Origin: Odiellus spinosus
Taxonomy: Eukaryota; Arthropoda; Arachnida; Opiliones; Phalangiidae
Direction of reading: 5' to 3'
Length of the DNA stretch: 64,000 nucleotides
NCBI GenBank assembly: GCA_963920705.1
Contig: OY987228.1
Location: 20,282,565-20,346,564 of the forward strand
Position numbers and translations under genes: made by a program. Of this stretch, positions 1 to 64,000 are shown piece after piece. Under the pieces are notes generated by a model, which ran no database searches, was not told the DNA's origin, and saw nothing but the letters and a program-made list of their open reading frames with translations. The first letter of the stretch is position 1; each line of letters opens with the position of its first letter.

Positions 1-3000
1 GAAAAGGATTATCCTGTTATTGGAATTTATAGGTAAAGATAAAATTATTACGAAACCTTCATTTATATCAGCTTAAACCAAATGTGAGAAGAAAAAAAAA
101 ATTAAAACAAATGGTAATGAAATTCTAAAAGGTGGTTGGTTAGTTTCTAGTATATCTACTCGTGTAGTTTCCGAAACTGATTATAATTGGGTCCGGTTAA
201 AAGCTTCCCCGTGATACTGCGCGCGTTGAGAAAGCCGGGTTAAAGCGGTTGATAAGACTATAAGGGGTTGGGTAGAAGGTAGGGTGAGAAATGGGGTTAT
301 ACACCGTATAAGAGGAGAGTGACCATAAATTTTGGAATTTCCCGGCATTTCATTTCAAAAGCGCTTGTCTCATTTTGGCGTCGTTTTCTCGAGTTCGCAA
401 TTGGAGAAGCGAGCTAGCTCCTTCTCTCCCCCCCCCGGTCGCTAGAGCGCCTAATAAGCTCCCGAAATTAATGAGTCCGACTTCCGCGTTTCGCTCTCGC
501 GCTCAAAACGAACGAGACCTAAATTACGCCCGCCATGAAAATCTAACCGAGTCCGTCGGTATAATACCTATATATTCCGAGTCTCACGTCACCGCTCTTC
601 GTCCCAAGCTATATTACGGAAGATATACGTATATAAGGGTTAGAGGCAAAGTCGTCCGGCTGTACGAGAAGTTAGCTAGGAAGGAAAAGCCGCGGCTGCT
701 TCGGTGTGGCGGCTAATTGGCCACCGCCAACAAAGGCGTCCTAGGGATACGGCACTCAACGCCGACTTAATTCGATTCCAGCATGGCGAAGTAGACGAAC
801 TCGAACGAAGCCAGCGGGCCCAGCGTCCTAGACTAGATTCGAGCTCAAAGGGCGGACGGGCGCCGCGTAAAACGAAGGGGATAAGGGAGAAACAGGAGGG
901 GCGGAAGAGAGTGTATCAAATAGTCGCTCGTCCGGGACTCTTTTCTAATTATAGCGGCGGCGTAGGCAGCGCCCGGCCAAATGAATTTATTTCGCATTAC
1001 CGATCGAATTCATCATTCCTGAGAATTCGCTTCGTCGCTAAATCGCTCCCTCGAGAGAGAGAGTCGACTCTGATGCCCCGAAAACTCGGTCTCGCGAACT
1101 AGCGCCTTCCGAGTCCCCCTTCGCCTCCCTGTTTCCAAAAGTATCGAGTTTAATAGTTGGCCGAGTAAAACCCACCTCAGTTTATCGCCCCCTCGCTATC
1201 CCACACCCAATGCCCCTACCTCGAAATTGGCCCTTATTGGGACATTTTGCCGCTTCCTTAATGGCCAACCCGAGTTTCCTTCCGTGGCCAGTAAACAGTT
1301 TGGAATGGAATCCCCCGGCTATACTATACAGTTTACCCGCCATAATCTAAAAACAATTCATTTTAAACACCGACAAACTTTTCGGAACTTCTTAACGCGC
1401 GTTCGCCCTTCGTGAAATATACGAAACGAAAGAAAATCGAGATGAATGACGTATATACCGTCTCACGCTTTTTCTACAAAAAAAAGGTTTTTTTTCCGAG
1501 AAGGACAAAAAAAATGAGAGACGAAGAAGAAGAAAAGAAATTACTGACGGAAATGGATCTACGTTTTATTGGCCAGTTATATTACCGAGTGAATCCGAAA
1601 GTAAAATGAACTACATCACCGAATGAGGGGTTGCGTGGGAGGGAGCGAACGTCCGAGTAGACTGACGACTGTTCTATATGGGAAACGTTCTAGAGAAGAC
1701 AACCATCATAATGTAAAAGGGGAATAGGTTCGAGTATATATAGGAATACGTATGAGATGCGCGCGTGCATTTTCCCGCATCTTCGGAGCCACGAGCTTCA
1801 TCAATCTCCATCGGACGGGATCGCCTGTCGATCGGGCAAATCCTCCGCTACAAATTATCGGTCACGGGAAAGGATAATATCCCCCTACGCCTACCCATCG
1901 TTTCCCCCGTTGGGGGCCACTCCTATACTCCCTTAGCCGAGCAAGCTCTATAGATTCCCGATAGACGTAATGGATAGGACGAGAAAAGTTCGCCGCAGTC
2001 GCCAAAATTCCTAATAGGACTTGATCTATTCCCCGACGAAGGAGGAATATCGACAATTTTTCTTCGAGGCTTGGCTTGGCTCGGCTCGGAGAGAAAACTT
2101 GGGTCGAGTCTCTATCTTTCGAGCCGCGGAAATTATAGTCTCTTCCTCCGATATCTACGCTTTCTTTCTCAATATATTAACTTATAAAAAAATATATATT
2201 CAAGGCCTATAGCGCGTACGGAAACGGGAATATGACGAGAGGGTGGGTCCGTTCGCGCCAACTTTTTCCAGATATAGAGAAAGTGTCAGGAGACGAAGCC
2301 CGTTTATGTCACTTTAGTTTCGCCCTCTACCTCCCTACACCCTTTTTTCCCCTGGCCGATTTTCTTTTAATATTCGCGTGCGACGAACCAAGGTGGTGCT
2401 GGTCGTCGCGTGGAGACCCAACACCAATCATTATCGTCAGAAAATTTTCTTTTTCCTCACATATATATATATATAAAACAATCAATTTTCCTTAGCTTCC
2501 CTTCTACAGCGCGGGGTATAATATATATTGTAAAACTTTGACCGGAAAACTTAGAGGTCAAAGGGTATAAAGTATTAGAGGTCAATTCTATACGTCAAAA
2601 GTCTTCAGGGACGTGATCTTATTCTATTACGCCTATTACTTAAAAGTTTCAAATTTCCGACAGTATACTGTTAAGAAGCCAAAAAACCTTTTTTCTTAAC
2701 AATTTTACGTTGCAATTTCGTTGGAATTATAAAGAAACTTTTTTGGCGCGAAAATCGCTTGACGAAAATTAGATTTCAAATCTTACCTCCTTCCGTTTAT
2801 AAAAACGACAAACAACGAAAACGAAATTATCCTTCGTAAAGAAAACTTACCTAGAAAGAGAAAAATAAGGAAACATTTTTGAGTTAATGCGGAAATTAAT
2901 CAGGTTTAATTAAAAATGTGTAGGTAAATATGTCATTACAATTTATTTAAATAATAGGCCTAAACTAAGAAAAAAAAATTATTTTCTTTTAGACATCAGA

Positions 3001-4480
3001 AAAGGCGGCGAAGCTGCACTCAAAAGCTTTTTAAAGTTCCTTTTTATTTTTTTGGAGGAGTCTATCTCCACCAAATATAACTTATATATAGAAGGTGGCG
3101 TATATGAGGTTAAATCGATTCGTAGTAAGACTAGATGGTTGGTAGTCTTAGAAGGGACGTTTTTCCCAACAATTACAAGTTTTAAGGTTCGAATTTTGAA
3201 CTTTTCTAAGGCTGTAACTGACTAAAGATCCGGTAAAAGGTGGGTAGAAGTCGGCAACCGGGATATACCATCGTGTTTTTTACGAGGAAGAGCGAGAATT
3301 TCCGGAAAAACCCAAAAGAATGAAAATAAGCTTTCTCGGTTTTCTCCCCTTCGCTTAGGAAAAAAAGATAGGAACGGAAAGAGAGAGAGATAGGGAGAAA
3401 AAAAGGAAAAGGTTGGTGCCCAAGGATGAAACCTCCGGGAGAAAGAAGAATAAAAAATAAAAGGTGCCTTCACAAAAAAAATTTTAGTTTGATTCTCATT
3501 ACCCGGATTATTCTACAAAACGTTCCTTATAAGGACAGACATGTTCATAATTTATTGAAATGGAAGACCGGCTTTCACGCATTAAGTTTATCTATCGTAA
3601 TTAACTTGAATTAATTTGAAAATAATTAATTATAAAAATAAACTTCTTGTTATAAATAAATTTAAATTCTGAATTAAAGATTTTCCTAATTGGTTAATAT
3701 TGACTAGATTGGCGATACTATTTGTCTACATAGGTAACTATGAATGCATGGGGTTTCTAAGAATACGATTTTCAACAAATAATCTCTAAAAACTGACCCC
3801 TAAAATGTCCATTTTGACCTTTTCAAAACATTTAAAAACCGTTTCAAAATCACCAGTGTGATTTGAACAGAATATTATTCTCACTCGAAGTCTTGTAAAG
3901 ACACCCTTAAGTGAGAGAAACGCCGTGTCATTCTGGGTAAGATTCCAACTGTTACCGGGACGACGACTTAGGTTTCGTGGATGCTAATAACGGAATCTCC
4001 CTAGATGGGAAACTAAACTCCAACGCATCCACTCCTCTCCACTTCTCCGGCAAATCTCTTTTACCCAATAACGTTTACTTAAGTTGAAAAAGAGATCGTG
4101 AGGAGTCGTTTGGTAATAAGAGTCGCAAACAAGACGAATAGTTTTGTTATTACCGGTCTTATATATAATATATATACACCAAATGGCAGATAAATTGACT
4201 ACTTTTCTTAATGAAATGAAATAGACGATACCGGGTCTAGTTCAGATTGATATTCTCTATATTTCTTTCACCCTGTTTACTCGGAATGAATCGTGGAATA
4301 TCAGTCATTTAAACTATCGTGAACTACAAGGATTAAACGAGGAATGCACTCAATAATGTAGGGTAAAAGCCGAACCGGATGATGTAGGTATGTTCTAATT
4401 ATACGGAACTCATTTTGAAAAACGAAATTAGCCCTAAATATTATTTTTTCACGATTATTTTTGAATTCTTTTATTTCATT
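1..4480. other. No gene recognised; mixed-composition spacer
   Basis: The first 1.1 kb is richer in GC than most of the window and contains two frames of about 110-130 codons (375-716 and 704-1102, plus strand). They open on TTG and GTG, are rich in Arg and Ser, and resemble no family I know, so I do not call them genes. The rest is AT-rich with poly-A/poly-T runs and a short TA run near 2460. An unrecognised exon in a spliced gene cannot be excluded. Confidence 0.5.
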
Positions 4481-4489
4481 TTTAATTAA

Positions 4490-4592
4490 AGTGAGGTTAT
4501 CAACATTTTTTGACGTATCTATATATATTTTGAATCTTTTTTTAACGGTCTTTCCGAATATGTTACTCAATTTCCATTTTGGACAACCTCAC
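4490..4592. mobile_element. TTAA-flanked MITE, AGTGAGG-end family (copy 1, short)
   Basis: The left end reads TTAA then AGTGAGGTTATC, and the right end reads GACAACCTCAC then TTAA. The inner segment (TTAACGGTCTTTCCGAA, then a TTACTCAATTTCC block) is shared with the copy at 42764-42908 and with a degenerate stretch near 10258-10322. TTAA target sites are typical of the piggyBac and Kolobok superfamilies. No coding capacity. Confidence 0.6.
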
Positions 4593-4667
4593 TTAATTCA
4601 AACGAGCAATCAATTAAAAAGAAAAAAAAGTCCAAGAGATTAGTCACGATTCAGATGTGAAAGTAAC

Positions 4668-5002
4668 CAGAAGCCGATGAAACCCTCCTTTGAAGTCTAT
4701 TACTCCCGGGTCTTTTCTACCCCTCTCTGTATGGGTTATTCTCAAAAAGCGCGATTCGTACGCCTCCTAACGGTAGATGTTTTCGGAGCGGGAGTTCGTC
4801 GAGCGAATATCTCTAGCAGCCTTGGAGTTCGTCCAAAAAACGTCGTCGTTTGTGGAGAGAGAATTTCCAATTTTCCGTAGACAGGGGGGATGAAGTAGGA
4901 CCCCTTCTAACTCGTAAAATAGGGAATTTTACCCATACAGAGAGGAACGCTATATGGAACATTAGAGTAGTAGACTTCAAAGGAGGGTTTCATCGGCTTC
5001 TG
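4668..5002 (+). mobile_element. MITE family A, copy 1 (335 bp)
   Basis: Non-autonomous element with inverted ends that start CAGAAGCCGATGAAACCCTC and finish with the complement. It is flanked by the 7 bp direct repeat AAGTAAC (4661-4667 and 5003-5009). A further inverted block (CCTCTCTGTATGGGT and ACCCATACAGAGAGG) lies about 55 bp inside each end. This copy sets the plus orientation for the family. The short frames crossing it recur in sister copies because the DNA is repeated, not because they code. Confidence 0.93.
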
Positions 5003-5009
5003 AAGTAAC

Positions 5010-5682
5010 TTAAGACAACATCGCTAAGAACTGGATTAAATCATAAAAACTACCGTTAATTTAAATTTACTTTAATCAAAAGGGAAATTTTCCTTAACAA
5101 AAACAAAACTAAGTTAGAAATTTTCTTTCTCCGTTTTCCCTATACCGGTAGTCATCCTCTTTTCTGTTAACAGAACACCCGGAATTAATTCAATTTAATC
5201 ATTCTTTTTCTTTTCGTAACTATACACCCCAAAAACTAGATTTTCTTTTCTTTACTCTCGTTCCTTCATCCACGACAGACGATAAGTCCGTTCGACTTCT
5301 TTGAATCAAAGTATACGAAGTTGGAGAGAAAATTTCTACCCATATAACAATCGCTGAATTTTCTAATTTCCCCCAATATTACTTCATTGTCTCAAATAAG
5401 ATTAACACAATATAGTCTCTATATATATAATATAAACTACATAGAGCTCTTTTCCTTTTCACAAGGTCTGCTGGAATAAAAACAAGATTCGAAAGAGGAT
5501 ATATAGAAAGAAAGCAAAGAGTCCCTTCCCCATAAGAGTCCAGTCATCCCTGTTTCGGGTTCTTCCCTAGCCTGAAACTTTCAATACCAAGCTTGTTTTA
5601 TCTGTCTTAAAGGGAACGTGAAAAATAAAATCGACTTCCAAATTTAGCCTCCGAATATAATTACAATTTAAATCTCTAACAA
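5010..5682. other. No gene recognised
   Basis: AT-rich spacer after the first family A MITE. A TTAAAGGGAACGTGAAA stretch near 5607 and a CATTGTCCCTTTAA stretch near 5895 could be the two ends of a decayed TTAA element, but the match is too weak to call. Nothing else is supported. Confidence 0.4.
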
Positions 5683-5783
5683 AGGGAGAATGCAACCTAA
5701 CAACAAGTGATTTTTGGTCGATTCTTTATCGTTTAAATAGGCCTAATCCACCAGTAAAACAAATTTTAAACTAGAAATAAATC
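5683..5783 (+). mobile_element. TTAA-type MITE, AGGGAGAATGCAACC family: left-end fragment
   Basis: About 100 bp match the left end of the complete element at 24165-24585. Shared blocks are AGGGAGAATGCAACCTAAC, AACAAGTGATTTTT, TCGTTTAAATAGGCCTAATC and AAACTAGAAATAAAT. Homology stops near 5783 and no right end follows. The TTAA target is not present at the left edge (it reads ACAA), so this is a truncated or eroded copy. Confidence 0.75.
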
Positions 5784-7262
5784 CAAAGCCGCGAAATAAT
5801 ACACAAATTCTGTAAGTCTGATTCGTTAAAACAATTTTGATCTAAATTAAGAATGGAAAGAGAATCCAGAATTAATTAATTTTGTTTTCAATTTCATTGT
5901 CCCTTTAAAGCTAGAGATGTAAAGAAAAGAAGCTCAAGAACGAGGAGGAAGGAAAGAGAAAAGTTGATGAATAGAGTTAGCGAGGATGAAAACGGAGTTC
6001 GCCACACGAAAACCCTGGGCCAAGACGGCCCGCGGGTCCAAGAGAAAAGCTATAGGACGAGACGCGTGGCTCACAAAAATATATATACACCGTCTTGAAA
6101 GCCGGGAAGGCAATATATCGACTGAAATTCGGCGCCAAGACGCTGCCCCGAAGAGAAGATTCTTACGTCGAACAACGAAGGGTATAGAAAAGGGCGAAGT
6201 AGCGTACGTATAGGATCGGGAAACCAGGGGATATATATCGATATAAGAGACAATTCCCAGGGATAAATGAGAAACACGTTAGTCAACGTAAAACGCGTAT
6301 AGAGACTGCGTATCATACATATAGTAGCCCATCTAGTACAATGGGTATAGCGAGAAGAAAATGGAGAGCGCGGGGGAGGCGGGAAAGCTTTTTCTTATAA
6401 AGTAGAGAAACTGTTTAGAACGAAAAATGACTTTCCCCTTGGGGAAAACACCTCCCAGTTCTTCTTTTTCTCTCTGCCCTAGTCTTCAACTTCTTAACAA
6501 GAATTCTCGTATCGATGAATTGATTTTTCTTCTTCTTCTTTTTCCCTATTTTTCTATCTCCCTCTCCCTTTTGTCCTTTTCTTTAGCAAAACGGATGCTC
6601 TCCTTTCTCTTCTCCCAAATTATCTTTCACTCGAGAGATGGGTTGGAGACGAGCGTGGCGAATAACGCGCGCGAGGGGAATGGTAACCTATTTTAGATAT
6701 AAGAGAAGTGGATGAAACTTTTCGTTCAAATCGTTTCGAAACCATGTTTCTTTCTCCCCTACCCCCTTCTCCCCTCTTTTTTTATTTTCGAATTGTACGT
6801 TTCTTTTAAATCGATATTTGTTAGATGCCTAAAGCTTTAAAAAAATAAAATCTGTTTATATATAAAAAAAAAACTACTCCCAAGTCCATTTTTAAGGAAG
6901 GAACATGATTTTCTACAGATTTCATATCGTTTAAATATATCTAATCCGAGTAAAAAAAATTACTAACGAATTATAAGCTATAAATCAAGTCTTATCTTAT
7001 TCGAAAAGTAGACTTAATTCATATAGAGTTTGATATCTCGTCGTTAATGAGTCTCCGGAGACCGACCAATCAGACGAGAAACGCGCGTTTTATTTCTTAA
7101 GTATATAAAACTTTTCATACTAGGCTTAAAGGGATACTATAAACTCTGGGAACAAGTTGTCGATAGACTGTTAATATATACCTATAATCATTATTAAAAT
7201 TCGCCAAAGGTGTCGTGTTATGAAAGTTGCGAGATAAGGCTAGGTTTATTTCTAAATAATTG
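5784..7262. other. No gene recognised
   Basis: Purine/pyrimidine-rich spacer. Short frames at 5986-6213 and 6427-6696 translate to low-complexity or unrecognised peptides and are not called. The pyrimidine-rich tract at about 6440-6620 explains the Ser/Leu/Phe-rich frame there. Confidence 0.45.
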
Positions 7263-7269
7263 GTGATAC

Positions 7270-7686
7270 CAGAGGTATATAATAACCCCCTTCGGGGGAA
7301 GTATGAACGCCCCTATACTACCAATGCTAAAAATCACGAACAACAAGAGCCCGCTCCTGACTATCTAGGCCACTAGCTCGCGCTGGACTTCTCAATGTCG
7401 CTACTCTAGTAAATGGTCTTTGTATAAACAAGACGGCTCGATTTGTGTTTAGAACTTCCTGTCTCAGGAGTCAGGCTGTCTGTTAAAATGGAGTCGAAGG
7501 TTGACTTCAGCTCGCGAGTTCCGGAAGTGTGCGTAGGGAAAATTTAGTGAGGTTCAAAATGGTGTAACTATTTCTTGGGAGTAAAGCGGTGTGTCGATCC
7601 GCCGCGATTTACGCCGGGCACTTGTTGTTCGTCGATTTTGCCTACCTTTCATACTTCCCCCCGAAGGGGGTTATTATATACCTCTG
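7270..7686. mobile_element. MITE family C, single copy (417 bp), hairpin-bearing TIRs
   Basis: Terminal inverted repeats start CAGAGGTATATAATAACCCC and end with the complement at 7686. Each TIR contains its own small hairpin (C-run, TT, CGG, G-run; 7286-7298 and about 7657-7670). Flanks are GTGATAC (7263-7269) and CTGATAC (7687-7693), a 7 bp target duplication with one mismatch. The interior has no meaningful frame. Ends of the form CA...TG and the 7 bp duplication match families A and B, so a related class of transposase may have moved all three. Confidence 0.85.
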
Positions 7687-7693
7687 CTGATAC

Positions 7694-9440
7694 CAATGAG
7701 AGTTCGTCTTTGAAATGACGCGTGAACCGAAAGCGCTGATTGGTTCATTACCAGTAAGGTAAAATATTATAGAGAAAATTTAAAGTTTTACATATAAAGT
7801 ATAGTAATTAAAATATACTATACGGGATAAAAAGACAAATTGAAATGAAAATCTTCGGTAAAAAACATCCTTCATAATTTAAAATAAATTGAAAACGGGG
7901 AAGGAGAGGAATGAACTTTCGCGAAAAAGATAAGAAATATTAATCCTCGATTAAAGGAGAATATAGAGGAACGAAAAAAAAAATGAGTCACGTCACCGAA
8001 GAGGCAGCGAGTAGTAGAGTTTATATATTAGAAGAAAGGACCCACCCGAAATTTAAAGCATCTCGACTTTTTAATAGACTTTATAGGCAACGGGGGTAAC
8101 TACCCCGAAATTGAGAGTGTATAGGGATATACGATAAAAATTTAACATCGCGTGGAGTGGAAAAGGAAGAGAAGAAGAAGATGAGGAGGAGGAGGAGGAA
8201 GAGGAGAGGGATGGAAAACTTAGCGCGTCATAACTCACAATGATTACCGTTATAGCCCAAAAGATCTAACAACCACCACCATGCACCATCATCTAGCCAG
8301 AGACCGAGATGAACTTCTTTTTATACCGGAGCCTACTTTACCCCACCCCGTTTTCATCCCTATAGGTCTTAAGTCTTTTGGAAAAGTTAACTCTCGGAGC
8401 TTTGACGTATACGCGTCTATAAAAACTTTTCTCTCCATCCCCATCCTCCTATTTTTTTTCTCTCCAATGGGAAAAGAAAAAAGATAGAAAAAGAATGGGC
8501 AGTAAGAAGGAGAAGAAAAGGTTATTCGTTTTTTTTTTTTTTTTTCTTGTACGGCCAAACGAAATAGACCCCCGTGTTGGAGTGTATTCATCCGCGTCGT
8601 TATGATGGGGCTTCTCATCACTGAAAGCTATCAGAAGGGTGATTCCGCGCCACCAGAAAAAAAAAAAAAAAAATGACGGAAAATTTCCTATAAAGCCGCC
8701 GATGTTGTATTATTGAGCTCCTCGCTAAGTTGGGTATAAAAGATGGTCGTAAAGACGCTACCGCCATCTGCAGCGAGATTCGCCCACCCACTCTATAGTC
8801 CATCCCGCCCAACCCAACGTTTCTTTATAGCGAGCGAGACGGGCTACTATTTACGGGTTGGTGGACCAAGAGGGGTAGGAGGTGGTGGGACTTACTCGAC
8901 CACCTACCACCCTTCCTAGACTCACCCAGGCTATTGTCGAGCTATACCATAACTACGAAGCTAATAAATCGCGTGACCTATAACGGCACCTCTCTTACCA
9001 ACCCCCCTCATTCTTTTCTACTATATTTTTTGCTTCTTTCATCGTCGTACTACTTATTTCTTCCACAGATTCGTTAGATCGGGCCCCTATACCAAACTAA
9101 CGTCTTAACAGAGCGTGGCCTTACGATCTAGGGTGGTGAGGGAATTACTAAAAAATAAGAAAAAAATAAAACGAAACGAAGGCGATAGAAACTGTTTTTC
9201 ATCAAGTTCAAGAGAAGCTGGGTTTGTTTTAAAGACGGAGAAAAAACATAGAAGTGGACACCACACCCACTTAATCATTAACGTTACTCAATCGCCAAAA
9301 CGTTCACGTCAAAATTATCTGTTATGACTGCTTTTAGAAGTGATTTGTAAAGGTTTATATATTATCTTTTTTGCTTACAATCCTGAATAACAACAAACTT
9401 CTTTGAAGTATAATTATTGAGTTGAGCTTCCGATTAGAGC
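7694..9440. other. No gene recognised; purine-rich and poly-T/poly-A tracts
   Basis: Holds a GAAGAAGA/GGAGGAGG purine tract near 8165-8212, a poly-T near 8529-8545 and a poly-A near 8657-8672. Small frames at 8281-8487, 8289-8621 (minus) and 8618-8812 (minus) run through these tracts and are low complexity. No gene is supported. Confidence 0.45.
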
Positions 9441-9445
9441 AAGTT

Positions 9446-9958
9446 GAGATGTAGAATAAGTCTTAATAATTTTTAATTAACGGAAAGTGACACGTGATTT
9501 TAAAATTTAAATAAAATAACTTTATTTAAAACAAATTCGAGACGTTTCGAACGGCGGTTCGTCGTTCAGTCTAGTGAATCAACTTATGGATTCTTTCTAA
9601 TATACTAGGTTCTAAACAACAATGGTAGAAGTATAACATTTAGTCGCTAGGGGTATGTGTGAGAGTGCCCCTAGTGGGCGTTTTAGTTCCAATAATTAAT
9701 AGGTTTTTTTAATAAGATTATTTACATTCCACTTATTTTTAAGTGAAAAACCCTAGCGACTAAATGTTATACTTCTACCATTGTTTTTTAGAACCTAGTA
9801 TATAAGAAAGAATCCATAAGTTGATTCACTAGACTGAACGACGAACCGCGGTTCGAAACGGCTCGAATTTGTTTGAAATACAGTTATTTTATTTAAATTT
9901 TAAAATCACGTGTCACTTTCCGTTAATTAAAAATTATTAATACTTATTCTACAATCTC
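9446..9958. repeat. Foldback element: about 207 bp inverted arms, 98 bp loop
   Basis: The left arm (9446-9652) and right arm (9751-9958) are reverse complements at roughly 95% identity by eye, from GAGATGTAGAATAAG at the outer edge to GTCGCTAGGG at the loop. The loop (about 9653-9750) has no repeat or frame. A transcript through it would fold into a very long hairpin. I see no convincing target duplication, although AAGTTGAGATGTA occurs at the left edge (9441-9453) and again at 9991-10003. It could be a MITE or a long-hairpin small-RNA source. Confidence 0.85.
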
Positions 9959-9984
9959 CGTGATAGATAATAGTTATGTGTAAT

Positions 9985-10322
9985 CTTTTTAAGTTGAGAT
10001 GTAACTGTTAATCTCATTGCAGTTAATTTTTTATTTTATTTTTTAATTTTTCGGGTGCACCTGAAGAAGTGTTCTAACCTTACAGCATCAATGTTCAAAG
10101 AAAAGCCAACTTTTAGGAGCCAATCAATTACCGGTAAATTTGACCCATTCTTAGTTAAGCAACACTACTTCTTGCTAACAAATTACTATCAAGCCAATGT
10201 CCAGCGCCTATATCTATTTACTATTGCGGTAATTTATTCTATGACATAATTTGAATTTTTTTAACGATCTTTCCGAGAAAGCTACTCAATTTCCATTTGA
10301 TCTTCGTGACAGCTTCACTTTA
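9985..10322. mobile_element. Possible degenerate AGTGAGG-type MITE
   Basis: The right part (about 10258-10322) clearly matches the two AGTGAGG-end elements: TTAACGATCTTTCCGAG, a CTACTCAATTTCCATTT block, then GACAGCTTCACTTTA. The proposed left end (TTAAGTTGAGATGTAAC, about 9989-10005) is only a loose match to TTAAAGTGAGGTTGTCAC. The right end is well supported and the left end is speculative. Confidence 0.45.
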
Positions 10323-10836
10323 TAAGGAAATGATTAGCCATTTATTTTTAAAAATTAGTTCAAATTTCGCGTACCGCATATAGTCGTTAAAACTAACAAA
10401 TATTTTTTTTAAGATGAGTTTAATTACAGATTTAGTTCTTTTATAATTATCTCTAAATATTGTCTAACTTAATTTAAAGAATGGTATAACGGCCTAGATA
10501 AATCTAGTTAAAAGTAACTTACGCCCTAATTCTTTTCCTTCCCTTTCAACGCACCGCAACTAAGAGGCGCGAGAAGATGGGTTCTTTTAATTACCGAAAT
10601 TAATTACAAATAAAAATTGCAGGGTAAACAGTCCCCTCTCTTTATCCAATGAAAAGACGCCCCCTTCTAAATAAAGATTAATGGAAGTAATATTATGGAA
10701 AATGAGGGAGGGCGGAGACGAAAAAGAAAAATTAAAAAAAAAAAGAGATCGCTGGCTCATTTTTGAAGAGAAAATTCTCTGGGGTATTCGATAAAACTAA
10801 GAGTATATAAGAAAACGCTTTGGGGGGGTAAGTATA
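10323..10836. other. No gene recognised
   Basis: AT-rich spacer with poly-A and a G run (10823-10829). Nothing else identified. Confidence 0.5.
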
Positions 10837-11487
10837 GCAGCGTTCATATTAGGCCTTGAAGTCGATATTCAAAATGTTTCGCAGCAGTCATGTATACCGG
10901 AAACCGTTTTTCTTGAATCGATTTGAATCGATTTCTAGAAACTGCTTCGGGAACCAGTTTCACTTCAATTACATAAAGATGAAACGATAATAAATCGGTT
11001 TATGAAGAGATGGCGCTTAAAACAAGGGAGTTAAATATCGATTTTATTTTATTGGCGCGTATCTCAATCAGGGACGGAAATAAGCACAAGTCACTGGTCA
11101 TTGTCCGATAAATTTTCCAAATGTCCGATAAAAAAAAAGTACTTTTCAATACAAGAAATGTAGCATTGTCCGGTAATTTTGTTAAATGTCCGATAACTTT
11201 TGAATTTTTAAAGGGGGTTACTGGACATTTGTCCAATAAGAAAAATTCCTTATTTCCGTCCCTGATCCCAATTGATTTTAAACGATAAATTCAAACCGAT
11301 ATTTAATTCGCTCGGATTTGTTTTAAGCGCCATCTGTTCACGCATCATCTTCATTAAAAGGATTTATAGTTTAGAATCGGTTTGAAACTGGTTCCCGAAG
11401 CAGTTTAGAGAAATCGAGTCAAATCGATTCACGACAGAAGCGAAACGTTTTGAATATCGGCTTCAAGGTCTAATATGTGAATGTTGC
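10837..11487. mobile_element. Foldback MITE family E, with a hAT MITE inside it
   Basis: Outer inverted ends are GCGTTCATATTAGGCCTTG on the left and the complement of GACCTTGAAGCCGATATTC on the right. Sub-ends share AATCGATTTGAATCGATTT-like blocks, GAACCAGTTTC/GAAACTGGTTC, and ATGGCGCTTAAAACAA/TTGTTTTAAGCGCCAT. The inverted arms surround a separate element at 11069-11264. Without it the host element is about 450 bp. Related sequences lie at 29118-29264 and 60645-60898. Target duplication not resolved; no coding capacity. Confidence 0.8.
11069..11264. mobile_element. hAT-type MITE (196 bp) nested in the foldback element
   Basis: Identical 16 bp ends CAGGGACGGAAATAAG are flanked by an 8 bp duplication, ATCTCAAT (11061-11068) and ATCCCAAT (11265-11272), with one mismatch. 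The CAGGG terminus and the 8 bp duplication are hallmarks of the hAT superfamily. The interior carries five spaced copies of TGTCCGATAA-like motifs (near 11102, 11122, 11167, 11186 and 11230), resembling the subterminal transposase-binding repeats of hAT elements. It inserted after the surrounding foldback element. Confidence 0.92.
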
Positions 11488-14400
11488 TCTATATACTCCT
11501 GATAAAACCCGTAAACAAAATACTTCCATAAAAGAGCCTTAGAATAAAAAAAAAGTATTTGATCCAAAAAGCAAATTTAAAAATCGATTGAATATAAAAA
11601 CGATTTTGTAAAGAACAAAATTTGGATCGGGGTTTTTTTCTTTTACTTTTTTTTTTACTATATATTACGTACAGTACTTAAAAATTTGGGTAAGATGATT
11701 TATTACTTTTGAATTTGATTTTTGCTAATAAAACACGCTACTAAGCTTCCGTTAATCCTAGCTAGAAAAAGACTCCCTTTTCTCAATGAAGAAAAGGTGG
11801 GAGAGGTTTTTTTTAAAAGTTTTAAAATTCATCCACCAAAAAAAAACGAAAAAAAGAGCTAACAGCGAAAGCTATTAATTACCGTAAAAGTTAAAAGGCA
11901 AAAATCCAATATCTTTTAGCTAAAGCAGAAAAAAAAAACACTATGAAAAGCCAAGGCCAGAATATAACGAATAAAAAGTCGTGGCGTCAGCTAGAGCAAA
12001 CCGAAGGAGTAAGATTCCGAAGCTAAGCCTTTGGTATCACATTACGAACCCTTCCAAAACCCCTCATCCGTCTTTCTAGAGCTTTTTTTTCACAAACCCA
12101 AAAAAAAAAAGCAGATAGAAAACTACGTTTAGACGAAAACGAAACACTTTATATATTTTTACTATGTAAAAAAAAAAACTTTCTAGGGTTTGTAGATTCT
12201 AAAATCCCACAGGGTTTAACTTTTCAAGGGAAAATGAAACGATGAAAATTAAATCTAGGATATTTACGTGAAATACACTAAATATTTTTAATAAATCTTG
12301 ATGCTTAAACAAAAATCTTAAACCAGAAATAAATTACGATACGATTCTATGATAATATTTTCGATTATTATAAAACTACAAAAATTACAATAAATTAAAT
12401 CCATTTGAGTTGGCAGCACAAAGCCAGGCTAAACTCCAAAATATTTCTTAAATATATAGAATGATAATGGGAGCCTATGTTTCCCCGCGCTACCATCTCG
12501 AGATGAACTTGATTGCAAGTTTGGTGCTAATTGGATAGGATTGACACGATCTAAAAATGAACTTGGGTCAAATCGAGTTCATCGAATGGTTTAAATATTT
12601 GAATAACTATTACAATTGAGGGTAAACGTTATTTATAATTAAGCCACTTTTTTGTCTATAGAATATAGTTATCAAAATCACTCTTGAACAAATTATTTAG
12701 ACATATTAGCTTTTTTTAAAAGGTGTTTTTAAGGCCAAGACGATGATAAGTTGATGGGCAAAAACCGTGGAAGAAAACCTTATCCCTGAGCTTAAAAATA
12801 AAAGAAAAAAGAAAAGAATTGCAAACATTCTAAAGGGCAGAAAGCTATTCGACGTCAGTCTATCCAAGCATGAATGATCGGGTGGGTTTTCTAACTCTCG
12901 CCGAACGAGATAAACATCGGCAGCCATTACTCCCGAATCCTAGAGCTACCCCCTCCCACACACACACACACCACTAAACGCTATACGTACAGGATCCAGC
13001 TCAACCGATTCCTTCGCGGCAAAACGGCCAAACGGCCAAAGAGCTCGAGAAGATGGTGGGTAGGATGAGGATAGGAAAAAAATCCCGTGAAGGAAAAGAG
13101 GAGAGAGAGAGCGAGAGAGAGGAGTAAATTCGAGACAGCCCGCGCGCGCCTAGTGTTGGTTTTGTCATCAGGGCAGGAAATGGAGTTTCAGTGTTTTTCT
13201 TTTTTTTTCGTTCTTGCCCCTTTCCCCCCTTTCCGCCAGCTAAGTCAGTGATTGGCCAAGTAAAAACAATGTCTCTTAACACGGGCTAAAATAGAGGAAT
13301 CGCGAATTCCAACTAAATCACGTTGGCTTATTCGTGAAAGCCCAAATCTAGGCCAAAAATTTGTTATTTTAAATGTAGGTTAATTTATTGGGCTAATAAC
13401 ATGCCTACAAACTTCGTTTCAAAGTTTATTTTAAATTGGGTTTAATCAAGCTAATCTAGTTGAATTAATTAATATTATATAATTAGCCTTTCGGTTTAAT
13501 GAATTAATAAGCCTAATCGTAATAATTTAATCGAAAATAATCAGGCTAGTTCGATTAATTAAAGCGAATTGAATCAGGCTAATTGTAATAATTAATCAGT
13601 CTAATCATATTAATTAATCTAATAACAATATCACCAATCATTGTAGAAGGTACGGTAATAGTTTTTAAACCAATTTAATGATTTTTAATTGTGCACGACC
13701 CAATAGCACCCTTTTTCTTAAGGCTACACATCTTCGTGTAATAAATATGAACAATACTACAAATTGGTTTATACCTCATCCTTTGCCTATAACAGTCGAG
13801 ATGGGCCTTTAATTTCCTTTAAATAGTAGAGTAATAGAGTAAATTAATAGGCAACCAGTTTGCGGTAGGGCTAAGTTATAGGATATTTGTATATGAAAAA
13901 AAAACAAACGCAAGCAGAGGTGTGGATTCGAGACCAAATTATCTAGACTTCTTATTATTTTCGTCCGTCGTATATTTATATATTCAGTCTATTTTCTTTT
14001 TCTGTTGGCGCCAAATCCAATATAGCGCTAAGCACTGGTATAGGCAAGTAAGGTCTAAAGTAGAGAGAGAGAGACAGAGAATGAGACTCGCCTCATCAAT
14101 TCTACTTCCCTTTTCGCGGATTGCTTAGATTGGTCCATTTTCCTTTTTCTCTCTCTCTCTCTTACTCTTTTTATACAAAAACCTAACCCTTATAGGTTCT
14201 CCTTCCAATCGCGAGAAACCCTCTCTAAAAACCCCCATGCCCGAAAAAACCTTTCACCTCTAGTTTTTGTTTCTTTTTCGTCGTCTTTAACATTCACTCT
14301 AACAACTCTGGACGCGACCCAACACGCGACCAGAGACTGGATTACGAGAAGACACCCAAAAAAACGGGACTAGTTCGCATTTCCAAGAGGAGGAGAAACG

Positions 14401-17400
14401 TAGCTACAAAATAGTTTGTATTTGCAGCCGCGGAGGGAAGAGAGATTACGTTTCCTCGCTCTGCCTACGCTAAACCACGTGTCTTCGACATATTCGAGAT
14501 TAACTCGTAGAAGTGGATTTTTATTGGTTGGCTATATATCACCTGTCTTTAAAAAGGTGTAGGACTGCAAAATGGATCCTTTTCCAAGCAATAATTTGGC
14601 TCCCTATCAAGTTAAGTGGTAAGTTAAGCTTTATTTAAAACTCGACTAAGCATAGTTTAATTAAGATTAGTTAAATTATAATTTATAAACTCGCGAAAAA
14701 GGTGCGAACTGAAACCCGAATGCAAAAATCTTTATCTACAAGACTTTATTTTTTCAGCCTAAATTCTGTCCTCGTTCTTTTCCACAGTTTCGCCTGGTAA
14801 GGATTGTTAGGGGTGGAAAAGTGAAGGGTAGGATCGGGTAGTTCTGGGAAGCCGCGTATTTCATCCTGATTTAAAAGGCATCCCTGGTTGAGAGAGCAAC
14901 GCCGTCTATCGCCATTAGGCGGGACATACCCACGGGAGTTAAGCTTTCACTGATTTCGCGCTCGAGCAGATTTTGCCAGAGGCTTTGGTATGCCCTTTTT
15001 TTTTTTTTTTTCTTGGATAAAGGTAGGATAGAAAAGAGAGCCCTCCTGGATAAGTTAAAATTCTCCCTAGTTTACCACTTTCGACCAAAATCCGCTAAAA
15101 GCAGTGAAGGAAGATTTATGCTTAGTTTATACGTATAATATTGTCATGACACGCTGGGAAAAAAATACCTCGTACGTTTTTAAAGAAAACATATTATTTA
15201 CCATAAGTTTATAAAGCCGTTTAAGGGAAAGTGAATAAGTTGATAATGAATTAGTCATTGGTGGGACTTTTAACTATTCAACTCTTTTGCAAAAACCTCG
15301 TAGCTTAACAAGTTACTCATTAAAACAACGAAAAATATCAAGGATTTCAAATATATTTCGAGAAGCGTGTATTATTACATTTATAGCTCAACATATACCG
15401 TGTCATTATGATTAAAAAAAATCAGTAAAACTCTTCAAACTAAGTATAGGGGTGATGGAGGTGGGAAAATATTCGCGTGCAATACAATTCTTACTACGGC
15501 ATCGCGTAAAATATATTTTTATACATATATAATATCATACTACGCTAAAAATAAAAATAAAATAGGATTATTTATAGAAATATGACGTTATAACTAGCAC
15601 GCACGGCAATGTTGCAAATAATCTTTATACAAAAAGGAATAAAATATTAAAAGTCACGCTTGCAGTCAAGGAACGACAGAACGCCGCTGAAAAATACGCG
15701 ACAATCCTCATAATTTTAATAGTCAACCCACCTTCCGTGAGAACCTCTAATTTCCATACATATACGTAGAATTGAACATTACGAGGCCTAACATCCCGAC
15801 CGAATTAAGTTTATCCTACACGTACAAGAATATGAGAGATTAATCCGCGTCGAGATGCCCATCTCTTCATAAAGCCTAATTACACTAACAAGAGGAACCA
15901 ATTAAGCTCCATCCGACGAGAACTTATTTTTTTACTATACATTTCTAAGCCTATCACGTTACTACGCGTGGCATGACGTATAACCAAGGGAGGGCTCCTT
16001 GTTAAAAATCCCTAAACTGCCTTGTATTGCGCGTTCTTTGTCTAATTATATATCATACGCTAGATACAAACCAGAACTGAATAATAAATAATAAATAAGA
16101 AATCAACTAGGGGAGATCAATACATAGTCCGCCTATTGAAGGAGTTTCAATTATTTCGCGATGGGATACATCTCTGATTGTAGACGGACTGTGTACCCGA
16201 GTCATTCAACTCAATTTTTTCACCATGGCGATGATTGTCTACTCACGCGTTTCGTTAGAGAAGTTTCACACGGAAAAAGCTACATCGCTACTCTTCGAAA
16301 TAATTTCTAATATTCTATTAGTTTCAATTCGTACTCAAACACGGGTAAAATGAATCTTTTAGATTGGCACGAGGTTGAGGAAATACCAGCCAGACAAGGG
16401 AAAAGATTTCGCGCCAAAATCGTTCGAACTTCCCATCACACAAGAGTTCGTTCGCGCCAAAGAAAAACTAAGTAGAGATTTAAAATAAGAAGAAATATAT
16501 TGGGGGTAACGCCGGCTGGATGATGAGGGAGAATTCCTTCACCCATATAAAGGGGTTCTTTGACAATTCGCGAGAACAATTTTTTTGCCAGAGTCAGCTA
16601 AAAACGGGCGCGATCCTGCTCACCATGCAACGTAGAATAGGTTTCTTCCTTTTCAGAAATAAGCAATCTCAGTCGGAGAATTCAATATAATCTAAGTTAG
16701 TTCATCATTAATTTTCTTAATATAACCTGTAGCTTTGGGTATAAATCGATTTAGAGTATAATTTAGTTCAATAAATGTTCGCGTACCAGTTGAGGCGCGT
16801 TCACACGTAATGCTGAACGTAATAGAAGTCCTAAAGTAGTTTTTGTAACGCGCTCTATAAGAGAAATATAGTCACAATATCCCAACCATTCATTGTACGT
16901 CTGTACAAACTAGGTAGAATTTCAACTTGATATCTTAATGTATATCGTACCTTACGAAGATACCAGGGAGGCTCGCTTTGAAAGCGATGAATTTTAAGAT
17001 TGTACTGCTCATAGAAGTGGGAGGAAGAGGGAAAACTAGGGAGTAAGGAAGATGGGAAGAGCAAAAGGAAAAAAAAAAAAAAAAATCCCCTTGACTAAGC
17101 ATATTTCTTTCTTCCGCTTACTTTCATACGAATATAACACCATCAAGGCATTCAAGGGGTCCGAACGTTCTTTCTCTTTAAGTACGAAAAAAGCGGGAGG
17201 GGAATTTAAGAAGGGGTAAGAGAAGAGAGGAAAATTCTGACAGCCACAAAAAAAAAAAACTCGTTTTAAAATATATTTTAGATTTTTTTAGCCACCCATC
17301 TTTTGGCTACTTTCTTTCAATAAAGAAAAAAATATTACGAAACAGTAGGAAGATTTTGTTTTTAAAGATATAACACGGCTCATAATTAGGTTTTTATAAA

Positions 17401-17560
17401 TATTAAAAATATTTTGGTTTAAATTTGCATAATATCAATCCCACAGATATTCTAAGTGCAAAAGTGTGGCAGTCTCGAAATTATCATTAACTACGTGAGT
17501 ATCATTTTCAGAACGATCGTAAAAACTATTCAAAATAAAATATATACGCATATTCCAGAG
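11488..17560. other. Six kb without a recognisable gene
   Basis: AT-rich DNA with simple sequence: a CA run at 12957-12972, GA-rich stretches near 13100-13125, poly-T at 14998-15011 and poly-A at 17070-17085. A loose inverted pair, TACATAGTCCGCCTA near 16122 and TAGACGGACTGTGTA near 16181, spans about 75 bp and may be a tiny decayed MITE. Small frames at 12706-12927 and 13001-13282 (minus) and 16855-17064 (minus) match nothing I know and are probably chance. Confidence 0.45.
13430..13630. repeat. Degenerate AATCAGGCTAATT-like tandem array
   Basis: About 200 bp of AT-rich DNA carry loosely repeated units around GGCTAATY/AATCAG (for example AATCAGGCTAGTTCGATTAA, AATCAGGCTAATTGTAATAA, AATCAGTCTAATCATATTAA), separated by AATTAATT-rich spacers. 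Unit length is about 25-35 bp and irregular. It looks like a decayed satellite-like array, without coding content. Confidence 0.5.
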
Positions 17561-17662
17561 AAAAAAAAATACATCGACAGTAAAAATACCTATTTTATAA
17601 TCGCCATTTTTCGTCTACCAGGTGGCACTTAAAGCCTAGGCTTTAGTAGCAATGCATGTCGG

Positions 17663-18003
17663 CAGAAGCCGATGAAACCCTCCTTTGAAGTCTACTACTC
17701 TAATGTTCGATATAGCGCTCCTCTCTGTATGGGTAAAATTCTCAATTTTACGAGATCGGAGGGGTCCTACTTCATATCCCCCCTGTCTACGGAAAATTGG
17801 AAATTCTCTCTCTCCACAAACGACGACGTTTTTTTTTGACGAACTCCAAGGCTGCTAGAGATATTCGCTCGACGAACTCCCGCTCCGAAAATATCTACCG
17901 TTAGGAGGCGTACGAATCGCGCTTTTTGAAACTAACCCATACAGAGAGGGGTAGACAAGACCCGGGAGTAATAGACTTCAAAGGAGGGTTTCATCGGCTT
18001 CTG
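17663..18003 (-). mobile_element. MITE family A, copy 2 (341 bp, reverse orientation)
   Basis: Same ends as the other family members (CAGAAGCCGATGAAACCCTC and complement), flanked by a perfect 7 bp duplication ATGTCGG (17656-17662 and 18004-18010). Internal order is reversed relative to copy 1. In the plus sense its right subterminal region reads ATATCGAAC, shared with copies 4 and 7, where copies 1, 3, 5 and 6 have ATATGGAAC. The frame at 17926-18111 straddles the element edge and is not a gene. Confidence 0.94.
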
Positions 18004-18010
18004 ATGTCGG

Positions 18011-18870
18011 TAAATTTTAGAGTGCCAAGCGTACTATTCGTGTCATATTTTTCATTTCATCCTACTTCTCTCTTTCATAAAAATGAAAGATGTTACATAA
18101 TTATTTTCTAAATTTTAAATTGGTTACACTCATCTAAATTATAGGTTGTCAACACCAATTGACTTAAGTTGGACTATAAATAGGTCATTAAAAAAAAACT
18201 AGAAACATCACGGCAATAAAATTAAGCATTCGTGCCACGAATAAATTGCACTGTGACAAAGTATAATCCCACCGAGACGAGTTGGCGCCTTAAAAATCTC
18301 CCACTCATTCATACAACACGACAGTTTTAAGAAAGTTTATTTTTAAAACCACGCCGCTAGATGAAATCGTGGAATTCTTAACTCGTGCCAGTTTCTATTT
18401 CTTAAAAAAAAAAAAATGTAGTCTTTCCTATTCATATTTAAATTTGTTCTTCATTAACATCAAACTTGATAATTAATTTAAATTTTTGACAGAACCTTTT
18501 AAGTTCTTTTTTTTTTTTTTTTTTTCGTTTTCGGTAAAGATTCTTATCTCACCCGGATTGGGTACTAGGTAGAGATGAAAAAAAAAGCACAAATTCTTAG
18601 ACGAAAGCGTGTCTTTAGAAAGCAAGTTAAATATTTTAAGACTAGAGCCAATTAAACGAGGCAAAATAGCTTAGGAAAGAGCGAAAGTACGGAAGTAATA
18701 TCCGAATAAATGAAGGGTACAAATTGCCCCGTCAAGAGTAAAATATACGGATTAACTCGACAAAAATAATATACGTGTGGCTGATTTTTCATGAACTACA
18801 AGTAGAAATTGAGTAGCATTTTGTTAAAGACCGTTGAAAAATTAATCAAAAATATATAAATACGTCATAG
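18011..18870. other. No gene recognised
   Basis: AT-rich spacer with poly-A (18404-18417) and poly-T (18508-18526) runs. The minus-strand frame across the poly-T is low complexity. Confidence 0.5.
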
Positions 18871-18877
18871 AAAAAAA

Positions 18878-18976
18878 AATTACCGCAATAGTAAAAATAC
18901 ATATTCTATAATCGAAATTTTTAAAATATATATTCCAGGCAATATTACGTCATCACTATGGTCACGTGGCTATTTA
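18878..18976. repeat. Dispersed repeat fragments shared with 17.57 kb and 30.79 kb
   Basis: The part at 18878-18922 (AGTAAAAATACATATTCTAT with flanks) matches 17568-17615 upstream of the preceding family A MITE. The part at 18940-18974 (CAATATTACGTCATCACTAT, then GTGGCTATT) matches 30788-30822 with two or three differences. These are unclassified repeat pieces; no ends or target duplication are visible. Confidence 0.55.
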
Positions 18977-19110
18977 TAGATTGCGAGTGATAAGGTAGCT
19001 TTCCTAGAAGTATTTAATGCAAAAAGCCCTATCTTTCGTATGAAAATTATCGTTAGAAATAAACTGAAAAAAAAAGCACCTATATATTTTTGACGATTTC
19101 ATATTTGTAG

Positions 19111-19444
19111 CAGAAGCCGATGAAACCCTCCTTAGAAGTCTATTACTCCCGGGTCTTGTCTACCCCTCTCTATATGGGTTAGTTTCAAAAAGCGCGATTC
19201 GTACGCCTCCTAACGATAGATATTTTTGGAGCGGGCGTTCGTCGAGCGAATATCTCTAGCAGCCTTGAAGTTCGTCAAAAAACGTCGTCATTTGTGGAGA
19301 GAGAATTTCCAATTTTGCGTAGACAGGGGGTATAAAGTAGGACCCCTCCGATCTCGTAAAATTGTGAATTTTACCCATACAGAGAGGCGCGCTATATGGA
19401 ACATTAGAGTAGTAGACTTCAAAGGAGCGTTTCATCGGCTTCTG
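19111..19444 (+). mobile_element. MITE family A, copy 3 (334 bp)
   Basis: Complete element with the CAGAAGCCGATGAAACCCTC ends and a perfect 7 bp target duplication TTTGTAG (19104-19110 and 19445-19451). Same orientation as copy 1. One inner end has CTTAGAAGTC in place of CTTTGAAGTC. The open frame at 19226-19501 runs out of the element into flanking DNA and is not called. Confidence 0.94.
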
Positions 19445-19451
19445 TTTGTAG

Positions 19452-21050
19452 TTAATAAAAATAAAATCAACTTTCCCTGTACATGTGTTTCACCTTCTTA
19501 GCTTCCATGTTCAAAGAGAAGCAAACCTAATAGGGGTCAGAGCTCAGAAATATCAGGCTTACACCGCTTCAGTCCGTATATAATCATATCGCTTAAGAAA
19601 GTTGACTTTTTTTTTTCTCAAGATAAATAGTAGCCTTATTTGAGGACCGGCCAGTTTTCCTCCCCCAAAAAATGACCGTTTTGCTCTTTCTCTTGGTATA
19701 AAAAAAGGTGTCAAAACGGCGAATGAAAAATGGAAGTTCGCGACTCTCGTAATACGCGTTTTGTTGAGGAGATATCGACTTTTTCTTTCCCTCCTCTTAG
19801 CCACGCAACTCGACGTTGAAAAAAGACGAAAAAAAAAAAAAAAAAAAAAAAAAATGGAGAGCGAGGGGACAAAAATTAATAATAAAAAAGCTCTAGGGTA
19901 GGGACAAGAAGAGAAAGGGGGAAACTAAGATGTCAAGAAGAGCTATGCCAAAGAAAATGACGTTCTCCAAGGGAGCGTGAGTAGGAAACTTAAAACTTAG
20001 GCTCGGAACGTGAAAGAATAGTGTGATGTAAAGATTCTGTAGTTTTTATTGATGATAGCTTCACTTAAAAAAAAAAAAATCCATTTCATACTTTCTTTAA
20101 ATGAAAGATCAATGATAGATGGGACACAAAGAAGGACTGTCCTCTTTTTTTTAATAATTGTATCTTCAATTTCATGTTAAGCAATATCTATTAGAGCGAG
20201 CAAGAGAGAGAGAGAGAGAGAAAACGAACGTCATTCACAAAAGTCATTTTTTTAGAGATTGACGTCAAACCAAAAGATATTGCATTTCTCAAAGTTATAT
20301 ACGTAAAAGAAAGAGCATAATTTTTAATCGAAGAACCAATCACCTGCTTTTTTTTTCTCGACATTTATTAAATAATAAGCCAATAAGGGAGAAGGCAGGA
20401 AGTGGACGATAAGGGGGTAAAAACTAGATCAAATGATATCTTATAACTCAATTGGTTCAACAAAAGAAGACGATGTATATATTAAGACGATAGATTTGAC
20501 GCGGGTACCAATAAAAAAAAAATTCTAACCCCCTCTCGGTCTCCAAATCGATATGTCAAAATTTTATAGGAGACATCTCGTTCTTAAAATTAATTTAAAA
20601 AGATGACGCGAGAGTTATACGATTTTTACTACCCCGTATCATTTTTTTTTCTTCTTCTTCTGGCAACGTTCTATACATAACTATTAATTTGCTAAAATTG
20701 GGATGATTAATTCGGCAAGATATCTTTTTACTTTGGTGATATAATAAAACTTAAAAAAAATTACTAGTAAAACCTTTCTAATCTAATACCGTCCGTATTC
20801 TATTATTAAATTGAATGGTGGTCTTTAAAAATTTACGACGTGGCGCTAATATGAAAATCTAATCAAAACTCCGATATCGTAATTTTTAGCGATACGTTTC
20901 GTATCTCGAATTCCGTAGGAATAAAGTTATCTTTTTAATCTGTTAAGTAATATTTTTATATTACATATTTAAAGTGTATAGATTCGAAAGAGTTGAATTC
21001 TCAAGTTGAAATGGACTATAAACTTTCAAAATCAATAAGAAATTTGATTG
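19452..21050. other. No gene recognised; poly-A and GA tracts
   Basis: Contains a long poly-A (about 19829-19854), a GA microsatellite (20203-20221) and several AT-rich stretches. The minus frame 19559-19804 has no recognisable domain. Nothing else is supported. Confidence 0.45.
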
Positions 21051-21055
21051 TTTAA

Positions 21056-21250
21056 AGTGACTGTCTCCATTTTATGGATTTAATTTTTAGTTTTATAATC
21101 CTATTAAAAAGATATTTAAAAATTTATACCTCTGGGTTGACTTAAAAATGAAAATGTCCCAAATATATAATTTATATTTCCGATATATGACGTAGTTTAT
21201 TTCTGGATCGTAATTAACGACAATTTATATCTTTCTGGATCAAGTACTTT
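21056..21250 (+). mobile_element. AGTGAGG-type TTAA MITE: 5' part only
   Basis: Starts at TTAA (21052-21055) followed by AGTGACTGTCTCCATTTTAT. It follows the 61880-62229 element through TATGGATTTAATTTT, TATACCTCTGGGTTGA and ACGTAGTTTATTTCTGGA. Homology then fades and no right end is seen, so this is a degraded or truncated relative. Confidence 0.6.
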
Positions 21251-21749
21251 TATGAAAAAAGACCGCGCGAAATAATATGAAATATATAATATAAACTATC
21301 GATCTGGAGGGAATAAGGCTCTAAGATTCAATTTCTCAGTGTACTTTTACTAAAATTAATCTAGCAAGTTCTTGTTATGATTGGATGGATAAAATTATCG
21401 TTACAAATTTCAAGATGAGTATCTGGGATACAAATTAAATCTAATACATAAATAACCCGGATGAAATATAGTGAAAATAGTATGTTCAAAAGGGTACTCG
21501 ACGCTAATTGTTCATAAGAGCAATATACTAAACAATAACGTCATTAAAACATTTAAAAAAATTTATTTTAAGAAAACTCAGCCGGGAAAGAATCTTATGA
21601 CGTATATAAAAGAAAGAAAACTAAGTATTATAGAAAAGTATAAAGAATGAAAGAAAAAAAACTCTTGATAAAAGACGGTAGCTACTAAAATCGGCATTAG
21701 ATGCCGGGCCAAGTAACCTATATAGCTATATATAGCGAGTGTGTGAATG

Positions 21750-21788
<39 letters not shown>

Positions 21789-22428
21789 CCTACTCTTTTT
21801 GGAGAACTATTAGTCATTGGAAGCTCTCAACACCAGCTGCCCCGAGTCCAAGTCTTTCTCCCTATACTGAAACTAAACGTTTATCCATAGTTTTGAAGGA
21901 GGGGAAGAGGGAGAGAATCGAGGCTCTACACTCGGTAGAAACTGGCTCGGCCAGAAGGAGGATATAGCGCCTTTTAGAAACGGATGAAGTTATGGTATAG
22001 ACTGTTGTACGGTGTTTAGAGTAAAGAGGGGAAGTATAGGATGACCTTTAGCGAAGCAATGACTTTAGGTAAAGATGAGAGAAACGCGCTCCCGCGCCAT
22101 TTATATAGGCACCCGGCCGCCGGCCCAGAAACGATATCTGAACGGGAGAGAGCTCAAACTCGCGATGATTAGGACGAAACAATGGGTTCCCCGAACTTAC
22201 GCAACCCGAACTACAAAGGGACCAAAAGCTATAAGACAGACTCTTCTCCAAACTCATCCCCTAACTTAAACCTCCCCTTTTCGTCTAATTGGCTGTCAAC
22301 TTCAGATTCTCAAGAACTAGGCCTAGCTCTTATTTCGAGAGGAATTAATATAACCCAGGAACTTATGGAAGTAAATCGTGATGATATTAAAAAGTCACAT
22401 TTATTCAAAGAATAATATACCATAATTG
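21251..22428. other. No gene recognised; (AT)n microsatellite
   Basis: Includes a long AT dinucleotide run at 21753-21785, which produces Tyr/Ile repeats in the overlapping frames (21578-21817 minus, 21701-21967 plus). Frames at 22048-22415 overlap on both strands without a recognisable domain. Confidence 0.45.
21753..21785. repeat. (AT)n microsatellite
   Basis: Uninterrupted AT dinucleotide repeat of about 16 units. Confidence 0.97.
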
Positions 22429-22435
22429 CTGACAG

Positions 22436-22770
22436 CAGAAGTAGATGAAACCCTCCTTTGAAGTCTACTACTCTAATGTTCGATATAGCGCTCCTCTCTG
22501 TATGGGTAAAATTCCCAATTTTACGAGATCGGAGGGGTCCTACTTCATACCCCCTGTCTACGGAAAATTGGAAATTCTCTCTGCACAAACGACGACATTT
22601 TTTTGACGAACTCCAAGGCTGCTAGAGATATTCGCTCGACGAACTCCCGCTCCGAAAATATCTACCGTTAGGAGGCGTACGAATCGCGCTTTTTGAAACT
22701 AGCCCATACAGAGAGGGGTAGACAAGACCAGGGAGTAATAGACTTCAAAGGAGGGTTTCATCGGCTTCTG
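22436..22770 (-). mobile_element. MITE family A, copy 4 (335 bp, reverse orientation, variant end)
   Basis: Flanked by CTGACAG (22429-22435) and CTGATAG (22771-22777), a 7 bp duplication with one mismatch. Its left terminus reads CAGAAGTAGATGAAACCC instead of CAGAAGCCGATGAAACCC. Because the element is reversed, this is the family's right end. Copy 7 has the same change at its right end, which marks a subfamily. Confidence 0.93.
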
Positions 22771-22800
22771 CTGATAGGTATTGGAGAGAAATCGCAACCT

Positions 22801-23149
22801 GACTCGTTTCGGGCCTCTTCAAATTGATCTCTAGCCAAACTCGTGAATTTAACCGGCAGAGTTGTTTTATTTCAATGCCCTAATTGAAAAATTACAACCG
22901 AATTTGGCCAAATAAACCAAATAATAAACATAAATTCAACAAAAGTGGACCACTTAATTGTTAAATTCTGATTTTTTTCATTTCGTCTATTTAATCAAAT
23001 TCGTAATTCTTTCGTAACTCCATGGGAGCACAATGAAATGAAAAGTAAAACTGACGTCACGCGTATGTAAAAACAAATTTTTTCAATTTCTAAAAAGATT
23101 AAATTCGCGAGCTGGCGCGAAATAAATTTGGCAAGGCCCGAATCGTGTC
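22801..23149. mobile_element. Foldback MITE family F (about 349 bp)
   Basis: Imperfect inverted ends: GACTCGTTTCGGGCCT on the left and the complement of GACACGATTCGGGCCTTGCC on the right. The inversion continues through AAATT, CTCGTGAATTTAA and its partner CTCGCGAATTTAA. The right half, from GGGAGCACAATGAAATGAAA, matches a fragment at 47391-47486. No clear target duplication and no coding capacity. Confidence 0.7.
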
Positions 23150-24160
23150 TATATTTAAAGCCTTATCATAGAAAGAAAAGTATTTATTTGAGCACCGACA
23201 TTTATAGCATTAAATTTAAATTTAAATGCGTTACTTATAGCACGCTAACAATATAAATATTAATAAGTTTAGTCTGAAGATTTTATAGCGCGCAATTTAG
23301 AGATGGAAACGTTTCGAAGCCTCGTCTCTTTTTCAATCCGTTTTCTACAATTTTACGCGCAGTTTCCTTAAAATTTAAATATTTATAAAAACAATTAAAC
23401 TATGTATTCAATAAATTTAGTAGCATAAACATACAAAATAATTCAAATCAATAATCGAGGCCTTTATACAATTAAGTTTCGCGCTCATCAAAGGCGATGT
23501 AGAAGCTGAATATTTAAACTTAATAATATTTGGAAGGAGCAATTCGCGTTTAAATAATACCTTTCCGCTCAACCTTCCAATGCCCCCTCCCCTCCCCCTC
23601 CTTTACCGTAAATAATTCTCGCTCACTCTATTACGTCCGGTAAACATTCCATTGAACCCCTCCGAAATGCTTTGGAATCGAATATCTAGCCTAAACTCTC
23701 GGAGGTTAGGAGAATGATTTTAGTACAGGAATTCAAAACTCAATATGTAATATAGGTTAATATATAGAATTTTGGGTTATATATTCTACAGTTTCATTAG
23801 GATATTTCAACCATTCCATGATCCCGCTATCCTTACCGAGAGTAGCAATATTTTACTACTTTTTTATCCATGAAATTTAATATAGGGTATCACTACGATT
23901 TAAGGTCGACAGTTGTATCTTTTACAATTTGCACGTTTAAGGGGAGTTGTCACGGACTATTTTATACTCTATGGGGTTTAACATTTCGTATCAATTCGCC
24001 TAATCTTTTCCCATTACGTCAACTATATAAATCTCTTTCCACGAAGGCATGAAATTACTTTAGCTTAATGGGTCGCCTTTATACAATTTCTGGTCCTTCC
24101 GAAAAGGAGGCAGGAAATTTGGGCAATGTTTTATAAAGGTGCTCTCACATTTTCAAGCGC
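23150..24160. other. No gene recognised
   Basis: AT-rich spacer with ATTTAAATTTAAATTTAAAT-like palindromic AT sequence near 23210. Frame 23870-24052 has no recognisable domain. Confidence 0.5.
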
Positions 24161-24164
24161 TTAA

Positions 24165-24585
24165 AGGGAGAATGCAACCTAACAACAAGTGATTTTTTTA
24201 TCGATTTCTTATTGTTTAAATAAGCCTAATCCACTACTGAAAATATTTACAAACAAATATTAAACTAGAAATAAATTTAAAACTTACCCTGAAAATAGGC
24301 TTAGTGGGATTCATGGAGGTCCTATTTTCCTCGCGTGTAAGGTCTAGCGACGTAAGTCTCGTGGAGATCTCGCGTGAACGACGGGCCTTTGCTCATTGGT
24401 CGCTAGACCTTACACGGACGCGATTCAGGATCTCCATGAATCCCGCTAAGCCTATTTTCAGGGTAAGTTTTAAATTTATTTCTAGTTTAATATTTGTATT
24501 GTAAACTTTTTATCGAAGGATTAGGCCTATTTAAACGATAAGGAATCGATAAAAAAATCACTTGTAATTAGGTTGCATTCTCCCT
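24165..24585. mobile_element. TTAA-flanked MITE, AGGGAGAATGCAACC family (421 bp, complete)
   Basis: Flanked by TTAA on both sides (24161-24164 and 24586-24589) with ends AGGGAGAATGCAACCTAA and the complement. The inverted arms are long: AACAAGTGATTTTTT, TAGGCCTAATCC, TATTAAACTAGAAATAAATT, ACTTACCCTGAAAATAGGCT and GGATTCATGGAG all recur inverted on the other side. Purine-starting ends with a TTAA target resemble Kolobok more than piggyBac, but without a transposase this is tentative. Sister copies are at 58722-59118 and, in part, 5683-5783. Confidence 0.92.
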
Positions 24586-24589
24586 TTAA

Positions 24590-27500
24590 AGTTGAAGATA
24601 AAACATTTATTTTATGGACTTTCGGGAATATCACGTAATCTAGTTCTATTTGAAGGTTTATGTTGTTAGTTTATTTAGAATATAATTGGAAAATCGATTT
24701 TCTTGAAGGCGGAAACAGTTGGATTCATCTGATTGGTTCGATTTTACACTTAAAAAAATTAAATTCAAACTTAAGTCATCTTTAAAAATGCATTCAAATA
24801 CCTAAAGCGTGTTGAAAAATTATGAAAAACGTTTCAAAAACCGTTTTTAGTACGGTGATTTGGAGATTGTGACGGCTCCTAGCTCGAAATGATGAGGTTA
24901 GGAGAGTTTTGGGAATTAAATGGGAGAAAATAACAAACGGAAAAATAGACGAAAGAGGGCGAAATTTCAACTCGGGGGCCTCTCTCTTTCTCCTTCTCTC
25001 TATTCTAATTGCGAATGAGAATAAACCATGACTCTTCTTACACCCTAAAACCCGTCTCTTCACCACGCTATACTTTTATACTGTTTACTCCTTAAACAAA
25101 TTTTGCCTATTCCCTTTTAATTTCTAAATTGTCGCGCCACATTAATTTCGGTTAAATATAGCGGCGGGTTAACGAAGCGCGCTCTCTCGCTCTCTCTCTT
25201 TAACTAAATACATTCGGGTATACTTGGTTAATATAATAAAAGCTTCTAGAAACTTCGTACGTTTATATAAAATAGTACAAAACTTTAGGTATGGTGCTGA
25301 ATACAATTTAAATCTGAAACAATATATATTTCACCGATTAAAAATGATAGGGTATATTTAATTTGAGGAAAACGTAGAAACTTTCAATCTCAAGGTGTGT
25401 AGGGCTATATTTAAAACGAAACTTTCGTGATCGTGATGATTGGAAAGCGGCACTTAACTCCCTACCTACGTATCCAAATTAATTATCCATAATTGGAAAA
25501 TTTGCCCTGACGCGAATCCCTATTTTTGTAATTATAATTAAAACAAATGATCGCTAGACAATGCGTCATCGTATATATTATTTCAAATACAAACGCGCCT
25601 GACCAGATAAACACCGTATATAACGAACAATTAAAGTATATCGAAATGAATCGAAATTTCAAAGAGAAGAATAACAATATATACGAAAGAGATCGAGGGC
25701 AAAACAAACCCATCATTTTAACGATATAATTTTCCTCTCGATCCTGTTTCAAAAGGGAGAGTATGAAATTAATGTTATAAGATAGAAAAATCTTTAATTT
25801 CGGTTTTATTTAATTTAAAAATTAATTTAAAACGACGCTTAATAGTGAGAAGATAGCTAGTGAACAAGTTTGATTTTTTATCATAATTATTTGGGTTTGT
25901 TCTAAATATTGTCCACAGCGCCAACCTTGCCTAACGTCGCGAGATTTTTCGTAACTAATGGTAACACTTTATTCCTAGGTTGCATTAATATTTAATAAAC
26001 AAAACACACATTCGAGTACGGGCTTTTGCTCCGCTATCACCGAAAGAGAAATAGAATACGAATATAGATAACGCCGTTGGTTATTCATGAGGAATATAAT
26101 TCGTGGTATATAAGAAATTAGAATTATACCGTCATTTTCCCTTTATCGAAGAGAGTGGTACAATTTCCAACCCACGCGTATGTTAATAATGAACGGAAAA
26201 TGTTGATAATGAATTGAGAAACGCTTTGGAGGCCACGGGATGAAGATAGGGGGGCTTTATTATTCATATACGAACTTGACTAATTACCCGAAATCCGTTT
26301 TCACTAGCGAAAGGGAACCGGAGAAAGCCTTGGGAGGAGGCATAAGGGTTTGACAAACTTCAACGAACGATGAAAATTCATGACCGAGTAAGAGAAATTA
26401 TACGGAAAATGAAGAAGGGGGGTCGGGTGGACGGACAAGGGGTAAAGAGTTTCGGAGCCAAAATGTTAATGGTCAGTTTACCATCCCCAAAATCCCGTTT
26501 TCTCAACCCTTTCCTCGTGTCCGAAAAATCTTTCCCTTAGTAATTATATTCGATTCAACAGTATGAAAAGGGGTTATAAGCTAGGGAGGGGGTTAGAGTC
26601 GCGGATAGCGAAAGGGAGAATAATTTGCCGACAAATCCTGGTGTGCTCAACACTCCAAGACGCTTGTCGCGTTCGAAAGGCTTAAGACTCCGTGGGTAAA
26701 TGAAGTTGAGGAGGGATAAGAGAGGGTACTGTTTAGTTTGTGGAATAAACACGAACCCGAGCTCTCGGAAAATATATTCTTCCTCGATTAATTACCTCAT
26801 TACTAATACGGAGTGTAATAATGTAGGATCAAAAACCCATCGAGACATTATAATGAAGCTATATGTAATAAAGAAAAATATATGACCTCCTAGGTTTTAG
26901 ATTTCAGTGCTCGTATTTAAATCAGTTGAAAATTCACCCGTTTTAAAATTGAGCTTAACTCATAATCAAGTTTTCTTTAAGAATATTAAAATTTGATTTC
27001 AATAACTGTCATTAAAAAAGTTTTTTTTTTTTTTCATAATTCTAACTGTGCATTTTTCCATTTTTCACCTAAATCTAGGTGCTATCGTAATCGATGTACA
27101 AGCTAACGTATTTGACGTTACCAAAGACTGTAATCAGTAACGTAATCGAGTAATCGGTGAACAGATTTTACAGAACAGTGGATGACCTCTCGAGCTAAGT
27201 TCCCAAATTTTAACCTTTAACCAAAAAGTATTTCTTAAGTCGACTTTAGTAAATAAAATTACATTAACCTATTTTAGCAGACAATGAAGTGCAAAACGGA
27301 CGTACTACCACAATTTGGCCAAATTCTTTGTTGTTTTTTTCGTCCCCCCTCCCCTTTGTCCGCTAAGCTAAAGCGGATAGTCAAAAGAAACGGATCAATT
27401 GAATGGAAAAATACACACGGAATTGGAACAAAATTCTCGACGGAAAGAGTAAGTTTCATTTGGTTGATCTACTTCGGGAGCAATGGTATTACAGATAAGA

Positions 27501-28122
27501 GAAAATAGATCCCGAGAAAAGATCCTATGGCTTTTTTTCTTTCTCTCACTCTCTCTCTCTCCCACCCTCGCGCTCACTTTTTTTTATCCTTCATCCTGAA
27601 GGAGCTTAAATCCGGAGGATTACTAGAGTGGATAAATTCTCCCAAAGGAGCGAGAGAGAAAGAGAGAGAGAGAGAGAAGAGTGAAGGAGAGCAGCAAGAT
27701 GGAGAGCAGACAACAGCGAGAGCGCATCCAGGCCACGTATGCTCTCATAAGATCGCTCTTCCGCCTTCCCCTTTCCTATTCTCAACTCATTTTTTTGTAC
27801 TACCCCCTTCCCTTTACTCCGATGGAGTATTATTTTCATCATCCTAGCGTATATATAGATATATATATATATACACGAAGGACGAAGGGAAAAAGAGATG
27901 ACCCCGATAGTTCCATTGTTTAGCTATCTTTCTCTCTAGCTCTCTTTTAGTTCGCTCTTGTCATATCACGCTCTCTCGAACAAGCGCTTTTCCTTGTACG
28001 CGGGAAAAGGTCTCAATTCACACCAGCGTGAACCTTTAAGTGTAGGTGACAAGATTTTTACGTAAAAAACTAAATATCAAAAAGCATATAAAATACCAGG
28101 TCGAAATTGCGGCTGAATAAAA
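24590..28122. other. No gene recognised; GA/CT-rich stretches
   Basis: Contains CT-rich runs near 25180-25200 and 27540-27562, a GA microsatellite at 27652-27678 and an AT run at 27859-27874. Frames at 27527-27923 on both strands are products of these tracts. Frames at 24794-25066 and 25483-25752 (minus) are unrecognised and likely chance. Confidence 0.45.
27652..27678. repeat. (GA)n microsatellite
   Basis: GA dinucleotide repeat with one interruption (GAGAGAGAA then AGAGAG...). It produces a Glu/Arg-rich frame on one strand and a Ser/Leu-rich one on the other. Confidence 0.95.
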
Positions 28123-28129
28123 GTTTTAC

Positions 28130-28469
28130 CAGAAGTCGATGAAACCCTCCTTTGAAGTCTTTTACTCCCGGGTCTTGTCTACCCCTCTCTGTATGGGTTA
28201 GCTTCAAAAAAGCGCGATTCGTACGACTCCTAACGGTAGATAATTTCGGAGCGGGAGTTCGTCCAGCGAATATCTCTAGCTGCCTTGGAGTTCGTCAAAA
28301 AAACGTCGTCGTTTGTGGAGAGAGAGAGAATTTCCAATTTTCCGTAGACAGGGGGTATGAAGTAGGACCCCTCCGATCTCTCAAAATTGGGAATTTTACC
28401 CATACAGAGAGGAGCGCTATATGGAACATTAGAGTAGTAGACTTCAAAGGAGGGTTTCATCGGCTTCTG
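28130..28469 (+). mobile_element. MITE family A, copy 5 (340 bp)
   Basis: Perfect 7 bp target duplication GTTTTAC (28123-28129 and 28470-28476). The left end reads CAGAAGTCGATGAAACCC, one change from the consensus, and the right end matches copy 1. Frames on both strands (28152-28484, 28230-28460) are the usual shadow frames of this family. Confidence 0.94.
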
Positions 28470-28476
28470 GTTTTAC

Positions 28477-29117
28477 TCGTTTAAATGTCTGTGTTTATAA
28501 TTTAAAAGAGTTAATAAAAAACGAGCGCGAGTGATTTAAATGAAAATATTTATATTATCAAATTGGAAACCTCCGATATTAATCGTCTTTGAATATATTT
28601 TACAAACTGCACAAAGCGTTTCTATTTAACAATAACTACTTTCAAATTTCTATACGATGTCACTGACACTTTTAAGGAGGAAAGAGACTTAGAAATATGC
28701 CAGGAAGGAGGAAAAAATGTAATATCCTACACACAATCGTAACAGTGGAAGAAGATATGATGAAAAACAAAAAAATATTGAGAGGTTTCGTTGAAGATTC
28801 GTAACACGAATTGTCTCTTTAATTTGAAGAAAGTACAGGTATTACTTTTCATAGAAATTTATACTCTTCGTAGAGTATGGGGAAATCAAAAGAATCGGTA
28901 CCCATTTCGGGCTGCACCCGCTAAAGATAATAAGATCACGGTTACGGAAGAAGTATAAGTGATATTGTCTTAGAAAATCCTCGCACGATTTTGATATTAA
29001 AACCAAGACTAAGGAAGAAATCATAAGGGGGATTTGAAGCTTTAGAGATATCTCATTTCTTTCTCGAAGTTCAATGGTTTTCTACTAGTGTTTTTGCTAT
29101 TTCACTAGTTAAGCAAC
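28477..29117. other. No gene recognised
   Basis: Short AT-rich spacer. The minus-strand frame at 28842-29024 is not recognisable. Confidence 0.5.
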
Positions 29118-29264
29118 TGTCACACTATCATTTCTTAATCGATTTGAAACGGTAAAAAAATCAAACCGATATTCAAATCTAAGCGTCAAGCATCTTTATA
29201 AATCGATTTATTGTAGCTTCATCTATCGGTTTGTTTAAATCGATTCCAAAGCTTAGTATGAACG
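29118..29264. mobile_element. Foldback family E relative, internally deleted
   Basis: Begins TGTCACACTATCATTTCTTA and ends AGCTTAGTATGAACG, matching the ends of the 60645-60898 element. Inner blocks AATCGATTTGAAACGGTAAA, TCAAACCGATATTCAAATC and TTGTAGCTTCATCTATCGGT are shared with it. The centre is shorter than in the sister copy. Confidence 0.7.
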
Positions 29265-29423
29265 CGGCTTTATTCGCGACCAAAGCATCGTCTGCTAAGG
29301 CGTTATCTAAAGCTGGGTTTTCAAGGGAACGGGTGCGAGAAGAACACGAAATAAGAGGGTAAAAATTTCCTACTCACTTCAATCAGATCGTTTGAAAACA
29401 TAGCTTAATAGTATATTTATTAC

Positions 29424-29764
29424 CAGAAGCCGATGAAACCCTCCTTTGAAGTCTATTACTCCCGGGTCTTGTCTACCCCTCTCTGTATGGGTTATTCTCA
29501 AAAGGCGCGATCCGTACGCCTCCTAACGGTAGATGTTTTCGGAGCGGGAGCTCGTCGAGCGAATATCTCTAGTAGCCTCGGAGTTCGTCAAAAAAAAAAC
29601 GTCGACGTTTGTGGAGAGAGAGAATTTCCAATTTTCCGTAGACAGGGGGGGATGAAATAGGACCCCTCTGATCTCGTAAAATTGTGAATTTTACCCATAC
29701 AGAGAGGAGCGCTATATGGAACATTGGAGTAGTAGACTTCAAAGGAGGGTTTCATCGGCTTCTG
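29424..29764 (+). mobile_element. MITE family A, copy 6 (341 bp)
   Basis: Perfect 7 bp target duplication TTATTAC (29417-29423 and 29765-29771), standard ends, same orientation as copy 1. Expansion of an A run near 29591 and a G run near 29645 accounts for most of the length difference. It lies about 950 bp downstream of copy 5. Confidence 0.94.
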
Positions 29765-29771
29765 TTATTAC

Positions 29772-32023
29772 TCAATAAGAATAACCCTATTTCTTTATTT
29801 AGATATAATGATATCCTAGCATTACATTTTACCCTCCCTTTGAAACAAAATCACCCTAAATTTTTCCGGAAATTTTAGGTTATTTTTATAAAAGCCTAAA
29901 TATATAAATAAACAGACAAGTAAAAATATATAAAACATATATACAGTATATATGGTTATTGGAATTTCTATAGCGAACACTCCCCTTCTCCCCATGGGGG
30001 TCCCAAAGGCAGCTTTTAAAAATATCCGGTTTCCGTTTATCCCTCCCGTCATACTTTAAGATCCCAAAAATCGAATTTGGAGAAAAACGGGGATGGAGCG
30101 AAAGAGAGAAAAAATGGCTTGGTAATGTAGTTTAAGGACGACCCTGAGAGAGCGAGAGAGGGATAAAAACTACCTTTCACACCCTGGCAGTTTTTAAGCT
30201 AGAGAGCACGCGAGAGAGAAAGATGGAGAGAGGAAAAAAAATCTCAACACCTCTATATAACGAAAGCGATACCCCTTACCAAAAACTAAACACTCCCCTA
30301 CACTCTTTACAACCCCTCCACCCCCTACGAATATAACATAGCGTTTCTCATTCCGAGGGGAAAAAGGGCTCAGTTTTGCTTCGATGTGTACCGTGGCTGA
30401 TAAAACTAGTCATTTTTCAAAAATAGGCTTTTTTAGCTTTTTCCTGTTGACTTTAGGAAAAGCCCCAAAAAAATCAGTAAGGGGGCCGAAGAGAGCGTGA
30501 ACTAGCGATGCTCCCTCGATAACGCTAATGAATGATCGCCTGGTTGGGCTAAGAACCAAGGGGGATCAACCCAAAAAATCCCCTTAAACTTATTTCAAGC
30601 AAAGAGTACGAAGTTAAATAGGAGGTCGTATTTATTTAAAGGAATAAGCTCGTAAAATATTTGGTTTTTTAGATATTGTGTTATACACTTCAAAATATTA
30701 CCATGTAAGAACTCCACAAGCTACCAATAAATAACAGTGTTAGATAATTAAAGCGTGCATCATTTAACTCTAATTAAAAATTCCCCGCAATAGTACGTCA
30801 TCACTATGGTTGCGTGGCTATTGTAGAGCCTACAATAGACAGGTTTATTGTTGGACCTGTTTTTTATAAATGAACCTTAATTGAACCATTTATTTGGAAA
30901 TGGCTAAAATCTGAACCCCAACTGTACCTTTTCATTAGAGAGACTTGAGTGTCTCCCTTCTAATCTTATATCCTTCAGTTATTATACCTAAATGATACTT
31001 TTCCTTCAACATACTGATTATTTGTACTACTCCAACATTAGCGTTCGTTGCCTCAAATAAGTTAAACTGTTGAGATGGAAAGGGGAACAAACAACCCCCC
31101 TTTCTATGTCCCACCCTCCAACCCAAATCCCCCTCTTAACTCAAACGAAATATATCGTCCAAGGAAAATTCATCCTTCATATAAAACTGGAGTCAAACTG
31201 ATTTATGATTATAGAAAGCAACGTTCAAGACCCTTGAAGAGGCCAGGGGGAGAGGGCGAAATAAAATGGGGTGACAGAAAATTAGCAATCACCCTTACAG
31301 AAATATTTAGATTGGGAGTTATACGGGAACTGGGAAGAGGTTGGAATTAGGCTTTATTTAATCTCGCTAATCATAGATATATATAAATATATATACAGTA
31401 GATGGGTATATAACTCTCCGAGCTGCGTGCAAATAAGGCGAGAAAGGGGCGTGTATAAACTAACGGGAAGTAATTATACGATTATTTAGACTTAATTAAA
31501 CTTGATTCATAGTCTCTTTATAATTAAACCCAACGTATAATTTAAATAAGTAAGGAAGAACCAGACTAAAGTTAATTAAAATGTATTGTATAAGCGTTAA
31601 CTCCCCTTTCATCTTCTTCCAAAACCCGTCTCTCTCATCTTTCATCTCCTCTCTCTTTCTAGACTCGCTTTACAACACCACAATCTTTCTTAAAACTAAT
31701 TTATATTAAAATAAAGGAGAAAGAGAGACGCGGGAAAGATTTAGAGGAAAAGAGAGGGAATTGTTATACGGCGCTTTATTCGAAGCAAAGAAACTTAAAC
31801 CTGACCGAAAAATGATCATTTTATAAACCCACCGAGCGAGTCTCGAAAACACCTCGGAAGCGAAAGCGAAGCTACAGAAGAGATGTTTAAAATATTCAAA
31901 AGGAAAATGAATTTTTAATTCGGGCAGCCAAAACGTCGCGCGGGGGAATAAATTACCGAGAGACTTATACGGATCCGCGACTATAGACCATTTTGAAGCT
32001 AAACCTTTCCCTATACTTTATCG
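29772..32023. other. No gene recognised
   Basis: AT-rich spacer with an ATATAAATATATATAC-type run near 31380. The longest frame, 31075-31350 (plus, 91 codons, ATG start), is rich in Pro, Asn and Arg with no domain I recognise. I leave it uncalled, but it is one of the few ATG-initiated frames here and could be checked against transcripts. Position 30788-30822 repeats a block found at 18940-18974. Confidence 0.45.
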
Positions 32024-32027
32024 TAGA

Positions 32028-33478
32028 AAGAACAACAGCAACTCCCCATAAGAGTCTGGGTCCACGTAATGTTAAAAATTTTCGTCTCTTTTATGATAAA
32101 TTCGTATTATATTATTAAAATAGCGTAGTTGGGGGATAATTTAAAGCTAAAATTCGAGCTCACAACTGTAAATTTTGGGAATTACAACGAATGGAAGGTT
32201 TCTTCCATAATGTAAAGAATAGGAAGAATCTATGACTTCCGTGCCGGATATGAAAGCCTTCCCCCACACGAAAATCTTGAACGGTTATTATTTTAGATTC
32301 ATAATTATGTTAGGAAAATATTAGGAAAGAATTATTTTGTAACTGCCACGGGTATAGTGCTGGCGGCAAAATGAAATTCGTATATTTTTGGTCTACTATG
32401 CCTCGAAATCCTCGAAAACGCCTGTAGAAGTGTTCCACTTGCCAAGCATTCATGCAGTAGGCTTTTGCTAGCTTTACAGGGGCCGTGCAAAGACTATATA
32501 GCTTACTTGAATAGTCTTTGGTGTATAAGAAACTCGAAAAATAAATAGAGAAATCATACCAATTAGAAGATACTGGAGTAGTATCTTTAATTTTTATTTC
32601 ATATTAAACAAAACACACTTGTATAAAACGGACGAATTATTCATTTAACGCTAAGGTTTTCTACGTTTAAGGTATGTCTGGTAGTTCAAGCTCAGTGGCA
32701 TCTTCACACACTACACGCAATTTTGACTGGTACCAACTGCCTCGATCTTCATGGCGACGATAACCAAGATACCAGATTACGCTGCTAACGTGAACACAAG
32801 TACCTATCGTCAAACTACCACCTTTGCAATTGCAATACCAGCCTTTAATGGCATTTGCACCTGTCCCGTTCGGTACATAACGAATTAGAGCTTGGTGAAC
32901 AGCTGAGGTGGAAAATTGACCAGGCACGCGTATACGAATTAAGTCATGTTCAACTTTGGACACTTCGACGCTGAAAGAGCCGGATTTCTCTATAGTCAAC
33001 GCCACATAAGATTCAGCGCGTTTCGTTTTAAAGTCGCTCATTACCACCTCACGTACATCACTTTCACGAAGTACAGGGAAGTCTTGAAATTCACTATCCT
33101 CAATTCGTTGCCATTTAGACGGTTTGCGAAGCAGATTATCGCGCTCAACTACTTCCTTAAGAGGATTTTCTTTCGTAGAGACTGCCAGCATTTTTTCGAC
33201 GGAGTCTTCCCAGGAACCTTTAAGATGTAACTCCGGGTAGTAGGCGTTCAACAGCGCAGCAGCAATTTGAAGAAGTTCCGGAACTAATGGTAACATATGC
33301 ACAGGTATACGGTTTTGAAAAAAACGATACACCGTCTGCAAATGCCCATTCCTAACATCAACCGGCCACCTGAGGTACGTTACTTGTCGGGAACGATTAA
33401 CTTCTTGCGTGTTTACTTGCTTCTCGCCTTTAGACAAGAACGAAGGCATTTGTAAATCCACACCCAGTTCAGTCAGTA
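32028..33478 (-). repeat. Left arm of the transposon palindrome
   Basis: Reverse complement of 34988-36438. It includes the element end, about 640 bp of non-coding subterminal DNA and the last 270 or so codons of the transposase in antisense. Substitutions seen by eye include positions near 32114, 32433, 32670, 33259, 33267 and 33357. The inner junction is abrupt: pairing ends at TACTGACTG, after which the two sides are unrelated. Confidence 0.93.
32667..33461 (-). pseudogene. Antisense partial transposase (C-terminal third, 264 codons)
   Basis: This open frame repeats the C-terminal part of the sense transposase with four amino-acid differences. It lacks the N-terminal zinc modules, the helix-turn-helix and the first two catalytic aspartates. 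The residue matching the third catalytic position lies in RWPVDVRNG, with Asp where the sense copy has Glu (RWPVEVRNG). The SWIM-type motif WYCNCKGG...CVHVSS is intact. The frame opens at a GTG, with a stop just upstream at the palindrome junction, so it has no natural start. It is a passenger of the inverted duplication. If transcribed, it would be complementary to the 3' part of the sense mRNA. Confidence 0.88.
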
Positions 33479-33886
33479 TTTAATATTTTTTGCCAGCCAG
33501 GTTGGCGAAAAATAATTAAACCTGTTTTTATAAACATTAAAAAAATTGTAATATCTGGTTTGAACCATGATCTTAAGAACTTTCCTTATCAATAATATCA
33601 ATGTGAGAGTCACTTGGAATTTGTTACGCGTGCAATCGGAAAGTTACCAATAGTACAAGTAGAGGTATAGGCACTCACGTAAAGGCTGGCTTTGCTCGTT
33701 TTCTTCGTTTTAGTAAAGGGTTATTACCACTTGTAATTAATAGCAAAACAACGAAGATTTGTTTAAAGTGCTCGGGTCTGTCACGAAAGTTTCAAACGTT
33801 CTTAAATGCTTGCAAATCGTCCTTCAGTAGTGATCATGGCTCTTCAACGTCATCGTCTTCACCACAAAAACGAAGACAAATGACGC

Positions 33887-34011
33887 AAGTATCTAATCCA
33901 TCAACGTCAACAGTACCTGAGCCATCAACGTCCACAGTACCTGAACCAACAAAGTCCACAGTATCTAATCCATCACCGTCACCAATACCTCAGCCATCAA
34001 CGTCGCAATTA
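33887..34011 (+). repeat. In-gene tandem repeat coding a Ser/Thr/Pro linker
   Basis: A 24 bp unit (CCATCAACGTCAACAGTACC and variants) repeats about five times, coding PSTSTVPE-like units between the two zinc-binding modules of the transposase. Units are near-identical at first and then drift (KSTVSNPSPSPIPQPSTSQLP). This is a flexible, expansion-prone linker. Confidence 0.8.
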
Positions 34012-34179
34012 CCACGAAAGCGTACGTCATCAAACACTATTGCCATAAAGCACAGTTGTGTTCGGCCCCTGCCAAAGACTTGCTTCATTTGCGGTGTTAG
34101 TACACGAACCAGGGTAAAAGCCGAAGTGAGAACAAGTATATTTGTGGAAAGAGCCATATTTATTCATCGGGACAACTGA

Positions 34180-35799
34180 ATGTGCTCCACGCATCTCGTT
34201 AACGGAGAGCTTCCCACCGAAATAATTGCTGGAATTCAGGTTTCCGCTAGATCAACCATTATGACTGCCACGGACATTGAGCAACTATTACAGGACCTCA
34301 GGAAATGTGTTAACGACCTACGGACACCGAGCTTTGACAACTTCATACAAAGTGATGAAGACTGTAAAGTATTAACTTCATTGTCCCTGCACGAGTTCCT
34401 AGAGTTGCATTCGACTATTGAGGACATTATTCGTACCATCAGATGCTGTTCGTCGAAGACAGCTCTAGCAGTATTATTGGTGAAATTACGATTGGATATC
34501 TCCAATAAGGTGTTATCAACTTTATTTCATTTAACTGAAAGATCGGTATCAAACACGGTAAAAGCGGTTATTATGGCTTTATCGGAGCATTTCGTGCCAC
34601 ATCATTTTGGCCTGCAACACTTATCACGTGACAATCTGATAACAAACCATCAATCTGGAGCAGCAGTAAAACTCTTTGCTAACAACAAGCCTAATTGTCT
34701 TATTACCATTGTAGATGGCACCTATATCAAGGTTGGAAGATCCAAGGACTATACCGTTCTTCACAAATCCTTCTGTGTGCACAAAGGCCAGCATATCCTC
34801 AAGCCAATGTTAATGGTAACAACTACGGGTTACATAATAGATATAATCGGACCCTACTTTGCTAATGGCCGCAATAACGACGCGCGCATTTTAAACCATT
34901 CTATCAAAAAGAGAGAAGAACTCCAGTCTTTCTTTCAAGTTGGTGACGTTGTACTGGCAGACCGCGGTTTTCGAGACTCCAACAGCGTACTGACTGAACT
35001 GGGTGTGGATTTACAAATGCCTTCGTTCTTGTCTAAAGGCGAGAAGCAAGTAAACACGCAAGAAGTTAATCGTTCCCGACAAGTAACGTACCTCAGGTGG
35101 CCGGTTGAAGTTAGGAATGGGCATTTGCAGACGGTGTATCGTTTTTTTCAAAACCGTATACCTGTGCATATGTTACCATTAGTTCCGGAACTTCTTCAAA
35201 TTGCTACTGCGCTGTTGAACGCCTACCACCCGGAGTTACATCTTAAAGGTTCCTGGGAAGACTCCGTCGAAAAAATGCTGGCAGTCTCTACGAAAGAAAA
35301 TCCTCTTAAGGAAGTAGTTGAGCGCGATAATCTGCTTCGCAAACCGTCTAAATGGCAACGAATTGAGGATAGTGAATTTCAAGACTTCCCTGTACTTCGT
35401 GAAAGTGATGTACGTGAGGTGGTAATGAGCGACTTTAAAACGAAACGCGCTGAATCTTATGTGGCGTTGACTATAGAGAAATCCGGCTCTTTCAGCGTCG
35501 AAGTGTCCAAAGTTGAACATGACTTAATTCGTATACGCGTGCCTGGTCAATTTTCCACCTCAGCTGTTCACCAAGCTCTAATTCGTTATGTACCGAACGG
35601 GACAGGTGCAAATGCCATTAAAGGCTGGTATTGCAATTGCAAAGGTGGTAGTTTGACGATAGGTACTTGTGTTCACGTTAGCAGCGTAATCTGGTATCTT
35701 GGTTATCGTCGCCATGAAGATCGAGGCAGTTGGTACCAGTCAAAATTGCGTGTAGTGTGTGAAGATGCCACTGAGCTTGAACTACCAGACATACGTTAA
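34180..35799 (+). CDS. Transposase core, DDE_Tnp_4 type with C-terminal SWIM zinc finger (539 aa)
   Basis: The uninterrupted part of the transposase. About residues 60-135 fit the HTH_Tnp_4 helix-turn-helix (LTSLSLHEFLEL, then LAVLLVKLRLDISNKVLSTLFHL in two parts). The catalytic triad is visible as D179 (IVDGTYIKV), D261 (VLADRGFRD) and E310 (RWPVEVRNG), in the order and spacing of IS5/Harbinger-like DDE enzymes. A SWIM-type site follows at C485-x-C487-x9-C497-x-H499 (WYCNC...CVHV). The protein would bind the element's ends in the nucleus and catalyse cut-and-paste movement. ATG 34180 directly follows a TGA and lies inside the expected zinc module, so it is probably not the ancestral start. 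The family is secure; the ISL2EU assignment is from memory of its architecture. Confidence 0.85.
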   Translation: MCSTHLVNGELPTEIIAGIQVSARSTIMTATDIEQLLQDLRKCVNDLRTPSFDNFIQSDEDCKVLTSLSLHEFLELHSTIEDIIRTIRCCSSKTALAVLLVKLRLDISNKVLSTLFHLTERSVSNTVKAVIMALSEHFVPHHFGLQHLSRDNLITNHQSGAAVKLFANNKPNCLITIVDGTYIKVGRSKDYTVLHKSFCVHKGQHILKPMLMVTTTGYIIDIIGPYFANGRNNDARILNHSIKKREELQSFFQVGDVVLADRGFRDSNSVLTELGVDLQMPSFLSKGEKQVNTQEVNRSRQVTYLRWPVEVRNGHLQTVYRFFQNRIPVHMLPLVPELLQIATALLNAYHPELHLKGSWEDSVEKMLAVSTKENPLKEVVERDNLLRKPSKWQRIEDSEFQDFPVLRESDVREVVMSDFKTKRAESYVALTIEKSGSFSVEVSKVEHDLIRIRVPGQFSTSAVHQALIRYVPNGTGANAIKGWYCNCKGGSLTIGTCVHVSSVIWYLGYRRHEDRGSWYQSKLRVVCEDATELELPDIR

Positions 35800-36438
35800 A
35801 CGTAGAAAACCTTAGCGTTAAATGAATAATTCGTCCGTTTTATACAAGTGTGTTTTGTTTAATATGAAATAAAAATTAAAGATACTACTCCAGTATCTTC
35901 TAATTGGTATGATTTCTCTATTTATTTTTCGAGTTTCTTATACACCAAAGACTATTCAAGTAAGCTATATAGTCTTTGCACGGCCCCTGTAAAGCTAGCA
36001 AAAGCCTACTGCATGAATGCTTGACAAGTGGAACACTTCTACAGGCGTTTTCGAGGATTTCGAGGCATAGTAGACCAAAAATATACGAATTTCATTTTGC
36101 CGCCAGCACTATACCCGTGGCAGTTACAAAATAATTCTTTCCTAATATTTTCCTAACATAATTATGAATCTAAAATAATAACCGTTCAAGATTTTCGTGT
36201 GGGGGAAGGCTTTCATATCCGGCACGGAAGTCATAGATTCTTCCTATTCTTTACATTATGGAAGAAACCTTCCATTCGTTGTAATTCCCAAAATTTACAG
36301 TTGTGAGCTCGAATTTTAGCTTTAAATTATCCCCCAACTACCCTATTTTAATAATATAATACGAATTTATCATAAAAGAGACGAAAATTTTTAACATTAC
36401 GTGGACCCAGACTCTTATGGGGAGTTGCTGTTGTTCTT
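34988..36438 (+). repeat. Right arm of the transposon palindrome
   Basis: The original 3' half of the transposon: transposase codons from about residue 270 to the stop at 35799, then about 640 bp of non-coding DNA to the end TGCTGTTGTTCTT. It pairs base for base with 32028-33478 without net length difference. Confidence 0.93.
35868..35873 (+). promoter_or_regulatory. AATAAA polyadenylation signal of the transposase gene
   Basis: A canonical AATAAA lies about 70 bp after the transposase stop codon. Its mirror copy (TTTATT, 32593-32598) serves the antisense arm, so both strands carry a signal for ending transcripts that read toward the element's edges. Confidence 0.6.
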
Positions 36439-36442
36439 TAGA

Positions 36443-39400
36443 ATATGACAAAGGCGGAGAGGGAAACGGCTCTAGATTCGCGTCAAAATTCCAGATGTAT
36501 ATAGCGTCAACGTTAAAGCATTTCGACACCATACCCGACAAGGGTTTATATATACGTAGAGAGTCGAGATAGGCTTAGCCGCAGCGACACCGCGGTTTTA
36601 GTAAGTTAGAAAGGAGAGGAGGGGTTTATTCCGGCGAAAGGGGAAGAAAAGGGGTTAACACACCTTCCAGAACCTCGGGCCTAGGATTAAAAGAGAATTT
36701 TTTATCGCGTTTTATTACGCCAATTAAGAGAAGATAGACTATTAAATTGTCGTTGGATGCGAGTGTTCTAAAAAAGGGGGGGGGGTGGCCGGAGGAATAG
36801 CCTTAAGTCGGATAGATTTAAAATGGGTTCTGGGTGCGTGGGAGGGTGTTGGTGAAGTGTAAGCTATTTTTACGAGACGATGGATAAGGCTTTTATACTC
36901 TATCCTCTTTTACTCGAGAAAGCTAATAGCCCGCGCCGCTATAGTCTCTCGCTCGGTATACCCCCTTATTTCTCTCGATAACGTAAAAGGAGTTGATGTA
37001 AACACCGCCTTCGTAAACGGCCGCGGGTCAGATTATCCTAACACTATATATAGAAACTCTTTTCTCTTACACCCATCCTATCCCTCGTATTTCTTCTCCG
37101 TCCACTGACTTAGAGGCAATAGAGACAAAAGTCAACGTTAGGCGTACACCTTCCTTTCGCTATATTGCCTCTACTTCGGGTGATAAACAACACGTTCGAA
37201 TAATCCAAATCAACACGTATGAAGCTAAAAGAAAAACGTTGATTTCCCAGATCAAAAGACTCGGGTTTTGCATTTTACTCCATTGACTCGAATTACTCTA
37301 ACAAACCGTACTTGGTGCACACGAAAGTAAAATGAATAAAACGATGTTAAGGAATATTCCGTGTTGCTGTAAGATACGATACTAAGCCTTTGCCCTCTAT
37401 TCTACTTCGAAAAGTGGATGAACTACCGTCCACTCTTTGTATATTAAGTATACGTGAAGGCCCGCCACTCTGGGGAATCCGCGTACTTCTGTATATAGTA
37501 TATAGAAAAGATAGAAACGCTGTTAGGATAAGGAGACTAAAAATTTCTTCTCTTATAGGAGGAGTTAATCTCCCTTAGGCCTAGCCTAGAAAATGGAAAT
37601 GATAGCGCATCCGCTCTGGATAAAATAAAATGTTGCGTAAAGTCAAGATCGAAAGACAACGCTTATACGGATTTCTCTTCTTCCTCGATTAAAGTTTATT
37701 ATTTTAGGCTTAAATATATTATATATACATATATATATATATAAAGAGGAGAGTCATGTTAGTTGGTATAGAAGTAAACGTCAATTTGGCGTGCTAGGAC
37801 GTCGTAAAATGTCTTACAAATAATTAACGAGAATAGGCGATATATGATCCGTTTTCGTTGTCGTTTTGTCTCGCTATTAAAGATCGTTTCGTGCGTAAGT
37901 AACATTAAAAACATCGATTGAGCACCGCTCTTGTTTTATTATAAACTACGGGTGAAAACAAAGACAACTATATTTTTTCTTTCGATCTGAAAAGGTACAA
38001 AAACCATCTCCAAAAAAATCATACTCGACAAAAATTGTATAGCTGAGAGAGAATTGTTTCTATTTTGGGAGATTAGTAGCATTTTGGTGTTCATTTATGT
38101 ATCTACTTTGAAGATTAATTCATAGACAAAATTCACAGTTAATTAATAAAAAAAGAGCTTATTCGAGAAAGAAGTTATTACGATTCTAAATGCAGAATTT
38201 TACGACGTCACGCTGGGAGTTTTTTGTTACGTTTATTATACTTTTTAATTAAGTCTTAGCTGGTGAATAAAAGGATATAATCGTTAGCCACGCAGTGATT
38301 TTTAAACAGCACTGATAAGCTTAATTTTTAACTGACACTAATGATACAACGGACAATCGTAATGGAATCTGGTTCTGGAAATTGTGAAGAGAGGAAAATA
38401 TCTTGGAACCTGCCCACCACAGAGATGAGGACTTAGAAATAACACTATAAAGCGATTGAGATCGGAATCACAAACGGGAATCTCTCCACTTCAATTAAAT
38501 TTAACATAATCCACTATCTCGTCTCGATATAAATGCAAATATACTTAATAATATATCAAACCACTATAAAACGATTGCTTTAAAACGAAAATGATATCAC
38601 GGCTTCAGTTATAAAAGTTCTTCCGACTTCCGTTTATAAATGGACCAAACCAGTGGAGAAAAACTCCACGCAGAGGTCAACCAAGCGTTTAAATGGTCTC
38701 TCCTCTATCCGTAACATATAGCCGCTCGCTAGCTCTTTTGGGTTTTCTAAATCTCTTTCCAAATAGAACATCACTGTGAGATGTTTATTTGATGATATTT
38801 CGAGACGGGCCACAAAAAAATAAAATAAAAAAAAATGCAGTCACGGAGAGCGAAAGAAAAGTTGAAATAAAAAAAAAAATCCTCAAGAAATAAAAAAAAA
38901 AAAAGAAATGGTAGCGAATAACGGTTTAACGCTCAATGTACTTTCGGCGAGGCTATAAAAGTTAGTCTTCCTTCGGGCTGTAAAACATCTTCAAAAGATT
39001 TATGCGACATTCGAGGGAATCTAGACACTTTCTACTATTTTTTTCATTTTTTTTTTTTTTTTTTACCCCAGTTATTTCCAGTTCGCATAATTTACTTTAA
39101 TACCCGGCCTAGCGGTAAGAGGGCATAAAAGTATAATGTTTACCCTAGGCTGCCTGAATGCCCGAGGAAACTTTATATTTGCCGAGATTCAAAATCTTAA
39201 ATGTTAAATGGATGGGGCTTGAAACGGATATCAGGATTCATATTTTTTTGAGCACTCAAATGATGTTCATTTTAAACCAACAAAAAGCTTCAGTCAACAA
39301 ACTGAGAAATATAATTATACATATAGGTTTATTGGTTTTAAACAATCGCCTTTAGATTGGATTAAATAATTAGACCAAATTCGTTATTAAGTTAGGCTTA

Positions 39401-42400
39401 GCTATTTGATCAAGAGTTCTTATGATAATTGTTAATTTTGAGATTTCAACAAATTCTATTCTGTATAAAATTTGTATCAAAATCATTATGTAAAAGAGGA
39501 AATTAAGCTCTCTGATTGGTCGGTGAGAAAATTATCATAATTTTGATAATTTATAGATTTTATTTTCAGGAAAATTATTTCTTCTTGATTTTTTTAATTT
39601 ATTTGTAAGTGATTCGATTTTAATTAGGCTTTTCATCTTTCGACTAACATGGATATTATATAAGTAGACAAAGTTTACTGAAGTTAACGGTATCATTATT
39701 TATATAAATTTCTTCTATTAGAATACTGGTTCAACCATAAAATAACCACGAGGTAAATAATATACCTTATAAAAGGTATTTTTGAAAGTAACAACCAGCC
39801 ATAAACATTTACGCGTTAATATATTAAATATAAAGCCTTACTGCATTTCTAAAAACTTTTCGGCTGGGATCAAAACTATATAGATTTGCGTATTTATTTT
39901 CTGATAAGCCTTGGCAAAAGGTTTTTTTGAATATAGAAAATAAGGGGGTCTAGAGGCTTTTAAGGATTTTCACTCTCTTCGTAAGATTTTGCTACTTCGT
40001 TATTGGACCGCGAATTTCTTTGGAAGAAAGGAAGAAAAAAAATCCCCCAGGCGCGTCAAAGTCAATCAAAATCATTTCTCACAAATATATATGTATATAT
40101 AGATATAAAATATTTTTTGAAAAGTCTTTAATAAAGGTTCGGTGAGCGTACCAATGACTATACAAGGAGATTTTTCGCTTTGACTTACAGAAAACCGCGA
40201 AAAATGTCGAATCGACAGATTTTAAGCTAGAGAGAGAGAAAATGTATAGATATTTTCGCTATAGATCTTTTCAAGAGAAGTTTCTAATACTATTTTATCC
40301 TCTAGAGATTAAACATTGGGTGTTATTACGCGACTGCTTTGGCTAGTATATACTAACTACATTTGAACAAATGTATCTCCAAAAAACGAAGCCCGCGAGC
40401 TACGAAATAATTACTCTCTCTGCCTGCCAATCTTAGTGTAACGTTTGGGCAGGGCTTGAATATTTTCTTTTTTACTTCTTTATAGCAATTCTTTCAAACC
40501 TTAAAAAAAAAAAAAAATTATATTTGAAAAAGAGCGAAAAATGAATAGAAACGCCGAGTTGATGGAAAATATGGCCTCAAAACTTCAAAATGATCATTAA
40601 CGTCAATATTTAAATATATATATCAGGCAAAAAACTTTCAAAAAATACATTTTTAAAAATTTTATAAAAGCCCCTGTAAATGTGTTTCAAGCGCAACGCA
40701 TCGTTGCTCCGAGTGAAGTAGCTATTTAGGGTTCAAACGAATAAGGTATTTTCTATCCAACGCCTGTAGAAGTGTTCTATCTGCCGCGCACTGGGATAAG
40801 TCTATAGCATTACATTTTTGGACATAGTTTTTAATTATTAAAACGTGCATGGAACACTTCGAAATTCTGCACGCGATAGAATCTTATGGTTGTTAAAAAT
40901 AAGCTTCCATTTTGAAGGCAAAATTTAACAAGGGCTGTCGATAGACGCGATAAGATTCTGGATTAATAATATTATCGGATTATATACAGTAACCGAATTA
41001 TTTAAGCCGATTATAGTGAAAAATCTAATTAATATCAAGAGTATTCAAAAGATGGCGAATATGTCGCCAACCATCCTAAATATACGATAAAGTTATAAAA
41101 AAAAGTGGAGTACGAATCGAGATAGTGTTTTTTTTTTTATTCAAGTGTTTGTACACTATAACGAAAGCTAGGCGTATTAACACGCAATGTTATACATCGT
41201 AGGAACAAAAGTAGTTTTTGACAGAGTGATCCCGAACAAAACGTATATAGAAAAGAATTGTTGAAGGTATATAGAGGAGAGAAGGAAAACCTCACGGCTA
41301 AATCGATATATCCACGATGAGGCTAGGAAAAGGAAACTAAAAGGAACTTACGAGTAGGAGGAGAGGAGGCAAAGCATCGCAGTGAAGCCGGCATCGTTTG
41401 ATTTGCTCGACTCTGTAACCATAGTGATGCTTCTAGTCCTAGGGCACAGACGAAACCGGGCCGAAAAGGGGGGGGGGGAAATCGACGTAGATTGAGAGCG
41501 AGAGAGAAAGAGCAAAGCTCGAGGAAACGGCGGAGACATCTGAACGACAAAGCGCCGCTAGAAATAGCTTTGGCTGATTAGCCAAGCTAAAGCCCCCCTC
41601 CCCCCTTAGCACCACCCGATCTCAACCAGTTTCCCTCCCAACGCAATTATATACGGTGTTTGTGTAAGGAAAGGGGTTAACGGCTTTCAACCCCCCTATA
41701 TATATATATATACCTTAGGAGATACCAGTTACCCCTGGCTCGTAAAGACCGTTACCCCCTCATCCCAACTACCATCGTTTCACCTTCGCGATAGGCGCGA
41801 GAAAGGTAAAACGGAATTCTATATAATAAGGATGGAAGAGGGGTGGCTGGGGGTATAAGGAGCGCGTATTTAATTCAAGAATTCATTTATGAGAGAACCC
41901 CGGGAAAAGACGCGCGTCTTTTAATGCGTTTAACACGTTTAAGAGTCAAACGCCGAGCGATGTTTCGGGCGAAAAGGGATTCGACTAGAGAGGTAAAAGA
42001 TTGGACCACGAGCGACGCGTGGTTTAGAGACTAACCGGGAGGCGGTGAAGAACGAAGGGATAGGGGTGGTGTGGACGGTACCGCTAACGTTAATCGCGTT
42101 TGCCTACTCGCGAAAAGGTGAAAGCCGCAAAGTTGACCCCAAATCAGATTGCAGGACGTCAAATTCTTCTATTATTAAAAGCCAAGGGTAAACAGCGACT
42201 GGGATTTTGGTTTTCGTCAAGCACGATCGTGGTGAGGGACTGAGGTCAGCCCTTTGGACTTTTGACAACCGTCAAACGGGCGATTCAACCAAAAGTATAC
42301 CTAGCAACTAAGTGAGCTTTTGGGTGAATACATAGTCATTAAGAAGAATTTTTACCCCATATACGCGAGAAATGTTTCATATTTGAAAGAAAAATATTAA

Positions 42401-42758
42401 AATTATTACAAAAAATATTGTTTATAATATTCAAAAGCTTATTATCATACGTGGCTATGGAATAATCTTAATTTTGATATATTTTTCTTAATTGGCCATA
42501 AACCTGTTCGCACGTGATAGCGCGTAAGGTCCATATATTGGCGGTTCCAATCAAAATTATAGATCTGTTTGGAGTTACCAACATATGGGCGAACAAGCAG
42601 ATACGGTCATTTTGTAAAACATGCAAATTGAGAAAATGCACCATTAAATTTAAATCGATTTAAAACGGTAAACAAATCGAAACACAAAAGATAGACGATT
42701 CACCAGTCACTTCTGTCTCAAGAAATTTTCCCCAACTATACAAGAGGTCGCGTATACC
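36443..42758. other. Six kb without a recognisable gene
   Basis: AT-rich spacer with an AT run near 37720-37742, poly-A at 38886-38905, poly-T at 39047-39064 and a G run at 41470-41479. Frames at 36338-36541 (minus), 37390-37578, 39158-39355 and 41323-41550 (minus) are unrecognised. The blocks at 40670-40690 and 40761-40778 echo a motif inside the transposon arms and are listed separately. Confidence 0.45.
40670..40790. repeat. CCTGTARAAGTGTT motif pair
   Basis: GCCCCTGTAAATGTGTTTC begins at 40670 and CGCCTGTAGAAGTGTTCT spans 40761-40778. The second matches 32419-32436 (and the mirror 36030-36047) in the transposon's non-coding arms at 17 of 18 bases. A looser copy is at 52407-52423. These could be ends of a small unclassified element or remnants of a related transposon. 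Confidence 0.45.
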
Positions 42759-42763
42759 TTTAA

Positions 42764-42908
42764 AGTGAGGCTGTCACACTTTTTACAGCTAGGGGAATTT
42801 CATATATGACATATGTCAATATATATCGAATCATCTTTTAACGATCTTTCCGAAGATGTTACTCAATTCCCATTTCGAGTCAATGAAAAATCCTTAACAG
42901 CCTCACTT
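42764..42908. mobile_element. TTAA-flanked MITE, AGTGAGG-end family (145 bp)
   Basis: TTAA at 42760-42763 and 42909-42912, with ends AGTGAGGCTGTCACAC and AACAGCCTCACT. It holds the family's inner TTAACGATCTTTCCGAAG and TTACTCAATTCCC blocks. This is the best preserved short copy and defines the ends of the group with 4490-4592 and 61880-62229. Confidence 0.85.
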
Positions 42909-42912
42909 TAAA

Positions 42913-45890
42913 AGCACCTGATGCCGAAAATTATTTAATATTAAATCATCCTCAATCTAATTATGAAAGTAACATTCTTAAGACTTTAAAATAACAATAG
43001 GAGCTTAAATTACTAACCTTATTAACCCAATATAAGATATATATATAAGAAAAGTAAAGAAGCGATTATTTTAATTTACTCGCTATCCAAACAGCTTAGC
43101 AAAAATAACATAAAAAATATATTCCCCACATCTACGTATACCCAATAGCTTAATGATTACCGAAATATAAAAAAAAAACCTAGCTAATTAGGAAAGACGC
43201 TCTCTCGGGCATAAAGAATCGAAAGGATAAAAAAGTTCATTTATTTAGGGTAAAGGAAGGGTAGTAAGTATACGAGTGTTCAATAAGACTTGGCAACTTC
43301 TACTAACGTTAAACATTAGGTACCAATCAGCCTCAGTTTTTCCTATACTGACAACCGTTATTTAACCTCACTATAATACCATTTTGCTAAAGGGACCTAG
43401 AGAGGGTGAAAAGGAAAAAAAATGTTCATTATTAAAATTAAATCCGAAGCCATTGGACAGATCATAAGTTAAGAGTAGATATACATCGAAATGCCTTTCA
43501 TTTTCACCCTCCCTTCAATGGGGTGGAGACTAAGTCAGGGCCGGAAATGAAGAGAAAAAAAAAGTAAAGAAAAATTCACTTCCACGGACCCTTTACTTAG
43601 TATTAAAAGATCATAAATGAGCCAGTCTTCTGCAGGAATTAAGAGCCCTGGCTAAAAAAGCCCTGTCTGAAACACAGAGCCCAGCACCAGCAAGGTTCGG
43701 AAAAACAAGTTAGTAAAGACATCAACTATCTATTTTCTTCAAGAAGAGATAAAAAGTAACGACGAATTTTGTCCTAGAAGTAACTGTTTATGCCACCCCA
43801 TTGAGATCAATGGGGTTAATATATGCTTTGGGACTAAATCAGTCCTAGAAACTTATAATCAGCTGGTTCGCTTATAGTTATAACTGACAACGTGGGTAGT
43901 AATGACGTCAAAAAATCCAATGACGACTCGACTGGGAAATGACAGTTTCTAGACAACATTTATATGCCTTTTATCAACCCGTTATGAGTATTTAAATGAT
44001 GAAAAAAATTAAATTTTCAATTCGTGGCGTGTTCTCAACGAAGCCCTCTATATATATAAAATTATATCTGACGTCACGCGCAAATTAAACTTCCTATTAC
44101 GTGACGTTCAAAGTACCCAAGGTGCCTTGGGTACTAAAGCCTACAGTACCGTATCCCTTAACGGTAATTACTAGCCACTGATCGGGAAAGCGTCACTTCC
44201 TGTTAGGTTTAGAATTTATGGTATACTACAGACCTTACAAAACAATAAACCAAACGATTCAATTACTTCTCTCTCTCTCCCTAGATAACCGAAGGAAAAG
44301 GGGTCGACCAGTTAAAAAAAACGAGGAAGAAGAAAGAGGGGTAGATATCTTCAATCCCCTCTATCTCTTCCCCCGCGACCACAGATATACTTGGCCGAGC
44401 AGAAAGAATTAAAAGAGACTGAAATAGGCAACGTTAAAGAACTCGCGGATGCATTAAACACTATCGATTTTAGTGGGGTGAGGGTTGGGGGTTGGTCACC
44501 CCTCAATCAGCTTCCCTTCAGCCGTGGCAGGAGCTTCGAAGCACCTCCCTTTATCCCCCTCAGCCTTCAGCCTACCCTACCTCACCCTTATATGGATCCG
44601 TCCTTGTCTTTTTTCGCTTAGCCAAGCAGCCAGCTCCGCGCGCTTCTATTCCAAATGGAAGAAGGAAAAAAGGAAAGAGAGAAAACCCGAGAAGGGTAAA
44701 AATCTCTCGCGCTTAGAGAAGGAAGAACCCAAAAAAAGAGGAGGATGGAGGGGGCCACGAGAAGGGAAGACGGTGGATTGAACTGGAGACGGCATTAAGG
44801 AAGAAAAAAAAAAAAAAAAACTCCTAGTCAAAAGTAGCTAAAAACTCCATGAACGGGAAAAAAGAACGGCCATAGTCGAATATATGTTGGGGGGAAGAAT
44901 GCCCCCTGCCACGTATAAAACTACTAAACATTAAGAAAAGCCCTAGTCGGCGCCCGAGTTGCAGAGATAATAAATACGAAACTAGCTAAGGTTTTTCCAT
45001 CCTCTCTGTCTCTCTCTTTTTACTTCTATCCGATTTTTTTCCCGCTTTTTTTTTCTAGCGGACTCGGGAAGAAAGTTTCGTGAGATAACAGCTTGAAATG
45101 TTTCTAGATACATTAGAAGGAAGTGTCTTTTTACTCCCCTAATTTGCATATTACTCTCACCAGCGCGTTTTCTTTTTGCATCTCTCCGTCTCTCTTCTAT
45201 ACGTCGCGCCATCCCATCCTCCTCTTGTATGGTAGGCCTATATACTTTACTTTTCCAGGCTGGCGTCCTGTCACCGTTAAAGGTGGGACCTTCTAGTCAT
45301 TCCCGGGAGTACCAACGACAGGGGCCGAGTAAGCTCGCGCGGCGCTTAAACGAAATTTCATATACCGACGGTACCCTCCTCCTCCTCTTCTTTGCTTCTT
45401 CTTTAAAGGGACGAGCTTTTATTTTGCATAAACCTTTTTACCTCCCATTTTTTTGCTCATTTCTTAACGGTACCATGGTTTTTATAGTTTCGCGCCATAT
45501 ATATATGAGAAAAGCTTATGCAATAGTGCGTGCAAAGTGTTAAAAGTCTAGCGTTTGACCTTGAATTTAAGTTCGGTGATCAAATTGAAATAATTGAAAT
45601 TAAATTTAATAAATATTCACGGGGTAAAAATATTTCTCATTCAAAATTAGGTGTTGTAATTATATTGGACTTTCTCAATTTCAAACTAATTTGAAATAAA
45701 GCACATAATATTATATTGTAACTTTATCATGTGATGCCTTCCATCTCTAAACCACCGCTTTGTACGTGCTGCCAAATGAAGTTGAAATAAACTTTAGCTC
45801 TGTACTTGTTGAAAACGGTAAAAATCAAGTATTATAGGCTTTCAGGAAAAAAAAACGATTAACTAAGACCTTAAGTGAAACTATTTATAC
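42913..45890. other. No gene recognised
   Basis: AT-rich spacer. A perfect short palindrome lies at 44112-44135. Frames at 44391-44621, 44485-44781 and 44492-44716 overlap in different phases over one Pro/Ser/Lys-rich stretch and are probably chance. Frames at 44982-45212 (minus) and 45229-45543 are also unrecognised. A CAGGGCCGGAAAT at 43537 resembles a hAT end but has no partner. Confidence 0.45.
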
Positions 45891-45900
45891 GGTTTGCGTC

Positions 45901-46178
45901 CGCTTGCGCAGTTTCCCACTTGCGCATTTTCATTTGCGCAGTATCCATTTGCGCGGTTCCCATTTGCACAGTTTTCCATTTGCGCAATTTTCCATTTGCG
46001 CAGTTTGCCATTCTAGCTGTCCACAAGAGGGACAGGCTAGTTCGTGTGATTAACTAACTTAACCCTAACGTAACCTGCAAATGAACACTGCGCAAATGGA
46101 AACTGCGGAAATGGAAACCCGCGCAAATGAAAAACTGCGCAAAAGCAAATGCGCTTGTGTTAACTGCGCAATTGGAAC
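45901..46178. repeat. Mirrored CATTTGCGCAGTTTTC minisatellite
   Basis: The left block (45901-46011) has about seven 15-16 bp units of CATTTGCGCAGTTTTC with small changes. After about 65 bp of unrelated sequence, the block at about 46076-46178 carries the same unit in inverted orientation (AACTGCGCAAATGGA). The frame at 45875-46057 translates the units as FICAV/SICAV/PICTV repeats; its repetitive origin makes it an unlikely gene. Confidence 0.85.
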
Positions 46179-47390
46179 CTTACCATTTATACTATCCTCC
46201 CCTTCTTGTTTTAAAACACTTATATTTCGTAAACGGAGAAATTCTTGAAGGTAACAAAATTTTGCTTAGTATAAAATACGAAAAATGAAATAATACGGAA
46301 AAGAGTATGATTTTTCATATAGAAAAAGGCTTAATATAGATACTATACACTGGAGAGAGTAAACAAACACCCGAAAAAATATACTGACATACACTCTGCC
46401 TTTTATACGATTTTAAAATAAAACTGTTTAGGATGATTCTCTCTATTTGCACTTTTTTTTATTCAAAAATATTTCCCCGGAAAAAGAGTGATACGTATAT
46501 AATCCTTGAAATAGTTTAAAAGCAAATATTTACCCGGCGAATATTTTAACGCGTTTTGGGGCAACGGATTGTTGAGCTTAGGAGCAACGAAGCGAGGAGA
46601 AAGCCTCATGAATATTACATGGAAAAGCCAATGATTTAAACTACGTATAAGCAAAGGTCTCGCTCGCTCCTAGCTGGTTTAATTATTTACTTCCCCTGGA
46701 AAAGCGTCGTTTCTCTTCCACGCGCGCTACTCTTCCTCATCTCCCGATCTTCTCTCGAAGCTTCCGACTTCTCTCGGTTCAAACCAAAATCAATTATTAA
46801 GCGCTCACCATTCAGAATTAATTAAAGGGAATCATTGAAAATGCTAAATCCGTAATAGCGTTAAAACGCTTCGCGCTTTCGCCGCGAGCAAACGTCACCT
46901 TTTTCTTTTTATTTAAATTTATTTACTTTTCAAAATAAATAATAAAAATATCCTAACCAAAAACTCATTCAAGAGTCTGTTTTCGCTTTCTTAGTCGGTA
47001 CCATTTGATTTTTTCCCGGAGGCTGATTTTCTAAGGTACTTAAGCTAGGGGTTGTAGTATCGCGCTAAAAGTAATCGAATTTACTTAACTATTTAAATAC
47101 TTTTATAAATTCTTAACAAGTACACCCCATATTCTTAGGTTCATAAATGAGTTCTTGTCCTAAATTTTGATCTCTTGTAAAAAAGCTTTTTAAAATCTAA
47201 AGATTTACATATTTAGTATTTTTTTTATTTTTTTTTATTTAAGGTAAGAGATGATGACGTAATTTCAATACGCTCCTATAGAATAGCAAAAGAATTTGGC
47301 TTGTCCAATGATGAAACATCGTCTAATTTGGTCCAAAAGTCCCACTTTTTTTCTTTCACTTGATCTATAAGCCAATTTATTTCCTTATTC
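46179..47390. other. No gene recognised
   Basis: AT-rich spacer with a TTTTTTATTTTTTTTTAT-type run near 47220. Nothing supported. Confidence 0.5.
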
Positions 47391-47486
47391 AATGGGAGCA
47401 CATTGAAATGAAAAGTAAAATCGACGTCACACTATATGTAGAAACATTCAATTTCCACGCGTTTAAATTTGACAAAGGCCGAACTG
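47391..47486 (+). mobile_element. Foldback family F fragment (right half)
   Basis: Matches 23022-23149 from GGGAGCACATTGAAATGAAA through GACGTCAC to TTGACAAAGGCCGAACTG, with an internal deletion of about 30 bp. No left half is seen upstream. Confidence 0.6.
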
Positions 47487-47523
47487 AATGTAAAGAGTAT
47501 TCTGAATTTTACATGTATATATA

Positions 47524-47858
47524 CAGAAGCCGATGAAACCCTCCTTTGAAGTCTATTACTCCCGGGTCTTGTCTACCCCTCTCTGTATGGGTTATTCTCA
47601 AAAGGCGCGATTCGTACGCCTCCTAACGGTAGATATATTTGGAGCGGGAGTTCGTCGAGCGAATATCTCTAGCAGCCTTGGAGTTCCTCAAAAAAAACGG
47701 CGTCGTTTGTGGAGAGAGAGAATTTCCAATTTTCCGTAGACAGGGGGGTATGAAGTAGGACCCCTCCGATCTCGTAAAATTGTGAATTTTACCCATACAG
47801 AGAGGAGCTCTATATCGAACGAGTAGTAGACTTCAAAGGAGGGTTTCATCTACTTCTG
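47524..47858 (+). mobile_element. MITE family A, copy 7 (335 bp, variant right end)
   Basis: Flanked by ATATATA (47517-47523) and ATATATG (47859-47865), a 7 bp duplication with one mismatch in AT-rich DNA. The right end reads CATCTACTTCTG instead of CATCGGCTTCTG, the same variant as copy 4, and has ATATCGAAC followed by a short deletion. Same orientation as copy 1. Confidence 0.92.
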
Positions 47859-47865
47859 ATATATG

Positions 47866-50800
47866 TAATATTTCATATTTTCGTACGTTAAAGTTATGAT
47901 ACGATACGCGTAGGCATATATAATTGTATAAAACGGTTTTGAGAACTCTCTCCGTCTAGAAAAGGTTTCAAAATTGACTATATATAAGAGATATATTCGA
48001 TATAGAAAAGCTTTTACACCACCTAGAGCTTCAGGAAAATAGTACTAGGTTTTACGATACAGACAGGTAAAGAAAAAAATTCGCAGGTGGAAAGATTCAC
48101 AGATAAAATGACACAAAAGACTCTCCCATTCGCGGTTAGAGGGATTTAAACACCCTATAGTTTTCCTTGATGTCAATAGAAAGATATAGAACCTATATTT
48201 CGCGGTGGCAAGTTTCATCAAAAAAAATATATATATATATTTCCTATCTAAAATAATACCACGAGTATATAACTGACCCGTAAATAAGTTTGATAGGACT
48301 TATAATGAGAGATCATAAAAAAGGGACTTCGATCAAACGGATCGAAATCTACGGAAAAATACGTGTTTTTTTAATTTGCTACTATTGGTATCATTATGTT
48401 TTAGTATTTAATTGATGATGGTTTTCTAAATAGTAAATTTTAACTAGTAAGAGTGTGAGATCTCTTTTCATCGATTTTTAGGGTTAAATATTGATATTTC
48501 GAACTAACACATATATGGAGATTTGTTTGACATAACTTGGTCTAACTAAATTAAGAAGAATTGGCCATTTTGAAAACGGATTTCATCGTCCCTTTAAAGG
48601 CGCGTAAGTGAAAAATAAGGCTATTTTAATGTATAATCCTTATTAAGAATATTTTCTTTATCGCGTGACTAGAATAAAAATCAGCAATATACTGGAAACT
48701 GAAGGATAATTTTGAACTTTGAACTATTATAACTAATTTTAACACGTTTTTATAACGTTAAAACTGCGGAAAACGAAATGGGGCAACTTCTAATTCTTCT
48801 ACTGGTTCCGAAAAATTTACTCTACCGTGATATTGAACTTCATTCTTTCTTCAAAAATATAAAGATTCGATAGAAAAGAGAACTCCATCTCGGAAATAAA
48901 TACGCGAAGATCGAGACAGCCTACAGCAAAAACTAGAGAAAAAGGGAGTTTAGTCGTCAATTTTCTCTGCTCATTTATATTCATTTTTGCGCGTGGGAAA
49001 AAATGAAAGTATATAAGAAAGCAAAAAACGAAAGAGAATAAAAAAAATGTGATCTGTTTTGGAAAGGAGAGTAAGGCGAGTTACTAGCCGCGCAGCTCCT
49101 AAGATAAATTTCGTAGCATTGCCTCGAAGCTAGCCATAGCTCACGTGACGGGGCGTTCGAACACGTTTCACGTGTCAAGCCCAGCCGAATTTTCGGACTG
49201 TCAACAAACGCCAAAACGAAAAAATGACTTCGGGCAAAAGAAAGAATGAAAAAAGTTTCCCCTATAGATTTTTCTCTACAATAAAATGTATATACACGTC
49301 CCTACAAATAGAAGAGGTCTTCCCGGTAAAAACTATAAGTAGGGCCAACTTTAACTGTATCTGACAATATCCGCCGTATTTTCAACCACAACTCTAATAT
49401 TTAAAAAAACGTTTCCTATCAATAAATAAAAGAAATATTACTGTTACGTAAATATTTGACCCCTGCTGTTTACACCGTTTGTGAAACGTCATCACGTCGA
49501 CAAAATTCATTACACAACTTTCCAAATTTAGAAATTTCATCCCATTTCACCCTTTTTCTTCAAAATTACAATTAAACCATAGAGTAATAAATATTCATAC
49601 CACTTAAAAATAGGTCAATTAAAATTAGGTACCGGCTGGTAGAGACGCTAAACTACTTGTCGTTAAAAATCCCCCTCCCCTCTCAAAATAAGTTCACGAC
49701 ATAGAGGAAAAGTTTTAAGAAAAGGAAATTATTAAACCCCGAAGCTCGCTTTTTCTCGACGGTTTATCTAAATTTCCCTAAAATAAAATTTAAAACTGCA
49801 TTTAGTTTTTACCCTGGTTTTCAAATTTTTGGGGGGGGGGGGGGGAAGGGGGCGTGATATTAAGGCAAACTAAACTAAGCGGAGGGAAAAAAATAAAAAC
49901 TAAACATAAAGGTTTGAGCCGAAAGACATATTACGCTCCAAAGAAGATGAGAAAAAAAAAAAACGAAAAAAAAAAAAATTCAGCGTTAGAAGAAAATCGC
50001 GCGCCAGCTGTATGCTTCATTTGCATCGAGAGACATTAAACCCAGATCCGCTCCATCGTTCCTTGGAAGAGCCTCGTTAGGCTCTTTTACCCCCTTTAAC
50101 TTAAACTATCCTCCAACTCTCCAACCAAAGTATTCAGTAAGTACGAAGTTAGTATTCTAAGAAATCAAATCAATTATAAGCTTACAACGAGACCAATGAA
50201 AACCCAAAACGAATCTGACCTTTCACTCGGTACGATTTGGAAAACAAATGATCTATTTTATATTCTACGTAATTTAATATTAAGTGTTACTCCGCTATAA
50301 TAATAAGTCAATAGTACCTTTTCCGACTGCAATTTGAAGTATTATACAACGGTTCTTTCCTCTTTAAGAGAGAAAGTTTCAGTGAGAGAGAGAGAGAGAG
50401 TGGTATCAGGGTTTTGGCACTAACTTTTCATACTCCGGAATAATCTCTCTTCCACGCAGAACGACGAGAGATTGCGCAACGGAATTCGCGCGGTAATGAT
50501 TATTAGGGGAGGCCAAAACCACCAAAACACACCCGGAGCTCTCCCAACATCAGGACCCAAAAGATTCTCTAGAGGCTAAAGCTTCGAATAACGTATACAC
50601 CACCCCTTTTGGAGCTTTTATTATCTAAAACCGTACGTGCCCTAGCCATTATGGTCGAGTTTCTAAAACAACAGCGGCTCTCGCGGTCTCGACTTTCATA
50701 TTTAAATTACGTCTAATTTAACCTTCCAAAACTCTTAACATCGAGCGCCCTTTCCCTTATCGCGAGCCTTAACTCTTTCCCGAGCGAGGAAAATGGTGAT

Positions 50801-52400
50801 GAAGACCATTTCAACCAAGTTTTTTCATTGAAATTTATCAGAGGATGGAAGGAGAGTACATGGGGGGATTGCACGACGAAACAGAAGGGTCGACGCTTAA
50901 GTATAAATTATTAAATTTGATGATAGTTCAAAGAAAATGAACGATTATAAGGAGGAGAGCTTGTTCATAACGAAAACTACTGCCCCTAATTCAACTCGAG
51001 GAAACTAACCTGTTTTTTATGCTTTAAAGACGTTATATTAATATTAACAATGAAAGTGTATTACCCGATTTGCAAAAATTTGAAACGATCACGAATTTAA
51101 TCTCTGACCTTTTTTCTCTCTCTCTCTTTTTTACCACCAGGCGCATGGTAGGGTTGAATAGAAAAGGTTGATATACCCAGCACAAATGTCAGCACGCTTA
51201 GCGCATGCGTAAATTTCAGTTATAGATAGAAATTATGCAATCGTTATATATTTTCCACACTATCTCGTTTAGGTCTAATATGCCGGAGCGTTAGGGTGAT
51301 GGAATATAGGCTTAGTGTATTATTATAGCACCTATATACTTAATTCTGAATATAAAACCATTCTTGGTGGAGCATGGAACAAAAAAAACATTTAAGCCAT
51401 AAAGCGGCTGTGCCGGCAATAAATTGTTGGAATGACGTGTCTCGACGAAAATTCGTAATAAGGGTCCCATATAACCCCACCAAGCCCGCTAGCCTTTGAA
51501 ACATTTAAAGAGCTTTCTCCTAGATTTGTATTTCACTAGCTGGCTCTCTCTCGCTCACCGGGGGTCGCCTAACATTCAATTTACATTTTGGGGTGAGTGG
51601 AGTTGGGTGTCACGGGCCGCTATAGAGTATATTTGCGGGGCGCGAGCAAAAAAAATGCTTTATGCCATTCACGGTCGTCGTCTCCGGGAAAAAGAGGTTG
51701 CTTCACCCGCATAGTAAGTAGGTAGTCCATCTAGGAAATGCATTTATAGCGACGAATCAACTTTTTGGATAGATTTATATCTAAAAACTTTTATTTTTCT
51801 TTTCTATAGGAGACCTGGCCTGGAACTTCTTCAAGCTTACGAAACAAGTTCGACGAGTATTCGTCGCGATTCAAAAATAATACGAGGTAGTTAATAAAAC
51901 AGTCTAACGTATATAAACCCTAATTCTTTATATAAACAGCGGATAGATTCGACAAGATTAAGGATACGAGCGCAACGCGCTTAGAATACAAATTAGGGTT
52001 ATACCGCGTAGATAAAAATAAATCGGATAGCCCCGTCTAACTAAAAATAGTTCTAAAAACCGCCCTAATTAGAGGAGCAATTCAGACGTGCCTAATTGCA
52101 AAAGGTTCTATACCGAACCTTTTATAGTTAGGTACAAGACTTAAGTAGATAAATCTACAACGCGGGAAATACTTGAACTAAATAAAACTAACGTTTTCAA
52201 TCGATCTGGAACTGCCGAGAAGAAAATAAAGTCTAAAATAAATCATTATTAGAAACAAAATAATGTTGGAATTTCTCTATTTTTTAACAATAACGCTTAA
52301 TATAATTAAAAAAATATTACTGCGACTAATAGTCAACTCAAGGTAGAACTGAATTATATTATTAATTAAAAATAAACCTAATTTCTTAAAAAAAAAAAAT
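47866..52400. other. No gene recognised; poly-G and GA tracts
   Basis: Contains a 15-base G run at 49831-49845, a GA run at 50384-50400 and several poly-A tracts near 49950. Frames at 48981-49214 (minus) and 51496-51714 (plus) are not recognisable. A CATCGTCCCTTTAAAGG near 48585 is reminiscent of a TTAA element end but stands alone. Confidence 0.45.
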
Positions 52401-52486
52401 TAAAAGCGCCTGTAAAAGTGTCCCAGCCGTCGTACACCGAAGTTCAGAGAAAAGAGGCCATACAGGGGAAATCATAAACACAGTAC

Positions 52487-52767
52487 CAAGGAGGATCAGA
52501 GAAGGAGAGGAAATGTGGGGACGGCGCGGTTCCTACTGCGTCGGCCTAAACTCCCACTCTGGGAGAACGGGGGTAGAGACGTTTCGTGGTAAAATGTTGT
52601 CACGTGGGTAAAACGAATCCTTTATGAGACGCGCTAGCTAGCGACCACGTGACAACAGTTTACCTCGAGAATTTCCTATCCCCCCTTTCCACCCGAGTGG
52701 GAGGTTGGCTCTTCTCTCTCTAACTCAACGCAGCCCCACATTTCCTCTCCTTCTCTGATCCTCCTTG
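52487..52767. mobile_element. MITE family B, copy 1 (281 bp)
   Basis: Ends CAAGGAGGATCAGAGAAGGA and complement, flanked by a perfect 7 bp duplication ACAGTAC (52480-52486 and 52768-52774). An inner pair, GTTGTCACGTGG and CCACGTGACAAC with TTTACC/GGTAAA flanks, makes it largely foldback. No coding capacity. The CA...TG ends and 7 bp duplication agree with families A and C. Confidence 0.94.
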
Positions 52768-52774
52768 ACAGTAC

Positions 52775-53463
52775 CCAGTTCAAAAGGAGGAAATATTACA
52801 AAACCATAGGCAAGGATTCTGTATGTAAGAAAGGGCATTGGATTGCAGTGTGGAAAGACACTTCTTATATACATGACCCTTGCTATATAGGCTAAGACTT
52901 CAAGTTCATTTGGCTTTTAATAAAAGAGCGGAAAAACACATCCACGAAGTTTTAGAGTAGCATGTAACTATAGACCTATACGAATAGAAAAAAAAATATA
53001 TCATAGAGCTATAGATTAAAAATAAAATCACTCCCAGACCCAACACGAGCCCGAATCGTTTTGTACAATAGAAAGTCTGGGAGGGAATGAAAAAAAATCA
53101 TTGCGGGACTTGGGGAACTTTACGAATTTCGCATTAGATTGAGTGGCCATGATGTTAAATGCCAGTTCCACATACAGTCCTTTTTTTTGGAGCACAAAAT
53201 TGGTTTGAATATTCAGTACGTACAAATCTAGAGTACCTTTTATCTAGCTGCTCTCAGATATAAAAACTATAGTTAAGCGAAACTAGTGTTCAATAAGAGT
53301 TGGATGACTATTACTATATATGGTTTAATATCGTGTATTCAGGGGCATCAACTCTCGCTACTGTGTCAACACATGTTGAAAATAAGTATATTTGAAAGTA
53401 CAGAGAACTCAAATTGACTCCGAATGTAAAAAAAAAAAAAACATTCAAGAACCGAGAGAGATA
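52775..53463. other. No gene recognised
   Basis: Spacer between the two family B MITEs. The frame 53028-53225 (minus) is unrecognised. Confidence 0.5.
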
Positions 53464-53470
53464 CTAGAGA

Positions 53471-53760
53471 CAAGAAGGATCAGACAAGGAGAGGAAAAGT
53501 GGGGACGGCGCAGTTCCTACTGCGTCGGCCTAAACTCCCACTCTGGGAGAACGGGGGTAGAGATGTTTCGTGGTAAAATGTTGTCACGTGGGTAAAACGG
53601 ATCCTTTATCAGCTTCGTAGTAGCCAACGACGCAAGTGACCACGTGACAAAAGTTTACCTCGAGAATTTCCTATCCCCTTTCCACCCGAGTGGGAGGTTG
53701 GCTCTTCTCTCTCTAACTCAACGCAGCCCTACTTTTCCTCTCCTTGTCTGATCCTTCTTG
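53471..53760. mobile_element. MITE family B, copy 2 (290 bp)
   Basis: Ends CAAGAAGGATCAGACAAGGA and complement, flanked by a perfect 7 bp duplication CTAGAGA (53464-53470 and 53761-53767). Same orientation as copy 1. The body is nearly identical outside the centre, where copy 1 has GAGACGCGCTAGCTAGCG and copy 2 an unrelated, longer segment. The frame 53392-53595 lies partly inside and is not a gene. Confidence 0.94.
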
Positions 53761-53767
53761 CTAGAGA

Positions 53768-56700
53768 GGAGGTAAAGAAATTGAGGATTTCTACCCAGTC
53801 AAGGCTTTCACACAATCCAACTCGTCCAGTGGAAAAAAAATATAGAAAGTAAAGTAGGCAGAATTGCAAAGCGAGAGGAGGGAGGAAAAAGTCGGAGCAA
53901 AATAAAAAAAGAAGTCTTTCCGCAAACGTTTCGCTGCCTATACTGAAATGAGTGAATTTATGGCGGAAGATTCCACGGGATGAAAGGGAGATATGGCTCG
54001 CGAGGGGGTAGCTTTGGAGCTTTGGAAAATGTAGCGATTCGACGGTATTCGAAGGAGATGAACTGTGTCATTCGCGTAAGCTCAGTTCCGAGCGGCAAAA
54101 CTGCGCAAAGGGGTCGAACCTAAAAGATGGCGCGCGTATACTATAAATTATGAAGAACCTAATATATTAAAGTCGAGCGATGTTCCATCATTTGTGATTT
54201 AAACGAAATTTAAATGTATACGAAACATTAAAAAGCATAGCAAGCACCAAAATACGCACGAAACCATCGAAAGAACATTCAATTTTACCGAACTAATAAT
54301 TAAAAAACACTTATCCAAGGAAGCATATCCATTGAAAAGTATTTGAAGCAAAAAAGTTATAATTACAAAGGTTGCGTTCACTTTTATGAATTTGGCTCTT
54401 AATTGGCAGAGTGCGCAAATCCTGGCTCATTAATATTTGAACTAAATCAATAAATATTGGAGTTAATTGAAAACACGAAAATTAAATTTATATAAACAAT
54501 GTTTTTGGTTTAGGTTAGAGTGAATTTTACAATTTAATAGCAAATATATAAGATCGGTTGTTTAAACATATATAACGCTATTTTGAGAACACAGACGATA
54601 AGACTCTGCCGCCCTTTATAGCCATTCCCTTTTGGCAATACGTATCGAATTATTTATTGGCATAGCGCGGGTGTGCGTTGTATATATAGATTTATACAGA
54701 GAAAAGGAAAGAGGGGTGTTATATAGAGTAGTTATATAAACGAGGGTGACAATGTTACTTTAGTTTTCTTCGCGTACGAAGTTAGGGTCGTCTCCTATTC
54801 TCTTTATTAGTAACCAAATCACGGATATAAAGAGAAGAAGGTTAATAAAGTATATTGAAAATTCCAACTGACATTACGACAATTCCCCAAAAGTTCCGCT
54901 ATACGCGTCTGTAGTAGATTTCATCTAGAGTTGACAACACGCGTAAAGCTACCTCCAAGTCAAAAAATACTTCGTATATAACGGGGTAACTTAAATTTGA
55001 GCGTTCTGCCAACTCAAGGCGTAATTGACTATAGTTTCCCCCCTTCTCTTACGCGTATAAAGATCAATCTAGACAACTGATAACCCCCCATTTTCTCTTA
55101 TCACCGATAGAAATTGCCAAGCTTAAATAAAGGCACGCGTCAAAGATACAAAGATTGCGACAAAATAAAAACTCAAAGAAGAAGAAATATCTTGGGTATA
55201 TATTTTACTATGTACAAGAACAGTTTGCAAAATATCCAAAAGATGGACCCTACAAGACGCGAGCTAAAGCCTCAAAAGACCTAAAAATAGTTTCAGCAAA
55301 CTTATTCTTAAGAAAAAGTTTTCTATAACTATATAGAAATACTTATGAGGTTTAATATTGCGTATAAATCCGCACAAACTTTCCCTACATTGCAAATCCC
55401 CGTTGAAACAAAGTATATAGAGATATAGAAACAAGTAACGAAAAATTGGCAACCGTTGTTTCGAAGTAAAGTTTCATTCCCATCTTCTCGGAAAAATCGA
55501 AGTATACATTTTGTCGAAAAGATTTGAAGCCGACTAGGGAAAAAAAAAAAAAACCCAAGATCGATATATCCCATCCCCCTCCCGCGGCAAACTTTTCTAA
55601 TCTAGTTTGCATGTAAGCCCAAAGAGGCTGGCTGTTGTATTTCACAACCTAGCAAACGTTTTCCACATCATAGCAACCTCTTTATTTTTCCTTTTGGAGT
55701 TTTAGAGATGGCTATGGCTCCCACTAGACCGTTTCTTTTTTTAGGCGTAAAAAACTTCGTCGTCCAAAAAATGGCCCACCTTTTTGTTTAGGGCGATATT
55801 GTTGGAATAATTTTAAATTTACAGTACGTATAAACCTAGGCACCCAACGATTTCAAAGCTTTATCGCGAACGAGATAAAGGTAGCCTTAGAAATTTTCAA
55901 GCGTTGACATTTCAAGTTGATTACGATTGTAGAGCTAGTATCATGTTAAAATTGGAGTAGGTATAAACTATATATTTCCGGCTATTTCTAAGCAACCAAG
56001 ATTAAATGGAAAAAACGTATACCCTAGTACAATCCGTGCTCTAAACTTTAATTTATTCGAAACATAGATTTTTGTTTTTTTTGTTCTTCGGTGTGAGAAA
56101 ATAGACTCGGCAATTGGAAAATCGAGATAACACTATTTTTAAAGGAGGTTGTATACGTCTTTGGCGTAGAAAAAAAAAGTTAAATAGTCTCTAAGGGAAA
56201 GAAAGGAGTTAACAGCAGAACCATCTAGAGAAATAAAGAGTATACCAAGAGTTTTTTATACTAGGAATACTTGACTCCATATTATTTTTATTATTATTAT
56301 TATTGTTATTATTATTATGGTCCTCAGACTTATATTCCAGCCCAAACCATATAGCGATTCCCGAGGTTATGTCGGTCAAAATATGAAGGCAAGACCTCGT
56401 AATTGTCTAGAAACATATTCTAAGTGTAAATGGGAAATATAGAATTTGCATAACCGCGAACTATATTCAGTAACGACAAATACTGCACCCATCCACCCCC
56501 AATTAGATATCCTATAGGCCCTTTCATATAAATTCTTAGTTATATTAGTAAGGTATATCCCGAAGTTCAAATAATTTATAAACATGATTCAGGGTGGAAA
56601 CGACTTGTAGAAGAAAAGTGTTTCATTCCTAGCTTTTATAGAAAATACAATTATCGTAAACGTCCAATCAGTTGCGTCTCATCTAAAAAAAAATTAAAGG

Positions 56701-58717
56701 TTCTAGAAGATGGAATTTTTTTGTTTTTCCTAAATATAGGAAGTGGGTCAAAAATGATCAAATTCTAACATTTTTCTTTGCATTTTTCAGTATATATTTT
56801 ACAGCTTTCCTCGCTCTTACGTATAAAAAAAACGGAATGGAACAAATTTTGCAAATTCGGTTCGAATTCGATCGAGATTTAAAAACTCGAAGTCGGTCAG
56901 GCGAAATGTTAGGTCCTAAAAATAAAGGGCTGAAAATGTTCTCGGAACGAAAAACAGCCAACAGTCGGGAAAAATAGTGAAGCCGGCTTCGGTATAAGTC
57001 TCTACATTTACAATGGAAGGATCTAAAAATCCGATTATAGATAAACGGAGAACTGTAAGAGAGGGAGAGAAAGAGAGAAATAGATAGAGTGGAAACTAAG
57101 ATAGCGAAATAAGGGGGTAGAAGGTGAGAAAAATCTGTATTAAATTCGGCTTCGCTGAGACAGCACGTTCGCTCCATTAGGTTCGGCTCCGAGACATTAA
57201 CGGCTAAATCGCCTTGATAGATCGCCAGATTTATTCTTTCGCCCTGGGATGGGGAGAGGAAGACGGGCCAAAGGGGGTAGAAGTATCACCCTTCTCTTCC
57301 TGAAGAAAAAAAAAAGGAAAAAAAAAAAAACTCTCCGCACTGCGCGAGTCTTGGAAAAGTATAGTCGCCATTAAAGCTTTTTGTTACGTTATAAGGAAAA
57401 AGAACAAAAAAAAAGGAATAGGAGATGGGAGAGAGAGAGAGAGAAAGAAATTGCGCTCACTAGCTCCCTTCTCCGTTTGGTAGCTCATTACGACCAGGGG
57501 CGAAATAGATTCTTTTCCACCCTACTTTCGAGTCAACTCCTGATTTCGTTACGATAGTCTCTTAGGTTCCGAAAAATCTACTACATCATTGTTTTCTAAG
57601 CACGGATGAAAAGGAAAGGCAAGGGTCGAAGGGGGGGGGGATTAATACACACCGGGCCACTCTAAAACGCTCGGCTATCGAAAACAATTTCTTACTCGAA
57701 GACTCGATCTATAATTTCGGGAAACTTAGAAATAATCGAGAGTTAAAAATCTCTCCAAGATAATAAGCCCTACTCTTTTTTGTTCTATTATAAGTCCGTT
57801 TCTTTCGAGACGAGTCCCAAAACGGATTACAGCGAACTCTAAGTGCCAGTTTCTGATTGGAGTCTTTACAAAATAAATCGGTTCGGATTGGTTAAAAAAG
57901 AATTTCGAACTTTTTAATAAAATTAGAACGACTTGGATGCACTGCACCCCCTAAAATATTTCAAAGACACCAAATCTGTTTCAATTGGGCGCCATGTTGG
58001 GCCAAATTCAAACGTACGCTGTACCCCCAATCGAAAAGTCTCTACGCGCCTGTAGATTACCCACAAATTGTTGATTTTACAATTGTTCAAATATATGTAA
58101 GATGTCAAAAACTCTAAAGAGCGGGTTTAATTTTGTTTAATAACTCATTCTATGATTCTTTCAGAAAAAATTAATTGACCAATTAACTGCTGACCTAATT
58201 TTAAACAAAGACAAAAAAATGATACCAGATGTTTATATCAACGATTAAGAGAGCGCCTAACCTTTCACACTCCCGAAAAAAATTTAAAACAAATACAAAT
58301 ATCTACTAGAAAGTTTAAGAAAAAATAGAGGGGACCGAAAAACAAACAAATTGTATAGATATGTGTTTTTTTGGTATATTCTCCATAGGTCCATAGGACA
58401 AACCCTTTTTCTATATCGCGAGTTCGCAACTGAGATTTGATTCTAAAAAGGGAAAAATAAATTTTGGCACTTATGCTAAAATGGAAAGAAAACTCCGCGA
58501 ACAAAATCTATATATATTTTTTCAGTAAAAATAAGGAAAGGCGAAGTCGTATTTGAAATTTTAAATTTCTTATAAGATTGAAAAAGAAAGAAATGAAGCG
58601 ATTCTTTTTCTTATTTTTTTTTTTTTTTTTTCAAATAGAAAATGAATATATAATAAATACGAGTAACGTTTTTTATGAATAAAAAAATTATCGAAATTAA
58701 TTTTAATCTTAACTTTA
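53768..58717. other. Five kb without a recognisable gene
   Basis: AT-rich spacer with an ATT trinucleotide tract (56281-56318), poly-A near 57309-57330, a GA run near 57430-57443, a G run at 57631-57640 and poly-T near 58614-58630. The minus frame 56758-57177 (139 codons, ATG start) is the longest outside the transposon. It is Ser/Leu/Phe/Arg-rich with no domain I recognise and overlaps a purine-rich tract, so I do not call it. Confidence 0.45.
56281..56318. repeat. (ATT)n microsatellite
   Basis: Imperfect ATT trinucleotide repeat of about 12 units with a TTTTT and a G interruption. Confidence 0.95.
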
Positions 58718-58721
58718 TTAA

Positions 58722-59118
58722 AGGGAGAACTCAAACTAAAAACAAGTGATTCCTTATCGTTTAAATAGGCCTAAGACACCAGTAAAAAATTACCCACAAT
58801 ATTAAACTAGAAATTTTAAAATTATCATCAAAATAGGCTTAGCTGGATTCAGGGAGATCACCCGAACTCCCCAATAAGGACTACCGACCAATGATATTGA
58901 TCGATGGATCTTACATGGGGAATACAGATCTCCATGATCAATGTCATTGGTCGGTATTTCTTATACGGGGAGTTAAAAGTCAGCTAAGCCTATTTTGATG
59001 GTAAGTTTTAAATATATTTCTAGTTTAATATTTGTTTGCAAATTTTTTACTGTTGGATTAGGCCTATTTAAACGATAATGGATAAAAAAATCACTTGTTA
59101 TTAGGTTGCATTCTACCT
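58722..59118. mobile_element. TTAA-flanked MITE, AGGGAGAATGCAACC family (397 bp)
   Basis: Flanked by TTAA at 58718-58721 and 59119-59122. Ends are AGGGAGAACTCAAACTAA on the left (eroded) and TTAGGTTGCATTCTACC on the right. It shares AAATAGGCCTAA, TATTAAACTAGAAAT, AAAATAGGCTTAGC and GGATTCAGGGAGATC with 24165-24585, each recurring inverted on the right side. More diverged than the 24 kb copy. Confidence 0.88.
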
Positions 59119-59122
59119 TTAA

Positions 59123-60640
59123 GACGAATATAAAAACTGTTTTCATAAAATAATATAGAAAAATTTAAATAATTCGGAATATTTTTCTTCTAGTAGAAAA
59201 TACTTAACGAGTTTTCGTTATATTCATATATAAATATAGAATACAACGTACGTCGGGAGTTAAGTTTCACATTAGAGGAAAAAATTTATCCTGACAGAGC
59301 GGCTAATCGCGTTCTTTAGCTACGTAGGGGCCTCCATCTAACCTATTTTCGCTGGAAAAACAGTATACACGTTATTAAGCCTATGTGTAGGAAGCGCGAG
59401 AGGAAACTCGACGTGGATGGGGTGGCCGGGTGGTCTTCTCCTCTTTAGTGACCAAAAAGACGAGCTGAATATAATAAAAAGAGCCAATTTCGCGGCGTCT
59501 TTACTCGAGATTGCCAAAATTTAAAAAAAGAAAAGAAAAAAAAAGGTTAAGAAGACCCTCCACCGCCATCACCGTCGCTTAATGTACTCTTGTTTATAAA
59601 AATAAGCGCTTCCTTCTTCAACGGCTTATCATTCCTGCGAGGGAAAATCGCGATGATTCTCTATATATTCAACACGCGTCGGAAAACGTTTGAACTACTT
59701 TTATCTACTACACGGAGATTAACGTTCAAGTTTTACTACGCCGTACCTTTGACGTTAGAGTATTTTGCGCGTCCGCTAATCGGGAGGAGGAAGAACGGGG
59801 GTTGTTAGCGTCTTTTCTATTCGGAAAATGTCTCCTCCACTTTCTTCTCTATAGAGGTTGATTTTAAGTGTCACTACGCCGTACTATCTTCGGTTATATT
59901 ATTTTAACTCGCGTAAATATATACGTAGACGAGTCCTAGCGAGAGGGTGTAGACGGCATTATTCTCTAGGGACGTTTTTAAAGAACTTTCGGCGCTCAGC
60001 CCGAGCGAGGGTATTTAGCCGCCCATCCAAGACCTACGTATCTAACATCCCCTAGCTCCTACGTCGACAAATACCGGTACTCCTTCAACAGATGGCGCTG
60101 TTTATCGCCCACCATTAATTCGCCATTTGCCTGCCAAGCTTTTATACCCTCGTTATCAGCGCGCGGGTTTTTCGCTAGCTCTCCTTTTTTTTTCCTAAAT
60201 TTTCCATTCCCTATACTATACCCTTCGCACTTTTCTTTATAACCCGACTAATACGAAGAAGCCCACCATCATCTACCCTCTAGCAGCCACCCCGATTGAT
60301 ATATTAGGAAGCCTAATTCCGTAGAGAACGGAAGGGGAAAGTTAGGAGAGAAAATAGCTAACACCTAGTGGATTTTTATGGCGAAAATAATTTGGTAATA
60401 TGGAAATATTCGCGCCTTTCCCTTTTCACGTAAGGAAAGGGGCAAAAATTGCTTTCCATCAAAAATGTTATTTCTTTATCTAAAATATATAAAAAAATAG
60501 TGGACGCGCGGGAAAATTGGAAATTTAAAAGAGGAAGAATAGGATCTATTACGTGATTACGTTTAAAAGGTCGCGGATCCGTGCAAGTAGTCACCTTAAA
60601 AGTTTTAAAACGCGTTCAGACTAAACAAAAATATCTTTAG
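59123..60640. other. No gene recognised
   Basis: Moderately GC-richer spacer. Frames at 59590-59808 and 59858-60055 are unrecognised. Similar short phrases (CACTACGCCGTACTA and TACTACGCCGTACC) occur at 59871 and 59734, perhaps a small local duplication. Confidence 0.45.
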
Positions 60641-60644
60641 CTAC

Positions 60645-60898
60645 GGTCACACTAGCATTTCTTAATCGATTTGAAACGGTAAAATCAAACCGATATTCAA
60701 ATCAGGAATCGTTTTAAGCGTCACGCGTTCACGCATTATCGTTATAAATCGATTTGTTGTAGCTTCATCAATCGGTATGAAGCTGGTTCTCGAAGCAGTT
60801 TCGAGAAATCGAATCAAAAATCGATTCGAAAAGAGCATGTTTCCATTCACACAACTCTAGCGAAACGTTTAAATCGATTCCAAGGCCTAGTATGAACG
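60645..60898. mobile_element. Foldback MITE family E, copy 3 (about 254 bp)
   Basis: Left GTCACACTAGCATTTC and right AGGCCTAGTATGAAC form an imperfect inverted pair. Inner blocks AATCGATTTGAAACGGTAAA, GATATTCAAATC, CGTTTTAAGCGTCACGCGTT, AGCTGGTTCTCGAAGCAGTT and AGCGAAACGTTTAAATCGAT correspond to those in 10837-11487. It has no nested hAT element. Target duplication not resolved. Confidence 0.7.
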
Positions 60899-61875
60899 GA
60901 GTTTCAGACGACGCACGTTAAACCGACTTTAAATGTATTCCTTCTTATAGAGAAATGAAATTATTTGAATAAATTCAGTTTCGTGTGAGAATGAGACTTC
61001 AATAACGAAAAAATAAAAAGATTGCTTACATATTCCTTACTATCTTTCAAGCAGCGAGTTTAGCTTATCAAATAATGATAACCTTTTCTTTGTTTCTTCA
61101 AAAGGAAGATTATAAATGCCTTCTTAAAAAATTTAAGGAGGCAGATATAGAACAGATCTGTTTTTTTTTATTTTTAATTTGACGATACCCTTCGTTTTTG
61201 ACTCGGAAAAAAATCTCGGAACGGTTCGTTCTAAATGTGTCAACGGCGGAAGTGGTGTCACCGCAATACCGCAACATTTGACATTGACATTTTGAGAGAA
61301 AGTATATAGCCCCCCCCCCCTCCTTCACTTTCAGTCGAAACAAAAATGCGCTGACGTCGAAAACGCTCCAATGTTTGAATGAACGCTTTTGACGTTAACT
61401 CGTGACGTTCGATATAGTAAGTGAAGCGAGTAAAGAAAATTTTCTGCCGCGTGCCAAAAATTCCTAAAAATCCCGCCCGAGCGCGACGACAAAAATTTAG
61501 GGGGAAACCATGAAACTCGTTCAAAAATTAATTAAACCAACGCGTGACGTAACAACCTAGAAAAAGCGGCGTACGTTCCCCTGCCTTAAACCCAACTTTC
61601 TACCCTAAAGGCGAAAGAACCTCGGTATATTAGAGAAATAATTTGTAATCCTTAAATACAATATTTAGGAAAAGACTAATCCCCTCCGCGCTGCGTGCAC
61701 CTTGTCCTAAAAGATCCTTTAGACTCACGCGATATTATATTATCAACGCTTAAAGTTTCGGTGACATAGATTAAACATTAATGCAATTCATTTAATTGCT
61801 TCGAACAAGGTTTAGAGAACTAAGAAACTAGAATAACTTGAGATACATTTCTCATTGCTTTAATATTAAATAAAC
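60899..61875. other. No gene recognised; poly-C run
   Basis: Includes an 11-base C run at 61310-61320. Frames at 61110-61343 and 61258-61524 (minus) overlap and are unrecognised. Confidence 0.5.
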
Positions 61876-61879
61876 ATAA

Positions 61880-62229
61880 AATGAGGATATCACCATTTTT
61901 GACGAATTTCTATGGATTTTTTGTTATATCATATACTATTAAAACACCATACGCAATATTTATACCTCTGAGTTGAAGCGTTCTTAAGAAAATTCAATAT
62001 GAAAATATCAAAAGTTTGCAGGTAATATTTTTCTGATACGTGAAGTAGTTTATTTCTGGAACCTAAGGATAATTTTTGTACGAAAGGTAGGACTTTCTGC
62101 ATTGGATATTCAAGTTTTTTAGTTGTTAAGAACGCGTCAGAGGTGTACAATTTTAAATATGGAGTTTTAATACCATGATAAAACTAAAAAAAATCCATAT
62201 GTATTTGAAAAAATGGTGACAACCTCACT
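61880..62229. mobile_element. TTAA-type MITE, AGTGAGG-end family, long version (350 bp)
   Basis: Right end CCTCACT then TTAA (62230-62233); the left end is eroded (ATAA, then AATGAGGATATCACC). Arms of about 125 bp are inverted copies: ATGGATTTTTT, ATCATA/GGTATTAAAAC and TACCTCTGAG/CTCAGAGGTA-like blocks occur on both sides. The centre includes ACGTGAAGTAGTTTATTTCT, also seen in the 21056-21250 fragment. The short copies at 4.5 and 42.8 kb share only the ends. Confidence 0.75.
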
Positions 62230-62292
62230 TTAAAAACCTGTATTGAATAAAATATCATGTTTTGTTTTGTGTTTTTTTGTCTTTTTCAAATA

Positions 62293-62570
62293 GTCCTGGT
62301 CGATTACCAAAACCGGAAGTCTAGAGAACCTCGCGAAAATTTTGGCGGGGAAAACTTTGTCACGTGATCGTCCGCCATCTTTATGTAGTGTGAAAAAAGC
62401 TACAGACTAACCAACGCCTCCTATACTTTATCATATAGGAAGCGTTGGACTAACAACTTGAATTTGGTTTGTGGGAAATAAAATTAGAAATAGTCTGGCA
62501 GCCTGTTACTACAAAAAGATGGCGGCGCGGCTACGAGAAAAGGGTCCATTTCCGGCAAATCGACCAGGAC
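62293..62570. mobile_element. TA-flanked MITE with hairpin core (278 bp)
   Basis: Inverted ends GTCCTGGTCGATT and complement are bounded by TA on both sides (62291-62292 and 62571-62572), as in Tc1/mariner-type insertions. Subterminal CCGGAAGT/CATTTCCGG and GCCATCTTTATGTAG/CTACAAAAAGATGGC pairs continue the inversion. The centre (62410-62447) is a separate hairpin, CCAACGCCTCCTATA with TATAGGAAGCGTTGG. A 2 bp duplication is weak evidence, so the superfamily is tentative. Confidence 0.8.
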
Positions 62571-62572
62571 TA

Positions 62573-64000
62573 TTGATTGTACCTAGCTTGTTTCCATTAC
62601 CAAAATATCGTGTCACGGACACTTTAAGCTAAAGGGATACATAAGGGGGAGGGGAGGCGACTAAATGGTATTGTACCATTATCATAACACGAGGAAGGCA
62701 GAAAGTGGAGAAGAACGAAGCGTAATAAGGCTTAACTGTCAGTTAAGTTTCATAGAATCGACGTTAGAGCTGTTTAAGGAGTCGGATCACAGAGAACCAA
62801 GAGAGAGAGAGAGAGAGAGCACGATCGTGCGTGCATGTTATCACGCATACAATGTTGTGTTTATAGAAAAGAGGAGAAATCCTGCACATATACCTTTAAC
62901 CACCCTCTCATATACTTTTCCCTGAAAGATCTATAGAACTCGGAGTTTTAGGCTCGTAACTGCGTAGGACTGTGGAAAAATATAATATATAAAAAGGTTT
63001 TCACACGTTCTAAGGGGGGGGGGGGGGGGGAACTTTATTAAATATGAATGAATCGGATATTACTCGCGATATACCAGAGGGAAAAAAAAAAGATATTATA
63101 AGGCTCGTCTTAGGGTATTTTCATTGTTACAATATTATTAACGTTTAGGCGCAAAATTCCAATATGTCATATCTATATGTATATAGTGTTAACAAGCAGT
63201 TAAAAGCCGACAAGTCACGCGATATAAAGCTTATTTTTATGGGCGACTAATTTGGGTGTCTTTACCGAGTGTAAATTGACCTTTAGTTAGAATAAGTTGG
63301 TTTTCACAACGGATAAAGCTAAATACCTTCCTATCTCAGTGTCGTTGAAATGGTCTCGTCTTGTAATTTTAAATGATTATTAACAGCTCTATAGGAATAT
63401 AATTTGTGTGGTTTTAATACGTCTTAGATTCCGAGCTTAATTTTTAAAACTGTATAAATGCAACCTCTCAATTTTCTCGAGCCCCTTTTTAAGGTTCAAA
63501 TGGTTGTCAGGGTTTCTGTGAATTTTGGTTTTTTGGTTTGTTTCGGGAATCATCTCTAAAATTGTGGTTTCTCCTGTGAAGAGAATTTTGCAATTGCTTC
63601 TATTCCCTTCAAGGGTGTATACTATACACACTGAGACAACAAAATAACCGCATAATATCGACATTCTAGATTTCTAAATTCTAGTTTGACAGTCTAATTA
63701 AGAGTAAATACGTTAGACTGGATATAAAATTTTGACGTCAGTTTTTTTTAACACCGCACGACTTCTTCCTCGGTTGCTAACTTTAACAGGCAGTTGACCC
63801 AGAATAGAAAAAAAAGGAAAAAATAAAAATGGTTTGAGCAATGAAGGAAAAATATATATATATTACACTGTGCGATAAATAGAGTTACAATGACTCTAGC
63901 CCTCTCTAGGCGAGCGATGTCGTCGAATAATAATGGTCTAAAATTAGAGTCGGCTGGTTATATAGTTTAACGGGTGTTATATAGTAGCGGGTGATGCCGA
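62573..64000. other. No gene recognised; poly-G run
   Basis: Contains a GA run near 62800-62820, a 17-base G run at 63014-63030 and AT-rich spacer. Frames at 62665-62925 and 63437-63664 (minus) are not recognisable. Confidence 0.45.

Follow-up and report, generated by a model that had tools for sequence, protein, structure and literature searches.

A palindromic Spy-type transposon at many sites in the genome of Odiellus spinosus

The window analyzed here, a 64-kb stretch of contig OY987228.1 of Odiellus spinosus, holds a DNA transposon organized as a long palindrome (Table 1). Its two arms, of 1449 bp each, differ from one another at six positions (32124, 32442, 32671, 33239, 33260, and 33357) and enclose 1509 bp; with the flanking AAA and TTT, which are target DNA, counted in, they span 32027–33478 and 34988–36439, or 1452 nt each. 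A first-pass annotation of the window had described a DNA transposon carrying an inverted copy of its own 3′ half, which the comparison of the arms bears out. It had put the arms at 1451 bp; the palindrome, its six mismatches and its centre of 1509 bp are real, but the arms are slightly shorter and the element ends at 32030 and 36436. No inverted repeat in the window is longer; the next has arms of only 335 nt, which excludes a chance origin. An Rfam search of the window returned no matches.

Table 1. Features of the palindromic element and of its target site in the window.
Feature	Position	Strand	Basis
AAA, left part of the unduplicated AAATTT target	32027..32029	.	44/44 examined ends adjoin AAA
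Palindromic Spy-type transposon, 4407 bp	32030..36436	+	Junction at 11 genome places; inverted-repeat analysis
Left arm: inverted 3′ half (C-terminal part of transposase, 3′ region, 3′ terminus)	32030..33478	-	6 mismatches to right arm
264-codon fragment, C-terminal part of transposase, within left arm	32667..33461	-	Open reading frame
Inner junction between H4 of arm 1 and H1533 of arm 2 (H, position in the half element), without the centre GAC/GTC	33478..33479	.	Exact 22-mer across it, 11 places
Single-copy centre: 5′ region and 5′ part of transposase gene	33479..34987	+	Arm comparison
Site of a 20-bp deletion; start codon of the 730-aa family frame lost	33623..33624	+	Copy comparison
24-bp tandem repeat in transposase linker	33886..34013	+	
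In-frame stop, absent from two-frame copy	34177..34179	+	Frame comparison
Open frame, 539 codons, complete DDE_Tnp_4 domain	34180..35799	+	PF13359, E 3.8e-19, model 1-158/158
Right arm: 3′ half of element	34988..36436	+	Arm comparison
TTT, right part of the AAATTT target	36437..36439	.	Flank comparison

The family's transposase is a protein of 730 aa in which DDE_Tnp_4 is matched across the whole model and the DNA-binding part is weak, HTH_Tnp_4 falling under the cut-off. In the open frame of the window copy, too, HTH_Tnp_4 scores below the Pfam cut-off. The deletion that removes the start codon is present in all 11 copies with the window's junction and absent from the 12 loci with other junctions that were read at this site (three more did not cover it). 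A search of solved structures gave four matches with E values of 0.68–0.91, which are not meaningful, and the 34 pattern matches in genome_contigs (prokaryotic) and five in viral_contigs, neither of them a eukaryotic collection, yielded no confirmed relative.

The first-pass annotation had proposed looking for the inner junction elsewhere in the genome, and had raised the possibility that the palindrome is mobile as a unit. The search was positive: the exact 22-mer occurs at 11 places on 10 contigs genome-wide. We read the other 10 copies in full; their flanks differ, with no match between them over 600 nt. One of them, L009 (L numbers denote genome stretches that were fetched and read), shows zero differences from the window copy across 4413 aligned bp, and the groups formed by the window and L009, by L010–L012, and by L016–L018 each carry private arm-specific differences while lying at different sites. 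Because the exact junction recurs 11 times at unrelated sites, sequence comparison indicates that the window palindrome moves as a unit and was not formed in place. This copy has multiplied to 11 with a frame in which the beginning of the 730-aa protein is missing, and relatives therefore probably mobilized it in trans.

With respect to the target site, all 44 examined ends adjoin AAA or TTT, and a genome search found AAA before 812 of 838 exact 22-nt termini. No consistent target duplication was observed across the 19 loci with both ends fetched. Beyond AAA/TTT, the flanks match over 2 bp in the window and L013, over 3 bp in L016 and over 4 bp in L019, and the remaining 15 loci have no match at 2, 3 or 4 bp; by estimate rather than computation, we judge four matches in 19 to be near chance for AT-rich flanks. 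L014 is inserted in a repeat for which nine relatives could be aligned; one of these, L098, reads a single AAATTT at the site, and the other eight have substitutions or indels there. Candidate empty sites for L022, L023, and L025 were not usable, because the flanks there are short repeats that match one another. The TAGA at both edges, which had been taken as a mark of transposition, was rejected as a target duplication: it overlaps the target bases (TAG plus A on the left, T plus AGA on the right) and is a coincidence. The family inserts into AAATTT without consistent duplication, which is the Spy signature.

The window palindrome had been treated as a single case; the family at large is palindromic. 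We counted 838 exact family termini in 443 Mb, 933 places when mismatches were allowed, and 84 palindrome centres of the form GAC/GTC. The most complete copy that we read (C1:25505863–25511823, C1 being one contig of the genome) is a near-perfect palindrome of 5961 bp flanked by AAA and TTT, with arms of 2981 and 2980 bp that differ by 11 substitutions and one gap. It contains two 730-aa transposase frames, placed head to head and diverging from the centre toward identical 3′ ends. A reading was obtained at 84 of the 85 loci classified; these fall into 23 junction classes by our count, the largest four comprising 25, 15, 11, and 7 loci. Except at uninterrupted centres, the breaks show 0–4 nt of microhomology. 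Fourteen classes retain at least 5 nt of the other arm's centre, and because this is the centre of the full palindrome we read them from their sequence as one-arm deletions of it. The other nine keep just 0–3 nt of the centre; three of them retain an inner piece of the second arm and six do not, the window's class, which has kept none of the centre, being among the six. By analogy with the other classes, the window's and the remaining centre-less classes would also descend from the full palindrome. The earlier proposal that duplication of the 3′ half made the element holds as regards the presence of the inverted half, but the window copy probably arose when a head-to-head palindrome that was nearly complete, at 5961 bp, lost the inner part of one arm.

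Neither the 60 fetched 5′ stretches nor the single ends of C1 yielded an ordinary copy with a recognizable 5′ terminus. In all 60 stretches the 5′ motif continues directly into an inverted arm; they were drawn from 100 listed places among 253 with the motif, a sampling to which copies with a different 5′ end are invisible. On C1, 74 exact markers lying 640 bp inside the end resolve into 34 divergent pairs and six unpaired markers, and 94 exact 22-nt ends into 39 convergent pairs, only part of which were read through, and 16 singles (our count). Nine of the singles are palindromic (L028, L048, L106, L107, L110, L114, L115, L118, and L119), L117 is rearranged, and in L111 and L116 the second arm is present only at its beginning. 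L112 and L113, both fragments, are uninformative, as is the end at C1:5906892. At L105/L109 the element stops at H105 and is followed by unrelated sequence with DNA polymerase B frames; among 40 candidates scored, this junction was fully matched only at its own place. We read L105/L109 as a truncated copy, yet it comes nearest to a non-inverted 5′ flank.

The family comprises two subfamilies, A and B, both palindromic, with a mean divergence of 6.8%. The centre of A is GAC/GTC, and that of B is GGCAAAA-G-TTTTGCC, 12 bp further in. By eye, the 5′ region resembles an imperfect hairpin. The idea that the transposon's left end had closed as a hairpin was dropped, the centre GTCTTTAATATT being, again by eye, unlike the terminus GAACAACAGC. 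Arms of the same A element diverge by 0.07–1.04%. Three bases stand in both arms of L010–L012 and in none of the 38–39 other A arms, and because private bases are shared by both arms of one lineage, they show arm-to-arm copying there. The arms of short B-type palindromes diverge by 2.6–3.6%, so not every pair of arms is kept alike by copying.

We call the element a palindromic Spy variant, an assignment made by target site and domain rather than by a tree. It very probably belongs to a Spy-type lineage of cut-and-paste transposons with two identical 3′ ends, in which the full palindrome is ancestral and the window copy is a one-arm-deletion derivative. Such a lineage would have lost its original 5′ end; the transposase would act on a right end present twice in inverted orientation, and the whole palindrome would insert between AAA and TTT without target duplication, the mobility and the target being visible in the copies themselves. 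The window copy would have lost 1532 bp from the inner side of one arm and three bases from its counterpart, and gap repair after excision, using a palindromic template, may have produced both the arm copying and the many one-arm deletions. As to the first palindrome, we can only infer its origin, because no ancestral copy with a recognizable 5′ terminus was found from which it could be read off.

Palindromes could instead have formed separately and in place, if aberrant gap repair after excision used the same 3′ half to extend either broken end and the two products were joined, leaving many unrelated junctions. The diversity of junction classes and the short microhomologies are congruent with this, as are the six classes without inner remains of a second arm. 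We nevertheless consider it unlikely, as 14 of 23 classes keep part of one palindromic centre, a remnant not expected from separate events on a normal element, classes occur in several copies, and no normal template element was recognized. Long palindromes can also be misassembled, and this one was read from an assembly; however, an artefact, or an inversion in place after insertion, is very hard to reconcile with one junction at 11 sites on 10 contigs with unlike flanks, with arms bearing their own fixed differences, with contigs of up to 35 Mb and with 84 palindromic centres, and we give it almost no weight. A variant compatible with the ancestral palindrome is that palindromes arose twice, in A and in B, at hairpin-prone 5′ sequence. 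The different centres, the hairpin-like 5′ region and an A–B divergence well above that between the arms of A elements would speak for two origins, but the centres are just 12 bp apart, one central deletion turns that of A into that of B, and arm copying, seen in one lineage, could have let old palindromes retain similar arms; we consider two origins less probable than one. Tentatively, though we find it plausible, the lineage may live as a palindrome: an autonomous form with two genes and two right ends would predate the A/B split and have replaced the ordinary element here, its arms kept alike by copying during movement, with one-arm deletions yielding mobile asymmetric and miniature offspring.

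In the reports consulted, Spy transposons, members of the PHIS superfamily, insert at AAATTT without target duplication, encode a DDE-domain transposase of roughly 700 aa and have been recently active in insects; their terminal inverted repeats (TIRs) measure 467 bp in cgSpy and 5–691 bp across a survey, which lists elements of 1165–5910 bp with a single open reading frame each (PMC11304231, PMC4482050). The present family resembles them in its target, in the absence of consistent duplication and in its 730-aa DDE_Tnp_4 transposase. It differs in an inverted repeat of 1449 bp (window) to 2981 bp that includes the gene, the survey range not being a defining limit, and in the two 730-aa frames of its fullest copy. 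Galileo, a Foldback-like element of Drosophila, has lengthened its TIRs by several routes, one being the capture of the final piece of the transposase frame, and a copy of 4306 bp has TIRs of 1575 and 1608 bp (PMC4168063). TIRs that take in part of the transposase frame are common to both, but Galileo belongs to the P superfamily and makes target duplications of 7–8 bp, and its description, as far as consulted, mentions no palindrome spanning a whole element with two transposase genes head to head (PMC4168063). Mutator-like elements likewise are DNA transposons with long, or multiple, TIRs; they form another superfamily, and TIRs enclosing a whole transposase gene are not mentioned in the portion consulted (PMC3310237). 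We found no palindromic Spy element in the literature searched, and a palindromic form spread to many genome sites goes beyond the reports that we found for this family.

Long perfect palindromes are normally unstable, and one-sided deletions beside the centre relieve their symmetry. Here, in contrast, such decay takes place inside a transposon family whose deleted products keep multiplying; the many junctions document, in a natural setting, how palindromes decay in the germ line of an animal. Several questions become testable: whether a pair of identical ends is transposed better than a left–right pair, how long TIRs and miniature elements come about by deletion around a palindrome centre, and whether inverted arms are homogenized through transposition-linked gap repair. 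Palindromes and their decay products appear to be the form in which this transposon has multiplied in the genome.

The inverted repeat of the window is as the first-pass annotation described it, spacer included, with mismatches at 6 of 1452 arm positions; the second-longest inverted repeat in the window has arms of 335 nt. A genome search with the inner junction, which that annotation had proposed, placed a 22-mer spanning it at 11 places on 10 contigs of the 443-Mb genome, the window counted. All 11 copies read as the same palindrome, the sequence adjoining their ends is unlike, and comparison of their 600-nt flanks gave no match between any two copies. The copy in L009 (L numbers are stretches fetched from the same genome, C numbers its contigs) shows 0 differences from that of the window across 4413 aligned bp, and three groups at separate sites stand out by their arm-specific differences, namely the window plus L009, L010-L012, and L016-L018. 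Since a shared junction, unlike flanks and grouped arm differences are predicted by transposition of the whole palindrome and not by its formation in place, these comparisons indicate that the palindrome transposes as a unit. The frame at 34180-35799 holds a complete DDE_Tnp_4 domain (E 3.8e-19). In 11/11 window-type copies a 20-bp loss has removed the start codon from the 730-aa frame, and the window copy has an in-frame stop at 34177-34179, so it was probably mobilised in trans. The 20-bp stretch is present in 12/12 other loci where it was read (among L019-L033; the site lies outside the sequence read for L026, L029, and L030).

Coordinates of the features of the window and of the fullest copy of the family
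Feature	Location	Size	Remarks
Inverted repeat, left arm	window 32027-33478		1509 nt between arms
Inverted repeat, right arm	window 34988-36439		
Element proper	window 32030-36436	4407 bp	outer AAA and TTT are target sequence
Fullest copy	C1:25505863-25511823	5961 bp; arms 2981 and 2980 bp	AAA/TTT outside
Interspersed repeat	window 4668-5002, 17663-18003, 19109-19444, 22436-22781, 28130-28469, 29413-29764, 47524-47697		
Hairpin element, miniature-transposon-like	window 9450-9953	203-nt arms (97%)	short spacer
Hairpin element, miniature-transposon-like	window 24161-24589	191-nt arms (86%)	short spacer

The interspersed repeat of the window lies in both orientations, its matched pieces (81-335 nt) being 91-97% alike. 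Elsewhere in the genome, contig C17 has, near 3.1 Mb and 4.4 Mb, a number of long COX1-like stretches containing TGA and TAG, which are probably nuclear copies of mitochondrial DNA.

AAA adjoins 44/44 ends examined, and across the genome it lies beside 812 of 838 exact 22-nt termini. Outside AAA/TTT there is no consistent duplication, the matches at 19 two-ended loci being of 2 bp in two, 3 bp in one, and 4 bp in one. The TAGA earlier read as a target duplication is thus a chance overlap with AAA and TTT. The element in L014 is inserted in a repeat family, and many relatives of its joined flanks are continuous across the site (best 40 candidates scored). AAATTT stands once at the equivalent site in L098, and the other eight of nine aligned relatives differ by substitutions or indels; the empty-site test is positive, resting on one good relative (L098). 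Insertion at AAATTT without target duplication is given as a Spy hallmark in passages of two papers (PMC4482050, PMC11304231).

Palindromy extends through the family. A 27-nt 5′ motif occurs at 253 places in the genome, and in 60/60 stretches of 251-281 bp, sampled from 100 of these places, it is immediately preceded upstream by an inverted arm of its own element. On C1, a marker lying 640 bp in from the end occurs 74 times (661 in the genome), as 34 divergent pairs and 6 singles. Of 91 exact ends with AAA there, 19 are single and the rest make up 36 convergent pairs, which measure 2159-5967 bp apart from one of 8909 bp. Dropping the AAA requirement supplied three further partners; a recognisable ordinary 5′ terminus was sought among the 16 remaining singles and none was found. 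Seven close head-to-head frame pairs matched over 1-539 among the best 80 transposase matches scored. At L077 and L078 (C4:5496078 and C4:5496804), a complex or nested locus, two 5′ motifs of the commonest junction class point towards one another at a distance of 0.7 kb.

The arms of the 5961-bp copy differ by 11 substitutions and one gap, and their frames start 151-152 bp from the centre, where AATATTAAAGAC meets GTCTTTAATATT. This 24-mer, the centre of subfamily A, occurs at 84 genome places, some neighbours being spaced 47 bp. A near-palindromic 47-bp unit stands in tandem at the palindrome centre in L024 (3321-3440) and at C7:10102287-10102404, where three centres follow at 47-bp spacing.

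The junction was surveyed at 85 loci (the window, L009-L025, and L027-L093, without L026), of which 84 were readable and L032 was not. Two (L033 and L050) have an uninterrupted centre, and the other 82 fall into 23 junction classes, the largest resuming at H1255 (25 loci; H numbers are positions in the half element), H1058-1060 (15), H1533 (the window's, 11), and H1926 (7). At least 5 nt of the second arm's centre are kept before the break in 14 classes, comprising 61/82 loci. Had normal elements folded back at scattered places, no kept centre would be left; because a kept centre is the expected remnant of a deletion inside one palindrome arm, the junctions point to one-arm deletions behind most classes. 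Nine classes keep 0-3 nt of the centre: three of them (L021/L080, L031, L060) retain another piece from the inside of the second arm, which the remaining six (the window's, L045, L047/L067, L061, L064, L081) lack. We infer that the window class shares descent with the centre-keeping classes.

A elements keep their arms alike, with an arm-to-arm difference of 0.07-1.04%, L032 being excluded as too short (7 differences at 56 compared sites). In L010-L012, three bases (H1988, H2093, H2435) are common to both arms and are found in 0/39, 0/39, and 0/38 other A arms; such private bases in both arms show that sequence has been copied between the arms in this lineage. In L120 (2286 bp) the two arms both break at H1894 and are missing roughly the same inner stretch, which fits a copied deletion. 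The arms of four short B-type palindromes differ by 2.6-3.6%, which counts against arms being kept alike.

Subfamily B has its own centre. Some of the C1 singles are 91-94% identical to the reference half. Two, L118 and L119, are palindromic, and L111 and L116 retain the start of the second arm. The centre is GGCAAAA-G-TTTTGCC in L111, L116, and L118 (with C instead in L119) and lies 12 bp deeper in the element than that of A. A and B diverge by 6.8% on average, with B membership assigned by locus, not by a tree, and short copies included. Both one palindromic ancestor with arm copying and two origins at a hairpin-prone sequence fit A and B. Four palindromic miniatures of 862 bp (L107, L110, L114, L115) are among the same singles. 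The B copy of L105/L109 (L109 433-3201, C1:3389400-3392600) is cut at H105 and adjoins viral- or Polinton-like type B DNA polymerase frames, with PF03175 in 2/3 scanned, one above cut-off.

In the Spy survey (PMC11304231), TIRs measure 5-691 bp and intact elements of 1165-5910 bp have one frame, whereas the 5961-bp copy has a 730-aa frame in each arm. cgSpy is reported to have 467-bp TIRs and activity in human cells, and Galileo to have TIRs of ~1.6 kb into which the last piece of the gene can be recruited (PMC4168063); TIR growth as such is therefore already known. Searches of open-licence papers brought up no palindrome that takes in an entire element and carries a pair of transposase genes. 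Mobility, target, palindromic structure, the one-arm deletions behind most classes and, in a single lineage, copying between arms can be read from the sequences themselves. As to mechanism, a 5′-truncated element may have folded back or fused head to head, so acquiring a pair of right ends that the transposase would accept, and excision-gap repair from a palindromic template would yield copied arms and inner deletions. The centres look like the AAATTT target of the family into which a few bases have been inserted (AAA-GACGTC-TTT for A, L033; AAAA-G-TTTT for B, L111), and the transposase might have taken part in joining the halves.
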